Positions 1 through 64,000 of a DNA stretch of 64,000 nt are shown here, in pieces (positions within the stretch are counted from its first letter, which is position 1; the number at the start of each line of letters is the position of its first letter). The translations under genes and the position numbers were made by a program. Origin of the DNA: Halobacterium salinarum DSM 3754 (GTDB taxonomy: Archaea; Halobacteriota; Halobacteria; Halobacteriales; Halobacteriaceae); NCBI RefSeq assembly GCF_008124605.1, contig NZ_VRYN01000001.1, forward strand, positions 124,001-188,000. Direction: 5' to 3'. Below the pieces are notes generated by a model. The model ran no database searches. It was not told the origin of the DNA and saw nothing but the letters and a program-made list of their open reading frames with translations.

Positions 1-52
1 TCGAGCACGGTCGTGTCGCCATGCGAGAAGCGTAGGGTCGTTGTTTCAATCA
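1..52 (-). CDS. cbiO: CbiO, cobalt ECF transporter ATPase (N-terminal fragment, cut by window edge)
   Basis: An ATG lies 55 bp downstream of the cbiQ stop on the same strand and opens a frame reading MIETTTLRFSHGDTTVL up to the window edge. This looks like the first beta strands of an ABC ATPase (an IExxxLxF start is typical of CbiO/EcfA). Its place after cbiM, cbiN and cbiQ supports the call, because the ATPase normally completes this transporter. Only 17 residues are visible and no Walker motif is reached, so the identity rests mainly on gene order. Confidence 0.7.
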
Positions 53-107
53 TGTGTAGAAGTCGGGTCCCGCGAACGGGGACTGGAGGCGTGCACGCCA
101 CCTGCGG

Positions 108-836
108 TCACACGCCCCAACCGGTGACTGCCAACACCACAAGCACAGTTCCCACGTATCCGTAGCCCGTGTTTGGTGTTGTTGGTGTCGGCAGCGTCCC
201 GTCGTAGGCGCGCGCCTGCATCGCGTCGTCGAGGGCGTCGGCCCGCGACAGCGAGCGCACGAACAGCGAGAACGCGAGGGCCTTCGACGTGGCAAGCGTC
301 GTCCGGCGAGTGCGAAAGCCGAGCCGCGAGGACGCGGCCAGTTCGAGGCGCGCGAGTTCGTCGAACAGTGTTTGGATCGCGCGATACGTGAGCAGTGAGA
401 CGTCCACGACGAATCGGGGGCATCGAAGCGACTGGAGGGCCCCAACCACCTCCGGGACGGGCGTCGTCACGATCAGGTAGCTGAGGATCGTGACCGAGCT
501 GAGCGACCGAAGGCCGGTCGTGAGCGTGCGCTGGATGCCCGGCCAGGACACCGCAAGCGGGCCGACACTGACGGCCGCCGGTCCGGGGGTGAACACTGCG
601 ATGAGCGCCAGCGTCGGGGCCAGAAAGTACACCGGCAGCCGGAGGACCCCGAGGTAGTCGCGGCCGCCGGCGTCGACGCCGAGCGCACCGAAGCACGCGA
701 GCGCGCCGGCGTACGCCAGGCGGTGTGGGGCGGCGACGACCAACACGAGCGCGGCAACCGCGAAGTAGGCGTTCAACCGGCCGGTCACCCGGGGGGTTGC
801 GGCGACCTGGATCTGTTCGATGGTCGTGTGATGCAT
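108..836 (-). CDS. cbiQ: CbiQ, cobalt ECF transporter transmembrane (T) component
   Basis: 242 residues with several hydrophobic segments in the N-terminal two thirds and a cytoplasmic coupling region. Near residues 200-213 it has SRADALDDAMQARAYDG, the Ala-Arg-Gly type motif by which EcfT/CbiQ proteins dock on their ATPase. The protein is the scaffold joining the CbiM/CbiN substrate-binding module to CbiO. The start ATG lies 3 bp after the cbiN stop, so the two are co-transcribed and probably translationally coupled. The length is normal for the family. Confidence 0.88.
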   Translation of the reverse strand: MHHTTIEQIQVAATPRVTGRLNAYFAVAALVLVVAAPHRLAYAGALACFGALGVDAGGRDYLGVLRLPVYFLAPTLALIAVFTPGPAAVSVGPLAVSWPGIQRTLTTGLRSLSSVTILSYLIVTTPVPEVVGALQSLRCPRFVVDVSLLTYRAIQTLFDELARLELAASSRLGFRTRRTTLATSKALAFSLFVRSLSRADALDDAMQARAYDGTLPTPTTPNTGYGYVGTVLVVLAVTGWGV

Positions 837-839
837 GCG

Positions 840-1130
840 CTACGGCAGGTCGGAGCCCATGTCCTGTGACTGCCCGCGGGGCCGATCACGCCCGAGGTAG
901 TAGCCGATGATGATGCCGCCGACGGCCGCCTGGATGCTGAACAGGAGGCTCTCGATCTCGCCGCTCGGGGGCGTCCACAGGCTCTGGAACCACGGCTCGT
1001 AGGACGGATTGATCGTCGTGATGGTGTCGCCGGCGACCCCGTCAGCACCACCCCACGCGCCGGCGCTCACGAACGAGAACACGACGAGCGCGCCCAACAG
1101 GATGCCACCGGCGGCGAGCCAGCGGTTCAT
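840..1130 (-). CDS. cbiN: CbiN, cobalt transporter small membrane subunit
   Basis: 96 residues: an N-terminal membrane helix (about 7-25), an extracellular loop containing the NPSYEPWFQSLWTPPSGEIESLLF region typical in position and character of CbiN (NPxYxPWF core followed by PSGEIESLLF), and a second membrane helix (about 68-80) before a short polar tail. CbiN works with CbiM in Co2+ capture. The start codon overlaps the cbiM stop by 4 bp and the stop is 3 bp before cbiQ. Confidence 0.88.
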   Translation of the reverse strand: MNRWLAAGGILLGALVVFSFVSAGAWGGADGVAGDTITTINPSYEPWFQSLWTPPSGEIESLLFSIQAAVGGIIIGYYLGRDRPRGQSQDMGSDLP

Positions 1131-1789
1131 GCTGTCACCCCCAGTCGCGTCTTGATGGACTGGCGCGACATGGCGATGTAGCCGATGAGACCGGCGGCGA
1201 GCGCGCCCTCAACGATGCCGATGGGGATCTGGGTGATCGAGAACACGCTGGCGAACCGGACGATGGAGTCGACAACGCCGGCGACACCGGGCCCGGACGG
1301 GAACGCGACGCCGAGTTGGATGGAGGTCACGAGATACGTCGTCCAGTCGGCGATGACCGCGGCCGCAAACGTTGCTTTCTGGAGGTCGAGATAGGGGTTC
1401 AGCGCGCGGAAGACGACCCAGCCGGCCACCGGGCCGACGACGCCCATCGAGACGACGTTCGCACCGAGCGTCGTGAGTCCGCCGTGACCCAACAGGAGGG
1501 CTTGGTAGAGCAACACGATCGCAGAGAGAAACGCCGTGACTGCGGGCCCGAACAGCACGACCGCGATGCCGGTCCCGGTGGGATGTGATGTGCTGCCCGT
1601 GACCGACGGGATCTTGAGGGCGGACAGCACGAAGATGAACGCGGCGGCGACGGCGATGTGTGATTTGTTTAGTTCGTCGTTGCGCGCGAGGCGTGCGGTT
1701 TTCAGCGCGCCGTAGCTGATGACGGGGATGGCGACGACGAACCACACGAGCGCCCAGATTCCGGGGAGGAATCCTTCCATGATGTGCAT
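1127..1789 (-). CDS. cbiM: CbiM, cobalt ECF transporter substrate-binding (S) component
   Basis: 220 residues from the chosen ATG. The frame is open 36 bp further upstream, but this start gives an N-terminus MHIMEGFLP, and in CbiM/NikM the N-terminal amine and His2 bind the metal, so this start is functionally required. There are about six hydrophobic helices. First gene of the cbiMNQO operon, feeding cobalt into cobalamin synthesis. A weak TATA-like CATAATTG sits on the minus strand at about 1823-1830, some 35 bp upstream of the start. Confidence 0.9.
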   Translation of the reverse strand: MHIMEGFLPGIWALVWFVVAIPVISYGALKTARLARNDELNKSHIAVAAAFIFVLSALKIPSVTGSTSHPTGTGIAVVLFGPAVTAFLSAIVLLYQALLLGHGGLTTLGANVVSMGVVGPVAGWVVFRALNPYLDLQKATFAAAVIADWTTYLVTSIQLGVAFPSGPGVAGVVDSIVRFASVFSITQIPIGIVEGALAAGLIGYIAMSRQSIKTRLGVTA

Positions 1790-2018
1790 GTGTAGTGGTG
1801 AGTGGTTCGGCCCGACGCAAAACAATTATGGATTAGATAGAACAACTGAATTTGTATTCCAGTGGGTCCGTTCGGACCACGTCGCGCAGTACAAACACGA
1901 GGCCCTGTGATGACGTGCCGACGGCAAACCTACGCGTTTCCCACTCGTGCATATAATCACTGTGGCCGATTATGGGCGAGTGGCAACAGCCCAGGCGTGT
2001 TTCAACACTCACCCAGGT

Positions 2019-2876
2019 ATGAGTGCTATGGGCCGCGCTCCAGACCGACGCACGTTCCTCCGTAGCGCCGTCGCCGGTGGGTTGGCCGCTATCGCCGGGT
2101 GTACTGATCGGACCACCACAGGGACGACTAACCAACAGCCAACGACAACCCACACCGAAACGCAGCCCTCGGAGATGAGTCTGCACGAATGGGTGACGAG
2201 CGCGAACACGCCGGAGAGCTGGACCGACCACCGCGGCGACGCCACAGTATCAATCGCAGTCGGTGGCCACGACCTCCCGTACGCGTTCCAGCCCGCGCTC
2301 ACGCGTGTTGCACCTGGAACAACTGTTACGTGGGAATGGACCGGCTACGGCGGCGCCCACAACGTCATCGCTGTTGACAGTGCCTTCGATAGCGGGGACT
2401 CCACCGCCACCGAGGACCACACATTCACACACACGTTCACGGAGATAGGTACACACAGGTATGTCTCGGAGCCGGATCGTGAGTCCGGCATGAAAGGCAT
2501 CATCGCCGTCGAAGAATATCCGACCAGTGGCTACCCGGACGTCGACCGCTGGCTTTCCCCGGTCCACGATTATGACGGAACGGTTGTCACCGACACCACG
2601 ACAGTAACAGTGGGCGACACCAGCTCGGGCAGTACCCAGTTCGACCCGCTTGTGCTGAAAGTACCCGAGGGGACGACTGTCCAATGGAAGTGGGCGGGCG
2701 AGGAAAGCGGCGGCGCCCACAACGTTGCGTTCAAATCCGCGGCCATCGGGATTCAGGAGCTCCGATCTGAGCCCGGCGTTCACGTCACGCACACGTTCAA
2801 CTCGACGGGTACGTATCGGTACTTCTGCTCGCCGCACTCGGAGCTCAGCGGCAGGGGGGCGATCATCGTCGAGTGA
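2019..2876 (+). CDS. Halocyanin-like lipoprotein with two plastocyanin domains
   Basis: 285 residues. The N-terminus has a twin-arginine motif (DRRTFLR, 9-15) and a lipobox (AIAGC, Cys28), so it is a predicted Tat-exported lipoprotein on the cell surface. A Thr-rich linker precedes two blue-copper-type domains (about 75-165 and 190-285), each with a GGAHNV loop (His114, His234). The copper sites are incomplete: domain 1 has Ser150 and Asp153 where Cys and His are expected but keeps Met158, while domain 2 keeps Cys270 and His273 but has Arg279 where the axial Met should be. It is probably an electron carrier through domain 2 only, or a non-copper derivative. The start at 2019 leaves a short positively charged n-region; a second ATG three codons on is also possible. 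A TATA-like GCATATAAT lies near 1948. Confidence 0.85.
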   Translation: MSAMGRAPDRRTFLRSAVAGGLAAIAGCTDRTTTGTTNQQPTTTHTETQPSEMSLHEWVTSANTPESWTDHRGDATVSIAVGGHDLPYAFQPALTRVAPGTTVTWEWTGYGGAHNVIAVDSAFDSGDSTATEDHTFTHTFTEIGTHRYVSEPDRESGMKGIIAVEEYPTSGYPDVDRWLSPVHDYDGTVVTDTTTVTVGDTSSGSTQFDPLVLKVPEGTTVQWKWAGEESGGAHNVAFKSAAIGIQELRSEPGVHVTHTFNSTGTYRYFCSPHSELSGRGAIIVE

Positions 2877-2943
2877 CGGCTGGCGGCGATCTTCGAAATC
2901 AAACGGACGATGTTGCGACTACCAGGTTGCTGTATCGCAGGAG

Positions 2944-3101
2944 TGCCCGGGGAGGGTTTTGAACCCTCGATCTCCGCATGTCCCAGGTTCGAGGCTCGGC
3001 GGGCCTCGCGGACATGCTGAGCATCCACGTGGCAGTGGGATGCCGCACCGAAGCTCGATACCCTATGAGTGCGGCGCTATGACCAGCTAAGCCACCCGGG
3101 C
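2944..3101 (-). tRNA. tRNA-Met(CAU), elongator, with intron
   Basis: The minus strand gives acceptor halves GCCCGGG (3101-3095) and CCCGGGC (ending at 2945), discriminator A at 2944, D-arm GCTTAGCTGGTCATAGC, T-arm GAGGG-TTCAAAA-CCCTC, and anticodon stem CCGCA / TGCGG around CTCATA. The two halves of the anticodon arm are separated by roughly 80 nt, an intron directly after the anticodon loop. Haloarchaeal elongator tRNA-Met genes are known to carry such an intron, which favours elongator Met over initiator or Ile2. Splicing would be by the archaeal bulge-helix-bulge endonuclease. Confidence 0.9.
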
Positions 3102-3163
3102 TCGTCTTGCCGTATGGTGGTCCCGTTCTTTAACGTTCTCATCTGCGTCGACCACCCGCCGGG

Positions 3164-3169
3164 TTTAAG
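3164..3169 (+). promoter_or_regulatory. TATA box of a leaderless gene
   Basis: TTTAAG is centred about 27 bp before the ATG at 3194. That spacing puts the transcription start at or very near the start codon, the usual arrangement of leaderless haloarchaeal genes, and supports the 3194 start. Confidence 0.55.
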
Positions 3170-3193
3170 CCGAGCCGGTGGCTTCTGGCCTAC

Positions 3194-4324
3194 ATGGACG
3201 TACCTTCGCTCGTGCAGTCCTCACTCGGCGATGAGGACGTTGCAGCACACGTCTCGCTGAAGGGGGAAGACGCGCTGTTCGTGACGCCCACGCGCAGCCT
3301 GCTGTACACCGACGATGGGTTGCTGAGCGACGAGTCGGTCTCGGAGTATCCCCACGACGCCGAAGCGATCCGGGTCAGCGACGGCCGCCGCAAAGCAACC
3401 ATCAGCCTTGACTACGGGCTGGACGGCGACGACTCCTTTTCGGTGCCGTCGGGCAGCCTCGACGACGTGTTGCATCCGATCCTCGCGGGCGTGCTGAACG
3501 CCGCCGACGTCACCGAAGCCGGGGAGACGGTGCGGCGGTCGTACCGGTTCAGCGAACTCACGCTCGTCGTCACCAGCAACCGCGTCGTCAAACACGTCGG
3601 GTCCGCCGTCTGGGGGCTCGACTTCGAGGAGATCGTCTTCGAGACGGTGACCGGGCTGTCGACCGAAGACGGCAACGTTTCGAGCCAGCTCGTCCTCGAA
3701 ACGACCCAGCGAACGGAGCGCATCAAGGCACCCAACGACAAGTTCCGCGCCGTCCGTGAGGCCGTCGAGGACGCAGTGTTCGCGTACCACGACGTCACCA
3801 GCGCGGCCGAGTTGGCCGCCGCCAACAGCCCCGAACAGACCGACAGCGGCGGCGGAGAGGTGTCCTTCGGCAGTGGCGTGGACCCCATCGACACCAGCAC
3901 CGTCGGCGAGGACGACGCCCCCGCGGCGGGCGCGAACGCGGCCCAGCAGGCCGGCGCTGCGGGCGCGATGGAACGCGCGGGCGGGACTGACGACACGGAA
4001 CCCGCCGGCAACCGCAACGCCCGCGGGGCGAAACGCGGCGTTCAGGCCACCACCGACGACGCGGAGTTCGAATCCAGCGGGTTCCAGACGGCGGCCGCGA
4101 ACGTCGAACCGGCGGTTGATCCGGACGAACTCGCGGCCGAACTCGCGGACATGACCGCGGTCGTCGACGAGTTCGCGGACACCATCGACAAGCAGCACGC
4201 GGTCATCGATGACTTCGCGGATACCATCGACCAACAGCGCGCGGTCATCGACGCCCAGCAGGCAGTCTTAGACGAGCAACGCGAACGCCTCGACGACCTC
4301 CAGGCGCTCATTCCCGACCAGTAA
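3194..4324 (+). CDS. Haloarchaeal conserved protein with C-terminal coiled coil (DUF7115-like)
   Basis: 376 residues without a signal peptide or membrane helix. The first ~215 residues are mixed alpha/beta and look like two related small domains. Residues ~220-300 are a low-complexity Ala/Gly/Glu linker. Residues ~315-373 contain a 14-residue repeat, VVDEFADTIDKQHA / VIDDFADTIDQQRA / VIDAQQAVLDEQRE, with hydrophobic heptad spacing, so a coiled coil and oligomerisation are likely. I believe the family is the haloarchaeal DUF7115 group; function unknown. The 3' end overlaps the convergent gene by 17 bp. Confidence 0.8.
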   Translation: MDVPSLVQSSLGDEDVAAHVSLKGEDALFVTPTRSLLYTDDGLLSDESVSEYPHDAEAIRVSDGRRKATISLDYGLDGDDSFSVPSGSLDDVLHPILAGVLNAADVTEAGETVRRSYRFSELTLVVTSNRVVKHVGSAVWGLDFEEIVFETVTGLSTEDGNVSSQLVLETTQRTERIKAPNDKFRAVREAVEDAVFAYHDVTSAAELAAANSPEQTDSGGGEVSFGSGVDPIDTSTVGEDDAPAAGANAAQQAGAAGAMERAGGTDDTEPAGNRNARGAKRGVQATTDDAEFESSGFQTAAANVEPAVDPDELAAELADMTAVVDEFADTIDKQHAVIDDFADTIDQQRAVIDAQQAVLDEQRERLDDLQALIPDQ

Positions 4325-4688
4325 CGATCCGGATACACGACGACCCGAACGGCCCGACTTCTCCCGCATCGAACTGGATGAAGTGTCCGGTCGACAGCGA
4401 GCACCCACAGCGCCGACACGAGAACGCCCCGTCTTTCCGGATCACGTCCGCGTCGAAGTCGACGTGTCCGCCACCCTGGGGGTAGATCCGCCCGGCGTCG
4501 CGTTCGATGAGCCCGCGCTGCTCGGCCGCGTCGAGGATCGCCCGCGTGGTCCGTGGGTTGGTGGTGACGGCTTCGATGCGGTCGACGGCGTCCGCCACGG
4601 ACAGCGACTCGAATTCGAGGGCTGCGAGCAGTTCCACACCGACCTCAACCCGGTCGGTGTCCCCGTCTGATCCGCTGTGCCCGGGCAT
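4308..4688 (-). CDS. DUF5830-like small protein with HTH and zinc ribbon
   Basis: 126 residues from the chosen ATG; the frame stays open upstream but the added sequence is basic, low-complexity and unlike the acidic remainder. Residues ~10-60 resemble a winged helix (LLAALEFESLSVADAVDRIE, then a TTNPRTTRAILDAAEQRG recognition-like helix). The C-terminal part has CRRCGCSLSTGHFI and GPFGSSCIRIVTGRE, with three cysteines that could hold zinc. I recall this family as haloarchaeal DUF5830; function unknown, possibly nucleic-acid binding. Convergent with and overlapping the gene ending at 4324. Confidence 0.8.
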   Translation of the reverse strand: MPGHSGSDGDTDRVEVGVELLAALEFESLSVADAVDRIEAVTTNPRTTRAILDAAEQRGLIERDAGRIYPQGGGHVDFDADVIRKDGAFSCRRCGCSLSTGHFIQFDAGEVGPFGSSCIRIVTGRE

Positions 4689-4783
4689 ACCACCCACTCC
4701 GGGGACGGCGCACTTCAGGGTTGCCCGCTGGGGTGACACGGCAAGCCGGGCGCTTTTGTGTCCGTCACGGCTACCGCCTGGGG

Positions 4784-5410
4784 ATGCGACGGTACGCAGC
4801 GTGGCTCGCGGTTGGCGGTGGTCTCGCGGCGGCTGCGGTGGTCGTCCGGCCGACGCGGGTGCTCGGTGCACTCCGACACGCGGCCGCCAGTCCCTGGTTT
4901 CCGGCTGTGTTGGTCGCGCTGTATGCGGTCCGGCCGTTCCTGGCGTGGCCGATCAGCGCGCTGTCCCTGCTCGTCGGGTTCAAATACGGACTGGTCGTGG
5001 GGGTTCCGGTCGCCCTGGCGGGTGCCGTCGCGACCAGCCTGCCGCCGTACCTGATCGGACGGGGTGCGCCCAGGGACGGGCGCGTGTTCGGCCGCCTCTC
5101 GGCGGGCAGCCGGCGGTATTTCGACGCCGCCGGCGGGCTGCGCGGGCTCGTCGCGGCCCGCATCGCACCGACGCCCGCGGAGCCGGTGTCGGCCGCTGCG
5201 GGCGCGGGCGGCGTCACCCCTCGCGTGTTCGGGATCGGGACACTGGTCGGGGAGTTGCCGTGGGTTGTCGGGGCGGTTGCGGTCGGCAACACGCTCGACG
5301 CGTTCGATCCGCTCGGCGCGTCGGTGACGCCGGCGTACGCGATCGCGGGCGGCGCGGTGGCGGCGGCGCTCCTCGCGCCGATCGCGTACCGGCGGCTCCG
5401 CCGGGCTTAG
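4784..5410 (+). CDS. TVP38/TMEM64 (VTT-domain) family membrane protein
   Basis: 208 residues from the ATG giving MRRYAAWLAV; an upstream in-frame ATG at 4721 would add a polar leader without family character. It has five or six hydrophobic segments. The centre holds the VTT signature type: a GFKYGLVVGVP segment, a loop RYFDAAGGLRGLVAARIAPT (Arg and Pro conserved in the family) and a GTLVGELPW segment. Members are integral membrane proteins of the DedA/VTT superfamily, proposed to act in lipid or small-molecule transport; the substrate here is unknown. The stop overlaps the convergent 40-residue gene. Confidence 0.75.
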   Translation: MRRYAAWLAVGGGLAAAAVVVRPTRVLGALRHAAASPWFPAVLVALYAVRPFLAWPISALSLLVGFKYGLVVGVPVALAGAVATSLPPYLIGRGAPRDGRVFGRLSAGSRRYFDAAGGLRGLVAARIAPTPAEPVSAAAGAGGVTPRVFGIGTLVGELPWVVGAVAVGNTLDAFDPLGASVTPAYAIAGGAVAAALLAPIAYRRLRRA

Positions 5411-5529
5411 GACAGCCAGAACGTGTCCGCGCAGTCATAGACGACGCCGTGCTGTGGGCAGACGTACTTGCAGTGGCGCTTGAACAGGGCGGCGCTGCAC
5501 CGCGGACACCCCGGAGCCTCGGTCGGCAT
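5407..5529 (-). CDS. 40-residue haloarchaeal zinc-finger microprotein
   Basis: ATG at 5529, stop TAA at 5407-5409, overlapping the end of the convergent VTT gene by 4 bp. The 40 residues contain CPRCSAALFKRHCKYVCP followed by QHGVVYDCADTFW, giving five Cys and two His in short spacing, so a compact zinc finger is likely. The second half is of a type I remember as conserved in small haloarchaeal CPxCG proteins (the HVO_2523-like group). Short, so easily missed, but the composition is not that of a chance frame. Confidence 0.8.
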   Translation of the reverse strand: MPTEAPGCPRCSAALFKRHCKYVCPQHGVVYDCADTFWLS

Positions 5530-5592
5530 ACACGATCGCTACGTCGCGGCGAACAAAAGCGTGTTCGTCACACGCGGGCGGCTACTGCTGTG

Positions 5593-8500
5593 TCAGCACT
5601 CGCTCCAGCCACACGATTCACACGTCTTGCAGCCCTCGCTGTAGTACAGCGTCATCGCCCCACACTCGGGGCACTCCGGGCTCTCGCCGGCGTCGATCAG
5701 CGACTGGGTCGCGTCCTGGGACTGCTGCTGTGCGTCGGCGCTCTCGCCGGCACCGGTCGGTCCCTGGGGACCGCCCAGCGACTCGGCAGCGCCGCCGTCG
5801 GTCTCGTGGTGGGCGGCGTCGTCGGCGTCGATCTCGGTGAGGTGTTGTTGCTGGGGGTAGGCCGCACGGTCGACGTCGCCGTTGAGGTACCGCCGCAGCG
5901 CCGTTCCGAAGGCGTCGGGGATGGAGTTGACCTGTTCGCCTTTGTCCCAGGCCACTTTCGGCGACCGGATCCCTTGGAGTTTGTCCGCGATCTCGTCGGG
6001 GTCGACGCCGGACCGCAGCGCCACGGAAATGGTCTTCGCCAGCGCCTCGGTGAACGAGCCGGTGAAGCCACCGGAGTTGCCCGTGTTCGCGAACAGCTCG
6101 AAGGGGCGTTCGCGCTCGGGGTTCTCGTTGATGGTGACGTAGAGCTTCCCGTACCCGGTGTCGACGCGCTGCGTGACGCCGTGCAGGAGGTCCGGCCGGG
6201 GCTGCTTCTCGGCGAAGTCCTCCTCGTCGAAGGCGGCGTCGTCGCCGGTCGCGAACAGCTCGCGGAGGTCCGCGCCGAACGCGTCCTGGATGTCGTCGTT
6301 CTCCAGGAAGCCCTCGATGCCGCCGAACGTCTCCTGGATGGTGTCGACCATCGCGGCGGCGGCCTCCTCTTCGTCCAGCCCGGAGAACTCGGTGTTGTCC
6401 GCGCGCGTCGTCAACACCTGCTTGCTGCGGGTGCCGTCGCGGTAGACGGTGACGCCTTTCCCGCCGTTGTCGTAGATGTAGCGGTACACCTCGTCCATGT
6501 CCTCGACGGAGGCGTCGTTCGGGAAGTTACACGTCTTCGAGATGGCCGAGTCGACGCCGTTCTGGCAGGCGGTCTGGACGGCCGCGTGGTCCTTCCCGGA
6601 GAGGTCGCTGGTGACCACGAACAGCTCACCGATGGCGTCGGGCACCGTCGTCAGCCCGTCGACGCCGTCGAAGTCGTTGTTCGCCATCTGCGTTTGGGCC
6701 TCCTCTTTGACGGCCTGTACGTCGATGTCGTTGTCCTCCAGGGTGCGCAGGAAGTAGTCGTCGAACTCCACGAGCATCTCGTCGCCCTGCACGTCGTCGC
6801 TGACGTTCTTGTAGTAGGCGACGTTGTAGATGGGCTCACAGCCACCGGTGGTGTTGCCCACCATCGAGGTGGTGCCGGTGGGCGCGATGGTCGTCGTGTT
6901 GTGGTTGCGGATCGGGTAGCCGTCCGCCCAGTCGGCGGCGTCCTCGCCGGTGTGGTGTTCGAACCAGTCGGCGTACTCCGTGGGGGCCGCGAACTTGGAG
7001 TTGTCCCACTCGTCGAAGCTCCCGCGCTCCAAGGCGAGCTCGTGGCTCGCGGTCTTGGAGTCGTGGTTGATCGTCTGCATCAGCTGGCTGGCGATCTCGT
7101 TGCCCTCCTCGCTGCCGTACTTCACGCCGAGTTGGATGTACAGCTGGGCCAGCCCCATGACGCCCAGGCCGATCTTCCGCATCTCCGAGACCTTCTGCTC
7201 GATCTCCGGGACGGGGAAGTCGGACATCGTGACGACGTTCTCCAGGAACCGCGTGCCCATCTCGATGCGGCGCTGGAAGGCGTCGGTGTCCATGGCCTCG
7301 TCGAGGAACCGACTGACGCCCGCTTCGAGCGTGTCGAAGTCGTGGGTCTGGCTCCAGACCCGCCAGTCGGGGGCGTCCTGGGCGGCGAGCGTCGAGAGGT
7401 TGATGTGCCCGAGGTTGCAGGCCTCGTACTCTTCGAGGGGCTGCTCGCCGCAGGGGTTGGTCGCGAGGATGCGGTGGTCGGGGTGCTCCTCGACGTCGAA
7501 GGAGTGCTCGTCGTTGACGCGTTCGAGGTAGATCACGCCGGGTTCGCCGTTCTCGTGGGCACCCTCAACGATGCGGCTCCAGAGCTCCTCGGCGGGCAGC
7601 GTGAGTTCCTCGCCGGGCGTGACGTAGTGGCCCAGCCCGTACCGGGAGTACATCTCCTTGGTCTCTTCGGTGGCGATGTGGGCCTCGCCCGTGCGCGGGT
7701 TCGTGAACGTGTACTCCTCGCCGGCCTCAAGCGCCTCCATGAAGCCGTCGGTGACGCCCACCGAGATGTTGAAATTCGAGAGGTGCCCCTCGACGGCGTT
7801 CCGGAGGTGTTCGGGGACGCGGCCGTCCTCGTCGATGAGGTCGCGGGCCTCTTCGAGGGCCTCCGAGAACTCGGTGTACGTGTAGTCGTCGGGGTCGTTG
7901 AGCTTCAGCGTCTGGGCCAGCGAGACGTCCTTGTTCTTGGCGTGGATGAACTCCACGACGTCGGGGTGGCTGACGCGCATAACGGCCATCTGTGCGCCCC
8001 GCCGCGCGCCGCCCTGCGCGATGGTTTCGCACATCTGGTCGAACGTCTCCATGAACGTCAGGGGCCCCGAGGCGATGCCGCCGGTGGAGCCGACGGTGTC
8101 GCCGTACGGCCGGAGCTGCCAGAACGCGTACCCCATGCCGCCGCCGGACTGGAAGACCTCGGCGGCCTCCTTGGCGGTCTGGTGGATGTCCGTGATGTCG
8201 TCGTCCGGCGAGTCGACGAAACACGCCGACAGCTGCTGGAGCTCGTCGCCGGCGTTCATCAGCGTCGGCGAGTTCGGCATGAACGACAGCGACGCCATCA
8301 GATCCTGGAACTCCGCGGCGACGCCCTCAACGTGCTCGCGCACCTCGGGATCGTCGAGTTCCGGAACGACCGTGTCGTAGGCGAACTTGTTGATGTTGCT
8401 GTCGGTGAGCTCGACGGTCGCCGTCTCGCTGTCGGGATCGACGTCGGACCCGAACACCTCGGCGGCGAGTTCATCGCGGCGTGGGTGGTCGGGTTTGAGC

Positions 8501-8748
8501 TGGCTGGGCGTGGCCGTGACTGGGTCGTCTGACTCGAAGACGACCTCCGCGAGCGCGATGTTCTTCGCGACGCGCTCGAAGAGGTCCTCCTGGGATTCGA
8601 CGTGCTCGCCGTCGGTGTCTTTCCGGAGATACCGCGCCGGGAGGATGTTGTGGTAGGCGTTCGCAGTGAGCCGGTCTTCGAGGCTGTCACCGGTGACACG
8701 CTTGACCGGCAGGGTGAGATCGTCCGCGGAGAGGTCCTCGGAGCTCAT
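5593..8748 (-). CDS. nrdJ: Adenosylcobalamin-dependent (class II) ribonucleoside-diphosphate reductase
   Basis: 1051 residues, reducing ribonucleotides to deoxyribonucleotides with a B12 radical. Visible family marks in order: [12 protein letters not shown] and SACFVDS (~160-190, first redox Cys), [43 protein letters not shown] (~435-455, active-site Cys/Glu), [18 protein letters not shown] (phosphate-binding loop), and a C-terminal CPECG / [12 protein letters not shown] tail. That tail combines a zinc ribbon with the cysteine pair that re-reduces the active site. An Ala/Gln/Asp-rich linker precedes the tail. No intein or frameshift is seen. The need for B12 fits the nearby cobalt transporter. 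In the NRC-1 annotation this gene is, I believe, called nrdB2. Confidence 0.95.
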   Translation of the reverse strand: [1051 protein letters not shown]

Positions 8749-9081
8749 TGGCTATCACGCTGAACAACAGTCGGTGTTGTAGTGGATTCGGAATTCATGT
8801 ATGACTGATCGTCGGGTTCGGGAACGACACACTGGTAGCCGGCACAGGGGGTTAGTAGTTGTGTTCTTTCGGCACCCCTGGCCGGGCCGCGTGCGCCACC
8901 CACTGCGGCGTGTCTCTGGCGTACGACGGGGCGGCCTATGAAGCCTCCCCAACCGGAGTGAAAGTGGTCGGTGTGTGCACCCACGAATCGGGTGACGGGA
9001 CCACCCTTTCAGTTTCAACATCCACTCGAACGAAAGGGGTGTTCCCACAGACTTACGCCGACCCAGGTCGTGGCCCCCGGT
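8749..9081. other. Intergenic region, 333 bp, no gene supported
   Basis: It lies between the divergent nrdJ and the small membrane gene at 9082 and must hold both promoters. Short frames exist on both strands but have no halophilic acidic bias or family likeness. No strong TATA box stands out, and I see no repeat or RNA fold worth naming. Confidence 0.5.
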
Positions 9082-9267
9082 ATGTCCACTCCACTGTTGG
9101 CGCTGGCCGGGGTCACGAACTCGCCCTTAGGAACAGCGCTGCTGGCGTTGGGTGCGATGGCTGCCCTGGTGTTCATCGGACGGCTGCTGTTGAGTATCGC
9201 GTGGAAGCTGGTCGCCGCGGCGACAGTCGTCGTCGCCGGGCTCTGGGTGGTTTCGGTCCTCCTGTAG
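9082..9267 (+). CDS. Small two-helix membrane protein
   Basis: 61 residues from ATG 9082 (MSTPLLALAGV). Two hydrophobic helices (about 15-35 and 38-60) are separated by a short Arg/Lys-containing turn; there are almost no acidic residues, as expected for a membrane-embedded peptide. It lies convergent with trpG, 5 bp apart. Function unknown. The start was chosen because the preceding in-frame residues are polar and proline-rich. Confidence 0.6.
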   Translation: MSTPLLALAGVTNSPLGTALLALGAMAALVFIGRLLLSIAWKLVAAATVVVAGLWVVSVLL

Positions 9268-9272
9268 GCGTG

Positions 9273-9869
9273 TCAGTGAGCCGCGGCGGCGTCCAGGAAG
9301 TTCCCGATGACGTCGTGGCCCACGCCGGTGAGCACCGACTCCGGGTGGAACTGCACGCACGCCAGGGGGTGGTCGCGGTGGCGGATCGCCATCGGGAGCG
9401 ACCCATCACGGGTCGTCGCCGTCACCGCGAAGCACGAGGGGATCGACGTGCAGACCAGGGAGTGGTATCGCGCCGCGGGAAAGTCCTGCTGGATGTCCGC
9501 GAAGATCCCCGTCTCATCGTGGGAGACGGGCGTCGTCTTGCCGTGCATCGGCTCGGCGGCGCGCCCGACGGTGCCGCCGTATTCGTGGACGGCGGCCTCC
9601 ATGCCGAGACAGACGCCGAGCGTCGGCACGCGCGGGCTGACCGCGCGCAACACGTCGGTCGTCACGCCCACGTCGCGGGGCGTATCGGGGTGGCCCGGGC
9701 CGGGGCTGATGACGACAGCGTCGGGGTCGGCGGCCCGCACGGCGGCCAGCGACGCGGTGTTTTTCAGGACCGTCACGTCGGGGGCGTGGTCGTCGCGGGG
9801 CTGCGCGGAGAGGTACTCCACGAGGTTGTACGTGAACGAGTCGTAGTTGTCCACGACCACGACGTTCAT
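9273..9869 (-). CDS. trpG: Anthranilate synthase component II (glutamine amidotransferase)
   Basis: 198 residues. It supplies ammonia from glutamine to TrpE. Class I amidotransferase marks: VVVDNYDSFTYNL at the N-terminus, SPGPGHPD (~50), LGVCLGMEA with the nucleophilic Cys (~78), and FHPESVLT near the C-terminus carrying the catalytic His-x-Glu. Last gene of trpDFEG; its ATG overlaps the trpE stop by 4 bp. Confidence 0.95.
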   Translation of the reverse strand: MNVVVVDNYDSFTYNLVEYLSAQPRDDHAPDVTVLKNTASLAAVRAADPDAVVISPGPGHPDTPRDVGVTTDVLRAVSPRVPTLGVCLGMEAAVHEYGGTVGRAAEPMHGKTTPVSHDETGIFADIQQDFPAARYHSLVCTSIPSCFAVTATTRDGSLPMAIRHRDHPLACVQFHPESVLTGVGHDVIGNFLDAAAAH

Positions 9870-11449
9870 CGGTGCACCGCCTCCCCGTCGTCGGTCGTCC
9901 GGAGTCGGTCCACGGCCGCGAGCACGCCGTCCATTTTCGCCTCGGTCTCCTCGTACTCGGCGTCCGGGTCGCTGTCGGCGACGACGCCCGCACCGGCCCG
10001 GACGGTGAGCGTGTCCTCGTCGCCGGTGTGGGTGATCGTCCCGGATCGGATGGTGATCGCGAGCTCCGCGTCACCGGTCCAGGAGAAATACCCCACGCCG
10101 CCGCCGTAGATGCCCCGCGGTGTGGCTTCGATGGCGTCGATGTGCTCCATGGCGCGGACCTTCGGCGCGCCCGAGAGGGTGCCCGCCGGGAACGCCGCGC
10201 GGGTCGCGTCGAAGGCGTCGGCGTCGGCGGCCAGCGTCCCGGTGACCGTGGATTCGATGTGCTGGACGTGGCTGTACTTCAGCACGCGCATGAACTCGGG
10301 CACCGAGACGGTGCCGGGCGCGCTCACGCGGCGCACGTCGTTGCGCGCGAGATCCACGAGCATCGTGTGTTCGGCGCGTTCCTTCTCGTCGGCGAGCATC
10401 TCCCCGGCGAGGCGGCGGTCCGCCACCGGGCTGGCGCCGCGCTGGCAGGTGCCCGCGATCGGGTTCGTGACGACGGTGTCGTCGTGGACCGCGACCAGCG
10501 TCTCCGGGCTGGCACCCACGACCGTGTGGTCCCCGTGCGCGAGCAGGAACATGTACGGCGAGGGGTTGACCGCGCGCAGCGCGTCGTAGAGCGCCCGCGG
10601 GTCGATGTCACCGTCAAGCTCGCGCGTGCGTGAAACCACCGCCTGATACACTTCGCCGTCCCGGACCGCGGTCGCGGCGGTCTCGACGGCGTCGGTGTAG
10701 GCGTCGCGGTCGCCGGCGCGCTCGGTGGTCACCTCGATGCCGGCGGTGGCGGGCGCGGTCGCGTCCCGAAGCACGGCCTGCACGCGCTTGGCTTCGGCTT
10801 CGAGGGCGTCGTAGACGTCCGTGGCGGTGTCCGCGTCGGCGACCGGCGTGCACACGAGCGAGACGGAGTCGGTGGCGCGGTCGAACACGAGCGTGCGCGT
10901 GGTCACGGCGAACTCCGCGTCCGGCAGCGGCGTCGGCGGACGCTCGACGCCGACCTCGTCGAGCCAGAGGTCGTAGACGGCGTCGTAGGCGAGGAACCCG
11001 ACCAGGCCGCCATCGAGCAGCTGGCGGTCCTCGGTGGGGATGTTGCGGCGCGGGACCGCGGGCATCACCGACCGGAGGCGGTCAAGCACATCTCCGGTGG
11101 CGTGGTCGGGGGCGTCCAGCAGGTCGGTGATGGGGTCGTCGCGCAGCCGCGTGATCGTCGTGTCGTCGGGGTCGACGGTGACGACGGCCGCGGGGTCGTA
11201 GCCCACGAACGAGTAGCGGGCGTGGCGGGTCTCTTCGGTGGTCGTGTCGGGGGTAAACGCCCCGTCGGGGTCGCTGGCGGGGGTCTTTTCGGCGCTCTCA
11301 AGCAGGAAGGCGTGGTCGTCGGCGTCGGCAACGAGCGCGTCGTACGCCGTCAGCGGTGCCACGTCGATATCGAGGTCGGCGGCGACGCGCACGATCGCGG
11401 GGCCATCGTCGGCGAGTGCGGTGAACGTCTCGCGGTCGGTTTCGATCAT
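9866..11449 (-). CDS. trpE: Anthranilate synthase component I
   Basis: 527 residues from the ATG that overlaps the trpF stop by 4 bp; the frame is open further upstream but that would lie inside trpF. It converts chorismate plus ammonia to anthranilate. Chorismate-binding marks are present: LVGFLAYDAVY, NPSPYMFLL, GASPETLV, NPIAGTCQRG, DEKERAEHTMLVDLARNDV and GTLSGAPKVRAME, then GGGVGYFSW. N-terminal ~100 residues are the usual accessory region where Trp feedback acts. Complex partner of TrpG encoded next. Confidence 0.95.
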   Translation of the reverse strand: MIETDRETFTALADDGPAIVRVAADLDIDVAPLTAYDALVADADDHAFLLESAEKTPASDPDGAFTPDTTTEETRHARYSFVGYDPAAVVTVDPDDTTITRLRDDPITDLLDAPDHATGDVLDRLRSVMPAVPRRNIPTEDRQLLDGGLVGFLAYDAVYDLWLDEVGVERPPTPLPDAEFAVTTRTLVFDRATDSVSLVCTPVADADTATDVYDALEAEAKRVQAVLRDATAPATAGIEVTTERAGDRDAYTDAVETAATAVRDGEVYQAVVSRTRELDGDIDPRALYDALRAVNPSPYMFLLAHGDHTVVGASPETLVAVHDDTVVTNPIAGTCQRGASPVADRRLAGEMLADEKERAEHTMLVDLARNDVRRVSAPGTVSVPEFMRVLKYSHVQHIESTVTGTLAADADAFDATRAAFPAGTLSGAPKVRAMEHIDAIEATPRGIYGGGVGYFSWTGDAELAITIRSGTITHTGDEDTLTVRAGAGVVADSDPDAEYEETEAKMDGVLAAVDRLRTTDDGEAVHR

Positions 11450-12102
11450 GTGAGGGTGGGGTCGGGCGTGGCTGTGGCGCGCGCGACGAACGCCGAGACG
11501 GCCGCGTGGTCTTTCTCGCCGGGACGCGCCTCGACGCCGGAGGCGACATCCACGGCGAACGGGTCGACGGTGTCGACCGCGTCGGCGACGTTCGCTGGGG
11601 TGAGTCCGCCGGCGAGCACGACCGGCGTGTCGACACGGTCGGCGAACGCGCGGGTTGCGGCCCAGTCGTGTGTGCGGCCGGTGCCGCCGCCGGCACCGGC
11701 GTCGTCCGTCGGCGGGGAGTCGACGAGCAACGCGTCGACGACGTCGGCGTAGCGGGCGGCCGACTGGTCGCCCGCGGTGACCGCTTTGATCACCGGGCAC
11801 GGCGTGTTCGCGGCGACGTACGCCGCGTCGCCGACTGGCAGATCGCCGTGCAACTGGACGGCGTCGGGCGCGACCGTCCGCACGAGGTCGACCGCGTGCT
11901 CGGGGGTGGCCGGCATCGTGACCAGGACACTGGTGACGAACGGTGGGGTGGCGGCGCGCAGCGCGGTGGCCGTCTCAACGCTGACCTCGCGGGGCGTCTC
12001 GACGGGGACGTCGGCGATGATGCCGACCGCGTCCGCGCCGGCTGCGACGGCCGCGGCGTGGTCGCGCTCGGTGGTCAGCCCGCAGACTTTCACGCGAGTC
12101 AT
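11446..12102 (-). CDS. trpF: Phosphoribosylanthranilate isomerase
   Basis: 218 residues. It performs the Amadori rearrangement of phosphoribosylanthranilate. TIM-barrel marks: VKVCGLTTERD at the N-terminus (catalytic Cys), AVQLHGD in the middle, and VVLAGGLTPANV with VDVASGVEARPGEKD at the C-terminus (catalytic Asp and phosphate site). Overlaps trpD and trpE by 4 bp each, so translation is coupled. Confidence 0.95.
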   Translation of the reverse strand: MTRVKVCGLTTERDHAAAVAAGADAVGIIADVPVETPREVSVETATALRAATPPFVTSVLVTMPATPEHAVDLVRTVAPDAVQLHGDLPVGDAAYVAANTPCPVIKAVTAGDQSAARYADVVDALLVDSPPTDDAGAGGGTGRTHDWAATRAFADRVDTPVVLAGGLTPANVADAVDTVDPFAVDVASGVEARPGEKDHAAVSAFVARATATPDPTLT

Positions 12103-13109
12103 TGCTGCACCGCGTGGGCGTCGGTGAGCGCGGCGAGCGTGTCCGCGGCGGCCCCGGAGTCGATGGCGGCGGCGGCGCGGTCGGCACCGGCCGCGAGCGA
12201 GTCAGCGCCACCCCCGACGTAGATGGCTGCGCCCGCGTTCGCCACGACGATGTCGCGTTTGGGGCCGGTGAGCTCGCCGGTGACGATGCCCCGGAGGTCG
12301 GCCGCGTTGGCCTCGGGGCCGCCGCCGGCGACAGCGTCGATCGGGGCCTCCGCGAGCCCGAACGTCGACGGCGAGACGGTGGTGGTGGTGACGGTGTCGC
12401 CGTCGACTTCCGCGACCGTGGAGTCGCCGTGGAGCGCGAACTCGTCGAGGCCAGCGCCGTGAACGACGAGCGCGCGGTCGACGGCCATGCGCGAGAGCGC
12501 ACGCGCGAGCACGGGGACGAGGGCCGGGTCGTAGACGCCGACGACCTGGGCGTCCGCGCGGGCGGGGTTGGTGAGCGGGCCGAGGAGGTTGAAGATCGTG
12601 CGAACCCCGAGGTCACGCCGTGGGCCGATGACGGCCTCCATGCCGGGGTGGAACGCCGGTGCGTGCATGTAGCCGATGCCGTCGGTCTCGATGCGGGCTT
12701 CGACGGCGGCGGGGTCGGTGGCCAACTCGACGCCCAGGGCGTCGAGCACGTCGGAGCTGCCCGACGCCGAGGAGACGGAGTAGTTGCCGTGTTTGGCGGT
12801 CGGGATGCCCGCGCCGGCGGCGACCAGCGCGGCGGTCGTGGAGACGTTGATGGTGTCGTAGTCGTCGCCGCCAGTGCCACACGTGTCGACCAGCGGGGTG
12901 CAGTCGGGCGCGACGGTGATGGCGGCGTCGCGCATGCCTTGCGCGAAGCCGGCGATTTCGGCTTCCGTTTCGCCTTTCGCGCGCAGCGCGCCGAGCAGCG
13001 CGCCGATCTCGGCGTCGGTGGCGTCCTCGAACAGCGTCGTGACGGCGTCGCGGGCGGCGTCAAGCGAGAGGTCCTCGCCGGCCGCGACGCGCTCGATGTA
13101 TTCCTGCAT
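12099..13109 (-). CDS. trpD: Anthranilate phosphoribosyltransferase
   Basis: 336 residues from ATG 13109 (MQEYIERVAAGEDLS); a further in-frame ATG 39 bp upstream would extend into the putative leader. It transfers phosphoribose from PRPP to anthranilate. Marks: VDTCGTGGDDYDTINVST (PRPP loop), AKHGNYSVSSASGSSDVLDALG, a FNLLGPLTNPA segment and LVVHGAGLDE. First gene of trpDFEG. The upstream site at 13142-13168 suggests repression by a Trp-sensing regulator. Confidence 0.95.
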   Translation of the reverse strand: MQEYIERVAAGEDLSLDAARDAVTTLFEDATDAEIGALLGALRAKGETEAEIAGFAQGMRDAAITVAPDCTPLVDTCGTGGDDYDTINVSTTAALVAAGAGIPTAKHGNYSVSSASGSSDVLDALGVELATDPAAVEARIETDGIGYMHAPAFHPGMEAVIGPRRDLGVRTIFNLLGPLTNPARADAQVVGVYDPALVPVLARALSRMAVDRALVVHGAGLDEFALHGDSTVAEVDGDTVTTTTVSPSTFGLAEAPIDAVAGGGPEANAADLRGIVTGELTGPKRDIVVANAGAAIYVGGGADSLAAGADRAAAAIDSGAAADTLAALTDAHAVQQ

Positions 13110-13141
13110 TGTGGTCACCAATGAACGATGTTGGGTTGTAG

Positions 13142-13168
13142 TGTACAAGACTGTACGCTAACTTAAGC
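13142..13168 (-). promoter_or_regulatory. trp promoter with two TGTACA-like boxes
   Basis: On the minus strand a TATA-like CTTAAGTTAG (13168-13159) precedes the trpD start by about 50 bp. Between it and the gene lie TGTACG (13152-13157) and TGTACA (13142-13147), also readable as the inverted repeat GTACA-N4-TGTAC. TGTACA is the TRP-box core bound by the archaeal repressor TrpY in Methanothermobacter. A site overlapping the expected transcription start suits repression. Whether a TrpY-like protein binds here is inference. Confidence 0.45.
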
Positions 13169-13302
13169 GTGTCGTGGGGAACGGTACCGTGATCGCTCGG
13201 GGGGAGGACACCACGACGGAGCCCACGGCCGTCGTGCCTTCTGCGATTCGAAACCTTCAACTGTACCCCCGGGCTACGAAGGAATGCAGCGAGATGACGC
13301 GA

Positions 13303-13377
13303 GGGTTGGTGGTCTAGTCAGGCTATGACACCTCCTTGACATGGAGGAGGTCGGCGGTTCAAATCCGCCCCAACCCA
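13303..13377 (+). tRNA. tRNA-Val(GAC)
   Basis: Acceptor halves GGGTTGG and CCAACCC, anticodon stem CCTCC / GGAGG with loop TTGACAT (anticodon GAC), T-arm GGCGG-TTCAAAT-CCGCC, discriminator A at 13377. No intron. It lies about 50 bp upstream of the IS66-like element. Confidence 0.95.
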
Positions 13378-13433
13378 TTCACGCCGCGTTCGTTTCTCAA
13401 GGAATTGACCCCCGAGCCGCGCAGGGGTTCTGT

Positions 13434-13814
13434 CTAACTGTCGTTCTCAATTGAACCGCAGAACTGCTTTCCACACCCCATCACAGAACCGTGTGGCGAT
13501 TCACTTTCAAGGACACGCTCCAACTCGTAGAATTTATCGGTTATTTCAACTGTAGGAACCTCTCCTTGCAGGTGTCGTTTTCGGAAGTGATGATATTGGT
13601 CGTTATACCAGGCGTTCCGAAAGAAGCGAATGGATGCATAGAGAGTGCTGATCATGTACGTGTTTAGCCCCAGTGAATTTCGGCACTGTCTCGTAGCAGG
13701 CGACCAATCGGGGAGATATGCACCCTCAGCAAGGGCTAATTGAACTTCTTCAGGGATGGTCTCCGCTCGGAGACCATCCCGGTGACCCTGCTGAGGTAAC
13801 GCTGAGGTGGTCAT
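13434..13814 (-). CDS. Accessory protein of the IS66/ISH10-like element
   Basis: 126 residues from ATG 13814, divergent from the transposase with start codons almost touching. The sequence is mildly polar with a central aromatic-rich stretch (RFFRNAWYNDQYHHFRKRHLQ) and no membrane segment. I recall ISH10-type elements carrying a second frame like this; whether it aids transposition or is a passenger is unknown. The frame stays open upstream, but that part is a Ser/Arg-rich antisense of the transposase coiled coil. Confidence 0.6.
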   Translation of the reverse strand: MTTSALPQQGHRDGLRAETIPEEVQLALAEGAYLPDWSPATRQCRNSLGLNTYMISTLYASIRFFRNAWYNDQYHHFRKRHLQGEVPTVEITDKFYELERVLESESPHGSVMGCGKQFCGSIENDS

Positions 13815-13815
13815 A

Positions 13816-15231
13816 GTGGATAGGGATGACCTCAGCAAAGACGAACTTCTCTCACGGTTTCTCCAAATGGAAGAGCGAATCGACGAGTTGGAGGAGAAAC
13901 TCGAGCAGAAGGACGAACGAATCGAAGAACTCGAAACACGTCTTCGCAAATACGAGAATCCACATACACCGCCGAGTAAGCGACGGTCGGGGACTGACGA
14001 GTCCCCGACCTCTCAAGACGACGAAGACGACGATGTCCGAACTGACGGCGGCACCCCCGGACGAAAAGACGGTCACGACCCGGAGTGGCGTTCTACAACT
14101 GATCCCGACGAAGAAATCGAAGTCACCTGTGACTGTTGTCCTGAGTGTGGCGACCACTTCGACGAGTCGGTGGGCGTCAGCCCCCGACTCGTCGAGGAGA
14201 TCCCTGATCCGCAGCCCCCAGAAATCACCCGGTACAACCGCCACTACTACCAGTGCGATTCCTGTGGAACAGAGACAGTTGCGGCTCACCCCGACTGCCC
14301 CGATGAGGGGCAGTTCGGGGTGAACGTCATCGCTCAATCAGCTCTGTCACGGTACGATCACCGCCTTCCCTACCGGAAAATCGCTGACCGCTTCGAGCAA
14401 CTGCATGAACTCGAACTCTCGGGTGCATCCGCGTGGCACGCGACCGAGCGCGCTGCGCGCGCCGGTCGCTGTGAGTACGAGCAGATCCGTCGAGAGATCC
14501 AAGATGCCGACGTGGTCCACATCGACGAAACAGGCATCAAACGTGACGGTGAGCAGGCGTGGATTTGGACGTTCAAGACCGCTCAGCATACGTTATACGC
14601 GGTGAGAGAGAGTCGCGGGAGTGATGTTCCCGCGGAAGTCCTCGGCGAGGACTTCGCGGGAACGGTCATCTGTGACGGGTGGACGGCGTACCCAGCTTTC
14701 AGCAGCAACCTCCAGCGGTGTTGGGCGCATATTCTTCGAGAGGCTGAAGACGCCGCCGAAAAGCAGGCAGAAGGTGAACCGATCTACCACGCTCTCAGAC
14801 AGGTGTACGTCGCTCTCCAGGCCCGGCTGGAGAGCGACCCAAGTCCTCGTGAGAGAGCAGACCTCCAGCGTGTGGCGCGAAGAGAGCTTGAATCGCTGAT
14901 TGAACGGTCAGTACCCGACGGACCAGTGGCAACACTGCTCGGGAAGATCGAAGGAGGTCTTGACCACTGGCTCACCTTCGTCGGTGAGCCAGCGGTCTCT
15001 CCGACAAACAATGCCGCAGAGAACGCGCTTCGTGAGCCAGTAGTTCTCCGGAAAATCATCGGAACGCTCCGCAATGACCGAGGAATGTTCGTTCACGAGA
15101 CGGTCTTGTCCCTGCTGGCGACGTGGCGCCAGCAGGGACGCAATCCATACGAAGAGCTTCGTCGAGTCGTCAGCAGCAATGAGATGCTCTCACGGGCTCA
15201 CGCTGTGCCGGCTGTCGAGACCTCGGGGTAA
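13816..15231 (+). CDS. IS66-family transposase (ISH10-like)
   Basis: About 471 residues from GTG 13816 (MDRDDLSKDEL); GTG at 13807 is an alternative three codons up. In order: an N-terminal coiled coil (LSRFLQMEERIDELEEKLEQ), a basic HTPPSKRRSG segment, a zinc-binding region with CDCCPECGDH and CDSCGTET, then a DDE core with VVHIDETGIK, GTVICDGWTAY and NNAAENALRE. All three acidic residues are present and the frame is intact, so it could be active. Cut-and-paste transposition is expected for the family. Confidence 0.9.
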   Translation: MDRDDLSKDELLSRFLQMEERIDELEEKLEQKDERIEELETRLRKYENPHTPPSKRRSGTDESPTSQDDEDDDVRTDGGTPGRKDGHDPEWRSTTDPDEEIEVTCDCCPECGDHFDESVGVSPRLVEEIPDPQPPEITRYNRHYYQCDSCGTETVAAHPDCPDEGQFGVNVIAQSALSRYDHRLPYRKIADRFEQLHELELSGASAWHATERAARAGRCEYEQIRREIQDADVVHIDETGIKRDGEQAWIWTFKTAQHTLYAVRESRGSDVPAEVLGEDFAGTVICDGWTAYPAFSSNLQRCWAHILREAEDAAEKQAEGEPIYHALRQVYVALQARLESDPSPRERADLQRVARRELESLIERSVPDGPVATLLGKIEGGLDHWLTFVGEPAVSPTNNAAENALREPVVLRKIIGTLRNDRGMFVHETVLSLLATWRQQGRNPYEELRRVVSSNEMLSRAHAVPAVETSG

Positions 15232-15262
15232 ACACGTACCTGATCATAATACAACACAGAAC

Positions 15263-15518
15263 TCCGTATCTCGGTTGTCCCACGAGTATGTGTGCTTAGC
15301 GTAACGTACCGAGTGGATACCCTATCGAGCCGGAAAGATTGAAACCGCCTCTATGAAGTAAACCAACTGGGTTGAAGAATTTCTCACTAACCGCGAGCAG
15401 ATATAGGACAACTCAGCGTGCGAAATTTCCGGATGACCGTCAGCTTTCATCGAGTTATCCCAATATGGAAGAACCGTTGAAAAGTATGTTCGCAAAACCA
15501 GCGTGGAAGCAATAGCGC
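15263..15518. other. AT-rich intergenic region without a supported gene
   Basis: 256 bp between the IS-like element and the DUF6414-like gene, markedly richer in A/T than the core genome. A 67-codon frame exists on the minus strand (15322-15525) but overlaps the neighbouring stop and shows no acidic bias or family likeness. No clear promoter or terminator is visible. Confidence 0.4.
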
Positions 15519-16721
15519 CTACCAATAGACCCCAATTGGTTTAATCTCGAACTCCACATCATCCTTTTTCTGCATATGGCCTTCCTCTCCAGTTATGATG
15601 TCCCAGAGAAGTTTGGCTTTCTCATCACTATCCATATCAACATTCAGTTCATCCAACACCTGTTCTAACTCTTCACGAGCTTCTGTGTACTCCTCAAACT
15701 CTGCACTTGGCGACATCCCGTCCGAAGTGAGTGATGTAAGATCGGAGCCGCCAAGTGTATGACCTCGACCCTCCAGGCCTTCTCGCAGATCAGACAGCAT
15801 TTCTTCAAGGCTCTTCTCAACATCAATTGATATCTGCGACTTACCGCCCTCTTTCTCCAAGTTTAGGAGGGTAGTTTTCAACGCAATGTTCACTTGTTTC
15901 GCTTGATCCGGGAAGTGCTCTTCCAGGACTCGCGTAAGTCTGAGAGGGTTCCAGTCCACTTTATCTGTAATCACTCGACCGTATATCGTAAACTCGGTAT
16001 CCTCTGAAAATACCGTTAGTGGGTCGTCCCACAGGGAATCCCTGTTGAGATACGCAACCATGGAAATCGGGTTGCCTTGTTCGACGGAATCAAGATTCTG
16101 AATATGTTCAACACGGTCCTCGTAAATCCTGTAGTTGACCGCTTCAACCGTTACTGGAATCTGATTACCGTATAATGAAGAGAGGAACCCGGAAATAGCT
16201 TCAAATTCCTCATTGGAGATGTCCTCAACAGAGTCTCCCAGTCCTTCCATGTCTTCAAATGTATCTACTAAATATTCGATGATTTTGAATATCCGGTACG
16301 ATTTGGCTACGTTTACACAACCATCTAATTTGATTATTTCCCTTCTCTGAATGTCTTCACGATCAATCCCGTCTTCAGAAGGGAGAAGAAGTTGGTTCCT
16401 GCGGGATTCATAGAGTTCGTCAAACCGAGATTGAATTACTGACCTCTGGATGGTTTCAGATCCACTTCTTTCCAGTGTTTCCGACTCATTGACTCGGTTG
16501 TACCCCGTTCCTTTGACCGAGAGTCCCTTTTTACTCTTCCCCAGCTCCCGGTTTACTGACTCTGAACGAGTGATGAGACTCTCAGTAATCTCTCCCTCCA
16601 AAGAAGCAAGCAAACTCACAACGCTGGTTTCATCAAGATAAACAAACTCCCGTAAGTGGTCATTTTCTACTTCCTCCTCCTCCTCAGAAAATCTCGATTT
16701 TATCCAATCAATCAATCCCAT
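15519..16721 (-). CDS. DUF6414-like protein paired with an AAA ATPase
   Basis: 400 residues from ATG 16721, one base after the stop of the upstream ATPase gene, so the pair is translationally coupled. The N-terminus has an acidic run (EEEEEVEND) and then REFVYLDETSVVSLLASLEGEI, a start I associate with DUF6414. A Ser/Gly-rich stretch follows (about 45-85), then SVIQSRFDELYE, and a long mixed alpha/beta remainder with VEAVNYRIYEDRVEH. There is no membrane helix or signal. Codon use and base composition are AT-rich, unlike the flanking core genes, suggesting acquisition. Function unknown; a substrate, adaptor or effector of the ATPase is inference from the coupling. Confidence 0.72.
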   Translation of the reverse strand: MGLIDWIKSRFSEEEEEVENDHLREFVYLDETSVVSLLASLEGEITESLITRSESVNRELGKSKKGLSVKGTGYNRVNESETLERSGSETIQRSVIQSRFDELYESRRNQLLLPSEDGIDREDIQRREIIKLDGCVNVAKSYRIFKIIEYLVDTFEDMEGLGDSVEDISNEEFEAISGFLSSLYGNQIPVTVEAVNYRIYEDRVEHIQNLDSVEQGNPISMVAYLNRDSLWDDPLTVFSEDTEFTIYGRVITDKVDWNPLRLTRVLEEHFPDQAKQVNIALKTTLLNLEKEGGKSQISIDVEKSLEEMLSDLREGLEGRGHTLGGSDLTSLTSDGMSPSAEFEEYTEAREELEQVLDELNVDMDSDEKAKLLWDIITGEEGHMQKKDDVEFEIKPIGVYW

Positions 16722-16722
16722 A

Positions 16723-17907
16723 TTACTCACCAGCCCCTTTGATAGCCCGAAAGAGGTCATCTTGCGTTACAAGATCCCCCTCTCGCCTTATCGATATCGT
16801 GACAGCACGGCTAATAACGCCTGATAGGTCAGCTCCCGTCCATCCATCAGTAGATTCAGCAAACAATTGTAGGTCAACTGACTCTCCGAAGTCAACGTCT
16901 TTTGTGATCTTTTCTATGATCTCCATTCTCTCGGTTTGAGTGGGCTTCGAGAACTTGATTTTTCGGTCAAAGCGTCCTGGACGGATGATTGCAGAATCGA
17001 CTTCATTGAGGGCGTTGGTCGCGCCAATCACGACAACATCATTCAACGGTTCAAACCCATCTAGTTCAGTGAGAAGCTGAGCAACTATTTTTCGCTGAAA
17101 TTGTTTTGTATCACCGCGGTCAGGGGCAATACTGTCTACTTCATCAATGAAAATGATTGCACGCTTTTTCTTCTTTGCATTAGAAAATATTTCTCTAATT
17201 ATATCTTCCGTCTCCCCATACCATTTGCTTATTATTTCGGGCCCGTTGACAAGATAGATGCTGGAACCGGTTTCCTTTGCTACAGCCTTCGCAAGCAGAG
17301 TCTTTCCAGTTCCCGGTGGCCCGTGGAAAAGGATTCCCGTATCCGGTTCAACTCCGTGTTTGTTGAATCTATTTGTTTCCTTATCTGACTCTCGAAGTGG
17401 AATCTCCACCACATCTTTCACTTCCTCTATCGTGTCTGTTAATCCGCCCACATCATCATACCCTGAATCTACCTCGCTAATCTCCTCAGGGTCTTTTAGA
17501 TACGCTTTTGATCGATTCTGTTCTCCAAACCGATCTTCTATCCCTTTCGGAGCGATTACTTCATCAGAAATCGTTGCCGTGACCTTGCCTCCGTATATCT
17601 TAACTGTCGCACCTTCCTCTGGATTCTCAGCGTCGAGAGATTCACATACCTCAACTCGACCATTTCGCTCAACAAGATATTCGTTTCCGCCAATCGCCTC
17701 CCGAATGACCCCAACGGAGGGCGATGCTCGGCCAACCTCTTCCACCGCCACTCTTCCGCCTTTATCGATCCAAACTTCCACAAGATCTCCAACAGATCTA
17801 TCGCCCTCAGTATTGTCTTCTATTGTGACCGCCTGGCCGTCTATTAGAACATCTAATGTGCCTTCAGAGGAGTTTGTCGATCTAACAGTTGCAAAATGAA
17901 CATCCAT
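16723..17907 (-). CDS. AAA ATPase with tandem OB-like N-terminal domains (PAN/ARC/Cdc48-type)
   Basis: 394 residues. Residues 1-58 and 62-118 look like two small beta-barrel (OB-like) domains, as in ARC/Mpa-type unfoldases. A single AAA module follows: GPPGTGKT (196-203), pore loop KWYG (228-231), IIFIDEVD (251-258), sensor Asn298 in IGATNAL, and arginine fingers in RPGRFDR (309-315). No N-terminal coiled coil and no C-terminal HbYX tail (it ends GAGE), so docking on the proteasome is not indicated. First gene of a two-gene cassette with the DUF6414-like protein. AT-rich composition suggests transfer. A protein-remodelling motor is likely; the target is unknown. Confidence 0.85.
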   Translation of the reverse strand: MDVHFATVRSTNSSEGTLDVLIDGQAVTIEDNTEGDRSVGDLVEVWIDKGGRVAVEEVGRASPSVGVIREAIGGNEYLVERNGRVEVCESLDAENPEEGATVKIYGGKVTATISDEVIAPKGIEDRFGEQNRSKAYLKDPEEISEVDSGYDDVGGLTDTIEEVKDVVEIPLRESDKETNRFNKHGVEPDTGILFHGPPGTGKTLLAKAVAKETGSSIYLVNGPEIISKWYGETEDIIREIFSNAKKKKRAIIFIDEVDSIAPDRGDTKQFQRKIVAQLLTELDGFEPLNDVVVIGATNALNEVDSAIIRPGRFDRKIKFSKPTQTERMEIIEKITKDVDFGESVDLQLFAESTDGWTGADLSGVISRAVTISIRREGDLVTQDDLFRAIKGAGE

Positions 17908-17926
17908 GATGAGGTTCTCGTAGGTG

Positions 17927-17935
17927 GATATATTT
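17927..17935 (-). promoter_or_regulatory. TATA box of the AAA/DUF6414 cassette
   Basis: AAATATATC on the minus strand is centred about 24 bp upstream of the ATPase ATG, implying a leaderless or near-leaderless transcript and a single promoter for both genes. Confidence 0.6.
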
Positions 17936-18139
17936 GGGAGGAATGCGTGAAGTAGTTTAGCATCCTATAGCTATCGAAGTGATAAACTCATGCTCTGCAC
18001 GAAGGGATATGCGAATCTAACTCCCCGCTATCATACAACTCAATCATACCGGAAGAGAACACTTTACTCCCGAATGGTCCGACCCCCCTATGCAGCCCTA
18101 CTCTGGTAGTTCTCGCCGTCCCGTTCTCACACACGGCCA

Positions 18140-18449
18140 TCAGGGGAAGTCGTCGCGGAGATCATCGCAAGCACAGTCCTGGTGGTCCACTTCATGGACG
18201 ACAGGGGTTTGCTCAGACGTCACTCCAGTTACTGCGCCACCGTCAGGGCGGAGTTTCTCCGATAATGGTTGCGTAGTGGTTTCTCCGGTGACCACGGTGG
18301 AGGTCTGATAGTCAACAGCAGCGTTGAGGACGACTGGACCGCCGACTAACGCAAGTTCAACCTTGTTCTTACAGTCGTAGTCCTCGCGGCACTGTCACCT
18401 TACACCCACACTCAGCCGGGACAGCGACGCCGCCGCGCGCCGTGCGCAT
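18140..18449 (-). pseudogene. Small acidic gene broken by one frameshift
   Basis: ATG at 18449 opens MRTARGGVAVPAECGCKVTVP and then runs into a stop. The +1 frame, starting around 18391, continues with EDYDCKNKVELALVGGPVV to a TGA at 18140-18142. The two pieces abut with no gap, contain Cys pairs (CGC, CKN, CAC) and the second piece is acidic and haloarchaeal in character, so I read this as one ~100-residue gene with a single frameshift near 18390. I do not recognise the family. A sequencing error or programmed frameshift is possible. Confidence 0.5.
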
Positions 18450-18558
18450 GTGTGTTCCGCGGCGATTCTTGCTTCCGACGCTTCACAGCGAGCGTGTAGC
18501 GACGCAGATCCAAGCGCAACAAGCAACATCTCCCTGCGGCGCGGCTATGTTGCCGGCG

Positions 18559-18915
18559 CTATCGGTGTTCTCGACTGTCGTTGCCGTCACCGGTTAGCTT
18601 CCGCACGACGAGCGAGATGCCGATCCCGGTGGCGAGAAGGATAACGAGGTTGAACGCAGCGCGGAACAGCGCGCGGTACTCGCGGCCGACCCACTCGTTG
18701 ATGACGGCGGTGGTGCTGGTGTAGAACTGGAAGAGCGCGACGATGGCGACGAACCCGAGCACCGCGAGCGCGCCCCGGAGGATGAGGCGACGAACGTCGC
18801 TCGTGTCGTCGCGCGCTCGGGTGTGGCGGCCACTCCCGGTGGCGTCGCTGGTGTTGGTGGTCGTGGTGTTCCTGTCGGTGTCGGTGGGCTGCTGGGCGTG
18901 GTCTGTGTCACTCAT
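18559..18915 (-). CDS. Small membrane protein with two helices, coupled to a surface protein gene
   Basis: 118 residues: a Thr/Asp/Asn-rich cytoplasmic-type N-terminus (1-40), then two hydrophobic helices (about 45-65 and 83-107) separated by a polar loop with YTSTTAVINEWVGREYRALF, and a short charged tail. Its ATG overlaps the stop of the PGF-CTERM protein gene by 4 bp. Function unknown; the coupling suggests that it acts with that surface protein. Confidence 0.7.
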   Translation of the reverse strand: MSDTDHAQQPTDTDRNTTTTNTSDATGSGRHTRARDDTSDVRRLILRGALAVLGFVAIVALFQFYTSTTAVINEWVGREYRALFRAAFNLVILLATGIGISLVVRKLTGDGNDSREHR

Positions 18916-19913
18916 GCTGACTGCCTCCGTGCGGCGGCGATGGTGGTTGCGACGACGGCGATGAGGGCGACAGCCGGGCCGAACCCGGGGATGCCGCCGC
19001 CGGCTGACTGCTCGGGGTCGGTTCCGGAGTCCGGTTGTGTGTTGTCGGTTGTCTCGAAGTCTTCGACCTGCAGGCCGGTGTCTCGGACGGTCGTGTTCGC
19101 CTCGATTCGCTCTTGCGGGTCGAGATTGGCGGCGCTGCGCGCAGTGCCGACGATGACGCCGTCCTGTCGGAGGACCGCGTCGAGATAGTAGTTGTACGCC
19201 GATGGCACGTCGACCGTCGCGTTGGGCGTCACCGTCGCTCCGGGGGCGACATCGTCGACCGGAATGGTCGTTCGTGCGGCGACCACGTTCGAGTCGGCCT
19301 GCCGAACGACCAGCTCCACGGAGACGTCCTCCGAGGGCGCCGCACCATGGTTCGTGAGATACGTCGACACGTCCAGGGCCGTGGTGTCACCGTCGACACT
19401 GGCGACGGAGTACTGGACGGCGGGGAGGTCGGCACCGAACCGGTGGAAGGTCATGTGGCCACCGGACTGCACGCTGCCGACGCCGCGGACGGACTTGGAG
19501 ACCGTGGCGACGCGCTGGCTGTCGGCGCGGAGCACAGTCTCGATCCGGTAGCCGCCGTCACGGGCAACCGGGATGTCGACCGTGACCGGGACTTCACGGT
19601 CGCCAGTAATGGTGTCGATGGCGGTGCTGCGGGTGGCCTCGACCAGTCCGGATTCCAAGCCCACCGCACGCACGGTGACGGTGACGTTCTCCGAGTCGCC
19701 GCCCCGGTGGCTGAGGTATGCGGTGGTCGAGAGGTCGACGGTTCCCGACGACGTGCCGTTGGCCGCGATCGTCGTTTCTTCGACATCGACGCGGCCGGGG
19801 TGGACGTCGTCGCGGTCAGCGTCGGCGACGACGCCGGGTATCACGACAGCTGTGACTGCTGACGCCAGCACGACGACGGCGATGCCGACGGCGAGCAGCC
19901 GTTCGCGGTCCAT
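18912..19913 (-). CDS. Secreted surface protein with PGF-CTERM anchor (DUF7490-like)
   Basis: 333 residues from ATG 19913. N-terminal signal or anchor helix (about 6-28). Two related beta-rich domains follow (about 40-140 and 155-260), each with a pattern like LSTTAYLSHRG / VSTYLTNHG and a segment on Tyr-containing strands. A Thr/Asp-rich linker leads to IPGFGPAVALIAVVATTI then Arg-rich end: the PGF-CTERM motif, which in haloarchaea is processed by archaeosortase and lipidated. So it is probably exported and held at the cell surface. I believe the family is DUF7490; function unknown. An upstream extension of the frame is not supported. Confidence 0.8.
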   Translation of the reverse strand: MDRERLLAVGIAVVVLASAVTAVVIPGVVADADRDDVHPGRVDVEETTIAANGTSSGTVDLSTTAYLSHRGGDSENVTVTVRAVGLESGLVEATRSTAIDTITGDREVPVTVDIPVARDGGYRIETVLRADSQRVATVSKSVRGVGSVQSGGHMTFHRFGADLPAVQYSVASVDGDTTALDVSTYLTNHGAAPSEDVSVELVVRQADSNVVAARTTIPVDDVAPGATVTPNATVDVPSAYNYYLDAVLRQDGVIVGTARSAANLDPQERIEANTTVRDTGLQVEDFETTDNTQPDSGTDPEQSAGGGIPGFGPAVALIAVVATTIAAARRQSA

Positions 19914-20042
19914 AGTTTCCTGTGCCGAGATAATAGTCAAGTATCTTGTGGTTCCGCAGGGGAAATAGATTGCTTCGGGCCGAGGCCATCGGGGGGTGTC
20001 GGCACGGGTAGACAGAAGACCCCTGCGTTCGTACTGCCTGGT

Positions 20043-20486
20043 ATGTACACGGGGAAGACGGAGCAGCCGTGCTGTCTCTGCGACGACCCGGACACCGTCA
20101 CCCGCATCGATCTCCCGCCGGCTGCTGTGCCCGAGATGGCGAACAGCGGCCCCATCGCGTGGCAGGACATCGAGGGGTCGGTCTCGATCCACTTCTGTGA
20201 CAGCGATTGGGCGGTCGTGCGCGATCTCGTGCTCAACATGGGCCAGAACCCCCTCGGGAAGTGCAACGTGGCGCGGGCGTCGTTCGTCCTGCGGGAGGAT
20301 TTCGAGGCGCTGTTGAACGACGTTCGCGACGAGCCCGATCACAGCGGCGTCGAGGCGGAGCTGCTGGCCGACAGCGAGCGTGTGCGTGCGGCGGCCGAGG
20401 AGGCGACCGATAGCGAGCGCGTGCAGGCGGCGCTCGTGCAGTGGGTGTTGGACGAGCGGGCCGAACCGCAGCGGGGCGACGACTGA
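20043..20486 (+). CDS. Conserved haloarchaeal hypothetical protein with Cys-rich N-terminus
   Basis: 147 residues, strongly acidic, no membrane segment. Cys9, Cys10 and Cys13 (CCLC) at the start, FHC-like FCDSDW near residue 52 and KCNVARAS near 74 could form a metal site. The C-terminal third is a helical, Glu-rich region (LLADSERVRAAAEEATDSERVQ). Convergent with the UspA gene, 1 bp apart. No family is recognised with confidence. Confidence 0.7.
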   Translation: MYTGKTEQPCCLCDDPDTVTRIDLPPAAVPEMANSGPIAWQDIEGSVSIHFCDSDWAVVRDLVLNMGQNPLGKCNVARASFVLREDFEALLNDVRDEPDHSGVEAELLADSERVRAAAEEATDSERVQAALVQWVLDERAEPQRGDD

Positions 20487-20487
20487 G

Positions 20488-20919
20488 TCAGACGGCTTCC
20501 CCGACGTTCACGAGTAACACCGGGACGGGGGATTCGCGGACGACGCTTTCGGAGATGCTCCCGAGGAGGTCCCGGGATTCGCCGCTCCGGCCGGCGGTCG
20601 CCATCACCGCGATGTCGATCTCCATCTCGGTGACGTACGTCAGGATCTCCGTGGCGGGGACGCCGCGAGTGACCGTGGCTTCAACGGACGTTACGCCGGC
20701 GTCCTGGGCGCGCTTGACGATGCGATCGACGGCCTTCTGGCCGGCCTCCTGGACGCGGTGCAGCGGGTCGTCGTCGGGGGTCTCGTTCGAGCGCGTCGAC
20801 TCAACGACGTAGAGGGTGTGGAGCGTCGCGCCGTACTGTTCTGCGATGTCGATTGCGTGCGTGACTGCTTCGTTGGTGCCCTCGGATCCGTCGGTCGGGA
20901 CCAACACGCGGTCGTACAT
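20488..20919 (-). CDS. Universal stress protein (UspA family)
   Basis: 143 residues from ATG 20919 (MYDRVLVPTDGSEG). Classic UspA fold: VLVPTDGSEGTNEA at the N-terminus, DIAVMATAGRSGESRDLLGSISE containing the G-x2-G-x(n)-GS-type nucleotide-binding loop, and the terminal strand PVPVLLVNV. ATP-binding is likely from the GRSG..LLGS pattern. Divergent from htrI; a TATA-like TATTTATAC lies on this strand near 21014-21022. Confidence 0.9.
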   Translation of the reverse strand: MYDRVLVPTDGSEGTNEAVTHAIDIAEQYGATLHTLYVVESTRSNETPDDDPLHRVQEAGQKAVDRIVKRAQDAGVTSVEATVTRGVPATEILTYVTEMEIDIAVMATAGRSGESRDLLGSISESVVRESPVPVLLVNVGEAV

Positions 20920-21167
20920 GTCGCAGGGTTGGGGGACCGTCCAGATCAGTTCGCGGTTACCAGACGTAATCACAGTTGGCGCTGTCGGCGTCCGTTTCGC
21001 TCCCCCAAAACATGTGTATAAATAACATACCACAAGAAGAGAGTGTTGCCGCTTGCTCGGCGCGAACCAGGCAATAGCTGTCAACTGTCCGTAGCAGGGC
21101 TTACAGTCGTTTTCATCCCTGAGAACTGCGGCCCCAACCTTATGGAGGGATCTGATAACTAGTGGCT

Positions 21168-22778
21168 ATGACAATCGCATGGGCGCGCCGTCGATACGGC
21201 GTTAAACTCGGGCTGGGGTATATCGCCACCGCCGGCCTCCTGGTCGGGGTCGGCGTCACCACAAACGACGTCCCCTCGACCATTGTCGCCGGAATCGCCG
21301 GGTTACTCACGCTCGGATCGATCAACGCCGCCGAGACCGTCGCCAGCATCAAGGAGATCGCCGCACAGACCGAGCGCGTCGCCAACGGGAACCTCGAACA
21401 GGAGGTGACCTCCACCCGAACGGACGAGTTCGGATCGCTTGCCGACTCCATCGAACAGATGCGCCAGTCGCTTCGTGGCCGACTGAACGAGATGGAGCGC
21501 ACCCGCGCCGACCTCGAAGAGACGCAGGCCGAGGCCGAGACGGCCCGCGAGGAGGCCGAGCAAGCCAAGCAGGAAGCCCAGGCCGCGGAGCGCGAGGCCC
21601 GCGAGCTGGCAGCCACCTACCAGGACACCGCCAAGCGCTACGGCGAAACCATGGAGGCCGCCGCCACGGGGGACCTCACCCAACGGGTCGACGTGGACAC
21701 CGACCACGAGGCGATGGAGACGGTCGGCACCGCGTTCAACCAGATGATGGACGACCTCCAGGCGACGGTCCGAACGGTCACCACGGTCGCCGACGAGATC
21801 GAAGCCAAAACCGAGCGGATGTCCGAGACCAGCGCCGACATCGAGGCCAGCGCCGGTGACACCGTCGAAGCGGTGTCGAAGATCGAGTCGCAGGCCAACG
21901 ACCAGCGCACGGAGCTCGACTCGGCGGCCGACGACGTCCAGCAGGTCAGTGCGTCCGCCGAGGAGATCGCCGCCACCATCGACGACCTGGCGTCCCGCAG
22001 CGAGGACGTAGCGACCGCCAGCGACGCGGCCCGCGACTCCTCGAAGTCCGCGCTCGACGAGATGTCCAGCATCGAGACCGAGGTCGACGACGCCGTCGGC
22101 CAGGTCGAACAGCTGCGCGACCAGGTCGCCGAGATCACCGACATCGTGGACGTGATCACGGACATCGGCGAGCAGACGAACATGCTGGCGCTGAACGCGT
22201 CCATCGAGGCCGCCCGCGCCGGCGGCAACGCCGACGGGGATGGCTTCAGCGTCGTCGCCGACGAGGTCAAGGACCTCGCGGAGGAAACGCAGGACCGCGC
22301 CAACGAGATCGCCGCAGTGGTCGAGAAAGTCACCGCCCAGACCGAGGACGTCACCGCGTCCATCCAGCAGACCCGAACCCGGGTGGAGTCCGGCAGCGAA
22401 ACCGTCGAATCCACGCTGCGGGACATCCGCACGATCGCGGACTCCATCGCTGAGGTCTCGAACTCGATCGACGAGATCCAGCGCACGACCTCCGAGCAGG
22501 CCGAAACCGTCCAAAGCACCGCCACCTCTGTGGAGCGTGTCGCGGGACTGAGCGACGACACGACGGCGTTGGCGAGCGACGCCGAGTCCGCGGTGATCGG
22601 GCAACGCGAGAGCGCAGAGGAGATCGCGGCGTCCCTCGAACAGTTCCAGAACACGGCCGTCGAGCAGCTGCAGTCCCGCGTGGCGTCGTTCACCGTCGCC
22701 ACCGAGGACAGCGAGACTGCGGGGGGTAGCGTGGAGCAGCCAGTCATGCGTGCCGGCGCTGACGGGGGTGGTGCGTGA
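21168..22778 (+). CDS. htrI: HtrI, transducer of sensory rhodopsin I
   Basis: 536 residues from ATG 21168 (MTIAWARRRYG), the length known for H. salinarum HtrI. Two N-terminal membrane helices (about 13-32 and 36-55), no large periplasmic domain, then HAMP-like regions, a long Ala/Glu coiled coil (~110-150), and the cytoplasmic methyl-accepting signalling domain with EQTNMLALNASIEAARAG, where CheA/CheW dock. It receives the light signal from SRI through membrane helices and controls the flagellar motor for phototaxis. Its stop overlaps the sopI start by 1 nt. Confidence 0.98.
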   Translation: MTIAWARRRYGVKLGLGYIATAGLLVGVGVTTNDVPSTIVAGIAGLLTLGSINAAETVASIKEIAAQTERVANGNLEQEVTSTRTDEFGSLADSIEQMRQSLRGRLNEMERTRADLEETQAEAETAREEAEQAKQEAQAAEREARELAATYQDTAKRYGETMEAAATGDLTQRVDVDTDHEAMETVGTAFNQMMDDLQATVRTVTTVADEIEAKTERMSETSADIEASAGDTVEAVSKIESQANDQRTELDSAADDVQQVSASAEEIAATIDDLASRSEDVATASDAARDSSKSALDEMSSIETEVDDAVGQVEQLRDQVAEITDIVDVITDIGEQTNMLALNASIEAARAGGNADGDGFSVVADEVKDLAEETQDRANEIAAVVEKVTAQTEDVTASIQQTRTRVESGSETVESTLRDIRTIADSIAEVSNSIDEIQRTTSEQAETVQSTATSVERVAGLSDDTTALASDAESAVIGQRESAEEIAASLEQFQNTAVEQLQSRVASFTVATEDSETAGGSVEQPVMRAGADGGGA

Positions 22779-23497
22779 TGGACGCCGTCGCAACCGCCTA
22801 CCTCGGCGGCGCGGTCGCGCTCATCGTCGGTGTGGCGTTCGTCTGGTTGCTGTACCGGTCGTTGGATGGCTCCCCGCATCAGTCGGCGCTCGCGCCGCTG
22901 GCCATCATTCCCGTGTTCGCGGGCCTGTCCTACGTGGGGATGGCGTACGACATCGGAACGGTGATCGTAAACGGGAACCAGATCGTCGGGCTGCGGTACA
23001 TCGACTGGCTCGTGACGACGCCGATCCTCGTGGGGTACGTCGGCTACGCCGCGGGGGCGTCCCGTCGCAGCATCATCGGTGTGATGGTGGCGGACGCGCT
23101 CATGATCGCGGTGGGCGCGGGGGCGGTGGTGACTGACGGCACGCTCAAGTGGGCGCTGTTCGGCGTGTCGTCGATCTTCCACCTGTCGCTGTTCGCGTAC
23201 CTGTACGTGATCTTTCCGCGGGTCGTGCCCGACGTGCCCGAGCAGATCGGGCTGTTCAACCTGCTGAAAAACCACATCGGGCTGCTGTGGTTGGCGTACC
23301 CGCTGGTGTGGCTGTTCGGCCCGGCCGGCATCGGGGAGGCAACGGCTGCCGGCGTCGCGCTCACGTACGTGTTCTTGGACGTGCTCGCGAAGGTGCCGTA
23401 CGTGTATTTCTTCTACGCGCGGCGTCGCGTGTTCATGCACTCGGAGTCGCCGCCGGCTCCCGAGCAGGCGACCGTCGAGGCGACGGCGGCGGACTGA
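22778..23497 (+). CDS. sopI: Sensory rhodopsin I (SRI)
   Basis: 239 residues, seven hydrophobic helices. Key residues are present: Asp76 in RYIDWLVTT (counter-ion position), His166 in KNHIGLLW, and Lys205 in VLAKVPYVYFF for the retinal Schiff base. It mediates attractant (orange) and repellent (near-UV) responses through HtrI. The start ATG shares its A with the HtrI stop codon TGA, so translation is tightly coupled. Confidence 0.98.
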   Translation: MDAVATAYLGGAVALIVGVAFVWLLYRSLDGSPHQSALAPLAIIPVFAGLSYVGMAYDIGTVIVNGNQIVGLRYIDWLVTTPILVGYVGYAAGASRRSIIGVMVADALMIAVGAGAVVTDGTLKWALFGVSSIFHLSLFAYLYVIFPRVVPDVPEQIGLFNLLKNHIGLLWLAYPLVWLFGPAGIGEATAAGVALTYVFLDVLAKVPYVYFFYARRRVFMHSESPPAPEQATVEATAAD

Positions 23498-23598
23498 CGG
23501 GCCGTCCCCGGTGGTGGTGTGACCCCGGCTCCGTCCAGCAGTCTGAGAGCCGCAACAAGGTTCAAGACACTGGTGGGCTTCTCTTCAGGTGAAGGTCC

Positions 23599-24741
23599 AT
23601 GGATATCTCTGACATTGCGGCAAACGACTACGTGGAAGTCGACGCCGAACAGCGACTCGGGAAGGTGCGGTCGCTGTTCGAGCGTGAGAACCCCAAGGGC
23701 GTCATCGTCACCGAGGCCGGCGCGTACGACGGCGTCATCACGGAGCGCCAGCTCATCCAGTCGCATATCGGCGACGACACCAGGGTCGCGGCCATGGTCA
23801 CGGACGCGCCGAAGGTCAGCCGGACCGAGGACGTGCGCGAGACAGCGCGCATGCTCGTCGAGGGCGGCACGAAGATCGCGCCCGTGTTCGAGGCCGGATC
23901 GCTGTGGGGCGTGATCACTGAGGACGCCATTCTGGACGCCGTGCTAGCGAACCTCGACGCGCTCGATGTCCGGGATATATACACCGAACACGTGGTGACG
24001 GTCGACGAGGACGACAGCATGGGCCGCGTGATCAATCTGTTGCGCGAGCACGGCATCTCGCGGCTGCCGGTCGTCGACGACGCCGGGCTGCTGTCGGGGA
24101 TCGTCACGCGCTACGACATCGTCGATTTCGTCGTGCGTGACACCGAGAAGACCACCGTCGGGGATCGCAGCGGCGAGATCGAGCGCCTGCTCGATCTCCC
24201 GGTGTCCGACGAGATGACGAGCCCGGTCAAGACGGCGAGCTTCGACGACTCGGTGCGGGACGCCGTCGACGACATGCTCGCACACGACTACTCGGGGGTC
24301 ATCGTCACGCCCGACGACGACGAGCGCGCGGTCGGCGGCATCCTCACGAAGACCGACGTGTTGCGCGCGCTGTCGTACACCGAGGAGGAACACCTCGACG
24401 TGCAGATCACGAACATCGACCTGCTGGACACGCTGTCCCGCCAGGAGGTCCGCGAGCGCATCGAGAACGTCGTCGCGAAGTACGGGGATATGGACGTCCA
24501 TCACGCCCACGTCCGGCTCTCCAAGCACAAGGAGAAGCTCCGCGGGACGCCGCTGATTCAGTCACAGATCCGGCTGCGCACGAACAAGGGCCAGATCGCC
24601 GGAACCGGCGAAGGGTACGGCGCGGACAACTCCTTCCACGTCGCCCTGGACAAGCTCGAACGGAACGTGCTCGAGCTCAAGGGGATCGAGCACGACGAGG
24701 AGTACGAGGGCCAGCTCCTCCGGAAGCTCAACGACCTGTAG
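23599..24741 (+). CDS. Four-CBS-domain protein with C-terminal HPF/RaiA-like domain
   Basis: 380 residues. Four CBS motifs in two pairs (about 1-57, 70-125, 130-190, 210-265), each with a VxExxxxxGVIxxxx-type strand; CBS pairs bind adenine nucleotides. Residues ~270-380 resemble a ribosome hibernation (sigma-54 modulation/S30EA) fold: RERIENVVAKYGDMDVHHAHVRLSKHK, followed by EGYGADNSFHVALDKLERNV. The fusion suggests energy sensing coupled to ribosome or RNA binding; that link is inference. It ends in a strong inverted repeat. Confidence 0.82.
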   Translation: MDISDIAANDYVEVDAEQRLGKVRSLFERENPKGVIVTEAGAYDGVITERQLIQSHIGDDTRVAAMVTDAPKVSRTEDVRETARMLVEGGTKIAPVFEAGSLWGVITEDAILDAVLANLDALDVRDIYTEHVVTVDEDDSMGRVINLLREHGISRLPVVDDAGLLSGIVTRYDIVDFVVRDTEKTTVGDRSGEIERLLDLPVSDEMTSPVKTASFDDSVRDAVDDMLAHDYSGVIVTPDDDERAVGGILTKTDVLRALSYTEEEHLDVQITNIDLLDTLSRQEVRERIENVVAKYGDMDVHHAHVRLSKHKEKLRGTPLIQSQIRLRTNKGQIAGTGEGYGADNSFHVALDKLERNVLELKGIEHDEEYEGQLLRKLNDL

Positions 24742-24752
24742 GCACCGCCGTC

Positions 24753-24776
24753 GGGCGTGCTTATATGAGCACGCCC
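24753..24776 (+). promoter_or_regulatory. 8-bp inverted repeat enclosing a TATA box
   Basis: GGGCGTGC (24753-24760) and GCACGCCC (24769-24776) are perfect inverted repeats; the 8-nt spacer TTATATGA holds a TATA box 30 bp before the ATG at 24794. It could be an operator that masks the TATA box, a 3' hairpin of the CBS gene transcript, or both. Confidence 0.5.
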
Positions 24777-24793
24777 GTCGTAGGGCATCGCGC

Positions 24794-24985
24794 ATGAGGT
24801 TTGATTTCACACGCGCGGTCGGATTGCTCGCTGCGTTCGTGGCCGTCGGCATGATCGGGCTCTCGGCGGCGGACGTCATGCCGGCGCGCGTGATGTTCAT
24901 GATGGTGTTGCCGTCGATGATCGTGTTCGCGGCGATCTCGTTTCTCATCGGCATGAAACACGGCGAGCACCGCATCACGGGGTGA
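24794..24985 (+). CDS. Small haloarchaeal membrane protein (DUF7333-like)
   Basis: 63 residues from ATG 24794. Two hydrophobic helices (about 8-26 and 30-52) and a short polar tail (MKHGEHRITG). The TATA box about 30 bp upstream supports a nearly leaderless transcript. I believe the family is haloarchaeal DUF7333; function unknown. Convergent with radB. Confidence 0.65.
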   Translation: MRFDFTRAVGLLAAFVAVGMIGLSAADVMPARVMFMMVLPSMIVFAAISFLIGMKHGEHRITG

Positions 24986-24992
24986 CGCGCCG

Positions 24993-25703
24993 TCAGTAGT
25001 CGTCGGCACTGGCGGCGTCGATGCCCCCGTCAGTGATCTGGAACTGGGCGTGTTCGCCGTCGGGCTTGGCGCGGTGTTTCTCCAGCGTCGCGCGCCGGGT
25101 GCCGCCGCGGAACCGGTCGAGCCGGAGGACGGTGCCCGTCCAGTGTGCGAGCGTGTGGCCGCCCAGCGGGCGGGCGCGGTCGCTGTCGTTGTCGACGTCG
25201 GTGAACACCTGGTTCGTGACGACGACCGCGAGGTCGTGTTTGCGCGCCAGCGACAGCAGGTGTGTGATCTGGTCGGCGACCTGGCGGAGCGCGTCGCCCG
25301 TGGTGTCGTCGCCGCCGCGGGCCAGCCGGTAGAACCCGGTCACGGAGTCCACCACGATGAGGTCCGCGCGGTCGGCGAAGTCGGCGGTGTCGCGGACGGC
25401 TTGGGCCTGTTCGTCGAAGTCGTGGGCGTCGGAGACGATGACGTTCGCGGACGCCGCCTCGGGGTCGGTGGCGCGCGCCTCCAGTAGCTGCTGGAAGCGC
25501 GCGAGCGAGAGGCCTTCGGTGTCGACGTAGACGGCGAGGCCGCCGGCGGCGGCGGTGGTCACGGCGGTTGTGAGCGCGACGTTCGTCTTGCCGGCGGCGG
25601 GTGGCCCGTACAGCTGCGTGACGGTGCCGCGCTCGACACCGCCGCCGAGCAGCTCGTCGAGTGCGCCACAGCCGGTCGGGAGGTGGGTGTCGTCCTCGCG
25701 CAC
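24993..25703 (-). CDS. radB: RadB, RecA/RadA-family recombination protein
   Basis: 236 residues, single ATPase domain without the N-terminal HhH domain of RadA, as usual for RadB. Marks: TGCGALDELLGGGVERG, Walker A GPPAAGKTN (~32-40), VYVDTEGLS, Walker B LIVVDSVTGFY, and VVVTNQVFTDVD. It is a RadA paralogue in homologous recombination and repair. No operon partner. Confidence 0.95.
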   Translation of the reverse strand: MREDDTHLPTGCGALDELLGGGVERGTVTQLYGPPAAGKTNVALTTAVTTAAAGGLAVYVDTEGLSLARFQQLLEARATDPEAASANVIVSDAHDFDEQAQAVRDTADFADRADLIVVDSVTGFYRLARGGDDTTGDALRQVADQITHLLSLARKHDLAVVVTNQVFTDVDNDSDRARPLGGHTLAHWTGTVLRLDRFRGGTRRATLEKHRAKPDGEHAQFQITDGGIDAASADDY

Positions 25704-25803
25704 GGGATGTCGTTGGCGCGCCGCTGGGTAAACACCCGTGGTCGATGCCCGGCGGGCGCGAGAACGAGAGGCGTGTTGGCGCGGTCAGCGGCCCGGAGGC
25801 CGG

Positions 25804-26571
25804 TTAGACGGCGTCCTGGGGCGGGCTGACAGTGGCGTCGAGGAGCTCGGTGAAACGCGGGCCCGCGAGCGACCGGTCGCGGGCGATCTCCGTGTCACTG
25901 GGGACGGCGGCCGGCGTGAGGTCGGTCGTGTCGACGCCGAGGGCAGACAGCACGCGTTCGTGGAGTTCGTAGACGCTGAGCCGCGGCCCGGGGGCGTGGA
26001 AGACGCCGGTGTGGTCGGTCTCCGCGAGCTCCGTGATGGCGTCGGCAACGTCGGTGACGTGGACCGGGCTCCGATAGACGTCGTCGTGGCGTTGACAGGC
26101 GCCGCCGTCGAGGGCATCCCGGGCGGCGGCGAGCTGGGGGGTGAGCGGGTCGGTCGCGTAGCAGCTGCTGACCCGGAGGACGACGCCGTTGTCGGTGTCG
26201 TGGCGGTCGACGTGGTCTTCGAACACTTGGATGCGGCGGCCGGTGTCGTCGCAGGGCGTGCGAACGTCGTCGGGGCGGTAGTCGCCGTCGGTGCCGTCGA
26301 ACACCGCGCCGGTGGACGCGTAGACGAGGCGGCGGTCCGCGCAGGCGTCGACGAGCGCGCTGACGGCGTCGACGTACGCCGGGATCGGCACGTCGGCGGT
26401 GTGGACCGGTGCGGTGACGATGACGGTGTCTGGGTCGTGGGCGGCGATGTGGGCAGCGGGGTCGTCGGCGAACACGTCGAATTCGGTCGGGTGTGAGGTG
26501 GCCGTGACGCCGGCGCGTGCGGCGAGGGCGGCGTCAAGCGGGCCTGTGTCGCCGACGACGAGCGCGTCCAT
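25804..26571 (-). CDS. RmlD/epimerase-like SDR protein with lost catalytic residues
   Basis: 255 residues. Rossmann start MDALVVGDTGPLDAAL resembles an extended SDR, though the third Gly of the cofactor loop is Asp13. STGAVFDGTDGDYRPDD (87-102) matches the dTDP-4-dehydrorhamnose reductase strand, but where those enzymes have Tyr-x3-Lys this protein has Thr110 and Ile114 (DDTGRRIQ). A C-terminal YRSPVHVTDVADAI segment is family-like. So it is homologous to sugar-nucleotide reductases but probably not a normal dehydrogenase. Role unknown; perhaps a cofactor-binding regulator. Confidence 0.75.
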   Translation of the reverse strand: MDALVVGDTGPLDAALAARAGVTATSHPTEFDVFADDPAAHIAAHDPDTVIVTAPVHTADVPIPAYVDAVSALVDACADRRLVYASTGAVFDGTDGDYRPDDVRTPCDDTGRRIQVFEDHVDRHDTDNGVVLRVSSCYATDPLTPQLAAARDALDGGACQRHDDVYRSPVHVTDVADAITELAETDHTGVFHAPGPRLSVYELHERVLSALGVDTTDLTPAAVPSDTEIARDRSLAGPRFTELLDATVSPPQDAV

Positions 26572-26752
26572 ACCTCACGTCCACAACTGCAACTGTAAAA
26601 AGTTCTCTCTCAGGCCCGGGTGGCGGCGGTGGAATCCGGTACATCTTTCACCCATCGCTTAATAGTTATTCACACGGACGAGTGCGTGGCGGTTGACAGA
26701 AAGTACTTCTGTTGGGCCGCCGCACTCGAAACCAACCCCGGAGTCTCCAACC

Positions 26753-28981
26753 ATGAACGAAGTCCAACTGGAGGTCGCGAAAGCCTACCCCAACGATTCG
26801 GGACGGGGGATCGCGCGCCTCGATCCAGACACGCTGTTGCATCTCAAACTCAGCCCGGGAGACATCATCGAAATCGAGGGGGCCGAAACCACGGCCGCGA
26901 AGGTCTGGCGAGCCGACCGCCAAGACTGGAACACGGACACCATCCGGATCGACGGGTTCACGCGCCAGAACGCCGAGGTCGGCATCGGGGAGCGCGTGAA
27001 GATCCGGAAAGCCGACGCGGAAAAAGCGGACACGCTCGTCCTCGCACCCCCCGAGGAAGCGAGCGTGCAGTTCGGCAGTGACGCCGCCGGCATGGTCAAA
27101 CGCCAGATCCTCAAGCGGCCGGTCGTCGCCCGCGACATCGTTCCCGTGATGTCCTCGACGAACCACCCGTTCATGCGATCCCCAGGCCAGGCGATCCCAT
27201 TGATCGCCGTCGAAACGGAGCCTGAGGGCGTCTGCCTGGTGACCGAGGACACCGACGTCGAGCTGCGCGAGGAGCCGATCAGCGGCTTCGAGCGCACCGG
27301 CGGCGGCATCACGTACGAGGACATCGGCGGCCTCGAAAACGAGATTCAGCGCGTCCGGGAGATGGTCGAACTCCCGATGAAACACCCCCAGATCTTCCAG
27401 AAGCTCGGCATCGAACCGCCACAGGGGGTGTTGCTGCACGGGCCGCCGGGCACCGGGAAGACCCTGCTGGCGAAAGCCGTCGCCAACGAGACGTCGGCGA
27501 GTTTCTTCTCGATCGCCGGTCCCGAGATCATCTCGAAGTATTACGGCGAATCCGAGCAGCAGCTCCGGGAGATCTTCGAGGACGCCAAAGACGACTCGCC
27601 GTCGATCATCTTCATCGACGAGCTGGACTCCATCGCGCCCAAGCGCGAGGACGTCACCGGCGAGGTCGAGCGCCGTGTGGTCGCCCAGCTGTTGACGATG
27701 ATGGACGGCCTGGAGGGCCGCGGGCAGGTCATCGTCATCGCGGCGACCAACCGCGTCGACGCCGTCGACCCCGCGCTGCGGCGGCCGGGGCGTTTCGACC
27801 GCGAGATCGAGATCGGCGTCCCCGACGAGATCGGGCGCGAGGAGATCCTGAAGATCCACACCCGGGGGATGCCGCTGTCCGACGACGTGAACCTCTCGAC
27901 GCTGGCCGACGACACCCACGGGTTCGTCGGCGCGGACATCGAGAGCCTCAGCAAGGAGGCCGCGATGCGGGCGCTGCGCCGGTACCTCCCGGAGATCGAT
28001 CTCGACGAGGAGGACATCCCGCCGAGCCTGATCGACCGCATGATCGTCAAGCGCGAGGACTTCAAGGGCGCGCTCAGCGAGGTGGAGCCGTCCGCGATGC
28101 GGGAGGTCCTCGTGGAGCTGCCGAAGATCACGTGGGACGACGTCGGCGGGCTCACGGAGGCGAAAAACAACGTCAAGGAGTCCGTTGAGTGGCCGCTGAA
28201 CCAGCCCGAGAAGTTCACGCGGATGGGCGTCGAGCCGCCCGCCGGCGTGTTGCTGTACGGGCCGCCGGGCACCGGGAAGACGCTGATGGCGAAGGCCGTC
28301 GCCAACGAGACGAACGCCAACTTCATCTCGGTGCGGGGGCCACAGCTGCTGTCGAAGTGGGTCGGCGAAAGCGAGAAGGCGATCCGCCAGACGTTCCGGA
28401 AGGCCCGCCAGGTCGCGCCGACCGTGATCTTCTTCGACGAGCTGGACAGCCTCGCGCCCGGCCGCGGGCAGACCGGCGGGAACAACGTCAGCGAGCGCGT
28501 CGTCAACCAGCTGTTGACCGAGCTGGACGGCCTCGAGGAGATGGAGGAAGTGATGGTGATCGCGGCGACCAACCGCCCGGACATCATCGACCCGGCGTTG
28601 ATCCGCAGCGGGCGCTTCGACCGCCTCGTACAGGTCGGCCAGCCGGGGATCGAGGGCCGCGAGCAGATCCTGAAGATCCACACCCAGGACACGCCGCTGG
28701 CGGCGGACGTCTCGCTTCGGGAGCTCGCCGAGCGCGCGGACGGCTACGTGGGCAGCGACCTCGCGAACATCGCCCGGGAGGCAGCCATCGAGGCGCTCCG
28801 GGACGACGAGGACGCCGACGACGTCGGCATGGCGCATTTCCGGGCGGCCATGGAGAACGTCCGGCCGACGATCACCGACGACCTCATGGAGTATTACGAC
28901 CAGGTCGAAGACCAGTTCAAGGGCAGCCAGGGCCCCAACGTGAACAGCCGCCAGGGCAGCGAGCACATCGGCTTCCAGTAG
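26753..28981 (+). CDS. cdc48: Cdc48/VAT-type AAA+ ATPase
   Basis: 742 residues from ATG 26753 ([15 protein letters not shown]). N-domain (1-~180) with the double-psi barrel start, then two AAA modules: D1 with GPPGTGKT (~230), pore loop KYYGES and [15 protein letters not shown]2 with GPPGTGKT (~503), pore loop KWVGES and [14 protein letters not shown]. Arg fingers RPGRFDRE and RSGRFDRL are present. It unfolds proteins, often for the proteasome. An upstream in-frame ATG at 26693 would add 20 non-conserved residues. A TATA-like CTTAATAG lies near 26656. Confidence 0.95.
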
Positions 28982-29064
28982 CCGACACGGCGGCGTGTTT
29001 CCGCCGTGCGGTCGCGACAGGCTGCGCTGGGCGATGCGAATACGGCACCCCCTGAGAAGACCAG

Positions 29065-29439
29065 CTACTCGTCGACGCGGGTGGCGTTCACTTGGCCGTC
29101 CTGGCCGGGGCGGGAGGTGACGCGGGCCGTGCCGGCGTCCGTTTCGATGATTGCGCCCTTCGTGATGATGTTTCGGCGGGCGTAGTTGGGGTTGGCGTCG
29201 TTGGCGCTGACGTCCTCGATGGTGGCGCGTTCGGCGCCGGAGTCGGTGGCGACGTTCACGACGTTCGTGGAGAGCACGCGCACTTTCTCGGCGTCGCCGC
29301 GCACGTCGACGGTTCGGAACCGGGGTTCGCCGACGGTCGTTTCGGTGGGTTCGCGGCCGAGTTCGCTTTTCGACTTCTTCGAGCGCGGTCGGAGTCGCGC
29401 GCCCGTCTTCGAGCGCTTCGAACGGCCTTGGTATTGCAT
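29065..29439 (-). CDS. rps8e: Ribosomal protein S8e
   Basis: 124 residues from ATG 29439 (MQYQGRSKRSKTG). Small-subunit protein of archaea and eukaryotes. Typical basic N-terminus with TGARLRPRSKKSKSELGREPTET and the NPNYARRNIITKGAIIET strand. Stand-alone on the minus strand between cdc48 and the DUF2240 gene, separate from the ribosomal superoperon. Confidence 0.95.
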   Translation of the reverse strand: MQYQGRSKRSKTGARLRPRSKKSKSELGREPTETTVGEPRFRTVDVRGDAEKVRVLSTNVVNVATDSGAERATIEDVSANDANPNYARRNIITKGAIIETDAGTARVTSRPGQDGQVNATRVDE

Positions 29440-29525
29440 ACCCGAGACCAACACCAGGACGCACTTGAAAGGCTCGGTTAGGCGACAACGCAGGGTTTAG
29501 GCGCGTGCCGGCGCTACGCGCAGCC

Positions 29526-29981
29526 ATGAGTCTCCGGGTTGCGACGGCCGCGCCGTTCAAGCAGAAGGGACGGACGCAGGTCGCCGAGCAGGCGTTCGTG
29601 GTGGCGTTGTCCCTTGACCGGGAGTGGATGAGTGCCGATCAGGCCAAGCGCCTGTTGGACATGGCGGACGCGGAGGGGCTCGTCGAGCGGGTCGCGGACG
29701 GGGACGTGGCCGCGACGTTCGATCCCGGCGCTGTCGAGATCCCCGAGGGGTTCGTGCCGGACGCGTCGTTGTTCCAGGAGCGGTCGGGTTTCGAGCGCGC
29801 GCTGGACGCGCTGGTTGCGGCGGGGTTCGACCGCCAGGAGACGGTGGCGGCGGTCAACGACCTCCAGCAGGCGGTGGGCGTGACCGCGGACGCGGCGGCA
29901 GTGGTGTACGCGCGCCAGCAGGGCGTTGCGGCGTCGGGTGCGGCGGAGGCGGCACAGGAGGGCGTGCTGGATGGTCGCTGA
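29526..29981 (+). CDS. DUF2240 family protein
   Basis: 151 residues from ATG 29526 (MSLRVATAAPFKQKG). Helix-rich: an N-terminal LDREWMSADQAKRLLDMADAEGLVER segment looks like a winged-helix DNA-binding unit, then DPGAVEIPEGFVPD and an Ala-rich C-terminal helical part. I recognise the first half as DUF2240, an archaeal family of unknown function. The 3' end overlaps the next gene by 11 bp. Confidence 0.75.
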   Translation: MSLRVATAAPFKQKGRTQVAEQAFVVALSLDREWMSADQAKRLLDMADAEGLVERVADGDVAATFDPGAVEIPEGFVPDASLFQERSGFERALDALVAAGFDRQETVAAVNDLQQAVGVTADAAAVVYARQQGVAASGAAEAAQEGVLDGR

Positions 29982-30354
29982 CCGGATCACGGACGGGACG
30001 CGCATCGCGGAGCTGTTGGCGAGCGAGGTGACGGGCCACGAGCGTGCGCCCTACGACCGGACGAGCGTCGTGGACGCCGCGCCGGACGTGGAGCCGACGG
30101 CCGACGGCGCGCGCGCCTACGACGTGGCCCACGACGGGACGGTGGTGGCGCGCGTGTTCGTGCAGCCCGAGCGGATCCGGGTGGCGGTGTTCAGCGGGCT
30201 GGACGCCGCCGACGCGGCCGCCGAGGACGCCGGGCTGCGGGCGCGGCCGGTCGCGAGCGACCCCGCGCGCCTCGTGGTGTTCGTCGCGTCCGGGGCGGCG
30301 ACCAAGCGCGCGCTGGACGTGCTCGGTGCGGCGGTCGCGGCCCGCGAGGACTGA
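29971..30354 (+). CDS. Haloarchaeal conserved hypothetical protein
   Basis: 127 residues from ATG 29971, overlapping the DUF2240 gene by 11 bp, so the two form an operon. N-terminal RITDGTRIAELLASEVTG, then alternating strands and Ala-rich helices (VFVQPERIRVAVFSGLDAAD, LVVFVASGAATKRALDVL). No metal site, membrane segment or family is recognised. The acidic composition and coupling support a real gene. Confidence 0.72.
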   Translation: MVADRITDGTRIAELLASEVTGHERAPYDRTSVVDAAPDVEPTADGARAYDVAHDGTVVARVFVQPERIRVAVFSGLDAADAAAEDAGLRARPVASDPARLVVFVASGAATKRALDVLGAAVAARED

Positions 30355-30449
30355 GTGTCGGCTGGCGGGCACGCGGTGCAGGACGAACGCTGTGGTTTCG
30401 GTCCGTGCGGAAGCGAATCGCTTTTGCGGGTTTGCCGGCACGCGAACGT

Positions 30450-31253
30450 ATGAGCTTCGTCGAGGAACTCGGGGCCCGCATCGAGGCGGCTGACTCGGTG
30501 GTGAGCGTGGGTCTCGATCCGGACATGGAGCGGCTTCCGGAGGACGTACAGGACGCGGAGCTGCCGCGGTGGGCGTTCAACCGCCGCATCATCGACGCGA
30601 CCCACGAGCACGCCGCGGTGTTCAAGCCGAACGCGGCGTTCTACGAGGACAGCGACGGGTGGCGCGCGCTCCGGGAGACGGTGGCGTACGCCCACGGCAA
30701 GGGCGTGCCCGTGTTGTTGGACGCGAAGCGCGCGGACATCGGGAACACGGCCCGCCAGTACGCCGAGATCCTGGCGCACGTCGACGCCATCACCGTCAAC
30801 CCGTACCTCGGGGAGGACGCCCTGCAGCCGTTCCTCACGCAGGACGAGGCGGGCGTGTTCGTGTTGTGTCGCACCTCCAACGAGGGCGGGATGGATTTCC
30901 AGCATCTCGAACTCGCGGCCTACGACCGCCGGCTCTACGAGCACGTCGCCGAGCGGGCGGCCGAGTGGAACGCCCAGTACGGGGATGTCGGGCTGGTGGT
31001 GGGCGCAACCGCGCCCGACGAGCTCCAGGCCATCCGGGAGCGCGTGCCGGAGCTGCCGTTCCTGGTGCCGGGCGTGGGCGCGCAGGGCGGCGACGCCGAG
31101 GCCGCCGTGGAGTACGGGCTCAACGACGACGGCGTCGGGCTGGTGAACTCGACGCGCGGCGTCATCTTCGCGGGCGAACACGGCTCAGCGTGGGCGGCGG
31201 CGGCCGGCGACGCGGCGCGGACGCTGCGCGAGCGCCTGAACCGCCACCGGTAG
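30450..31253 (+). CDS. pyrF: Orotidine 5'-phosphate decarboxylase
   Basis: 267 residues from ATG 30450 (MSFVEELGARI). It makes UMP from OMP in pyrimidine synthesis. The catalytic DAKRADIGNT (~93-102) with the Asp-Lys-Asp tetrad residues is present; VVSVGLDPDMERLP near the start and LVPGVGAQGG plus NSTRGVIFAG at the end form the phosphate site. Long type-2 form, as in haloarchaea. In-frame sequence upstream of this ATG is not conserved in character. Confidence 0.95.
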   Translation: MSFVEELGARIEAADSVVSVGLDPDMERLPEDVQDAELPRWAFNRRIIDATHEHAAVFKPNAAFYEDSDGWRALRETVAYAHGKGVPVLLDAKRADIGNTARQYAEILAHVDAITVNPYLGEDALQPFLTQDEAGVFVLCRTSNEGGMDFQHLELAAYDRRLYEHVAERAAEWNAQYGDVGLVVGATAPDELQAIRERVPELPFLVPGVGAQGGDAEAAVEYGLNDDGVGLVNSTRGVIFAGEHGSAWAAAAGDAARTLRERLNRHR

Positions 31254-31415
31254 TCAGCGGCGGCCCGGAGCCGGGTGGTCGCCCGCGTCGGGAGCGCAGT
31301 CAGTGCAGACGCCGCGTGCGTCGTGGTGGGTGTCACAGACGACGCTCCCGCAGCGGTCACAGACCCGCTGTGCACCCGGGGCGCGACAGATCGAGCAGAC
31401 GCCGGTCACGCTCAT
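31254..31415 (-). CDS. Small double zinc-finger protein
   Basis: 53 residues from ATG 31415 (MSVTGVCSICRAPG). Metal-binding pairs: CSIC, CDRC, a CDTHHD segment and CTDC: eight Cys/His candidates spaced as a HIT- or B-box-like cross-brace finger. The stop directly abuts the pyrF stop (convergent). Similar tiny zinc proteins are common in haloarchaea; partner unknown. Confidence 0.72.
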   Translation of the reverse strand: MSVTGVCSICRAPGAQRVCDRCGSVVCDTHHDARGVCTDCAPDAGDHPAPGRR

Positions 31416-31467
31416 ACCGGGTGTACGGGCCGGGCGGGCGTAACCGTGGGGGAGGCAAACACCCTTG

Positions 31468-31977
31468 ATGGTGGACTGCGTACGACCCGGTGTGCGACCC
31501 AATCGGAGTCTCGTGTGGGGGCTGGCGGTCGTGTTCGGCGTGTGCAGCGTCGTTTTCGGTGTGCTCGCAGTGCTGTACAGCCCGGTTGCGTTGTCCGTTG
31601 CGGTGCCGTTCGGCGGGGTTGCAGGGCTGTTCTACTACCACGCCTCCGGGCGGCTTCGGCGGCGGACGTTCCGCCGGCAGGCGGGGCGGGCGCGGTCGGC
31701 GCGGCGTGGCCGGACCGCGGGCACCGGGCCACGCGGGGGGCGGTCCCGGGACCGCCAGCAGTCACGCGGGAACCGGGAGTTCACCGACGGCGTCGCCGAC
31801 GACCAGCCGCGGCGCTCCGATTACCGGGTGTTGGACCTGGAGCCGGGCGCGGACGAGGAGGCCGTGACTGCGGCCTACCGGGAGAAGGCACAGGAGTTGC
31901 ATCCGGACCGGGGCGGGGACACTGAGGCGTTCGCGCGCGTGAACGAGGCCTACGAGCGGCTCCAGGGGGACGCGTAG
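31468..31977 (+). CDS. Membrane-anchored J-domain protein
   Basis: 169 residues from ATG 31468. Two hydrophobic helices (about 13-35 and 40-57), then a strongly basic Arg/Gly linker (60-105), then a C-terminal J domain (117-169) with the HPD tripeptide at 145-147 (LHPDRGG). J domains stimulate Hsp70 ATPase; here the domain would be held at the cytoplasmic membrane face. No dnaK/dnaJ lies nearby. Similar membrane J proteins occur widely in haloarchaea. Confidence 0.85.
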   Translation: MVDCVRPGVRPNRSLVWGLAVVFGVCSVVFGVLAVLYSPVALSVAVPFGGVAGLFYYHASGRLRRRTFRRQAGRARSARRGRTAGTGPRGGRSRDRQQSRGNREFTDGVADDQPRRSDYRVLDLEPGADEEAVTAAYREKAQELHPDRGGDTEAFARVNEAYERLQGDA

Positions 31978-32006
31978 GTTTACCGTCCCGGGAGTGTAGG
32001 GGGAGT

Positions 32007-32618
32007 GTGCGCGCGATCTATTTCGATCTCGATCGGACGCTGATTCACACCGAGCCGTCGGTCACCGCTGCCCTGGAGGACGCCTTCGAGCGGGTGGCCG
32101 GTGAGAGTCCACGGGCGTGGCTGGAGGCGTACGGCGACGGGTTCGTCGAGCGGTTCCAGGCGTGTGCGCCCGCGCCGTACCGGGGCGGCGTCGAGCACGT
32201 GCGTGCGGAGACGGAGTTCGAGTGCGGTGTCGAGGAGACGGTGGGCGCGTTGCTGGACGCCGAGGTGGCGGCGACCGAGCCGACACCGGACGCGGCGGCA
32301 ACGCTCGAACGCGTGGCGGCGGCCCATCCGGTCGGCGTGTTGACCAACGGTGTGCCGGAGTGGCAGCGCGCAAAGCTCGCCGCCGCGGGGCTGGCGGGCC
32401 ACGTCGACGCGGTCGTGACGGCGTACGAGGCGGGCGCACACAAGCCCGCGCCGGAGCCGTTCGCACTGGCCGAGCGCCGCCTGCCGGCCGACGGGTACGC
32501 GCTCATCGGGGATTCCGACGCGGACGTCGACGGGGCGGCGAGCGCGGGGTGGCGTGGCGTGCGATACGACGGCGGGACGCTCGCCGACGCCGTCGACCGG
32601 ATCGACTGGCCGCAGTGA
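32007..32618 (+). CDS. HAD-superfamily hydrolase
   Basis: 203 residues from GTG 32007 (MRAIYFDLDRTL). HAD motifs: I DLDRT (7-11; both Asp present), II LTNG (~112), III Lys in AHKPAPEPF (~145), IV GDSDADVDGA (~169). A helical cap sits between motifs I and II, so a small-molecule phosphatase is likely. The substrate cannot be read from the sequence. Start is GTG because no earlier in-frame ATG gives motif I at the N-terminus. Confidence 0.85.
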   Translation: MRAIYFDLDRTLIHTEPSVTAALEDAFERVAGESPRAWLEAYGDGFVERFQACAPAPYRGGVEHVRAETEFECGVEETVGALLDAEVAATEPTPDAAATLERVAAAHPVGVLTNGVPEWQRAKLAAAGLAGHVDAVVTAYEAGAHKPAPEPFALAERRLPADGYALIGDSDADVDGAASAGWRGVRYDGGTLADAVDRIDWPQ

Positions 32619-32692
32619 GAGGGGTGCGTGTGGCGTCCGGACGGGGTGTCACTCGGAGAAAGCTTTTGGTCGGTAACGCCTAACCCCAGGGC

Positions 32693-34315
32693 ATGGGACG
32701 CGACCGCGCCCGACTGGCCGCCGCACTGGAGCGCGGCGAACAGGAGGGCGGCAGCGTCGAGTTCAAAGAGCGGTTCAGTCGTGACATCCACCTCGCCGAG
32801 GGGCGCTTGGAGAGTCTCACAGCACAGCTCCGCCACCGCATTCTGTCGGGGGACGGGGAGGCCGAATACGTGCTCGGGGTGACCGACGACGGCGGGCTGG
32901 CGGGCGTCAGTCAGGCGACGTTCGCCGAGACCATGGACGTGTTGAGTCTGCTCGCCGACGAGGCGGGCGCACACATCGCGGACGTACAGACGTGGGGCAT
33001 CGACAGCGTCGGTGACGCGCCCGCCGGCACCGACGGGATCGTGGGCGTCGCGACGGTGCAGGACGGCGACGGGCTTGCGGCCGGCGACGACCACATCATC
33101 GTCGGCACCGCCGGCCACGTCGACCACGGGAAGTCGACGCTCGTGGGCAGCCTCGTGACCGGTGACGCCGACGACGGCGACGGTGCCACGCGCGGGTTCC
33201 TGGACGTCCAGCCCCACGAGGTCGAGCGCGGGCTGTCGGCGGATCTCTCCTACGGGGTCTACGGGTTCGACGGCGACGGCCCGCTGCGGGTGCGCAACCC
33301 CGACCGGAAAGACGAGCGCGCGGCGGTCGTGGAGGCCGCCGACCGCGTGGTGTCGTTCGTCGACACCGTCGGCCACGAGCCGTGGCTGTCGACGACCATC
33401 CGCGGGCTGGTCGGCCAGAAACTCGACTACGGGCTGTTGACGGTGGCCGCCGACGACGGTCCCACGAAGACCACGCGCGAACACATGGGCGTGCTGTTGG
33501 CGACCGAGCTGCCGACCATCGTCGCGGTGACGAAGACGGATCTCGTGGACGACGACCGGGTTGCGGCCGTCGAGCGCGAGGTCGAGGCGTTGCTCCGGCG
33601 CACCGAGCGCGCGCCGCTGCCGGTCGCCCGCCACGGCGTCGACGCCGCCGTCGACGAGCTCGGGGACGGCGTGGTGCCGATCGTCCGGACCAGCGCGGTG
33701 ACCGGGGACGGACTCGCGGTCCTCGATGAGCTGTTCGCGCGGCTCCCGAAGACCACGGCGGCAAGCGGGCCGTTCCGGATGTACGTCGACCGCACGTACA
33801 GCGTGACCGGCGTGGGCGCTGTCGCGTCCGGCACGGTGAAATCGGGGACCGTCGAGGACGGGGAGACGCTCCTGTTGGGGCCGTTTCCGAACGGCAGCTT
33901 CCGGACCGTTGAGGTGCGGTCGATCGAGATGCATTACCACCGCGTGGACAGCGCGCAGGCCGGCCGGATCGTCGGGATCGCGTTGAAGGGCGTCAGCGAG
34001 GAGGCGATCGAGCGCGGGATGGTGTTGCTGCCGGGGGACGCCGACCCCACGCCGGTCCGGGCGTTCGACGCCGAGGTGATGGTGTTGAACCACCCCACGC
34101 GCATCGACGCCGGCTACGAGCCCGTGGTGCACCTCGAAACCATCGGGGAGGCCGCGCGGTTCACGCCCGCGGACGGCCAGCTGCTGCCCGGGGATGCCGG
34201 CCACACCCGCGTCCGGTTCAAGTTCCGGCCGTATCTCGTGGAGGAAGGCCAGCGGTTCGTCTTCCGTGAGGGGTCCAGCAAGGGCGTGGGCACGGTCACC
34301 GATGTCGTGGAGTGA
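32693..34315 (+). CDS. GTPBP1/2-like translational GTPase
   Basis: 540 residues. An N-terminal ~135-residue domain (RARLAAALERGEQEGG, EYVLGVTDDGGLAGV) precedes the G domain: G1 GHVDHGKST, G3 DTVGHEPW, G4 TKTD. Domains II and III of EF-Tu type follow (VDRTYSVTGVGAVASGTVKSG ... RVRFKFRPYLVEEGQRFVFREG). This layout matches the GTPBP1 family of EF1A-related GTPases, linked to ribosome quality control in eukaryotes; the archaeal role is unproven. Confidence 0.88.
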   Translation: MGRDRARLAAALERGEQEGGSVEFKERFSRDIHLAEGRLESLTAQLRHRILSGDGEAEYVLGVTDDGGLAGVSQATFAETMDVLSLLADEAGAHIADVQTWGIDSVGDAPAGTDGIVGVATVQDGDGLAAGDDHIIVGTAGHVDHGKSTLVGSLVTGDADDGDGATRGFLDVQPHEVERGLSADLSYGVYGFDGDGPLRVRNPDRKDERAAVVEAADRVVSFVDTVGHEPWLSTTIRGLVGQKLDYGLLTVAADDGPTKTTREHMGVLLATELPTIVAVTKTDLVDDDRVAAVEREVEALLRRTERAPLPVARHGVDAAVDELGDGVVPIVRTSAVTGDGLAVLDELFARLPKTTAASGPFRMYVDRTYSVTGVGAVASGTVKSGTVEDGETLLLGPFPNGSFRTVEVRSIEMHYHRVDSAQAGRIVGIALKGVSEEAIERGMVLLPGDADPTPVRAFDAEVMVLNHPTRIDAGYEPVVHLETIGEAARFTPADGQLLPGDAGHTRVRFKFRPYLVEEGQRFVFREGSSKGVGTVTDVVE

Positions 34316-34349
34316 CGGGGTTTTCCTGCCTCCGGCGTCCAGGCCGCGT

Positions 34350-34718
34350 ATGAGCAGCCGAAACACCTTGGAGTTCGCGGTCGGCGTGGTGGTGGCGGGC
34401 GTGGTCGCGGGGGCGCTGTCGGTGCGCTTGCGGACGGCGTCCGCGCTCGTGCTCGGGCTCGCCGCGGCCATGCCGTCGCTCGCACGAACGAGCACGCACC
34501 TCGACCGAGCGGCCTACGAGGCGGGCGCGTCGAGCCGCCGCCAGATCATCGACGGCGCGCTGGCGGCCACCAGCACAGCCGTCGCCGGGGTCGCGAGCGG
34601 GTACGCCGCGCTCGCGGTGGCGGACAGCGCCGCGGTGACGATCGCGGCCGCGGCCACCGCCGGCGTGTTCGCCGGGCAGGCCGTGTTCTACGCGCGAACC
34701 CGCCAGTACGTGGCGTAG
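34350..34718 (+). CDS. Small Ala-rich membrane protein
   Basis: 122 residues from ATG 34350 (MSSRNTLEFAVGVVVAG). Four hydrophobic stretches (about 8-25, 29-45, 68-88, 91-112) rich in Ala/Val/Gly. No charged motif or family likeness is seen. It lies 34 bp after the GTPase gene and may be co-transcribed. Confidence 0.65.
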   Translation: MSSRNTLEFAVGVVVAGVVAGALSVRLRTASALVLGLAAAMPSLARTSTHLDRAAYEAGASSRRQIIDGALAATSTAVAGVASGYAALAVADSAAVTIAAAATAGVFAGQAVFYARTRQYVA

Positions 34719-34723
34719 CGCGC

Positions 34724-35215
34724 TCACGCCCGCCGATAACAGGGGGTGTCGTCGACACGAACCGCCTGCCCGAACAGCGCCGCCCAGTCGAGGCGGCGGC
34801 GCACGCGACCGGTCCAGAACGCCTGCCAGTTGTCGCGTTTCGCGCGCTCCCAGGGCGGGACCTGCTCGCGCACGGCGTCGAAAACGTCGCGTGGCTGTGC
34901 CGGCGTGTCGTCGAGCGCGTCCACGACGTCGCCGCCGAGGAAGACGTTCTCGCGGAACCCGGCGGCGAGCGCCTCGCGGTCGTCGACGCCGACGTCGCCG
35001 CGGCGGGCGTATCCGGCGTCGTCGTCGACGAGCACGCCGACCGCGGACAGGAACACCAGCCACGCGGACGCCGTGCCGCGGTCCTCGACGCCGGCGCGCT
35101 CGATGAGGCGGCGACAGCAGTCGTCCTCGGGTTTGGGCACGAGCGGGGTGGCGTCGCGGACGTCCCCCACAGCCGCCAGCGAGGACGGTGCCGGCGGAAC
35201 AGGCTTTCGCTGCAT
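34724..35215 (-). CDS. Haloarchaeal conserved hypothetical protein
   Basis: 163 residues from ATG 35215 (MQRKPVPPAPSSLAAVGDV). Helical, acidic, soluble. Recognisable segments include VPKPEDDCCRRLIERAG near 30-45, TASAWLVFLSAVGVLVD, and a Trp-rich end VPPWERAKRDNWQAFWTGRVRRRLDW. No known domain is recognised. It sits convergent with the small membrane gene and divergent from crtB. Confidence 0.7.
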   Translation of the reverse strand: MQRKPVPPAPSSLAAVGDVRDATPLVPKPEDDCCRRLIERAGVEDRGTASAWLVFLSAVGVLVDDDAGYARRGDVGVDDREALAAGFRENVFLGGDVVDALDDTPAQPRDVFDAVREQVPPWERAKRDNWQAFWTGRVRRRLDWAALFGQAVRVDDTPCYRRA

Positions 35216-35363
35216 GCGCGGATGTCGGTGTTGCGTTGCCTTCAGTCGTTTGGAGGCGGACGACCGGGCAGCTTGCACCGTGTTTTTTCTTCTCTCAACG
35301 CATACGCACGTGCAATGACGACGGGGCGCGCCAGCAGCCCGCGTGCCGCGGGGAGTCCGCTAC

Positions 35364-36332
35364 ATGGTCGAGAAAACACACATCACGACGAGTAAGGCGA
35401 TACAGCGCCGCACCGGGAAGACGTTCCACCTCGCGACGCGGTTGCTTCCCACGCGGGTGCGCCACGCCACGTACGTCCTCTACGCGTTCTTCCGCGTGGC
35501 CGACGACGTGGTCGACACGACCGCGGATCGCGATCCGGGCGTGCAACGCGAGGAGCTGGAGGGGATCCGGGCGGCCGCACTGGGGGCCCGCGACCCCGAG
35601 TCGGTCGCCGCCGACACCGAGGTGCTGGCTGCGTTCCGGGAGCTGGCCACCCGCCACGGCATCAGCGACGAGGACATCCACACGTTCATCGACGCGATGC
35701 AGGCCGACCTGGAGAAGACGCGCTACGAGTCACACGCCGAACTCGAGGAGTACATGCGGGGGTCGGCCGTCGCGGTCGGCTACATGATGATGGACGTCAT
35801 GGAGGTCGCGGAGCCGGAGACGGCGGCTCCCCACGCCGCGGCGCTCGCGGAGGCGTTCCAGCTGTCGAACTTCCTGCGGGATGTCGCCGAGGACGTCCAC
35901 GAGTACGACCGCGTCTATCTCCCCGCGGAGTCGCGGGCCGACCACGGCGTGACCGTCGAGCAGCTCCGCGCACGCACGGTGGATGCGGGGTTCCGGGAGG
36001 CGATGCGGGAAGAGCTGGCGTACACCGAGCGCAAATACCGGACGGGCGTCGCCGGCATCGAATACCTCCCCGAGGACTGCCAGTTCGCGGTGTTGGTGTC
36101 GGCCGTGTTGTACGCCGACCACCACCGGGCCATCCGGGAGCGGGACTGCGACGTGCTCACTGCGACGCCGTCGCTGTCGACGCCGCGGAAGCTCTGGCTG
36201 GTGGCGAAAACGCGGGCGTTGTGGGCGTTGAACTCCAGCCCGGAGGCGGTGTTCTATCGGGCGACGGGACTGGCGGAAACCGGCGATAGCCGCCGCCGCC
36301 ACGGCGATCCGCAGCCGACGCCGTCACGGTAG
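35364..36332 (+). CDS. crtB: Phytoene synthase
   Basis: 322 residues from ATG 35364 (MVEKTHITTSKAIQRR). It condenses two geranylgeranyl diphosphates to phytoene, the first committed carotenoid step. Squalene/phytoene synthase marks: YAFFRVADDVVDTTADRD (first Asp-rich motif) and LSNFLRDVAEDVHEYDRVYLP (second, DxxED). Convergent with the cruF-lye-crtD operon. Its products feed both bacterioruberin and, via lycopene and beta-carotene, retinal for the rhodopsins. Confidence 0.95.
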   Translation: MVEKTHITTSKAIQRRTGKTFHLATRLLPTRVRHATYVLYAFFRVADDVVDTTADRDPGVQREELEGIRAAALGARDPESVAADTEVLAAFRELATRHGISDEDIHTFIDAMQADLEKTRYESHAELEEYMRGSAVAVGYMMMDVMEVAEPETAAPHAAALAEAFQLSNFLRDVAEDVHEYDRVYLPAESRADHGVTVEQLRARTVDAGFREAMREELAYTERKYRTGVAGIEYLPEDCQFAVLVSAVLYADHHRAIRERDCDVLTATPSLSTPRKLWLVAKTRALWALNSSPEAVFYRATGLAETGDSRRRHGDPQPTPSR

Positions 36333-36339
36333 CGCGGGG

Positions 36340-37179
36340 CTACTGCCGCGTGCCGGGGCCGCGATCACGCAGCACGGCGAAGTCGAAGCGGTCGGTTTGC
36401 AGCAAGCCGACGCCCAGAGCGGCCGCGGCGGCCGCGGGGAGGAGGTTGCCGAACGCGAGGTTCACCGTCCCCCAGAGGATGACGAAGCTCACGAGGTCGT
36501 CGAGGAGGTACTCGCAGTCCGCGACCCGCGCCTGGATGCCCGCCCGCGAGAACCCCCAGTCGAGCAGGCTCACGGAGACGACCGCCGACAGCACCCAGCC
36601 CGCGTAGTTCGACAGCGGCACGCCGTAGTACGGGCCGCCGGCGAAGTACCGCCAGAACCCGAGGCCGACGGCCGCCGGGTCGAGGACGACGTCCATCCAG
36701 ACGACGGTGGCGGCGACGGCGGCCAGCCGCAGCAGCCGGTTGCGGGCGCGCGGCCCCAACAGCAACACGACGAGCAGGTAGCTGTTGACGACCAGTGGGA
36801 AGAAAAACACCGGCAGCCCCAGTGGCACCTTCCCGGCGAGCATCGGCCCGAGTTCGATGCGGTACGCGAACTCCCCGTACGGCCAGCCGGCGGTGACGCC
36901 GAGCAGTTCGATGCCGAAGGCGTAGGCGGTGAGCACCGCCACCGCGACGGCGGCGCGCCGGTCAACGAGCGGGGCCAGCCCGGCGACCAACGGCAGCCGC
37001 ATCACGACGGTGCCGAACAGGATGAAGTAGGGGTTGAACGAGAGCGCGGGCGGCAGCCACCCCCAGGCGGAGGCGAGCAGCGTCACCGCGCCGACAACGG
37101 GGAACACCACGGCGATCTCGAAGCGGTAGGCGGCGACCAGTTCGTGGAGGCGGGCCTCGACGCGGGCGCGATCAGCCAT
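36340..37179 (-). CDS. cruF: Bisanhydrobacterioruberin hydratase
   Basis: 279 residues, about seven membrane helices, DUF422/CruF family. Conserved-looking segments: TAYAFGIELLGVTAGWPYGEF (the GxxTGxPFG-type motif) and MDVVLDPAAVGLGFWRY. It adds water to both ends of bisanhydrobacterioruberin, giving the C50 pigment bacterioruberin. Overlaps the lye gene by 8 bp. The trio crtD-lye-cruF matches the operon defined in Haloarcula japonica. Confidence 0.88.
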   Translation of the reverse strand: MADRARVEARLHELVAAYRFEIAVVFPVVGAVTLLASAWGWLPPALSFNPYFILFGTVVMRLPLVAGLAPLVDRRAAVAVAVLTAYAFGIELLGVTAGWPYGEFAYRIELGPMLAGKVPLGLPVFFFPLVVNSYLLVVLLLGPRARNRLLRLAAVAATVVWMDVVLDPAAVGLGFWRYFAGGPYYGVPLSNYAGWVLSAVVSVSLLDWGFSRAGIQARVADCEYLLDDLVSFVILWGTVNLAFGNLLPAAAAAALGVGLLQTDRFDFAVLRDRGPGTRQ

Positions 37180-37999
37180 GCACGACCCCCCAGAGTCCGC
37201 CCAGCGTGAACACCATGCCGACGAGCGTGTTCACCGCGGGATACCACCAGTACGCGCGCCCGACGGCCACCTGGAGGCGGCGAATCCCGAACACCAACAC
37301 CGGGTACGCCAGCAACAACAGCCCGAACCGGACGTCGACGAGCGCGAAGACGGCGGCCGACAGCAGCCAGATGCCCGCGCAGTACGCCAGCGCGCGGTCC
37401 GCGCCCAGCGCGGTCGCAGTGGTCTGGATGCCGGCGGCGCGGTCCGGCTCGATGTCGGGGATGGCCGAGAACGTGTGCATCCCCATCGCCCACAGCCAGC
37501 CGCCCGCGACCGCCAGCAGCGGCGGGTGGGTGCCGGAGACGCCGGCGTAGGCGGCCGCGGCCGGCAGCACGTAGAGGCCGTTTGACAGCGAGTCCAACAC
37601 CGGCGTGGTTTTGAACCGCAGCGGGGGTGCGCTGTACTCCGTCGCCAACACGAACCACGCAGCCAGGTACGGCCACGCCTCGGCCGGCAGCGGGGCGGCG
37701 ACGAACCCCAGGAACACCCCGCAGACGGCGACGATGACCGCGACTGCGGCCCCGCCCCGGTAGCGCGACTCCCGGCCGTCCTTTTTCGGGTTCGTCTCGT
37801 CGACGTCGCGGTCGAAGACGTCGTTGATGCCGTAGAGGTAGATGTTCGCGGGCAACAGGAAGTAGCTGAACAGCACCACCGCGGGCGCGCTGAACAGCTC
37901 CCCGACGGTGGTCGCGCCGTAGGACACGCCGACCAAGACGGGGCCGGCGAGGTACAGCCAGAACCGCGGCCGGGACAACACGAACAGATACCGGAACAT
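37172..37999 (-). CDS. lye: Lycopene elongase / 1,2-hydratase (UbiA family)
   Basis: 275 residues, eight or nine membrane helices. UbiA prenyltransferase motifs: INDVFDRDVDETNP (first NDxxDxxxD) and a second acidic site near SAIPDIEPDRAAGIQT (DIxxDxxAG). It adds C5 units to lycopene, diverting it to bacterioruberin; in H. salinarum this enzyme is reported to be inhibited by bacterio-opsin, so that lycopene is saved for retinal. Overlaps cruF by 8 bp and follows crtD by 6 bp. Confidence 0.9.
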   Translation of the reverse strand: MFRYLFVLSRPRFWLYLAGPVLVGVSYGATTVGELFSAPAVVLFSYFLLPANIYLYGINDVFDRDVDETNPKKDGRESRYRGGAAVAVIVAVCGVFLGFVAAPLPAEAWPYLAAWFVLATEYSAPPLRFKTTPVLDSLSNGLYVLPAAAAYAGVSGTHPPLLAVAGGWLWAMGMHTFSAIPDIEPDRAAGIQTTATALGADRALAYCAGIWLLSAAVFALVDVRFGLLLLAYPVLVFGIRRLQVAVGRAYWWYPAVNTLVGMVFTLGGLWGVVHG

Positions 38000-38005
38000 G
38001 GTGTG

Positions 38006-39544
38006 TCAGCGCGCGTCGGCGAGCACGTTGTTGGCGGTCACTTCGCCGCTGATCAGACACATCGGGACGCCGATACCGGGGGTCGTGTTCGCGCCCGTGA
38101 AGTAGAGGCCGTCAAGGGCGGTCGACCGGTGTGGCGGGCGGAACAGCGCGGTCTGTCGCAGCGTGTGCGCCAGCCCGAGCGCGGTGCCCTGGTGGCTGTT
38201 GTACCGGTCGGCGAACTCCGAAACCGAGAACCGCTCCTCGACGACGATGCGGTCCCGCAGATCGACGCCCGTGTTCTCGGCGATGTCGTCGAGCACGAGG
38301 TCGCGGTAGGACTCACGGACGGCCGGGGTGTCGTCCAGCCCCGGGGCGACGGGAACGAGCGCGAAGAGGTTGCTGTGCCCGTCGGGCGCAACGGTGTCGT
38401 CGGTCTTCGAGGGCACGCAGAGGTAGTACGCGGGGTCGTCGGGCCACGCGGGGTCGTCGAAGATCTGCGCGAAATGCGTGTCCCAGTCGGACGGCAACAC
38501 GAGGGTGTGGTGGGCGAGTGGCTCCACGTCGCCCTCGACGCCGAGGTACAGCAGGAACGCCGACGGCGCGTACGTCCGGGCGTCCCAGTAGTCGGCGTCG
38601 TACTGGCGCTTTTGCGCGGGGAGCAACGCCTGTTCGGTGTGGGCGTAGTCGGCGTCGGAGACGACGACGTCCGCGAGCACGGCGTCACCGGGTTCGGTGT
38701 CCAGCTTGAAGCCCCCCCGGCGGCCCTTGATCGCCGACACCGGGTGGCCGGTGCGGAACTCGACGCCGAGTTCGCGCGCGAGGGCCGTGATCCCGTCGAC
38801 GACACCCCCCATGCCGCCCTCCGGATAGTAGACGCCGAGCCCGAAGTCCACGTGGCTCATGAGGTTGTAGAGCGCCGGCGTGGTGTCCGGGGAGCCGCCG
38901 AGGAACACCAGCGTGTACTGCATCACCTGCTGGAGCTTCGGGTGGTCGAAGTACTGCTCGACGTGGTCCTGCATCGACCCCAGCAGCGTGAGGCCGCGGG
39001 CGTACTCCGCGAGCTTCGGGTCCATCCAGTCCCGGACCCGGGGGCGGTCGGTCTTCACGAAGTGCTCCATGCCGACCTCGTAGTTCTCCTTGGCCTGCGC
39101 GAGGTAGTCGTCGAGCACGTCCCCAGCGCCCGGCTCGTAGGCGTCGAACACCTGCTTGACCTGCTCGCGGTCGGGCGTCACGTCGATGGTGTCGCCGTCG
39201 GTGTCCACGTTCAGGCCGGGGGCGTCCCGGCCCGGCCGCCGCCCCTCGTTGTCCTTGAAGAAGATGCGGTAGTGGGGGTCGAGGCGCGTCAACCCGTAGT
39301 AGTCGCTGGGGTGGCTGTCGAACGACGCGAAGAACTCCTCGAAGACGTCCGGCATCAGATACCACGACGGCCCCATGTCGAACCGGAACCCGTCGCGTTC
39401 CAGGGTGCTCGCACGGCCGCCGATCTGGTCGGTTTTCTCCACGACGGTCACGTCCGCGCCGGCGTCGGCGAGATAGCAGGCCGTCGAGAGCCCCCCGAAG
39501 CCGGCACCGATGACCGCCACCGATGTCCCCGCGAGTTCGTCCAT
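38006..39544 (-). CDS. crtD: Carotenoid 3,4-desaturase (CrtI/CrtD family)
   Basis: 512 residues from ATG 39544 (MDELAGTSVAVIGAG). FAD-binding start VAVIGAGFGGLSTACYLA with a distal VVEKTDQIGGRAST, RFDMGPSWYLMPDVFEEFF, and the C-terminal carotenoid-desaturase segment GLYFTGANTTPGIGVPMC. Its place just before lye and cruF fits the CrtD 3,4-desaturase of the bacterioruberin path; an older label is phytoene desaturase crtI2. Whether it also desaturates phytoene is not decidable here. Confidence 0.88.
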   Translation of the reverse strand: MDELAGTSVAVIGAGFGGLSTACYLADAGADVTVVEKTDQIGGRASTLERDGFRFDMGPSWYLMPDVFEEFFASFDSHPSDYYGLTRLDPHYRIFFKDNEGRRPGRDAPGLNVDTDGDTIDVTPDREQVKQVFDAYEPGAGDVLDDYLAQAKENYEVGMEHFVKTDRPRVRDWMDPKLAEYARGLTLLGSMQDHVEQYFDHPKLQQVMQYTLVFLGGSPDTTPALYNLMSHVDFGLGVYYPEGGMGGVVDGITALARELGVEFRTGHPVSAIKGRRGGFKLDTEPGDAVLADVVVSDADYAHTEQALLPAQKRQYDADYWDARTYAPSAFLLYLGVEGDVEPLAHHTLVLPSDWDTHFAQIFDDPAWPDDPAYYLCVPSKTDDTVAPDGHSNLFALVPVAPGLDDTPAVRESYRDLVLDDIAENTGVDLRDRIVVEERFSVSEFADRYNSHQGTALGLAHTLRQTALFRPPHRSTALDGLYFTGANTTPGIGVPMCLISGEVTANNVLADAR

Positions 39545-39590
39545 GGCAGTGCCGTGGGCCGGACGCCAGATAAAACGCCGCCTTCCGGCG

Positions 39591-40526
39591 TTACGACAGC
39601 CCGAACCCGTCGGCGAGCACGTCCTCGCGAACGGTGCCGAACGCGTGGGTGGGGCCGCCGACGACGTCGACGGTGAGCTGGGCGGGACCGAACACGCCGT
39701 TGTCCACGTCGCCCGCATCCCAGTCGTCGGTGCCGACGACCTCCGCGAACGGGTCGTCGTAGCGGGCCGCCGCCGAGGACACCACCGCGTCGAAGGCGTC
39801 GAAGTCCTCCGCGACCGTGAGGTGGACTCGGCCCCCGTGGGCGAGGGCGTCGTTGGTGCGGCCGATGGCCGTCTGTTCGTCGCCGGCGACCGGTGCGACC
39901 GGTGCACAGCCCGACGCCGAGAGGACGTCCGTGGGGTCGTAGCCGAGCTCGTAGAGGCGGAACACCGCCAACTCGACGGTGCGGGCGGCGGCGGAGACGC
40001 TGCCGGCGACGCTGGCCGTGCGGTACGTCGGCAGGAAGACGCTCTCCTCGGTGACGCCCGCCCGGGCGGCGACCTCACTGGCGGCGGCCGTCGTCGGGAG
40101 GCCGGTGCTCTCCAGGGTCAACACCGCGAACTCGAAGGCGTCGACGTAGTCGATGGCTTGGAACTCGCCCTCGGTGGCGACGAGCGCGCGGGCCGGCCCG
40201 CTGCCCAGCGCCTCGTAGTCATCGACGGCGAGCTCCCAGCCGGCTTTCTGCGCGCCGAGCATCGCCACGGCGGGCTGGTCGCAGGCGACCTCGACGTGGG
40301 GGAACGTCGCGTCGCCGACGGTGTCGACGCGCGTTTGCACAGTCGCCAGCCCCGCGGTCTGCAGCTCCGCCAACAGCAGCCCGGCCTCCAGGCCGCCGTC
40401 GTGCTCCACGCCGAAGTCGATGACCGTCGTGCCGGTGTCCAGCTCGAAGGCACCGATGTCGAGTTCCTCGGTGAACTCCAAGGCCTCGTCGGCGAGTTCC
40501 AGGGCCATCCGGTTGAGACTCTCCAT
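39591..40526 (-). CDS. mch: Methenyltetrahydromethanopterin cyclohydrolase homologue
   Basis: 311 residues from ATG 40526 (MESLNRMALELADEAL). Family segments: GTTVIDFGVEHDGGLEAG, a PARALVATEGEFQAIDY region and GGRVHLTV near the end. Mch opens the methenyl ring in C1 carriers of methanogens; haloarchaea lack methanogenesis but keep the homologue, probably for folate-type C1 metabolism. The frame runs open far upstream on this strand, but that is antisense to the MFS gene's codon pattern and not coding. Confidence 0.88.
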   Translation of the reverse strand: MESLNRMALELADEALEFTEELDIGAFELDTGTTVIDFGVEHDGGLEAGLLLAELQTAGLATVQTRVDTVGDATFPHVEVACDQPAVAMLGAQKAGWELAVDDYEALGSGPARALVATEGEFQAIDYVDAFEFAVLTLESTGLPTTAAASEVAARAGVTEESVFLPTYRTASVAGSVSAAARTVELAVFRLYELGYDPTDVLSASGCAPVAPVAGDEQTAIGRTNDALAHGGRVHLTVAEDFDAFDAVVSSAAARYDDPFAEVVGTDDWDAGDVDNGVFGPAQLTVDVVGGPTHAFGTVREDVLADGFGLS

Positions 40527-40585
40527 ACCGCGGGGTTTGGCGTCCCGATACAAGAGGGTTCGCAGTAGCGGCCGGCGCGCGGTGG

Positions 40586-41839
40586 TCACTCGCCGGGCGG
40601 CGGCTGGTAGTCCGCGCGGACCGGCGGCCGGAGCACCCACAGCAGCGCCGCCCCGACCAGGAACACGCCGCCGAGGATGGCGACGGCGTCCACGGCCGAG
40701 AACGCGTCGGCGAGCACGCCGCTGGCGAACCGGAACGGCGCACCGACGACCTGCCGCAGCATCGCCACCGCGGACAGCAGCGTTGCGCGCCCGACGGACG
40801 CGACGTTGTCGTTGAGGTAGCGGTTCTGGATGGGGCGCAGCAGCGACCCCCCGCCTTTCAGCGCGAAGAACATGGGGAACACGACCCAGGGAACCAGGCC
40901 CGCGAGGACGTACGTCGCGGCGATGGCGGCCGGGACGACGATGAGGGAGGTCCGGACGCCCAACAACCCTTCGAGGTCGCCGGCGTAATCGCTCGTGACC
41001 GCCGAGAGCAGCCGGAACGCGCCGTAGAGGCCGCCAACGAACAGAACGGCGGGCTGCGGGAGGGGGAGTGACTGCAGCAGCGGGAGGAACGTCGCCTCGA
41101 TGGCGTCGCGGGCGATGGGCTGAATCCACATGTCCATCGTCCAGATGGTGCCGCTGATGAGCGAGACGTAGACGACGAACCACCGCAGCCGGGGGGTGGT
41201 CAGCTGGTCGGTGATGACCGGGAGCGCGTCGGCGACGGACATGCGGTCCTGTTCGACGGCGGCGCTGTCGTCGTAGGCCTCGTTCTGCGGGAGGCGGAGC
41301 ACGAACGCGGCCGCGAGCGCGGCGGTCACGATGCCCGCAACGAACGGATACGAGCGGTCCACCGTGTACAGAACGGCCCCGAGAACGACGCCGACAGCGC
41401 CGACGTAGAGTCCGATGGCGCGCCCGCGCCCGCTGATGCGCGTGAACTCGTCGGCGCTGTCGTGCTCCTGGAGGGTGTCGTAGAGCCACGCGCTGGCGGA
41501 GCCGGAGATGAACGTGCCGCCGAACGAGAGCGTGACGAAGGTGAACGTGAACCCGATGAGGTCCGTGGCGACGAGGTAGCTGGCGTTCGACACGAGGAGG
41601 ATGGCGGCACCGACCGCGAGGCTGTTCCGGCGGCCGATGCGGTCGCCGACGTAGCCCGTGGGGACCTCGGACGCGACGACGACGATCGACTGGATCGAGG
41701 CGATGAGTCCGATCTGGGTGTACGACAGCCCGTTGAACAGCAAGAAGAACGTGTAGATGGCGTAATGGAAGCCGGGGCGGGCGGTGGCTCTGTAGAGGTA
41801 ATACCGGCGGATGACCTGTGACTTCGAGAGGCGACTCAT
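40586..41839 (-). CDS. MFS transporter
   Basis: 417 residues, about 12 hydrophobic helices. The loop between helices 2 and 3 is VPTGYVGDRIGRRNSLAVG, the MFS signature (GxxxDRxGRR). A central cytoplasmic loop has EAYDDSAAVEQDRMSV. No clue to substrate; the strong N-terminal YYLYRATARPGFHYAIYTFFL resembles export-type members. Last core gene before the tRNA-Gly element. Confidence 0.85.
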   Translation of the reverse strand: MSRLSKSQVIRRYYLYRATARPGFHYAIYTFFLLFNGLSYTQIGLIASIQSIVVVASEVPTGYVGDRIGRRNSLAVGAAILLVSNASYLVATDLIGFTFTFVTLSFGGTFISGSASAWLYDTLQEHDSADEFTRISGRGRAIGLYVGAVGVVLGAVLYTVDRSYPFVAGIVTAALAAAFVLRLPQNEAYDDSAAVEQDRMSVADALPVITDQLTTPRLRWFVVYVSLISGTIWTMDMWIQPIARDAIEATFLPLLQSLPLPQPAVLFVGGLYGAFRLLSAVTSDYAGDLEGLLGVRTSLIVVPAAIAATYVLAGLVPWVVFPMFFALKGGGSLLRPIQNRYLNDNVASVGRATLLSAVAMLRQVVGAPFRFASGVLADAFSAVDAVAILGGVFLVGAALLWVLRPPVRADYQPPPGE

Positions 41840-41942
41840 GTCAGCGGGACAGCTATCGGTTCCCGTCGGCGTTCAAGTATGCTTCGAGACCGAGCGAGCG
41901 CACAGCCGACGGCAGGCTATCGGACACAACGACGGTGAGAAA

Positions 41943-42000
41943 TGCGCTGGCTGGGATTTGAACCCAGGTTGTGACCATGGCAAGGTCACGTGATACCACT
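41943..42000 (-). repeat. attR: 3' fragment of tRNA-Gly
   Basis: It matches 56 of 58 bases at the 3' end of the intact tRNA-Gly gene, including the whole anticodon arm and T-arm. The two differences (41952 and 41966) are the two partners of one T-stem pair, U-A here and G-C in the intact gene. Upstream, 42001-42013 still aligns base for base in length but has lost D-stem pairing, so it is not a working tRNA. A direct repeat partner lies at 49504-49561. Confidence 0.85.
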
Positions 42001-42008
42001 CCGGCGCA

Positions 42009-42018
42009 AGCGCCTGAA
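42009..42018 (-). repeat. Candidate integrase arm site (left copy)
   Basis: TTCAGGCGCT on the minus strand, identical and in the same orientation to 49493-49502, just inside each att copy. In the excised circle the two copies would flank the attP core. Confidence 0.4.
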
Positions 42019-42171
42019 AGCGGCATCCTTTGCCGAGTAAGCCAGTTTTCGTCGTCTAATCTACGATAGAGCCACATCCTCTTATAACCACCTATACGTC
42101 GGTTCTTACAAGCGCTAAGAAATCGTATGACATGGCTACAACTTTGTCTTGGAATCCACTACCAGAACTCT

Positions 42172-42549
42172 CTAAATAACGTGTGAGAGACTCCTTACAA
42201 TACCCATTATACAAAGTACGACCCCGACGCCGAGGAGAAGTCCAGTGATAATGCGGAGTCGGTTCGTACTTTCACGCTTTCCAAGTAGCTGTGTGAATCC
42301 ATCTATACCACCCGGAATCAGGAGAATTCCGCCCAGAATAAGAGACGGTTCAGGATTGAGTGGAAGGGACCATACCAACGTAACCAGGACGGTAAGAATT
42401 CCACTTGTGTACATACCAGTACATCGGGCACACAGTCCGAAGTATCGCCCACGATAGCTCAGTGACCTATCTGGTCGGGAATGACAGAGCGGATATGGTC
42501 GAAGGAACTTATTTGAGAGGCGAAAAACGCTGTCGAGAACTTCAGCCAT
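42172..42549 (-). CDS. DUF2085-like membrane protein
   Basis: 125 residues from ATG 42549, whose A is shared with the TGA stop of the preceding gene; an ATG 8 codons earlier is possible. LCHSRPDRSLSYRGRYFGLCARCTGMY near residues 21-47 is the Cys-rich signature of DUF2085 (CHxxPxRS ... CARCTGxY), followed by three hydrophobic helices. The family is small membrane proteins with a Cys cluster at the membrane surface; function unknown. Last gene of the element's four-gene membrane operon; AT-rich. Confidence 0.78.
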   Translation of the reverse strand: MAEVLDSVFRLSNKFLRPYPLCHSRPDRSLSYRGRYFGLCARCTGMYTSGILTVLVTLVWSLPLNPEPSLILGGILLIPGGIDGFTQLLGKRESTNRLRIITGLLLGVGVVLCIMGIVRSLSHVI

Positions 42550-42974
42550 CAATCTCCGAGTTCCGTCCCACAATCTATGCAGTAGTTATTCGTCTGCTCG
42601 TTTTGCCAGCCGCAAGACGAACATATCCTTTTGCGCGAGGAGTTGACGGTTTGTGTATTAGTACTTGATTTAGAAGCTGAGTCCAGATTATTCAGCCACT
42701 CTAACCCAGATTCAGTGAGAATCGCCCAGAGAGGTACTGAAACAAGCCCGCCAAACACCATAAACGAAAGCCAATTGCTGTAAGGGACAAACAGCATACT
42801 GGCAATACCACCAGCGAAGAACGCACCAATCACAATAACCCAAGCAGATACAGTGTTTATCTTCTCATGGAGAGGACCGTCATCATCATAGCTCGTTTCA
42901 ATTTTCTCCCCAGTCTCATCCTCCTCTGATGTGATGTCTCCTCCGTCTTTCTTGGAGTTGTTTCTATCACTCAT
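42549..42974 (-). CDS. Membrane-anchored zinc-ribbon protein 3
   Basis: 141 residues. An acidic N-terminus (1-40), two hydrophobic helices (about 43-63 and 69-86), a Ser/Thr-rich linker and a C-terminal zinc ribbon, CSSCGWQNEQTNNYCIDCG. The ribbon shares the pattern C-x2-C-G-[WM]-Q-N-x4-N-x-C-x-D-C-G with the two upstream genes. Overlaps the upstream gene by 8 bp and the DUF2085 gene by 1 nt. AT-rich, unlike the core genome. No known family name; function unknown. Confidence 0.75.
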   Translation of the reverse strand: MSDRNNSKKDGGDITSEEDETGEKIETSYDDDGPLHEKINTVSAWVIVIGAFFAGGIASMLFVPYSNWLSFMVFGGLVSVPLWAILTESGLEWLNNLDSASKSSTNTQTVNSSRKRICSSCGWQNEQTNNYCIDCGTELGD

Positions 42975-43470
42975 TAGATGGTTTCAATTCCTTACCACAG
43001 TCGTTACAAAAATTATTTGATTGGAGGTTCTGCCAACCACAATTTTGGCAGATAGCGTTCCGCTTTGATGACTTTGAACCACTCTCCTGTTGTTGGCCTG
43101 CCACTCCGCCAGATTGCTGTTTAAATTCCTTCATAAACTGAAGGCCAGGTTTGGTCATATGTGCAGAAGCAACCAGAGTTATAATAACTCCAAATATAAC
43201 TGCCCCAATAGTACTGAAACCAGCAAGACCAAAAACACCTGCACCAATAAGTGCAGAAATCAAACCGCTACCAAGAATAAATGCATATCTTTTGTAATCC
43301 TCCATTTCTTGTATATCCTCCTCCATCTTCTCCCATTTCGAATTATAATATTTTTCTCGGACTTCCTCTATTGCGTCTGCCGTCTCCGAGATTCCTCTGT
43401 CTGAGTTCCTAATGCGCTCAGCTTCTTCCTCAAACTTTTCTCTGCGGTCTTTATTGGTGTTCTCAGTCAT
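42967..43470 (-). CDS. Membrane-anchored zinc-ribbon protein 2
   Basis: 167 residues from ATG 43470 (MTENTNKDRREKF). A long helical, charged N-terminus likely to form a coiled coil (10-65), two hydrophobic helices (about 68-90 and 93-112), then a Gln/Ser-rich linker and the ribbon CQNCGWQNLQSNNFCNDCG. Overlaps both neighbours by 8 bp. The cytoplasmic coiled coil suggests self-assembly or a protein partner. AT-rich; no family recognised. Confidence 0.75.
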   Translation of the reverse strand: MTENTNKDRREKFEEEAERIRNSDRGISETADAIEEVREKYYNSKWEKMEEDIQEMEDYKRYAFILGSGLISALIGAGVFGLAGFSTIGAVIFGVIITLVASAHMTKPGLQFMKEFKQQSGGVAGQQQESGSKSSKRNAICQNCGWQNLQSNNFCNDCGKELKPSNE

Positions 43471-43699
43471 CAGATTCCCCAGAGTCAGGCTTAAATGAGA
43501 AACCGCAGTCTCCACAGTGGTTTGCCTCCGAAGGATTCTGCATACCACAGTCCGGACAGATTCGTTTCGGCTTGGAACTACTGTTGTCAGAAACCGTAAT
43601 CTGTTGTTGCTGTTGCTGCTTAGAGCCACAGCACCCGACCACCCCGACGCCGAGGAGTGCTAATAGGGCTGTTGTAGCTCCTGTAATCTCAATAAACAT
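43463..43699 (-). CDS. Membrane-anchored zinc-ribbon protein 1
   Basis: 78 residues: one N-terminal hydrophobic helix (4-22) ending in GCCG, a Gln run (KQQQQQQ), and the ribbon CPDCGMQNPSEANHCGDCG near residues 48-66. First gene of the four-gene membrane operon; a TATA-like ACTTTATCC lies on the minus strand at 43732-43740, about 36 bp upstream. The Cys pair after the helix could be lipidated, but the sequence is not a clear lipobox. Confidence 0.7.
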   Translation of the reverse strand: MFIEITGATTALLALLGVGVVGCCGSKQQQQQQITVSDNSSSKPKRICPDCGMQNPSEANHCGDCGFSFKPDSGESDD

Positions 43700-43812
43700 G
43701 ACGTAGAGTGTGTCAACTCTCTCAGGAGTATGGATAAAGTCTACGATGGCGTTTCAGTTATCGAAATCGTGAAGACTACTCCCGAAAGAATGTCTGACAG
43801 ATTGGGTTATCG

Positions 43813-43929
43813 TCAGGGCGTCATGTTTTGTTCGGCCTCCTGTTCATAGACGCGGTCGGGGTCTGGTTCCTTCTCTGGGTCTTCGTCGCCAATATCGCCG
43901 AGGTGTGCGGGGTCGCGTTCGAGCGCCAT
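43813..43929 (-). CDS. 38-residue acidic microprotein coupled to the SWIM gene
   Basis: The ATG at 43929 shares its A with the TAA stop of the SWIM gene; the stop is at 43813-43815. The product (MALERDPAHLGDIGDEDPEK...) is strongly acidic and Pro/Asp/Glu-rich, the composition of real haloarchaeal proteins. No domain is recognised. The shared stop-start base is the main support. Confidence 0.55.
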   Translation of the reverse strand: MALERDPAHLGDIGDEDPEKEPDPDRVYEQEAEQNMTP

Positions 43930-44426
43930 TACTGTCCCTCCATGTACTCGAAACAATCGAAGCACGGTAGGCTATCGCCGTTCGAGCCATCACACCAGTC
44001 GTTATCGCACTCTCCCCGTTTCGACGCATCGAGTGGCGGAGAATCATCGTCGGATTCGGCGACAATACCACCGTCTGCTGCGGCACGAACAGGATTGGTT
44101 GAGGTATGCGTGCCGAGCTGGGGGTCGATGGCGTCGGCGTTCGTCCACTCGGGAATGAGCGTTTCACCAGTCGCGTAACGTACACGGCGTTCGTGCTTAC
44201 ACGAGTCGTCGGCGGCGAGGTTATGGCGGGCGTCCGGACAGTCACACGCGCCCTCACGAGCGTCTACGAGGTACTCCGAACCGCTTTCGGATACGACGAG
44301 GTAGAGGTCGTCTGCGTCGTTGACTCTCCCTGTGTCGGGGAGAACGGTCATTTTCTCGGTGAGCGCGCGGATTGCACGCTTCGGTAGGTCGGTGGGATTT
44401 TCACCCGTCAGATTGTAGGCTGTCAT
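43929..44426 (-). CDS. SWIM zinc-finger protein
   Basis: 165 residues from ATG 44426 (MTAYNLTGENPTDLPKRA). A strand-rich N-terminus (DDLYLVVSESGSEYLVDAREGA) runs into CDCPDARHNLAADDSCKH, the CxCx(n)CxH SWIM finger. A second Cys cluster at the C-terminus (CDNDWCDG, CFDCFEY) is likely another metal site. SWIM proteins of this kind are common on haloarchaeal plasmids and proviruses, and probably bind DNA or protein; no target is evident. Confidence 0.8.
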   Translation of the reverse strand: MTAYNLTGENPTDLPKRAIRALTEKMTVLPDTGRVNDADDLYLVVSESGSEYLVDAREGACDCPDARHNLAADDSCKHERRVRYATGETLIPEWTNADAIDPQLGTHTSTNPVRAAADGGIVAESDDDSPPLDASKRGECDNDWCDGSNGDSLPCFDCFEYMEGQ

Positions 44427-44531
44427 GCTTCTGAGTCCCAGAAGCGCGGTCGTGTGTACCAGCACACGGCCATTTCTGCGATGGCGTGCCGCGCTTCCTA
44501 CTCACAAGTATATGCGCCATGCACTTAATAC

Positions 44532-44554
44532 TTCCCGTATATGGGAACGTTCCC
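44532..44554 (+). promoter_or_regulatory. Nested palindromes, candidate operator
   Basis: TTCCC (44532) - GTATAT - GGGAA (44543-44547) forms one inverted repeat, and GGGAACGTTCCC (44543-44554) is a perfect 12-bp palindrome sharing the middle arm. They lie between the divergent SWIM gene and the gene at 44598. Three arms in register look like a cooperative repressor site, for example for copy control. Confidence 0.45.
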
Positions 44555-44597
44555 TAATACGGACACCACTAAGTGTCGCACGCACGTAGGTTGGCGT

Positions 44598-44828
44598 ATG
44601 GCGAGACGCGCCCTGCTAACCGACCGAGAGCGTGAACTCATCGAGGGCGGAGACGACGTTGATGAAGACCTCCGCTATCAAGCCATCTCCCGAGTTCGAC
44701 GGAAGATTAACGAAGAACTCACGACCGATGTCGAAGTCCTACAGGAGCAGCACCCACAGTTGCTTGAAGAACTCCGAGAAGTAGTGTGTAGCCAGCCAAG
44801 TGAACAACCCGAGGATTCGAACGCATAG
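44598..44828 (+). CDS. Small conserved haloarchaeal mobile-element protein
   Basis: 76 residues from ATG 44598 (MARRALLTDRERELIEG). Helical throughout: RYQAISRVRRKINEELTTDVEVLQEQHPQLLEELREVVC. I have seen this ISRVRxKIxEEL-type protein repeatedly next to integrases and Rep genes on haloarchaeal elements, but know no function. The start was chosen because it begins the conserved part; an in-frame ATG at 44541 lies inside the palindromes. Confidence 0.72.
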   Translation: MARRALLTDRERELIEGGDDVDEDLRYQAISRVRRKINEELTTDVEVLQEQHPQLLEELREVVCSQPSEQPEDSNA

Positions 44829-44949
44829 AGGTGCAGCGGGCTACAACACCCTCTATGCATTTAAACACCCGGCCAGAACATTAGACGGCGCACGCGAGCG
44901 TATGATAAGTGGCTTCGTCTGCGAAATTTCTCACTGAGAGCTGCGTTTC

Positions 44950-44961
44950 TACCACGTGGTA
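44950..44961. repeat. 12-bp perfect palindrome in a 255-bp non-coding stretch
   Basis: TACCACGTGGTA reads the same on both strands. It lies in 44829-45083, between two convergent genes, where no coding frame or RNA is supported. It could be a protein-binding site or chance. Confidence 0.3.
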
Positions 44962-45083
44962 TCGCGGTGAATCAACCGATAAGCAGACTTACGGTATCCT
45001 CGCCGTATGCCCTGCAATCCCAGTGAAATAAAGCAGAGACCGTTCCTGGTAGCTCGATAAAATGAACTGCGAACAGCTACTCC

Positions 45084-45422
45084 TTACGACCGGTCATCAA
45101 CCGACCGCATCGCGTGGCTCTCCGAGCGAGTATCCCCTACCGACTGATTGTGTTTCCCATCGTGGTGAATCGGGATGTTCGGCTTGGACTTGTAGTTCGG
45201 TTTCGAGACAGGCGCTTGGTGCTTGAGGAGAGCCTGATAGTGACCGCCCTCATTACGCTTTACGACGAACTTGATTTCGTCACCCTTGCTGATGTCCGTG
45301 TCGTCGTCGATAATGACGATTACCTGAGCGTCCCACTCGTCGTCGGTAATCTTCGGGTTTCCCGCGTTACTGAAGTCGTTTACCCGACGTTCATACGTCG
45401 AACCGAGTGAGGGTTCTGACAC
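45084..45422 (-). CDS. Hypothetical protein with leaderless GTG start
   Basis: 112 residues if started at GTG 45422 (MSEPSLGSTYERRVND). A TATA box TTTAAGTGC lies 27 bp upstream, which places the transcript start on this GTG; an ATG 12 codons earlier would overlap the TATA box and gives a hydrophobic leader. The middle is strand-rich (AQVIVIIDDDTDISKGDEIKFVVKRN), possibly a small barrel, and the tail is His/Lys-rich. No family is recognised. Confidence 0.5.
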   Translation of the reverse strand: MSEPSLGSTYERRVNDFSNAGNPKITDDEWDAQVIVIIDDDTDISKGDEIKFVVKRNEGGHYQALLKHQAPVSKPNYKSKPNIPIHHDGKHNQSVGDTRSESHAMRSVDDRS

Positions 45423-45443
45423 GAATAGAACAAGAGAGAGTAA

Positions 45444-45452
45444 GCACTTAAA
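45444..45452 (-). promoter_or_regulatory. TATA box for the leaderless gene at 45422
   Basis: TTTAAGTGC on the minus strand, centred 27 bp upstream of GTG 45422. The divergent gene at 45525 has its own TATA-like ACTTAAC at 45493-45499. Confidence 0.45.
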
Positions 45453-45524
45453 CCCCAAACCTCACGGCAATCTGAAATCCTGGGTAGAGGTACACTTAAC
45501 TGATTCCTCTTAGACCACTGATTG

Positions 45525-45755
45525 ATGGGAGATAAACGGCATGTGGATGACACTGATTCTCCGATGGCAAATATCCACAACCGTCGCGATGGAGAACTAC
45601 TCTCAAAAGAGGAAGCGGAGAAATCCGTAGAGGATGACTCCTCCGAGACCCACCGTCAGCGTGAACCGACTGAGGATGAAGAGGAATTAGATGAAGAGGA
45701 GAAGAAGGAGAAGATTGCAGCAAAGTATGCAAAACGATATTCTAAGCACTGGTAG
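45525..45755 (+). CDS. Small highly charged protein
   Basis: 76 residues from ATG 45525 (MGDKRHVDDTDSPMAN). Almost wholly hydrophilic, with an acidic run EPTEDEEELDEEEKKEKIAAKYAKRY, likely helical or disordered. A TATA-like box about 30 bp upstream supports near-leaderless expression. No family is recognised; small charged proteins of this sort are usual on haloarchaeal elements. Confidence 0.55.
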   Translation: MGDKRHVDDTDSPMANIHNRRDGELLSKEEAEKSVEDDSSETHRQREPTEDEEELDEEEKKEKIAAKYAKRYSKHW

Positions 45756-46314
45756 GACGAGCAATTACGGGATTCTTCGGATAGCTAAACTCTCGGCTTG
45801 AGGGATATAATGGCGTCTCATCGTCCCTTCAAGTGCCATCGGTAAGTCCGATTCCCGTAGTCATCAACAGACACCTATTCGGCGGTTTTACAATCCAGCT
45901 GAGACGCCCTAATCACCAGCCAGGAATACAGCGAGACCCAGAGCATGGGGACTCCTAATAGCGTCCCTCAGCCACCTCACGGGGTTACACACCATACCGC
46001 CGGGGAATCATCACATAACATTTGAGCGGCGTGACCGGCCTACTGTTGGCGCGTGCGGACTGTGACAATCGACGTAGGATGTTGGACGCTGGAACCCCCG
46101 AATTCGTTTATAAGTAATATCGACAATCGCCATAGTTACCCCGACGCCGTGTTGCGTTCTCGCAACATAACTTAGTGGTCGGTGGCCGGTTGTTGTTGTG
46201 TGGGACGGGGAGCAAGGAGTGTAATCATTCATCGAGGTAGGGTAGAGTAGTCATGTTCTTCGGGGATGGTGAACGCACTCTATGTACTCGTTCACGAGAG
46301 TTGAAACGCGGGTG
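45756..46314. other. 559-bp gene-poor region, possible replication origin
   Basis: No convincing gene on either strand. It follows the 3' end of the primase-like gene. It contains a strong plus-strand TATA box, TTTATAAG (46107-46114), with no gene downstream, and about 40 bp later a hairpin GTTGCG-TTCT-CGCAAC (46151-46166). A small RNA and a replication origin are both plausible; neither is shown. Confidence 0.35.
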
Positions 46315-47967
46315 TCACGTGGGTTTGGGAGGAACGTCCACGTCGTCATACTTTTCGAAATCGGGGTTCTCGACAATCCCTTTCAGATTCCTCCACGTGA
46401 CCTCTGGCTTGAACGTTGAGCCGAACTGCTCCTCGAACCACTCCCACGTTGGTTGCCAGCCATTCTGAAGGAAGCGGCACGCAAGACTCACCTTCTCCCC
46501 GCGCGAGAGCGTGTGAATGTCTCCCTGTTCGGCTTTCCACTGAAGGGCTTCCACGTCATTACCCTGATTCTCACGAGCGGGCCAAATCGTCCCAATTTCG
46601 TTGCTGTACTCGCCAGACCTCGATGCAGTTGTCTCCCTCGAGCTGGACGTGGCGGAACCAGACGCGCCAATATCGTATCCCTGCTCGGCGAGATAGTTCA
46701 GCGCCATATCTCGCCCGTCCTCATCGCGTCTGAGTGCGTGGCCGACCTCGGTGGCTTCCCGCGAGGAGACGCTGAATATTCGGGAACTCCCGCTTTTCCC
46801 ACCGATAATGACGACCTTCTCCCCCGGTGAGTAGTCCCACTTTCGGTAGTCCATCTTCGACAACTGGAGCGGCGCGTGAACGTCGTGTTTCGTGAATCCG
46901 CCGTTGCATCCGATAGCACCGTAGAAGTACGCCGGCACCATCGTCGCCGCACCACGCTTATCTCGCCGTGCAAACGCTCCGTCTTTCACGCGAAGCGCCG
47001 CGACACTCCGCGGGTTTCCCGAGGCGAGAGCATACGGGGAGAACTCTTGAGTGTTGTACATCGACCACTCTGGAACGTCAGCAGGGTCTTCGGGATGCTC
47101 ATCAACGCGCTCGATAAGGGGAGTCTCGATTTCGTCTTCCGACTCGTCAGGCTTGAACTCCAAGAGCGTCTTATCGGAGGCGTGTTCCTGAAGCAGATTC
47201 TTCGAGGCGTCCATGTCAGGGCCGCTTGTACCGGCGGTTAGGCGTGCCTGACCGAATACATCCCACAGTACATCCGCATACGTTGCAGGCGTGCTTGGGG
47301 TCGCTCCGTTCGCCTCACGGAAGATGCGGGTTCTGTCCCATTCCGTTTCAATTTCGACCTTCGGGATGCCGGTCTTCGCGTGTTCGACGCCCGGAATTCG
47401 GAATATGCGCTTCTCTGAGTACAGACCCAAATCGAGGTTTGCACCAGTCTCCCTGCAGTACGACTTAGCCAGTTCCTTCAGCCGCTCCCTGTCGGCTTCA
47501 CCGGACACGAACCGAGGAACGTGAACGTGGATGGAGCGTCTGCCCGAGAAGTACAACGTACACGTGTCAAACGGAACGTCGAGGTAGTCCTCCACGAACT
47601 CTCGGAACCACGAGAGAAGCGTTTCAGGCCCCTCCTCATGGTACACGTCGGATTCGATGTGAATGGGGTAGAGGACACGGTCGTCAGCCTGACATTCATC
47701 CTGTATCTCTGTGGCCTTCATCTTGTAGCCGCCACCCACTCGGTAGGGATTTTCCATATCGCGTTGGTACTCGTACTGTTCTCTCGGGATTTTGTAGATA
47801 GGACTGACAGTCTCCGCACCATCGGGAATCGGCTCGGAAATCATCTGGAGTCTGGGCGCTCGATGTGGTCCCTTCCCGTCCGGGAATCCGTACTGAACGC
47901 ACAGCAAGTCGTTGTTATTCGATGTTGTCGCTGTGCTGGTCGAAGACGTAGATGTATCTGTATTCAT
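46315..47967 (-). CDS. Primase-like replication protein
   Basis: 550 residues. After a Ser/Thr-rich start, residues ~70-230 resemble the archaeo-eukaryotic primase fold: YPIHIESDVY, CTLYFSGRRSIHVHVPRF (the sGxxGxHV strand) and EKRIFRIPGVEHAKTGIPKVEIE. The middle (to ~400) is mixed, and the C-terminal ~120 residues may be a PriCT-like helical module (SRGEKVSLACRFLQNGWQPTWEWFEEQFG). No helicase Walker motif is seen. It probably starts replication of the excised element. Confidence 0.7.
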   Translation of the reverse strand: MNTDTSTSSTSTATTSNNNDLLCVQYGFPDGKGPHRAPRLQMISEPIPDGAETVSPIYKIPREQYEYQRDMENPYRVGGGYKMKATEIQDECQADDRVLYPIHIESDVYHEEGPETLLSWFREFVEDYLDVPFDTCTLYFSGRRSIHVHVPRFVSGEADRERLKELAKSYCRETGANLDLGLYSEKRIFRIPGVEHAKTGIPKVEIETEWDRTRIFREANGATPSTPATYADVLWDVFGQARLTAGTSGPDMDASKNLLQEHASDKTLLEFKPDESEDEIETPLIERVDEHPEDPADVPEWSMYNTQEFSPYALASGNPRSVAALRVKDGAFARRDKRGAATMVPAYFYGAIGCNGGFTKHDVHAPLQLSKMDYRKWDYSPGEKVVIIGGKSGSSRIFSVSSREATEVGHALRRDEDGRDMALNYLAEQGYDIGASGSATSSSRETTASRSGEYSNEIGTIWPARENQGNDVEALQWKAEQGDIHTLSRGEKVSLACRFLQNGWQPTWEWFEEQFGSTFKPEVTWRNLKGIVENPDFEKYDDVDVPPKPT

Positions 47968-48234
47968 AGGTCAGAGGATAGCGAAGGCTCTCAGCGGAAA
48001 GTCAAATCTCGCCCTCCATGCGTTTAGTCAGCCGAGAGAAACGCGATGGTCACGACTGCTCAATTGTGGAGTCCCGCGAGAATCTGCCTTCACCGTATAG
48101 AGGGGTCCCAAGCGGAAATAGATGCCGATGTTCGCGTGATGGCGTCGAGGTCGGCCAAGAAGAATTAAAGAGATGCAGGGTGGTTCTCGGTGGTCAAACC
48201 CTGGGGGCCACAAGTCGAAACCCGCGTTAAACCG

Positions 48235-49368
48235 CTACCACTTCGAGTTGATTTTGTTGTGCCGGCTCTCCGTTCCCGAATGGGCGTACCCCAGCGTCGT
48301 CTCCACCTTCTTGTGGCGCAGCTGCTCCTGTGCGTCGTGGATGTTTTCCTCGTCAGCCCAAACCGTAGCACACCCATGCCGAATGGAATAGAATGAAAGG
48401 TCGCGACCAGCAGGCTGAATCCCTGCCGCGTCTATGAGTTGATTCAGCAGGTAGTTCAGCGAGGACGAACCGTAGGCGTTCCCTTTCTCGTTGAGCCATA
48501 ACTCGTTGCGACCGTCATACTTCTCGTACCGGGAACGTTCATCGCTCCACCTCCGTAAGGCACGAACGCTCTTGTTCGACAGAACGCACTTCCAGTTGTC
48601 TTCGTTCTTGCTGGACTCCTCTTTCGGAATGTCAAGCGTCGAGTCCTTGAAGTTCACCCAACTGGTTTTCGCACGCCCAACCTCAATAGGTCGGAGTCCA
48701 CAGTCCAGAGAAACAGAAACGAGAGAAGGTATCTTCATCGAGTTTGCTTGTCCAAAGTCCTCTGGCCCAACGTCTTCCTTCGACTTTTCGAGACGCTGTG
48801 CGAGGTGCGCCTTCAGTTCGTCGCGCTCCTCGGGAGAACACGAGTGGTAGTGTTTCACGGTTCCGTGCGCGAGTGCGGCCTCGTAGAGTGGGCGGAACTC
48901 CTCTTTCTTGAAGTAGTCCCGGTTGGTAACAGACGGTTCGTTTAGGTCGATGTTGCACTCCCACTCTATGTGCTTCCCCTTCTCGTGGTTGTAGTACGCG
49001 AAGATTCGCTTGATGGTCTTCACGAAATTGTTGAGGTTCGCATCGGTGTACTCGCTGTACCGACCGAGTTCCTTCATCAGTTCGTCGGCATCCTCCTCAG
49101 TGAGTTCCGTCGTATATTCATGCTGGTTCCACAGCCAGCGCATGATTTGGTCGATTTTGTAGTTGGAGTTACGGAGCGTTTCCTCTGAGTATCCGCGTAG
49201 CCGGTCGGGGTCCTTTCCCTCGAAGTAGAGCCACTCCAGAAGGTCGCACTTCCAAACTTCGTAATCATTCTGCGCGCGTGCGTGTTGATTAGAAAGCCGC
49301 TCTATGGTTTCGTCTGCGAGGATGGGAAAGTCGAAGTCAATATCCCGTGCTTCCTCCTCGAAGTTCAT
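48235..49368 (-). CDS. Tyrosine recombinase (integrase)
   Basis: 377 residues from ATG 49368 (MNFEEEARDIDFDFP); the frame is open upstream through the tRNA but that is not coding. N-terminal helical SAM-like core-binding domain (~25-145), catalytic domain after ~150. Catalytic residues: Arg226 (GLRPIEVG), Arg330 in FYSIRHG, His352 (LRHKKVETT) and nucleophile Tyr361 (LGYAH). The usual box II His is Tyr327. Adjacent to the intact tRNA-Gly, as expected for the enzyme that integrated this element. Confidence 0.88.
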   Translation of the reverse strand: MNFEEEARDIDFDFPILADETIERLSNQHARAQNDYEVWKCDLLEWLYFEGKDPDRLRGYSEETLRNSNYKIDQIMRWLWNQHEYTTELTEEDADELMKELGRYSEYTDANLNNFVKTIKRIFAYYNHEKGKHIEWECNIDLNEPSVTNRDYFKKEEFRPLYEAALAHGTVKHYHSCSPEERDELKAHLAQRLEKSKEDVGPEDFGQANSMKIPSLVSVSLDCGLRPIEVGRAKTSWVNFKDSTLDIPKEESSKNEDNWKCVLSNKSVRALRRWSDERSRYEKYDGRNELWLNEKGNAYGSSSLNYLLNQLIDAAGIQPAGRDLSFYSIRHGCATVWADEENIHDAQEQLRHKKVETTLGYAHSGTESRHNKINSKW

Positions 49369-49492
49369 GCGTGGGCCTCCTGTCGCGTAATTACGGCTAC
49401 TGGACGGTCGGAACGATTGAGTGGAATCGGGATAGTCATGGTCGTCTCTGTTTGGTTTTGGAGACGACGAAAACGGGTGCGAGAGGCGCTTT

Positions 49493-49502
49493 AGCGCCTG
49501 AA
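49493..49502 (-). repeat. Candidate integrase arm site (right copy)
   Basis: TTCAGGCGCT on the minus strand, identical to 42009-42018. It forms one side of the hairpin AGGCGC-TAAA-GCGCCT just 3' of tRNA-Gly, which could also end the tRNA transcript. Confidence 0.4.
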
Positions 49503-49503
49503 G

Positions 49504-49574
49504 TGCGCTGGCGGGGATTTGAACCCCGGTTGTGACCATGGCAAGGTCACGTGATACCACTACACTACCAGCGC
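49504..49574 (-). tRNA. tRNA-Gly(GCC)
   Basis: Acceptor GCGCTGG / CCAGCGC, anticodon stem TGACC / GGTCA with loop TTGCCAT (anticodon GCC), T-arm CGGGG-TTCAAAT-CCCCG, discriminator A at 49504. No intron. It has a good upstream TATA (ATTTATATA near 49598-49606, minus strand). The 3' part came from the element, to judge by the T-stem pair that differs from attR. Confidence 0.95.
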
Positions 49575-49757
49575 CCTTCGCATTCTGAACAACGACGCGG
49601 GTGTATATAAATCCGTTCTTTGACGGACGCTATGAGTACGGTAGTCAGTCCCACGGATCGCGGATGCGACTGCCGCGGACGGATCAGCACGCGAACCGAA
49701 ACGATCCGGGGCGTGAGTGCGTGCGACGGCGACACACGGCCGGTTCGGAAACGCCAC

Positions 49758-49765
49758 CCTTTTTA
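49758..49765 (+). promoter_or_regulatory. Probable promoter of the ribosomal superoperon
   Basis: CCTTTTTAG, about 57 bp before the first gene of the operon at 49822, is the best TATA-like sequence in the 247-bp gap after tRNA-Gly. Confidence 0.4.
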
Positions 49766-49821
49766 GGGAGTGATCTGTACGTATGCTACAGTCTCGTGAC
49801 GAGACACGGACGCGACACGGC

Positions 49822-50673
49822 ATGACACGGAGCGTACTCGTGCCGTCGTCCCTCGTCCGGGAAGCCGAGGACAAACGCGAGGCAACTCGCAAGCTCGGTT
49901 ACGTCGCCCGCGCGGCGGCGGTGTTCCGGATCGACCGCGTCGTTGTCTTCCCCGACGAAGACGGCGAGCGGCAGTGGGGCGGCGGGTTCGTCGAAACGGT
50001 GTTGCGGTACGCCGCAACGCCACCATACCTCCGAAAGGAGGCCTTCGATACGCGCGACGAACTGGCGTACGCCGGTGTCCTGCCCCCGCTCCGTCTCTCG
50101 TCATGGACCGGCTCAGACTCGAGCGGGTCTGGGTCGTTACGACAGGGAATCGTGACCCAGGTCGGATCTGAAGGGCGCGTTCGGGTCAATTGCGGCATGC
50201 AACACCCGATCTCCCTCCACGAACCACCAGGAATGGCGGTCTCGGAAGGAGAGCGCGTGACCATCAGGGTCTCTTCGCGACGACCGGTCCGTGCGAAACT
50301 GGTCGACGACCCCCTCCCGGGGTTTTCGGTCGAACGCACGGGTCTCGGTGACGCTTTAGACCGTTCCGACGCGGGCGTTCGCATTGCGACCTCCCGGCAC
50401 GGGGAGCCGCTTTCGGTGGCTTCCCTCGGTGGGTACCGCGAACGCATCGCCAGGGACGGCGTGACCGTTGCGTTCGGAGCACCGGAACGTGGGCTGCCGC
50501 CCATGCTTGGTGTTTCGGCGGACGCGGTCAACGAGTCGGTCACCGACTCATCCGCAGACGCCCCCGCGCGATTCGACGCCTGGCTCAACACCATCCCCGA
50601 TCAGGGGAGCGAGGTCGTGCGCACCGAAGAAGCGGTGCTCGCGACACTCGGCTCCCTGACGCTCACGGAGTGA
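49822..50673 (+). CDS. SPOUT-type RNA methyltransferase (DUF171 family)
   Basis: 283 residues from ATG 49822 (MTRSVLVPSSLVREAEDK). N-terminal RNA-binding part with RKLGYVARAAAVFRIDRVVVFPD, a beta insert (~95-165), and a C-terminal SPOUT knot with VAFGAPERGLPPMLG as the AdoMet loop. First gene of the superoperon in haloarchaea, 4 bp before L3. The target base is not readable; rRNA is likely from context. Confidence 0.85.
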   Translation: MTRSVLVPSSLVREAEDKREATRKLGYVARAAAVFRIDRVVVFPDEDGERQWGGGFVETVLRYAATPPYLRKEAFDTRDELAYAGVLPPLRLSSWTGSDSSGSGSLRQGIVTQVGSEGRVRVNCGMQHPISLHEPPGMAVSEGERVTIRVSSRRPVRAKLVDDPLPGFSVERTGLGDALDRSDAGVRIATSRHGEPLSVASLGGYRERIARDGVTVAFGAPERGLPPMLGVSADAVNESVTDSSADAPARFDAWLNTIPDQGSEVVRTEEAVLATLGSLTLTE

Positions 50674-50677
50674 TACG

Positions 50678-51685
50678 ATGCCACAGCCAAACCGACCACG
50701 CAAAGGCTCGATGGGGTTCAGTCCCCGCAAGCGCGCGGAGAGCGAAGTACCGCGCTTCAACTCGTGGCCCGCCGACGACGGTGAAGTCGGCCTCCAGGGC
50801 TTCGCTGGCTACAAGGCCGGCATGACCCACGTCGTCCTCGTTGACGACAAGGCCAACGCACCGACCGAGGGCATGGAGACGACCGTCCCCGTGACGGTCG
50901 TCGAAACGCCGCCCATGCGGGCGGCGGCCGTCCGCCTCTACGAGGACACGCCGTACGGCAAGAAGCCGCTAACGGAAGTCTGGGCGGACGACACCCACGA
51001 GTCGCTCGACCGCACGCTCTCTGTCCCCGACGAGGGCGGAGATACAGACGAACTGATCGAGGCGCTCGACACCGAGGAAATCGCCGACATCCGTGTCATC
51101 ACGCACACGGTCCCCGGCGACACCGCAGGCGTCCCGAAGAAAAACCCGGACGTGATGGAGACTCGCGTCGGCGGCGGCACGCTCGCCGACCGACTGGAGT
51201 TCGCTGCCGACCTCATCGAGGACGGCGGCGTCCACGCGTTCGGCGATGTGTTCCGCGCCGGCGAGTTCACCGACGCCGCGGGCATCACCAAAGGCAAGGG
51301 CACCCAGGGCCCCGTCAAGCGCTGGGGCGTCCAGAAGCGAAAGGGCAAGCACGCCCGCCAGGGCTGGCGGCGCCGCATCGGTAACCTCGGCCCGTGGAAC
51401 CCCTCTCGGGTTCGCTCGACGGTTCCACAGCAGGGCCAGACCGGCTACCACCAGCGCACCGAACTGAACAAACGCCTCATCGACATCAACGATGGGGACG
51501 AGCCGACGCCGGACGGCGGCTTCCCGAACTACGGCGAAGTCGACGGCCCGTACACGCTCGTGAAAGGCTCGGTGCCCGGCCCGGAGCAGCGCCTCGTGCG
51601 CTTCCGGCCGGCCGTCCGGCCGAACGAATCGCCGCGCCTCGATCCGGAGGTGCGGTACGTGAGCACCGCATCCAACCAGGGATAA
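50678..51685 (+). CDS. rpl3: Ribosomal protein L3 (uL3)
   Basis: 335 residues. Archaeal long form: basic N-terminus (PNRPRKGSMGFSPRKRA), GYKAGMTHVVLVDD, and the central loop KGKGTQGPVKRWGVQKRKGKHARQG near the peptidyl transferase centre. The acid-rich segment at ~110-150 is a haloarchaeal trait. Opens the S10 part; 3 bp before L4. Confidence 0.97.
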   Translation: MPQPNRPRKGSMGFSPRKRAESEVPRFNSWPADDGEVGLQGFAGYKAGMTHVVLVDDKANAPTEGMETTVPVTVVETPPMRAAAVRLYEDTPYGKKPLTEVWADDTHESLDRTLSVPDEGGDTDELIEALDTEEIADIRVITHTVPGDTAGVPKKNPDVMETRVGGGTLADRLEFAADLIEDGGVHAFGDVFRAGEFTDAAGITKGKGTQGPVKRWGVQKRKGKHARQGWRRRIGNLGPWNPSRVRSTVPQQGQTGYHQRTELNKRLIDINDGDEPTPDGGFPNYGEVDGPYTLVKGSVPGPEQRLVRFRPAVRPNESPRLDPEVRYVSTASNQG

Positions 51686-51688
51686 TTT

Positions 51689-52441
51689 ATGCAGGTAACC
51701 GTACGCGACCTGGACGGCGACGACGCTGGCACGCTTGACCTGCCGCGGGTCTTCGAGGAACCGGTCCGCCCGGACCTCGTGAAGCGAGCCGTGCTCGCCG
51801 CTCAGGCCAATCGGACACAGGAGTACGGCGCGGACGAGTACGCCGGCCTGCGCACCACCGCCGAGTCACAGGGGAGTGGCCGTGGAATGGCCCACGTGCC
51901 GAAAGCAAACGGGCAGGGTGCCCGTGTGCCCCAGACTGTCGGCGGCCGGAAAGCGCACCCGCCGAAAGCCGAGAAAGACCACGGTCTCGACGTCAACGAC
52001 AAGGAGCGCAAGGCCGCCGTTCGGGCCGCTGTCGCGGCGACCACGGACAGCGAGCTGGTGGCCGACCGCGGCCACAACTTCGACGACGACGTCGAGTTTC
52101 CCCTCGTTGTCAGCGACGACTTCGAGGATCTCGTGAAAACCCAGGACGTCGTTTCCCTCCTGGAGGCGCTTGGCGTCCACGCGGACATCGAGCGCGCAGA
52201 CGAGGGCCGCACCGTTCGTGCCGGCCAGGGGACGCTGCGCGGCCGCAAATACCAGGAGCCGACGTCGATCCTGTTCGTCACGGCCAGCGAGAGCGGGCCG
52301 TCGACGGCCGCCCGCAACCTCGCGGGCGTCGACGTGGCGACCGGTCGTGAAGTGAACGCCGAGGACCTCGCGCCGGGCGCGGAGCCGGGCCGACTGACGG
52401 TGTGGACCGAAAGCGCCGTCGAGGAGGTGGCACAGCGATGA
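51689..52441 (+). CDS. rpl4: Ribosomal protein L4 (uL4)
   Basis: 250 residues. The extended tunnel loop is visible as [39 protein letters not shown]-terminal domain with [22 protein letters not shown]. Overlaps the L23 start by 4 bp. Confidence 0.97.
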
Positions 52442-52692
52442 GTTCGATCATCGACTACCCACTGGTGACCGAGAAGGCGATGGACGAGATGGACTTCCAG
52501 AACAAGCTCCAGTTCATCGTCGACATCGACGCGGCGAAACCCGAGATCCGGGATGTCGTCGAGTCGGAGTACGACGTCACGGTCGTCGACGTGAACACAC
52601 AGATCACGCCCGAAGCCGAGAAGAAGGCAACGGTGAAACTCTCCGCGGAGGACGACGCCCAAGACGTCGCCTCCCGCATCGGGGTGTTCTGA
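52438..52692 (+). CDS. rpl23: Ribosomal protein L23 (uL23)
   Basis: 84 residues from ATG 52438 ([18 protein letters not shown]). Family marks: VTEKA near the start and [21 protein letters not shown]. It lies at the tunnel exit, the docking site for SRP and Sec. Overlaps L4 by 4 bp, 2 bp before L2. Confidence 0.97.
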
Positions 52693-52694
52693 GA

Positions 52695-53417
52695 ATGGGA
52701 CGCAGGATCCAAGGGCAGCGACGCGGGCGCGGGACGTCGACGTTCCGTGCGCCGTCGCACCGATACAAGGCCGAACTGTCGCACAAGCGAACCGAGGACA
52801 CGGACGTGCTGGCCGGCGAGGTCATCGACGTGGAACACGACCCGGCGCGCAGCGCGCCGGTCGCCCGCGTCGCCTTCGAGGACGACGACCAGCGCCTCGT
52901 GCTCGCCAGCGAGGGCGTCGGTGTCGGCGACACCATCGAGATCGGGATCTCCGCCACGATCGAGGAGGGCAACACCCTCCCGCTGGCGGAGATCCCCGAG
53001 GGAGTGCCGGTCTGCAACGTCGAAAGTCATCCGGGCGACGGCGGCAAGTTCGCCCGCGCGGGCGGCGTCAACGCCGACCTGGTGACCCACGAGCGTGACG
53101 CCACGATCGTGGAGCTGCCGTCCGGCGAGACGAAGCGCCTCTCCCCGGACTGCCGCGCAACCATCGGCGTGGTGGCGGGCGGTGGCCGGACCGAGAAGCC
53201 GTTCGTGAAGGCTGGCAACAAGCACCACAAGATGAAGGCGCGCGGGACGAAGTGGCCCCGCGTGCGTGGTGTTGCGATGAACGCCGTCGACCACCCGTTC
53301 GGTGGCGGTGGCCGCCAGCACCCGGGCCGACCGAAGTCGGTCTCCCGGGACGCAGCACCCGGCCGCAAGGTCGGAGACATCGCCTCCAAGCGGACGGGCC
53401 GCGGGGGCAACGAGTAA
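52695..53417 (+). CDS. rpl2: Ribosomal protein L2 (uL2)
   Basis: 240 residues. Conserved: [24 protein letters not shown] at the start and the C-terminal peptidyl-transferase segment [23 protein letters not shown], including the functionally vital His. Full length. Confidence 0.97.
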
Positions 53418-53420
53418 ACC

Positions 53421-53843
53421 ATGAGTACGGAATACCGAACCGGCCGTGAGGGGGAGTTCACCTACCGCGGCCACGACCTCGACGAGCTGCAGGAGATGAG
53501 CCTGGAGGACGTCGCGGAACTGCTTCCCGCACGCCAGCGGCGAACCATCACCCGTGGCCTCTCCGAGGAGCACCACAAGGTGCTCGCGGAGGCACGCGAG
53601 TCGGGCACCGAGGAAACGGCGAACAACCCGATCCGAACGCACCTGCGTGATATGCCGGTGCTGCCGGAGTTCGTCGGCCTGACGTTCGCTGTGTACACCG
53701 GCCAGGAGTTCGAGCGTGTCGAGGTCCAGCCCGAGATGATCGGGCATTACCTCGGCGAGTTCCAGCTCACGCGGTCGTCGGTCGAACACGGGCAGGCGGG
53801 CATCGGCGCGACCCGCTCCTCGAAGTTCGTGCCGCTCAAATAA
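53421..53843 (+). CDS. rps19: Ribosomal protein S19 (uS19)
   Basis: 140 residues. Archaeal N-terminal extension, then [19 protein letters not shown], and the C-terminal core [34 protein letters not shown]. Head of the small subunit. 3-bp gaps on both sides. Confidence 0.97.
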
Positions 53844-53846
53844 ACC

Positions 53847-54317
53847 ATGGGAATCAGCTACAGCGTGGACGTGGACTCGGAGGCGTCGGCGAAAGCCATG
53901 CTCCGAGAGCGCTCCATCAGTCTGAAGCACAGCAAGGCCATCGCCCGCGAGATCAGCGGGGAAACGGTCGCCGACGCGAAAGAGTACCTCCAGGCGGTCA
54001 TCGACGAGGAGCGATCCGTGCCGTTCAAGCAGCACAACAGCGGCGTCGGTCACCGGAACGACATCGACGGCTGGGACGCCGGGCGCTACCCGGAGAAGGC
54101 CTCGAAGGACTTCCTGAAGCTGCTGTCGAACGTATCGAACAACGCCGACCAGCAGGGGTTCGACGCCGACGAGATGGTGATCGAGCACGTCGCCCCGCAC
54201 AAGGTCGGTGAGAGCCAGGGCCGCAAACCCCGTGCGATGGGGCGCGCGACCACGTGGAACGCGACGCTCTGTGACGTCGAGATCGTCGTGACCGAGACCG
54301 AGGAGGTGACCGCCTGA
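53847..54317 (+). CDS. rpl22: Ribosomal protein L22 (uL22)
   Basis: 156 residues. Long archaeal form; core AKAMLRERSISLKHSKAIAREISG, GVGHRNDIDGWDAGRYP and the hairpin GESQGRKPRAMGRATTWNA that lines the exit tunnel. The last base of its stop is the first base of the S3 ATG. Confidence 0.97.
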   Translation: MGISYSVDVDSEASAKAMLRERSISLKHSKAIAREISGETVADAKEYLQAVIDEERSVPFKQHNSGVGHRNDIDGWDAGRYPEKASKDFLKLLSNVSNNADQQGFDADEMVIEHVAPHKVGESQGRKPRAMGRATTWNATLCDVEIVVTETEEVTA

Positions 54318-55225
54318 TGGCGGACGAACTCGAATTCATCGAACAAGGACTTCAGCGCAGTCAGATCGACGAGTTCTTCGCTGAGGAGCTGGCACGCGCC
54401 GGCTACGGCGGGATGGAACTCGCGCCGACGCCGATGGGCATGCAGATCGTCCTGAAGGCCGAGAAGCCCGGGATGGTCATCGGGAAAGGCGGGAAGAACA
54501 TCCGGAAGATCACCACACAGCTCGAGGAGCGATTCGACCTCGAAGACCCACAGATCGACGTGCAGGAGGTCGAGGAGCCCGACCTGAACGCGCAGATCGT
54601 CGCCGACCGGCTGGCGAACGCGCTCGAACGTGGCTGGTACTTCCGGAAGGCCGGCCACACCACGATCGACCGCATCATGGAGTCCGGCGCGCTCGGCGCG
54701 GAGATCGTGCTGAGCGGGAAGGTCACCGGGAACCGCGGTCGCGTCGAGAAGTTCAACCGCGGCTACATCAAGCACAACGGCGAGCCCGCCGAGGAGATCG
54801 TCGACCACGGCAAAGGCGTTGCCGTGATGAAGCTCGGCACCATCGGCGTGAACGTGAAGATCATCCCGCCGAACGCCGAACTCCCCGACGACTTCGAGAT
54901 CCAGGAGGACGCGGACATCGAAGACCTCGTCGTGGACGAGGCCGAGGCCGGCGAGGACCTCGAAGAGCTGCTTGAGGGCGAGGACGCGGACGCCGAGGAC
55001 GCCGACGCCGATGCGGCGGCCGAACCGGAGTCCGAGCCCGCCGACTTCGAGGACGAGGAGGTCATCGAGACCGACGACGACGTCGAAGAGGAACTCGACG
55101 AGCTCGCCGACGCGGTCGAAGGCGAGGACGAGGACGACGAGTTCAGTGACGTCGACGACGAGGCCGCCGACACCGCCGAGGACCTCCTCGATGAGATGGA
55201 CGACGAGGACGGAGGTGCCGAATAA
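54317..55225 (+). CDS. rps3: Ribosomal protein S3 (uS3) with long acidic tail
   Basis: 302 residues. KH domain at ~40-65 with [14 protein letters not shown], then the C-terminal S3 domain ending near 205. The last ~95 residues are an almost continuous Asp/Glu tail ([15 protein letters not shown]...), a feature of halophilic S3 and probably disordered. 1-nt overlaps with L22 and L29. Confidence 0.97.
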
Positions 55226-55440
55226 TGGCGATCCTCTACACGAGCGAGATCCGTGACATGACGCCGGCGGAGCGTGAGGCCGAACTCGAGGAGCTCCGGA
55301 CCGAGCTCTTGAACTCGAAAGCCGTGAAAGCGGCCGGTGGCGCGCCGGACAATCCGGGCCGCATCAGCGAGCTGCGGAAGACCATCGCCCGCATCAAGAC
55401 GGTGCAGCGAGAGGAAGGCGACCTCGCGGACGACGAATAA
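55225..55440 (+). CDS. rpl29: Ribosomal protein L29 (uL29)
   Basis: 71 residues, helical hairpin: [22 protein letters not shown] and [21 protein letters not shown]. Start overlaps the S3 stop by 1 nt; 8 bp before the Rnp1 gene. Confidence 0.97.
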
Positions 55441-55448
55441 CGACAGAT

Positions 55449-55820
55449 ATGACGACCATCACACCCGAATCGCTGCCGCGACACGAGCTGCTGGGCCTGC
55501 ACGCGCGGGTCGCTGCGGACACCGATCAGTCGCGGGTGGGGATCGCCGGACGCGTCGTCGACGAGACGATGCAGACGGTGGTACTCCGGACTGCGTCGGG
55601 TGTGGCACAAGTCCCCAAGAAGGGGGCGACATTCGAGTTCCGTCTCACAGATGAAGCTGCGGCCCCGGACAACGGGGTCGGGACCGCGTTCAAACCTGCA
55701 GGTGGCGAGACACGCCAAACCACTGGCGAGAGCGTGGCCTACGTTACGGTGGATGGAGGACGATTGCTCTCACGACCCGAGCGGCGCTCCGAAAACGGAG
55801 TTGATTCGAAATGGCGATAG
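55449..55820 (+). CDS. rnp1: RNase P protein component 1 (p29/Rnp1)
   Basis: 123 residues. Sm-like barrel: [33 protein letters not shown] and [10 protein letters not shown]. It binds RNase P RNA for tRNA 5' maturation. Its place between L29 and S17 is conserved in archaea. Overlaps S17 by 10 bp. Confidence 0.93.
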
Positions 55821-56140
55821 GACTGAACGTAACAGAACCGGAGGGCACGTGCTCCGACGAGGACTGTCCGTTCCACGGGAATCTTTCCGTGCGCGGGCAG
55901 GTCTTGGAGGGTGAAGTGGCGTCCACAGACATGGAGAAAACCGTTGTCGTCGAACGCGAGTACGACGTGTTCGTGCCGAAGTACGACCGCTACATGAAGC
56001 GGCGGTCGCGCGTTCCGGCACACGCACCAGAGTGCTTCGACATCAGTGTCGGCGACACGGTGAGCATCGCAGAAACCCGACCGCTTTCGAAGACCAAATC
56101 CCACGTGGTCGTCGAGATCACGGACGGAGGTGACGCCTGA
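55811..56140 (+). CDS. rps17: Ribosomal protein S17 (uS17)
   Basis: 109 residues. Archaeal N-terminus [16 protein letters not shown] with a Cys pair, core [37 protein letters not shown] and [16 protein letters not shown]. Overlaps L14 by 1 nt. Confidence 0.97.
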
Positions 56141-56538
56141 TGGAAGCCATCAAGGCGGACATCACCCAGGGATTGGAGAAGGGCTCGCTGATCACGTGCG
56201 CCGACAACACTGGCGCACGCGAGCTCAAAATCACGAGCGTGATGGGGTATCAAGGACGAAAGAACCGCCACCCGAAGGCTGGACTGGGCGACACGATCAC
56301 CGTCTCAGTCACCAAAGGGACCCCGGAGATGCGTCGGCAGGTGCTTGAGGCCGTTGTCGTGCGCCAGCGCAAGCCCATTCGACGCCCGGACGGGACTCGC
56401 GTGAAATTCGAGGACAACGCCGCGGTCATCATCGACGACCTCGGCGAGCCTCGCGGGACCGAGATCAAGGGCCCGATTTCGCGTGAGGTGGCCGAACGGT
56501 ACGGGACCATCGCGAGTACCGCGACGATGATCGTATAG
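56140..56538 (+). CDS. rpl14: Ribosomal protein L14 (uL14)
   Basis: 132 residues. Core: [49 protein letters not shown] and the end [13 protein letters not shown]. At the subunit interface. Confidence 0.97.
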
Positions 56539-56542
56539 AACC

Positions 56543-56899
56543 ATGAGCGAGCAACCACACAAACAGCGAACTCGCACGAAGCGCGCGTCGCTGCACGAGA
56601 AGCAAGACCAAGTGCGGGCAACGCTGTCCGAGGAGCTCCGCGAGGAGTACGGCCAGCGCAACGTCCGCGTGAACGTCGGCGACACCGTCGAGGTCATGCG
56701 TGGCGACGACGCCGGTGAGGACGGCGAAGTCACCGACGTCGACCTGCGGGACGCCGAGGTCTTCGTTGAGGGTGTCACGGTGGAGGCCGCCGACGGCGAG
56801 GAGACGCCGCGGCCGGTGGAGTCGAGTAACCTCCGCGTGACCGACCTCGATCTCGATGACGACATGCGCGTCGAGCGACTGGAAGGTGACAACGAATGA
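56543..56899 (+). CDS. rpl24: Ribosomal protein L24 (uL24)
   Basis: 118 residues. KOW motif [21 protein letters not shown] near 45-65, N-terminal basic segment [20 protein letters not shown] and an acidic tail. Overlaps S4e by 4 bp. Confidence 0.96.
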
Positions 56900-57597
56900 C
56901 GAATCACCAGAAGCGACTTTCGGTACCGAAATCCTGGCCCGTCGAGCGGAAGACGGAGACGTTCACCGCGAAGGCCGGGGCCGGCCCGCACGGCGAATCC
57001 GGCGTGCCACTGGTCGTTGTGCTTCGGGACGTCCTGGAGTACGTCGACGACACGAGCGAGGCGCAGTACGCCATCAACACGGACGGCGTGCTCGTCAACG
57101 GCGACTCGGTCGGCGACGTCAACCGTCCGATCGGGATGTTCGACATCCTGGCGTTCCCGGACCGCGACGAGTACTACCGCGTGTTCCCCGACGAGGGCGG
57201 TCGACTCGGCCTCACGGAGATCGACGCGGACGCGGCCGGCAGCAAGCTGAACAAAGTCACTGACAAGACGACCGTGTCGGGCGGTCGCACACAGTTGAAC
57301 TTCCACGACGGCTCGAACCTCGCCCTCGATGAGGACGCGTACGCGGGCGGGGACTCGGTCGTCGTCGACACCGACACCAACGAGATCGTCGCGCACTTCC
57401 AGTACGAGGAGGGCGCGCTGGTCACCGCGGTTGCCGGCCAGCACGCCGGCGACATCGGTGAGATCGCCGAGATCAACGTGCAGCCGGGCAGCGCGAGCAA
57501 CACCGTCCGGGTGGACGACGAGAACGGCGGCTTCGAGACGATCGCGGAGTACGTCGTCGTCATCGACGAGAACTTCGTGGAGGAGGATGACGAATGA
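56896..57597 (+). CDS. rps4e: Ribosomal protein S4e
   Basis: 233 residues. Archaea/eukaryote-specific. [16 protein letters not shown] start, S4-like [38 protein letters not shown] and a C-terminal KOW ([15 protein letters not shown]). Overlaps L24 by 4 bp and L5 by 4 bp. Confidence 0.97.
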
Positions 57598-58121
57598 GCG
57601 AGACTGACAGCACTGACTTCCACGAGATGCGGGAGCCCCGCATCGAGAAGGTCGTCGTCCACATGGGCGTCGGCCAGGGTGGGGTCGAGCTCCAGAACGC
57701 CGAGACGATCCTCGAAGCGATCACCGGCCAGCAGACGGTTCGTACGAAGGCCAAAAGCCCGGAGCCCGAGTTCGGGCTGCGGCAGGGCGACCCGATCGGC
57801 GCGAAGGTCACGCTGCGCGACGACACCGCAGTGGATTTCCTGGAGCGCGCGCTGCCGGCCGCTGATCTCGACCGCCGGCAGTTCGACAACACGGGGAACG
57901 TGAGCTTCGGCATCGAAGAGCACACCGACTTCCCCAGCCAGGAGTACGACCCGAACATCGGAATCTACGGGATGGACGTGACGGTGAACCTCACGCGTCC
58001 CGGCTACCGGGTTGCGAAGCGCGACCAGGGTACGCGACAGATTCCGTCGAATCACCGACTCAACTCCGAGGACGCGGTGTCGTTCCTCGTATCCAACTTC
58101 GACGTGGAGGTCAACGAATGA
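57594..58121 (+). CDS. rpl5: Ribosomal protein L5 (uL5)
   Basis: 175 residues. [14 protein letters not shown] near the start, [30 protein letters not shown], and NPNIG-type [15 protein letters not shown]. Binds 5S rRNA. Overlaps S14 by 4 bp. Confidence 0.97.
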
Positions 58122-58276
58122 GCGAGACGGACGGCGAAGCCGAAGAGACGGGTCAGACACACGAGTGCCGACGCTGTGGCCGCGAACAGGGCCTCGTCGG
58201 CAAGTACGACATCTGGCTGTGTCGACAGTGCTTCCGAGAGATCGCCCGTTCGATGGGCTTCAAGAAGTACAGCTAA
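58118..58276 (+). CDS. rps14: Ribosomal protein S14 (uS14), zinc form
   Basis: 52 residues, ATG 58118 overlapping the L5 stop, TAA at 58274-58276. Zinc site intact: [19 protein letters not shown] and [17 protein letters not shown]. Short archaeal form. 2 bp before S8. Confidence 0.95.
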
Positions 58277-58278
58277 CA

Positions 58279-58671
58279 ATGACGGCAAACGATCCACTGT
58301 CCGACGCACTCTCCGGCATCGATAACGCCGAGAGCGTCGGCCATCTCACACACACGGTAGCGCCCGCCTCGAACATGGTTGGCTCCGTCCTCGAGGTCTT
58401 CTACGACCGCGGGTACATCGACGGCTTCGAGTTCGTCGACAACGGGAAAGCCGGCCGATTCGAGGTCGAACTGAAAGGTGCCATCAACGAGTGCGGTCCG
58501 GTGAACCCACGCTACTCCGTGGGGGCGGACGGCTTCGAGCAGTGGGAGAAGCGATACCTCCCGGCTCGGGACTACGGCTCGCTCGTTGTGACGACCAGCC
58601 ACGGCATCATGAGCCACTACGAGGCCCGCGAGGCCGGCATCGGTGGCCAGGTCATCGCGTACGTATACTGA
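58279..58671 (+). CDS. rps8: Ribosomal protein S8 (uS8)
   Basis: 130 residues from ATG 58279 (MTANDPLSDALSGID). SVLEVFYDRGYIDGFEFVD, then ARDYGSLVVTTSHGIMSHYEA and the C-terminal GGQVIAYVY. Full length. Confidence 0.97.
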   Translation: MTANDPLSDALSGIDNAESVGHLTHTVAPASNMVGSVLEVFYDRGYIDGFEFVDNGKAGRFEVELKGAINECGPVNPRYSVGADGFEQWEKRYLPARDYGSLVVTTSHGIMSHYEAREAGIGGQVIAYVY

Positions 58672-58674
58672 ACC

Positions 58675-59211
58675 ATGGCACGAGTCGAAATCGAAATTCC
58701 GGATGACGTGACGGCCGAGGTCGACCACCTCGATCTCACCGTTGAAGGCCCCGAGGGGTCCGTAACACGGCGCCTCTGGTATCCTGACGTTGACGTGTCC
58801 GTCGAGGACGACGCTGTCGTCGTCGCCAGCGAGGTCGACGACGCGAAGACGGACTCGACGGTCGGGACCTTCGAGAGCCACGTGGCGAACATGTTCCACG
58901 GGGTTAGCGAGGGCTGGGAGTACAAGCTCGAAGTGCATTACTCTCACTTCCCGATGCAGGTCGACGTGGAGGGCGAGGAAGTCGTGATTCAGAACTTCCT
59001 CGGCGAGAAGGCAGCCCGTCGCACACAGATCCGTGGTGACACGGACGTGGTCGTGGACGACGAGGAGGTCACGCTCAGCGGCCCGAGTATCGAGGACGTC
59101 GGCCAGACGGCGGCCGACATCGAACAGCTAACGCGGGTCACCGACAAGGACACGCGCGTCTTCCAGGACGGCGTCTACATCGTCGAGAAGCCCGCGAAAG
59201 GAGGTGCCTGA
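58675..59211 (+). CDS. rpl6: Ribosomal protein L6 (uL6)
   Basis: 178 residues. Two repeated L6 domains: IEIPDDVTAEVDHLDLTVEGPEGSV and HVANMFHGVSEGWEYKLEVHYSHFP, then GEEVVIQNFLGEKAARRT. 3-bp gaps on both sides. Confidence 0.97.
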   Translation: MARVEIEIPDDVTAEVDHLDLTVEGPEGSVTRRLWYPDVDVSVEDDAVVVASEVDDAKTDSTVGTFESHVANMFHGVSEGWEYKLEVHYSHFPMQVDVEGEEVVIQNFLGEKAARRTQIRGDTDVVVDDEEVTLSGPSIEDVGQTAADIEQLTRVTDKDTRVFQDGVYIVEKPAKGGA

Positions 59212-59214
59212 TAG

Positions 59215-59934
59215 ATGAGCGACGAGAACGACACACCCGAAGAACTCGCCGATATCTCCGGCGTCGGGCCGTCGAAGGCCGAGGCGCTTGCGGAGGCCGG
59301 CTTCGAGTCAGTCGCGGACGTGCAGGCGGCCGACCAGAGCGAGCTCGCCGAGGCCGACGGAATCGGGAACGCGCTCGCAGCGCGCATCAAGGCCGACGTT
59401 GGTGGCCTGGAAGTCGAGGCCGACACCGACGCCGAAGTCGAGGAAGTCGGCGGCGACGACGAGGCGGACACCGACGCGGACGTGGAGACCGAGCTGCGGG
59501 CCCGCGGGCTGACCGAGAAGACCCCGGACCTCAGCGAGGACGAGCAGCGACTGCTCCAGAAGCGGCGCAGCGTCAACACGCCGCAGTTCAACCGCCAGGA
59601 CTACCACAAGAAAAAGCGCACCCCGACGTCGTGGCGGCGACCGAAGGGCACGCTGTCCAAGCAGCGCCGCGGCATCAAGGGGAAAGGCGACACCGTCGAA
59701 GCCGGGTTCCGAACGCCGACGGCGGTTCGCGGCAAACACCCCAGCGGGTTCGAGGAAGTGCGCGTGCACAACACCGACGACCTCGCGGGCGTGGACCCCG
59801 ACACCGAGGCGGCGCGGATCGCCTCGAAGGTCGGTGCTCGCAAGCGCGAGCGAATCGAAGAGCACGCCGAATCACAGGGCATTCGTGTCCTGAACCCGAC
59901 GTACGTCGAAGTGGAGGTCGAGGACAATGAGTGA
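59215..59934 (+). CDS. rpl32e: Ribosomal protein L32e with N-terminal helix-hairpin-helix domain
   Basis: 239 residues. Residues ~10-65 form a HhH-type domain ([17 protein letters not shown] ... [17 protein letters not shown]), then an acidic linker, then the L32e core ([43 protein letters not shown]). The extra HhH domain is a known haloarchaeal feature. Overlaps L19e by 8 bp. Confidence 0.95.
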
Positions 59935-60376
59935 TCTGAGCGCACAGAAACGCCTCGCGGCTGACGTGCTGGATGTCGGCGAGAACCGCGTGTGGTTCGA
60001 CCCTGACGCCCAGTCCGAGATCGCCGACGCGATCACGCGCGAGGACATCCGTGAGCTGGTCGCGGACGGCACCATCGACGCCGAGGACACCCAGGGCAAC
60101 TCTCGGGGTCGCGCGCGAGAGCGCGACGCCAAGGAGTCCTACGGGCACAAGAAGGGCGCTGGCTCCCGGAAGGGGAAAGCCGGCGCGCGGCAGAACGAGA
60201 AGCGCGAGTACGTCGCTGGCATCCGTGCCCAGCGACAGCAGCTCCGGGAGCTGCGCGACGACGGGACGCTGTCCCCCGCGCAGTACCGCGAGATGTACAA
60301 CATGGCAAACGGCGGCGAGTTCGATAGCGTTCGGCGCTTGACGAACTACGTCGAAGAGAACTACGGTGATAGCTAA
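59927..60376 (+). CDS. rpl19e: Ribosomal protein L19e
   Basis: 149 residues. [23 protein letters not shown], then the basic [25 protein letters not shown] arm and [11 protein letters not shown] end. Archaea/eukaryote-specific. Overlaps L18 by 1 nt. Confidence 0.97.
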
Positions 60377-60927
60377 TGGCGACAGGACCTAGATACAAGG
60401 TGCCGATGCGGCGCCGCCGCGAGGTCCGGACGGACTACCATCAGAGGTTGCGCCTCCTGAAGTCGGGGAAACCCCGGCTTGTCGCTCGCAAGAGCAACAA
60501 GCACGTCACGGCGCAGCTGGTCACGACCGGCCCGGACGGCGACGAGACAGTTGCAAGCGCACATTCCAGTGACCTCGACGCGTACGGCTGGGCGGCTCCC
60601 ACGGGGAACCTGCCGGCAGCGTACCTGACGGGGCTGCTCGCTGGACAGCGCGCGGTGGACGCGGGCGTCGAGGAGGCGGTCCTCGACATCGGCCTGAACA
60701 CGGCCACCCCGGGTTCGAAGGTGTTCGCCATCCAGGAGGGCGCGATCGATGCCGGCCTGGACGTTCCGCACAACGACTCCGTGCTGGCGGACTGGAGTCG
60801 CACCCGCGGCGAGCATATCGCGGAGTACGCTGAGAGTCTCGACGAGCCGCTGTACAGCGGTGACTTCGACGCAACGGCGCTTCCCGCGCATTTCGACGAA
60901 ACACGGGAAGCCATCATGGAGGACTAA
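60376..60927 (+). CDS. rpl18: Ribosomal protein L18 (uL18)
   Basis: 183 residues. [24 protein letters not shown] start, SGKPRLVARKSNKHVTAQLV, and AAYLTGLLAGQRAVDAG. Binds 5S rRNA; long archaeal form. Confidence 0.97.
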   Translation: MATGPRYKVPMRRRREVRTDYHQRLRLLKSGKPRLVARKSNKHVTAQLVTTGPDGDETVASAHSSDLDAYGWAAPTGNLPAAYLTGLLAGQRAVDAGVEEAVLDIGLNTATPGSKVFAIQEGAIDAGLDVPHNDSVLADWSRTRGEHIAEYAESLDEPLYSGDFDATALPAHFDETREAIMED

Positions 60928-60930
60928 CAC

Positions 60931-61569
60931 ATGAGCTACAACGACACCTGGCAACCGAAGACCCGCCTCGGCGGCCTCGTGCAGGACGGGGAGGTCGAGG
61001 ACATGTCGGAGGCCCTCGACACCGGGCTGCCCCTGAAGGAGCCAGAGATCGTCGACCAGCTCCTGCCGGGGTTGGACGACGAAGTGCTGGACATCAATAT
61101 GGTGCAGCGGATGACCGACTCCGGTCGCCGCGTGAAGTTCCGATGCGTCGTTGCGATCGGGAACCGCGACGGCTACGTCGGCTACGCGGAGGGCCGCGAC
61201 GATCAGGTCGGCGGCGCCATCCAGAAAGCGATCGAGGTAGCGAAGCTGAACATCATCGACGTCTCCCGCGGCTGTGGGTCCTGGGAGTGTGGCTGTGGGC
61301 GTCCCCACACCGTCGCACTCAAGTCCACCGGCAAGGCGGGCAGCGTCGACGTGGAGCTGATGCCGGCACCCCGCGGCCTCGGGCTCGCGGGCGGTGAAAC
61401 GGTCCAGCACGTGCTCGAGCTCGCTGGCATCGACGACGTGTGGACGCGGTCCTCGGGGAAGACGCGCACGACGGTGAACTTCGCGAAGGCGACGTTCAAC
61501 GCGCTGCGTGAGACCTCCGAAGCGCGTGTGCCACAGCACGCACGCGAGGAACGCGAGGTGATCGAGTGA
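60931..61569 (+). CDS. rps5: Ribosomal protein S5 (uS5)
   Basis: 212 residues. [31 protein letters not shown] (S5 double-stranded RNA motif) and [30 protein letters not shown] Cys cluster [10 protein letters not shown] is visible, as in archaeal S5. 1-nt overlap with L30. Confidence 0.97.
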
Positions 61570-62033
61570 TGCAGGCACTCGTTCAGGTTCGCGGTCCGGT
61601 AGACATGAGCCGCGACATCCAGGACACCCTGGAGATGCTGAACATCCACAGCGTGAACCACTGCGCGCTGGTCCCCGAGACCGACACGTACTCGGGGATG
61701 GTTGCGAAGGTGAACGACTACGTGGCGTTCGGCGAGCCGAGCGAGGCCGTGTTGACGGACCTCATCGAGAGTCGCGGCGAGCCCGCCAGCGGGGCGGGCG
61801 ACGTCGACGACGCGTGGGTCGCCGAGCACACCGAGTACGACGATGTCGCCGACCTGGCGGGCGCGCTGCTCGCCGAGGAGACGACGCTTTCGGACGCCGG
61901 CCTCGCGCCGGTGATTCGGCTGCATCCGCCACGGGGCGGCCACGACGGCATCAAGACGCCCGCCAGCGACGGTGGGCAACTCGGGAAACACACGACCGAG
62001 GAGATCGATCACCTCCTCACCGACATGCGATAG
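61569..62033 (+). CDS. rpl30: Ribosomal protein L30 (uL30)
   Basis: 154 residues from ATG 61569 ([17 protein letters not shown]); its A is the last base of the S5 stop. DTLEMLNIHSVNHCALVPETDTYSGMVAKVNDYV core and a C-terminal HPPRGGHDGIKTP tail. Archaeal long form. Confidence 0.97.
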   Translation: MQALVQVRGPVDMSRDIQDTLEMLNIHSVNHCALVPETDTYSGMVAKVNDYVAFGEPSEAVLTDLIESRGEPASGAGDVDDAWVAEHTEYDDVADLAGALLAEETTLSDAGLAPVIRLHPPRGGHDGIKTPASDGGQLGKHTTEEIDHLLTDMR

Positions 62034-62038
62034 AAACC

Positions 62039-62500
62039 ATGACCGACAAGAAACGACGACAACGCGGCTCCCGCACGCACGGCGGCGGTACGCACAAGAA
62101 CCGCCGCGGCGCCGGTAACCGTGGCGGCCGTGGCCGCGCGGGCCGCAAGAAACACGAGCAGCACAACTACGAGGACGTCGGCAAGAGCGGGTTCAAACGA
62201 CCGGAGAAAACCGACCGCGACGTGGCGGTGCTCTCCGTGCAGGAACTCGACGAAGACATCCCCGTACTCAGCGAGTCCGGCGTCGCCGAAGAAACCGAGT
62301 TCGGCTACCGTGTCGACGCACGGGACGTCGTTGACGACGGCTGGGACGCCGACGTGGTGAAGGTGCTCGGTGGCGGCCAGCTCTACGAGCAGCTCGAAGT
62401 GACCGCGGACGCGTTCAGCGACGCGGCCGTCGAACTCATCGAAGGCGAGGGCGGCGACGCCGTCGTCTCCGAGCGCGCAAGCGAGGACGACGAGGAGTAA
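62039..62500 (+). CDS. rpl15: Ribosomal protein L15 (uL15)
   Basis: 153 residues from ATG 62039. Gly/Arg-rich start TDKKRRQRGSRTHGGGTHKNRRGAGNRGGRG typical of L15, then a globular part with VVKVLGGGQLYEQLEVTADAFS. 3 bp before secY. Confidence 0.96.
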   Translation: MTDKKRRQRGSRTHGGGTHKNRRGAGNRGGRGRAGRKKHEQHNYEDVGKSGFKRPEKTDRDVAVLSVQELDEDIPVLSESGVAEETEFGYRVDARDVVDDGWDADVVKVLGGGQLYEQLEVTADAFSDAAVELIEGEGGDAVVSERASEDDEE

Positions 62501-62503
62501 CCC

Positions 62504-63979
62504 ATGGGCTGGAAGGAGGCTGCTGCACCGGTTCTCACGCGGATGCCCGCGGTCGAACGCCCGGAGGGACACGTGCCGTTCCGGCGGAAGATGTACTGGA
62601 CAGGCGGCGTGCTTGTGCTGTATTTCTTCCTGACGAACGTTCCCCTGTGGGGAATCCAGACTGCCGGCAACGACTTCTTCGGACAGTTCCGGAGCCTGCT
62701 CGCTGGCGGTCAGGGTACCGTACTCCAGCTCGGCATTGGGCCCATCGTCACGGCGAGTATCGTGTTGCAGTTGCTTGGCGGCGCGAACCTGCTTGGCCTG
62801 GACACGGACAACGATCCCCGTGACCAGGCGATCTATCAGGGCCTCCAGAAGTTCCTCGTGGGCGTGATGGTCGTCCTGACAGGGGCACCGATGGTGTTCC
62901 TGGGGAACTTCCTGCAGCCGAGCCAGCAGCTCGCGCAGTCGATGCCGGGCGGCGCGTTCGGCGTCGAAGTCCTGATATTCGCCCAGATCGCGGCCGGCGG
63001 CATCCTCCTCCTGTTCATGGACGAGGTGATCTCGAAGTGGGGCGTCGGCTCCGGGATCGGGCTGTTCATCGTTGCCGGTGTGAGCCAGAGCCTCGTCGGC
63101 GGGCTGGTCTTCTGGGAAGGCGGTGTTGGAAGCCAGGGGCTGCTCCCGACGTGGTTCGACATCATCGTCGGCAACGTCTCGAACATGCCGCCGCTGCTGT
63201 CCGGCAGCGGGATCGAGTTCCTGTTGATGCAGGCGGGCATCCTGGGACTGCTAACGACGTTGTTCATCTACGTCGTGGTCGTGTACGCCGAGAGCGTGCG
63301 CGTCGAGATCCCGCTGAGCCACGCGCGTGTGAAAGGCGCGCGTGGTCGCTTCCCGGTAAAGCTCATTTACGCCAGCGTCCTGCCGATGATCCTGGTGCGC
63401 GCGTTGCAGGCGAACATCCAGTTCCTCGGCCAGATCCTGAACTCGACGTTGGCGTCGATGCCGACGTGGCTGGGCGTCTATGGCGGGAACGGCCAAGTCA
63501 CGGGTGGGCTGTTCTACTACCTCGCGCCCATCTACAGTCCGAACGCGTGGATGTGGTGGACGAGCGGCGCGACCGCCGCGAGGTGGCAGGTCCTGATCCG
63601 GATCGCGATCGACCTGTCGTTCATGATCATCGGCGGCGCCATCTTCGCGATCTTCTGGGTCGAGACCGCGGACATGGGGCCGGACGCGACCGCCCGCCAG
63701 ATCCAGAACTCGGGGATGCAGATCCCGGGGTTCCGGAAGAACCAGGGCGTCATCGAGAAGGTGATGGAGCGGTACATTCCGCAGGTCACCGTGATCGGTG
63801 GGGCGCTTGTCGGGCTGCTCGCCGTGATGGCGAACATGCTCGGGACGATCGGAAACGTCTCCGGAACCGGGCTGCTGCTGACGATCTCGATCACCTACAA
63901 GCTCTACGAGGAGATCGCCGAAGAGCAGATGATGGAGATGCATCCGATGATGCGCGAGATGTTCGGCGGCGGCGATTAA
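62504..63979 (+). CDS. secY: SecY, protein translocase channel subunit
   Basis: 491 residues, ten hydrophobic helices. Early RMPAVERPEGHVPFRRKMYWTGGVLVLYFF, plug region QFRSLLAGGQGTVLQLGIGPIVTASIVLQL, and the cytoplasmic loops ARVKGARGRFPVKLIYASVLP and GFRKNQGVIEKVMERYIPQ. It forms the Sec61/SecYEG-type pore with SecE and Sec-beta encoded elsewhere. Last gene in the window; a T-run follows at 63997-64000. Confidence 0.97.
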   Translation: MGWKEAAAPVLTRMPAVERPEGHVPFRRKMYWTGGVLVLYFFLTNVPLWGIQTAGNDFFGQFRSLLAGGQGTVLQLGIGPIVTASIVLQLLGGANLLGLDTDNDPRDQAIYQGLQKFLVGVMVVLTGAPMVFLGNFLQPSQQLAQSMPGGAFGVEVLIFAQIAAGGILLLFMDEVISKWGVGSGIGLFIVAGVSQSLVGGLVFWEGGVGSQGLLPTWFDIIVGNVSNMPPLLSGSGIEFLLMQAGILGLLTTLFIYVVVVYAESVRVEIPLSHARVKGARGRFPVKLIYASVLPMILVRALQANIQFLGQILNSTLASMPTWLGVYGGNGQVTGGLFYYLAPIYSPNAWMWWTSGATAARWQVLIRIAIDLSFMIIGGAIFAIFWVETADMGPDATARQIQNSGMQIPGFRKNQGVIEKVMERYIPQVTVIGGALVGLLAVMANMLGTIGNVSGTGLLLTISITYKLYEEIAEEQMMEMHPMMREMFGGGD

Positions 63980-64000
63980 CGCCGTTCCACGACCCGTTTT

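Follow-up and report, generated by a model that had tools for sequence, protein, structure and literature searches.

The nearest published idea to the operon described here is the pairing of a lipocone domain with a ribbon-TM protein (PMC12419801). DUF2085, the family of the operon's last gene, appears in the literature that we searched only in passing, in an unrelated paper; we found no account of its function there, and no mention of COG3815. Here we describe a repeated link between archaeal DUF2085 genes and membrane zinc-ribbon genes, seen both in chromosomal loci and in a mobile operon whose DUF2085 forms a clade of its own. One copy of this operon lies in a window of 64,000 nt from Halobacterium salinarum DSM 3754, the whole stretch of DNA that was analysed; unprefixed coordinates are positions in this window, position 1 being its first letter. 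The genetic linkage and the mobility of the operon are well supported, and its function is proposed more cautiously below.

The operon (43699-42172, minus strand) consists of four genes with successive overlaps of 8, 8 and 1 nt. The close coupling proposed in a first-pass annotation of this DNA is therefore borne out by the ORF coordinates:

g1, 43463-43699, minus strand: 78 aa; N-terminal membrane segment, invariant CC, Q6 tract and C-terminal zinc ribbon
g2, 42967-43470, minus strand: 167 aa; charged N-terminus, two membrane segments, Q-rich linker and zinc ribbon (start taken as the ATG of MTENTNK; the mechanical ORF call begins further upstream)
g3, 42549-42974, minus strand: 141 aa; acidic N-terminus, two membrane segments and zinc ribbon
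g4, 42172-42549, minus strand: 125 aa; DUF2085 membrane protein (PF09858; start taken as the ATG of MAEVLDS)

The ribbon that the same annotation had described, C-x2-C-G-[WM]-Q-N-x4-N-x-C-x-D-C-G, is present in g1, g2 and g3 of the window, and hydropathy marks a single membrane segment in g1 and a pair in both g2 and g3, in agreement with the one or two helices claimed for each. Across homologs, the ribbon core reads C-x2-C-G-x-x-N-x6-C-x2-C. The Zn_Ribbon_1 profile (PF13240, cut-off 25 bits) recognises g2 and g3 (27.7 and 27.6 bits, respectively), and g1 falls below the cut-off at 18.1 bits with all four cysteines in complete spacing. Against the RanBP2-type zinc finger (PF00641, cut-off 27), g3 and g1 remain below threshold (21.9 and 20.3 bits) and are alike in spacing alone. 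No TM2 profile match and no G-x2-G-x-H-x-F-Y motif is found in g1-g3, and a PDB sequence search with g1 returns only generic ribbons, such as eL40. The AlphaFold model of g1 is of low confidence (pLDDT 66), with a membrane helix at residues 3-20 and the ribbon visible and the Q tract unfolded. The ribbon heads are likely to bind metal and to face the cytoplasm. A lipobox-like VGC/C in g1 might be read as marking a lipoprotein; we hold this unlikely, since a charged n-region and a Tat motif are both missing. The identity between g2 and g3 (36% over 72 aa, E 4e-12) identifies g3 as a diverged duplicate of g2 rather than a chance likeness, and the g2 N-terminus (residues about 8-60), to go by its sequence, plausibly forms a coiled coil.

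Between membrane and ribbon, every g1 homolog carries the invariant CC and then a run of six to nine glutamines, of which five or more align throughout, and several g2 proteins have Q5-6 at the same place relative to their own ribbon. The g1 tract is encoded by a mixture of CAA and CAG codons whose order varies between loci, indicating that it is kept at the protein level rather than by DNA slippage, and we reject replication slippage as its explanation. For so small an archaeal membrane protein, a polyQ tract kept by selection is in itself unusual.

The fourth gene scores 92.1 bits against DUF2085 (cut-off 25; E 2.9e-26) and covers profile positions 1-89 of 90. Its assignment to this family in the first-pass annotation is thus confirmed; g4 carries C22-H23 and C40-x2-C43. 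In the family, the Cys/His site consists of an upstream Cys(-His) and a C-x-R-C before the first long helix. C22, H23, C40 and C43 are invariant throughout the mobile clade; outside it, the histidine is shifted (CY), and the last cysteine is an aspartate in two methanogen paralogs. An AlphaFold model of g4 from a six-sequence alignment (pLDDT 83, pTM 0.74) shows a helix at the N-terminus and three long helices, together with a beta hairpin that separates the C22-H23 pair from C40-x2-C43. A fold search with this model found nothing in PDB or BFVD at E <= 0.001, and a PDB sequence search with g4 gave only chance-level matches.

The operon was thought to lie on an integrated element, and the att repeats, intact tRNA-Gly, integrase and G+C contrast that we find (0.47 in the operon versus about 0.69 in flanking host DNA) agree with this. 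The element is 7.56 kb long and inserted in tRNA-Gly, and it has the three features expected of a tRNA-integrating element, namely an integrase, an intact tRNA gene and an att repeat of the tRNA 3′ part. Its recognisable features are as follows:

41939-42000, minus strand: att repeat, displaced 3′ part of tRNA-Gly; the element's outer end on the operon side
43813-43929, minus strand: 38-aa acidic protein MALERDPAH..., upstream of the operon in L048 too
43929-44429, minus strand: SWIM-like Cys/His protein (phrog_17897, E 5e-36), upstream of the operon on the same strand
44598-44828, plus strand: small protein MARRALLTDRERE... (phrog_26393, E 1.5e-24)
46315-47967, minus strand: primase-like protein of 550 aa (phrog_16345, E 4.5e-9)
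48235-49368, minus strand: tyrosine integrase (PF00589, E 2.5e-16; phrog_1, E 2.4e-27), adjoining tRNA-Gly
49503-49574, minus strand: intact tRNA-Gly(gcc), the site of integration; the second att repeat (49500-49561) corresponds to its 3′ part

The displaced repeat and the tRNA-Gly are 88% identical over a 76-nt alignment, and the last 34 nt of their common part are identical. The SWIM-like protein has relatives in the tailed haloviruses BJ1 and Humcor1. Comparison of the element genes with Pfam and PHROGs revealed none of the genes that a complete provirus would have between its att sites, whether for capsid, portal, terminase or tail. The integrated operon ends 172 nt short of the far att site, and circularisation would therefore bring it next to attP, with the integrase on the other side. 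Two small plus-strand ORFs of the element share a 50-nt repeat that is 72% identical (44619-44668 and 45648-45697).

Among 391 haloarchaeal genomes, close g4 homologs (53-72% identity) occur in six others, each time with a ribbon membrane gene immediately upstream, which places the operon in 7 of the 391 with the window included. Further searches added G405, G425 (Haloferacaceae XH8; L056/L068), G480 (QS_4_69_31; L058/L069) and Halorubrum sp. Atlit-26R (L055); loci also cited here are those of Halobellus salinus (L048/L057), Halorutilus salinus (L050/L059) and G273 (L053/L168). The suggested search for the same operon on other haloarchaeal elements thus yielded ten further loci, and in all 11, window included, the order is g1, one or two g2/g3-type genes, then g4, the single g2/g3-type gene of L048 carrying two ribbons. 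The g1 homologs are 45-77% identical to that of the window, with the metal-ligand and polyQ positions invariant. In addition to the window element, tRNA att repeats bound the operon-carrying elements of L048 (39 bp), L051 (54 bp) and G273 (56 bp), and integrases homologous to the window's lie near the operon in L048, L049, L051, L052 and L058. Elsewhere, the operon lies next to tail genes in a provirus-like island (L068, in G425) or on islands where no integrase was recognised close by (L055, L067). Phage, plasmid and IMG/VR collections contained no match to g4, and plasmid collections none to g1. In the tree, element-borne DUF2085 proteins form a single clade (support 95/90) with hosts from several families.

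The Halobellus salinus copy resides on an 11.2-kb tRNA-Gly element (L048:7756-18991) that also encodes an AspBHI-N/Mrr methyl-directed nuclease (Mrr E 3e-36), an HNH protein, a DUF6884 protein (PDC-M57A) and a 616-aa helicase/primase-like protein similar to one in L049. PH-domain-like proteins are encoded near DUF2085 at L052:10954-11463, L054:9234-9494 and L135:7672-8202; bPH_3 is above its cut-off in L052, and the calls in L054 and L135 were judged by eye.

Two sister elements of the same genus (G078 and G139) occupy the same tRNA-Leu, with integrase regions 98% identical and the rest 77-84%. Behind the integrase, a stretch of 1.1 kb is taken up by the operon in G078 and by unrelated DNA in G139, an exact replacement; the G139 slot (L167:7720-9018) contains a lipoprotein/beta-propeller-like gene that is frame-disrupted and split into two ORFs. 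Because unrelated DNA takes the operon's exact place beside a near-identical integrase, the operon is exchangeable accessory (moron-type) cargo of small tRNA-integrating haloarchaeal elements. The first genes behind homologous integrases in other genomes are varied cargo, many of them unidentified. In G075 (C17, L172:5956-8356), a CBASS cyclase (PADLOC E 3e-102) and a Cap15-type effector (PF18153 E 7e-18) directly follow a tRNA-Thr integrase homologous to the window's, with a 256-aa uncharacterised protein next; the slot holds a McrA-like HNH nuclease in G117 and a PIN-domain protein in G116. Recognisable defence cargo is confined to about 4 of some 30 integrase loci. The integrase family is found in 70 of 195 genomes and the operon in 7 of 391, and a common integrase with a rare operon is as expected for exchangeable cargo.

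Where pairs are close enough to measure, NG86 dN/dS is 0.05-0.11 for g4, 0.15 for g1 and 0.23 for g2; YN00 estimates are higher (0.09-0.40). g4 is under purifying selection, and so are g1 and g2 by these values. The exception to intact frames is the g2 homolog of Halorutilus salinus, which is interrupted by a TGA between the membrane part and the ribbon (L059:9820-9840). A lack of co-occurrence together with decay, named in the first-pass annotation as what would refute its reading, is not what we observe: co-occurrence is strong and g4 is conserved by selection.

Similar pairings occur beyond these eleven loci. In two methanogen genomes of one genus, a DUF2085 gene is overlapped by a gene whose 115-aa product has membrane segments, a Q6 tract and a ribbon of the same type; the two products are 39% identical to g1 and 41% to g4, respectively. 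This pair is patchy, 101 genomes of the family yielding 2 strong matches. On haloarchaeal chromosomes, DUF2085 lies beside a same-strand zinc-ribbon-TM2 gene at 26 of 28 loci (L026-L047 and others; the scripted count of 25 missed L026, where an open frame extended over the neighbour), compared with 0 of 30 VanZ loci and 1 of 28 integrase loci as neighbour controls. DUF2085 is likewise beside a zinc-ribbon-TM2 gene at three methanogen loci. The mobile clade groups on the methanogen side (97/86), outside the haloarchaeal chromosomal clade, in a tree from a short alignment with many forks unresolved. A methanogen family (f25; L083-L086, L099-L102) has two divergent DUF2085 paralogs per genome with no ribbon neighbours, in some genomes within 1-2 kb of each other, and in two of these paralogs C-x-R-C reads C-x-R-D.

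We propose that the products of the mobile operon may form a membrane complex that defends the host or excludes superinfection, a reading that is quite possible, if short of probable. The products of g1-g4 would assemble into one membrane complex, with g4 as the conserved core, its Cys/His metal site lying at the surface of the membrane, and the two or three membrane-anchored ribbons of g1-g3 as its cytoplasmic heads. The polyQ/CC segment of g1 could act as a membrane-proximal linker or a self-association element. The complex would protect the host of the element, and the niche of the element itself, from other viruses or elements, either by superinfection exclusion at the membrane or through ribbons that sense infection and a DUF2085 core that disturbs the membrane. 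The first-pass annotation had likewise envisaged a multi-subunit membrane complex, an inference well supported by the order and packing in eleven loci, the methanogen pair and the independent chromosomal link; of the roles it offered, superinfection exclusion is compatible with the cargo-slot evidence, and signalling or metal/redox sensing is a less likely alternative.

An antiviral role, taken by itself, is a tentative choice that we make because of the company the operon keeps (CBASS, restriction nucleases), its patchiness and the faster change of g2/g3 than of g1/g4; none of these proves antiviral function. PADLOC-DB 2.0.0 has no match for g1-g4 at E <= 0.001, and NCBIfam (operon proteins) and PHROGs (g1, g3, g4) gave nothing informative. 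The small share of slots with recognisable defence cargo, the rarity of the operon and the interrupted g2 of Halorutilus also count against it. Nor is an antiviral role required of the mobile form, since the chromosomal pairing of DUF2085 with ZnR-TM2 points to an older, housekeeping role for the combination.

An older archaeal membrane module would be the source of the main rival, a membrane stress, redox or metal sensor or regulator carried as a host-fitness gene, which we consider rather unlikely. DUF2085 would sense membrane state or metal, the ribbons would relay to cytoplasmic partners, and the operon on elements would be a relative of the chromosomal pair that can be transferred. The strong chromosomal link in both haloarchaea and methanogens, outside obvious mobile elements, the Cys/His-rich sites in all parts and the PH-domain-like neighbours in L052, L054 and L135 are all consistent with sensing; however, the mobile clade sides with methanogen DUF2085 instead of the haloarchaeal chromosomal clade, no regulator or kinase is kept beside the operon, and a housekeeping role alone leaves the exchange with CBASS-type cargo unexplained. 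It is less likely still that the operon maintains its element, through addiction, control of excision or copy number, or entry exclusion against sister elements only. Its place beside attP and integrase in the circular form of several elements would suit such a device, but homologous elements exist without it, no toxin-antitoxin family matches, and it also occurs by the tail genes of L068 and on the islands of L055 and L067.

A membrane enzyme acting on lipids or headgroups, of the lipocone/VanZ kind with ribbon regulators, is disfavoured and very improbable. The D-x3-Q ... R ... N ... G pattern of DUF2085 recalls VanZ, and the published ribbon-TM pairing offers a precedent; against this, hhalign with a profile of 28 haloarchaeal VanZ proteins, a comparison that bears on VanZ only, gives a probability of 1.6%, which leaves DUF2085 as a VanZ relative unsupported, and the g4 model has no fold match in PDB or BFVD at E <= 0.001. 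Least credible of all is that these are neutral passengers in decay: the operon is rare and the Halorutilus g2 is interrupted, but frames are open elsewhere, NG86 dN/dS is 0.05-0.23 overall and the g1 ligand and glutamine positions are invariant, so that dN/dS and synteny largely refute it.

The full version of the preferred defence reading, a hitherto undescribed archaeal antiviral or exclusion system whose DUF2085 core is driven by polyQ-linked zinc ribbons and was mobilised from an older archaeal membrane module, is somewhat more doubtful. If true, it would give DUF2085 its first function, and the position of the operon in an exchangeable slot makes that function testable by simple transfer into a model haloarchaeon.

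Compared with known systems, the operon matches no known defence family and is a mobile membrane cargo built from known but uncharacterised domains. The two-gene system of a Skillet-2 lipocone and a single-TM zinc ribbon (PMC12419801) is likewise a conserved pair of a membrane domain and a single-TM ribbon protein, but DUF2085 has no detectable relation to the VanZ profile tested. CBASS and other haloarchaeal element cargo can occupy the same position behind a homologous integrase (G075), whereas the operon has no cyclase, nuclease or known effector. The chromosomal pair also sets a DUF2085 gene beside a membrane zinc-ribbon gene; its ribbons, however, are N-terminal and fused to a TM2-like domain, its DUF2085 is longer and in a separate clade, it has no polyQ, and none was on a mobile element among the loci examined. 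The operon's ribbons share C-x2-C-x3-N-x6-C-x2-C with Zn_Ribbon_1/DZR-type prokaryotic zinc ribbons and differ in being three membrane-anchored copies, with the g1 polyQ kept between membrane and ribbon. Finally, g4 is a clear member of DUF2085 (PF09858), distinguished by belonging to a subclade that is carried on mobile elements and has two or three ribbon proteins as partners.
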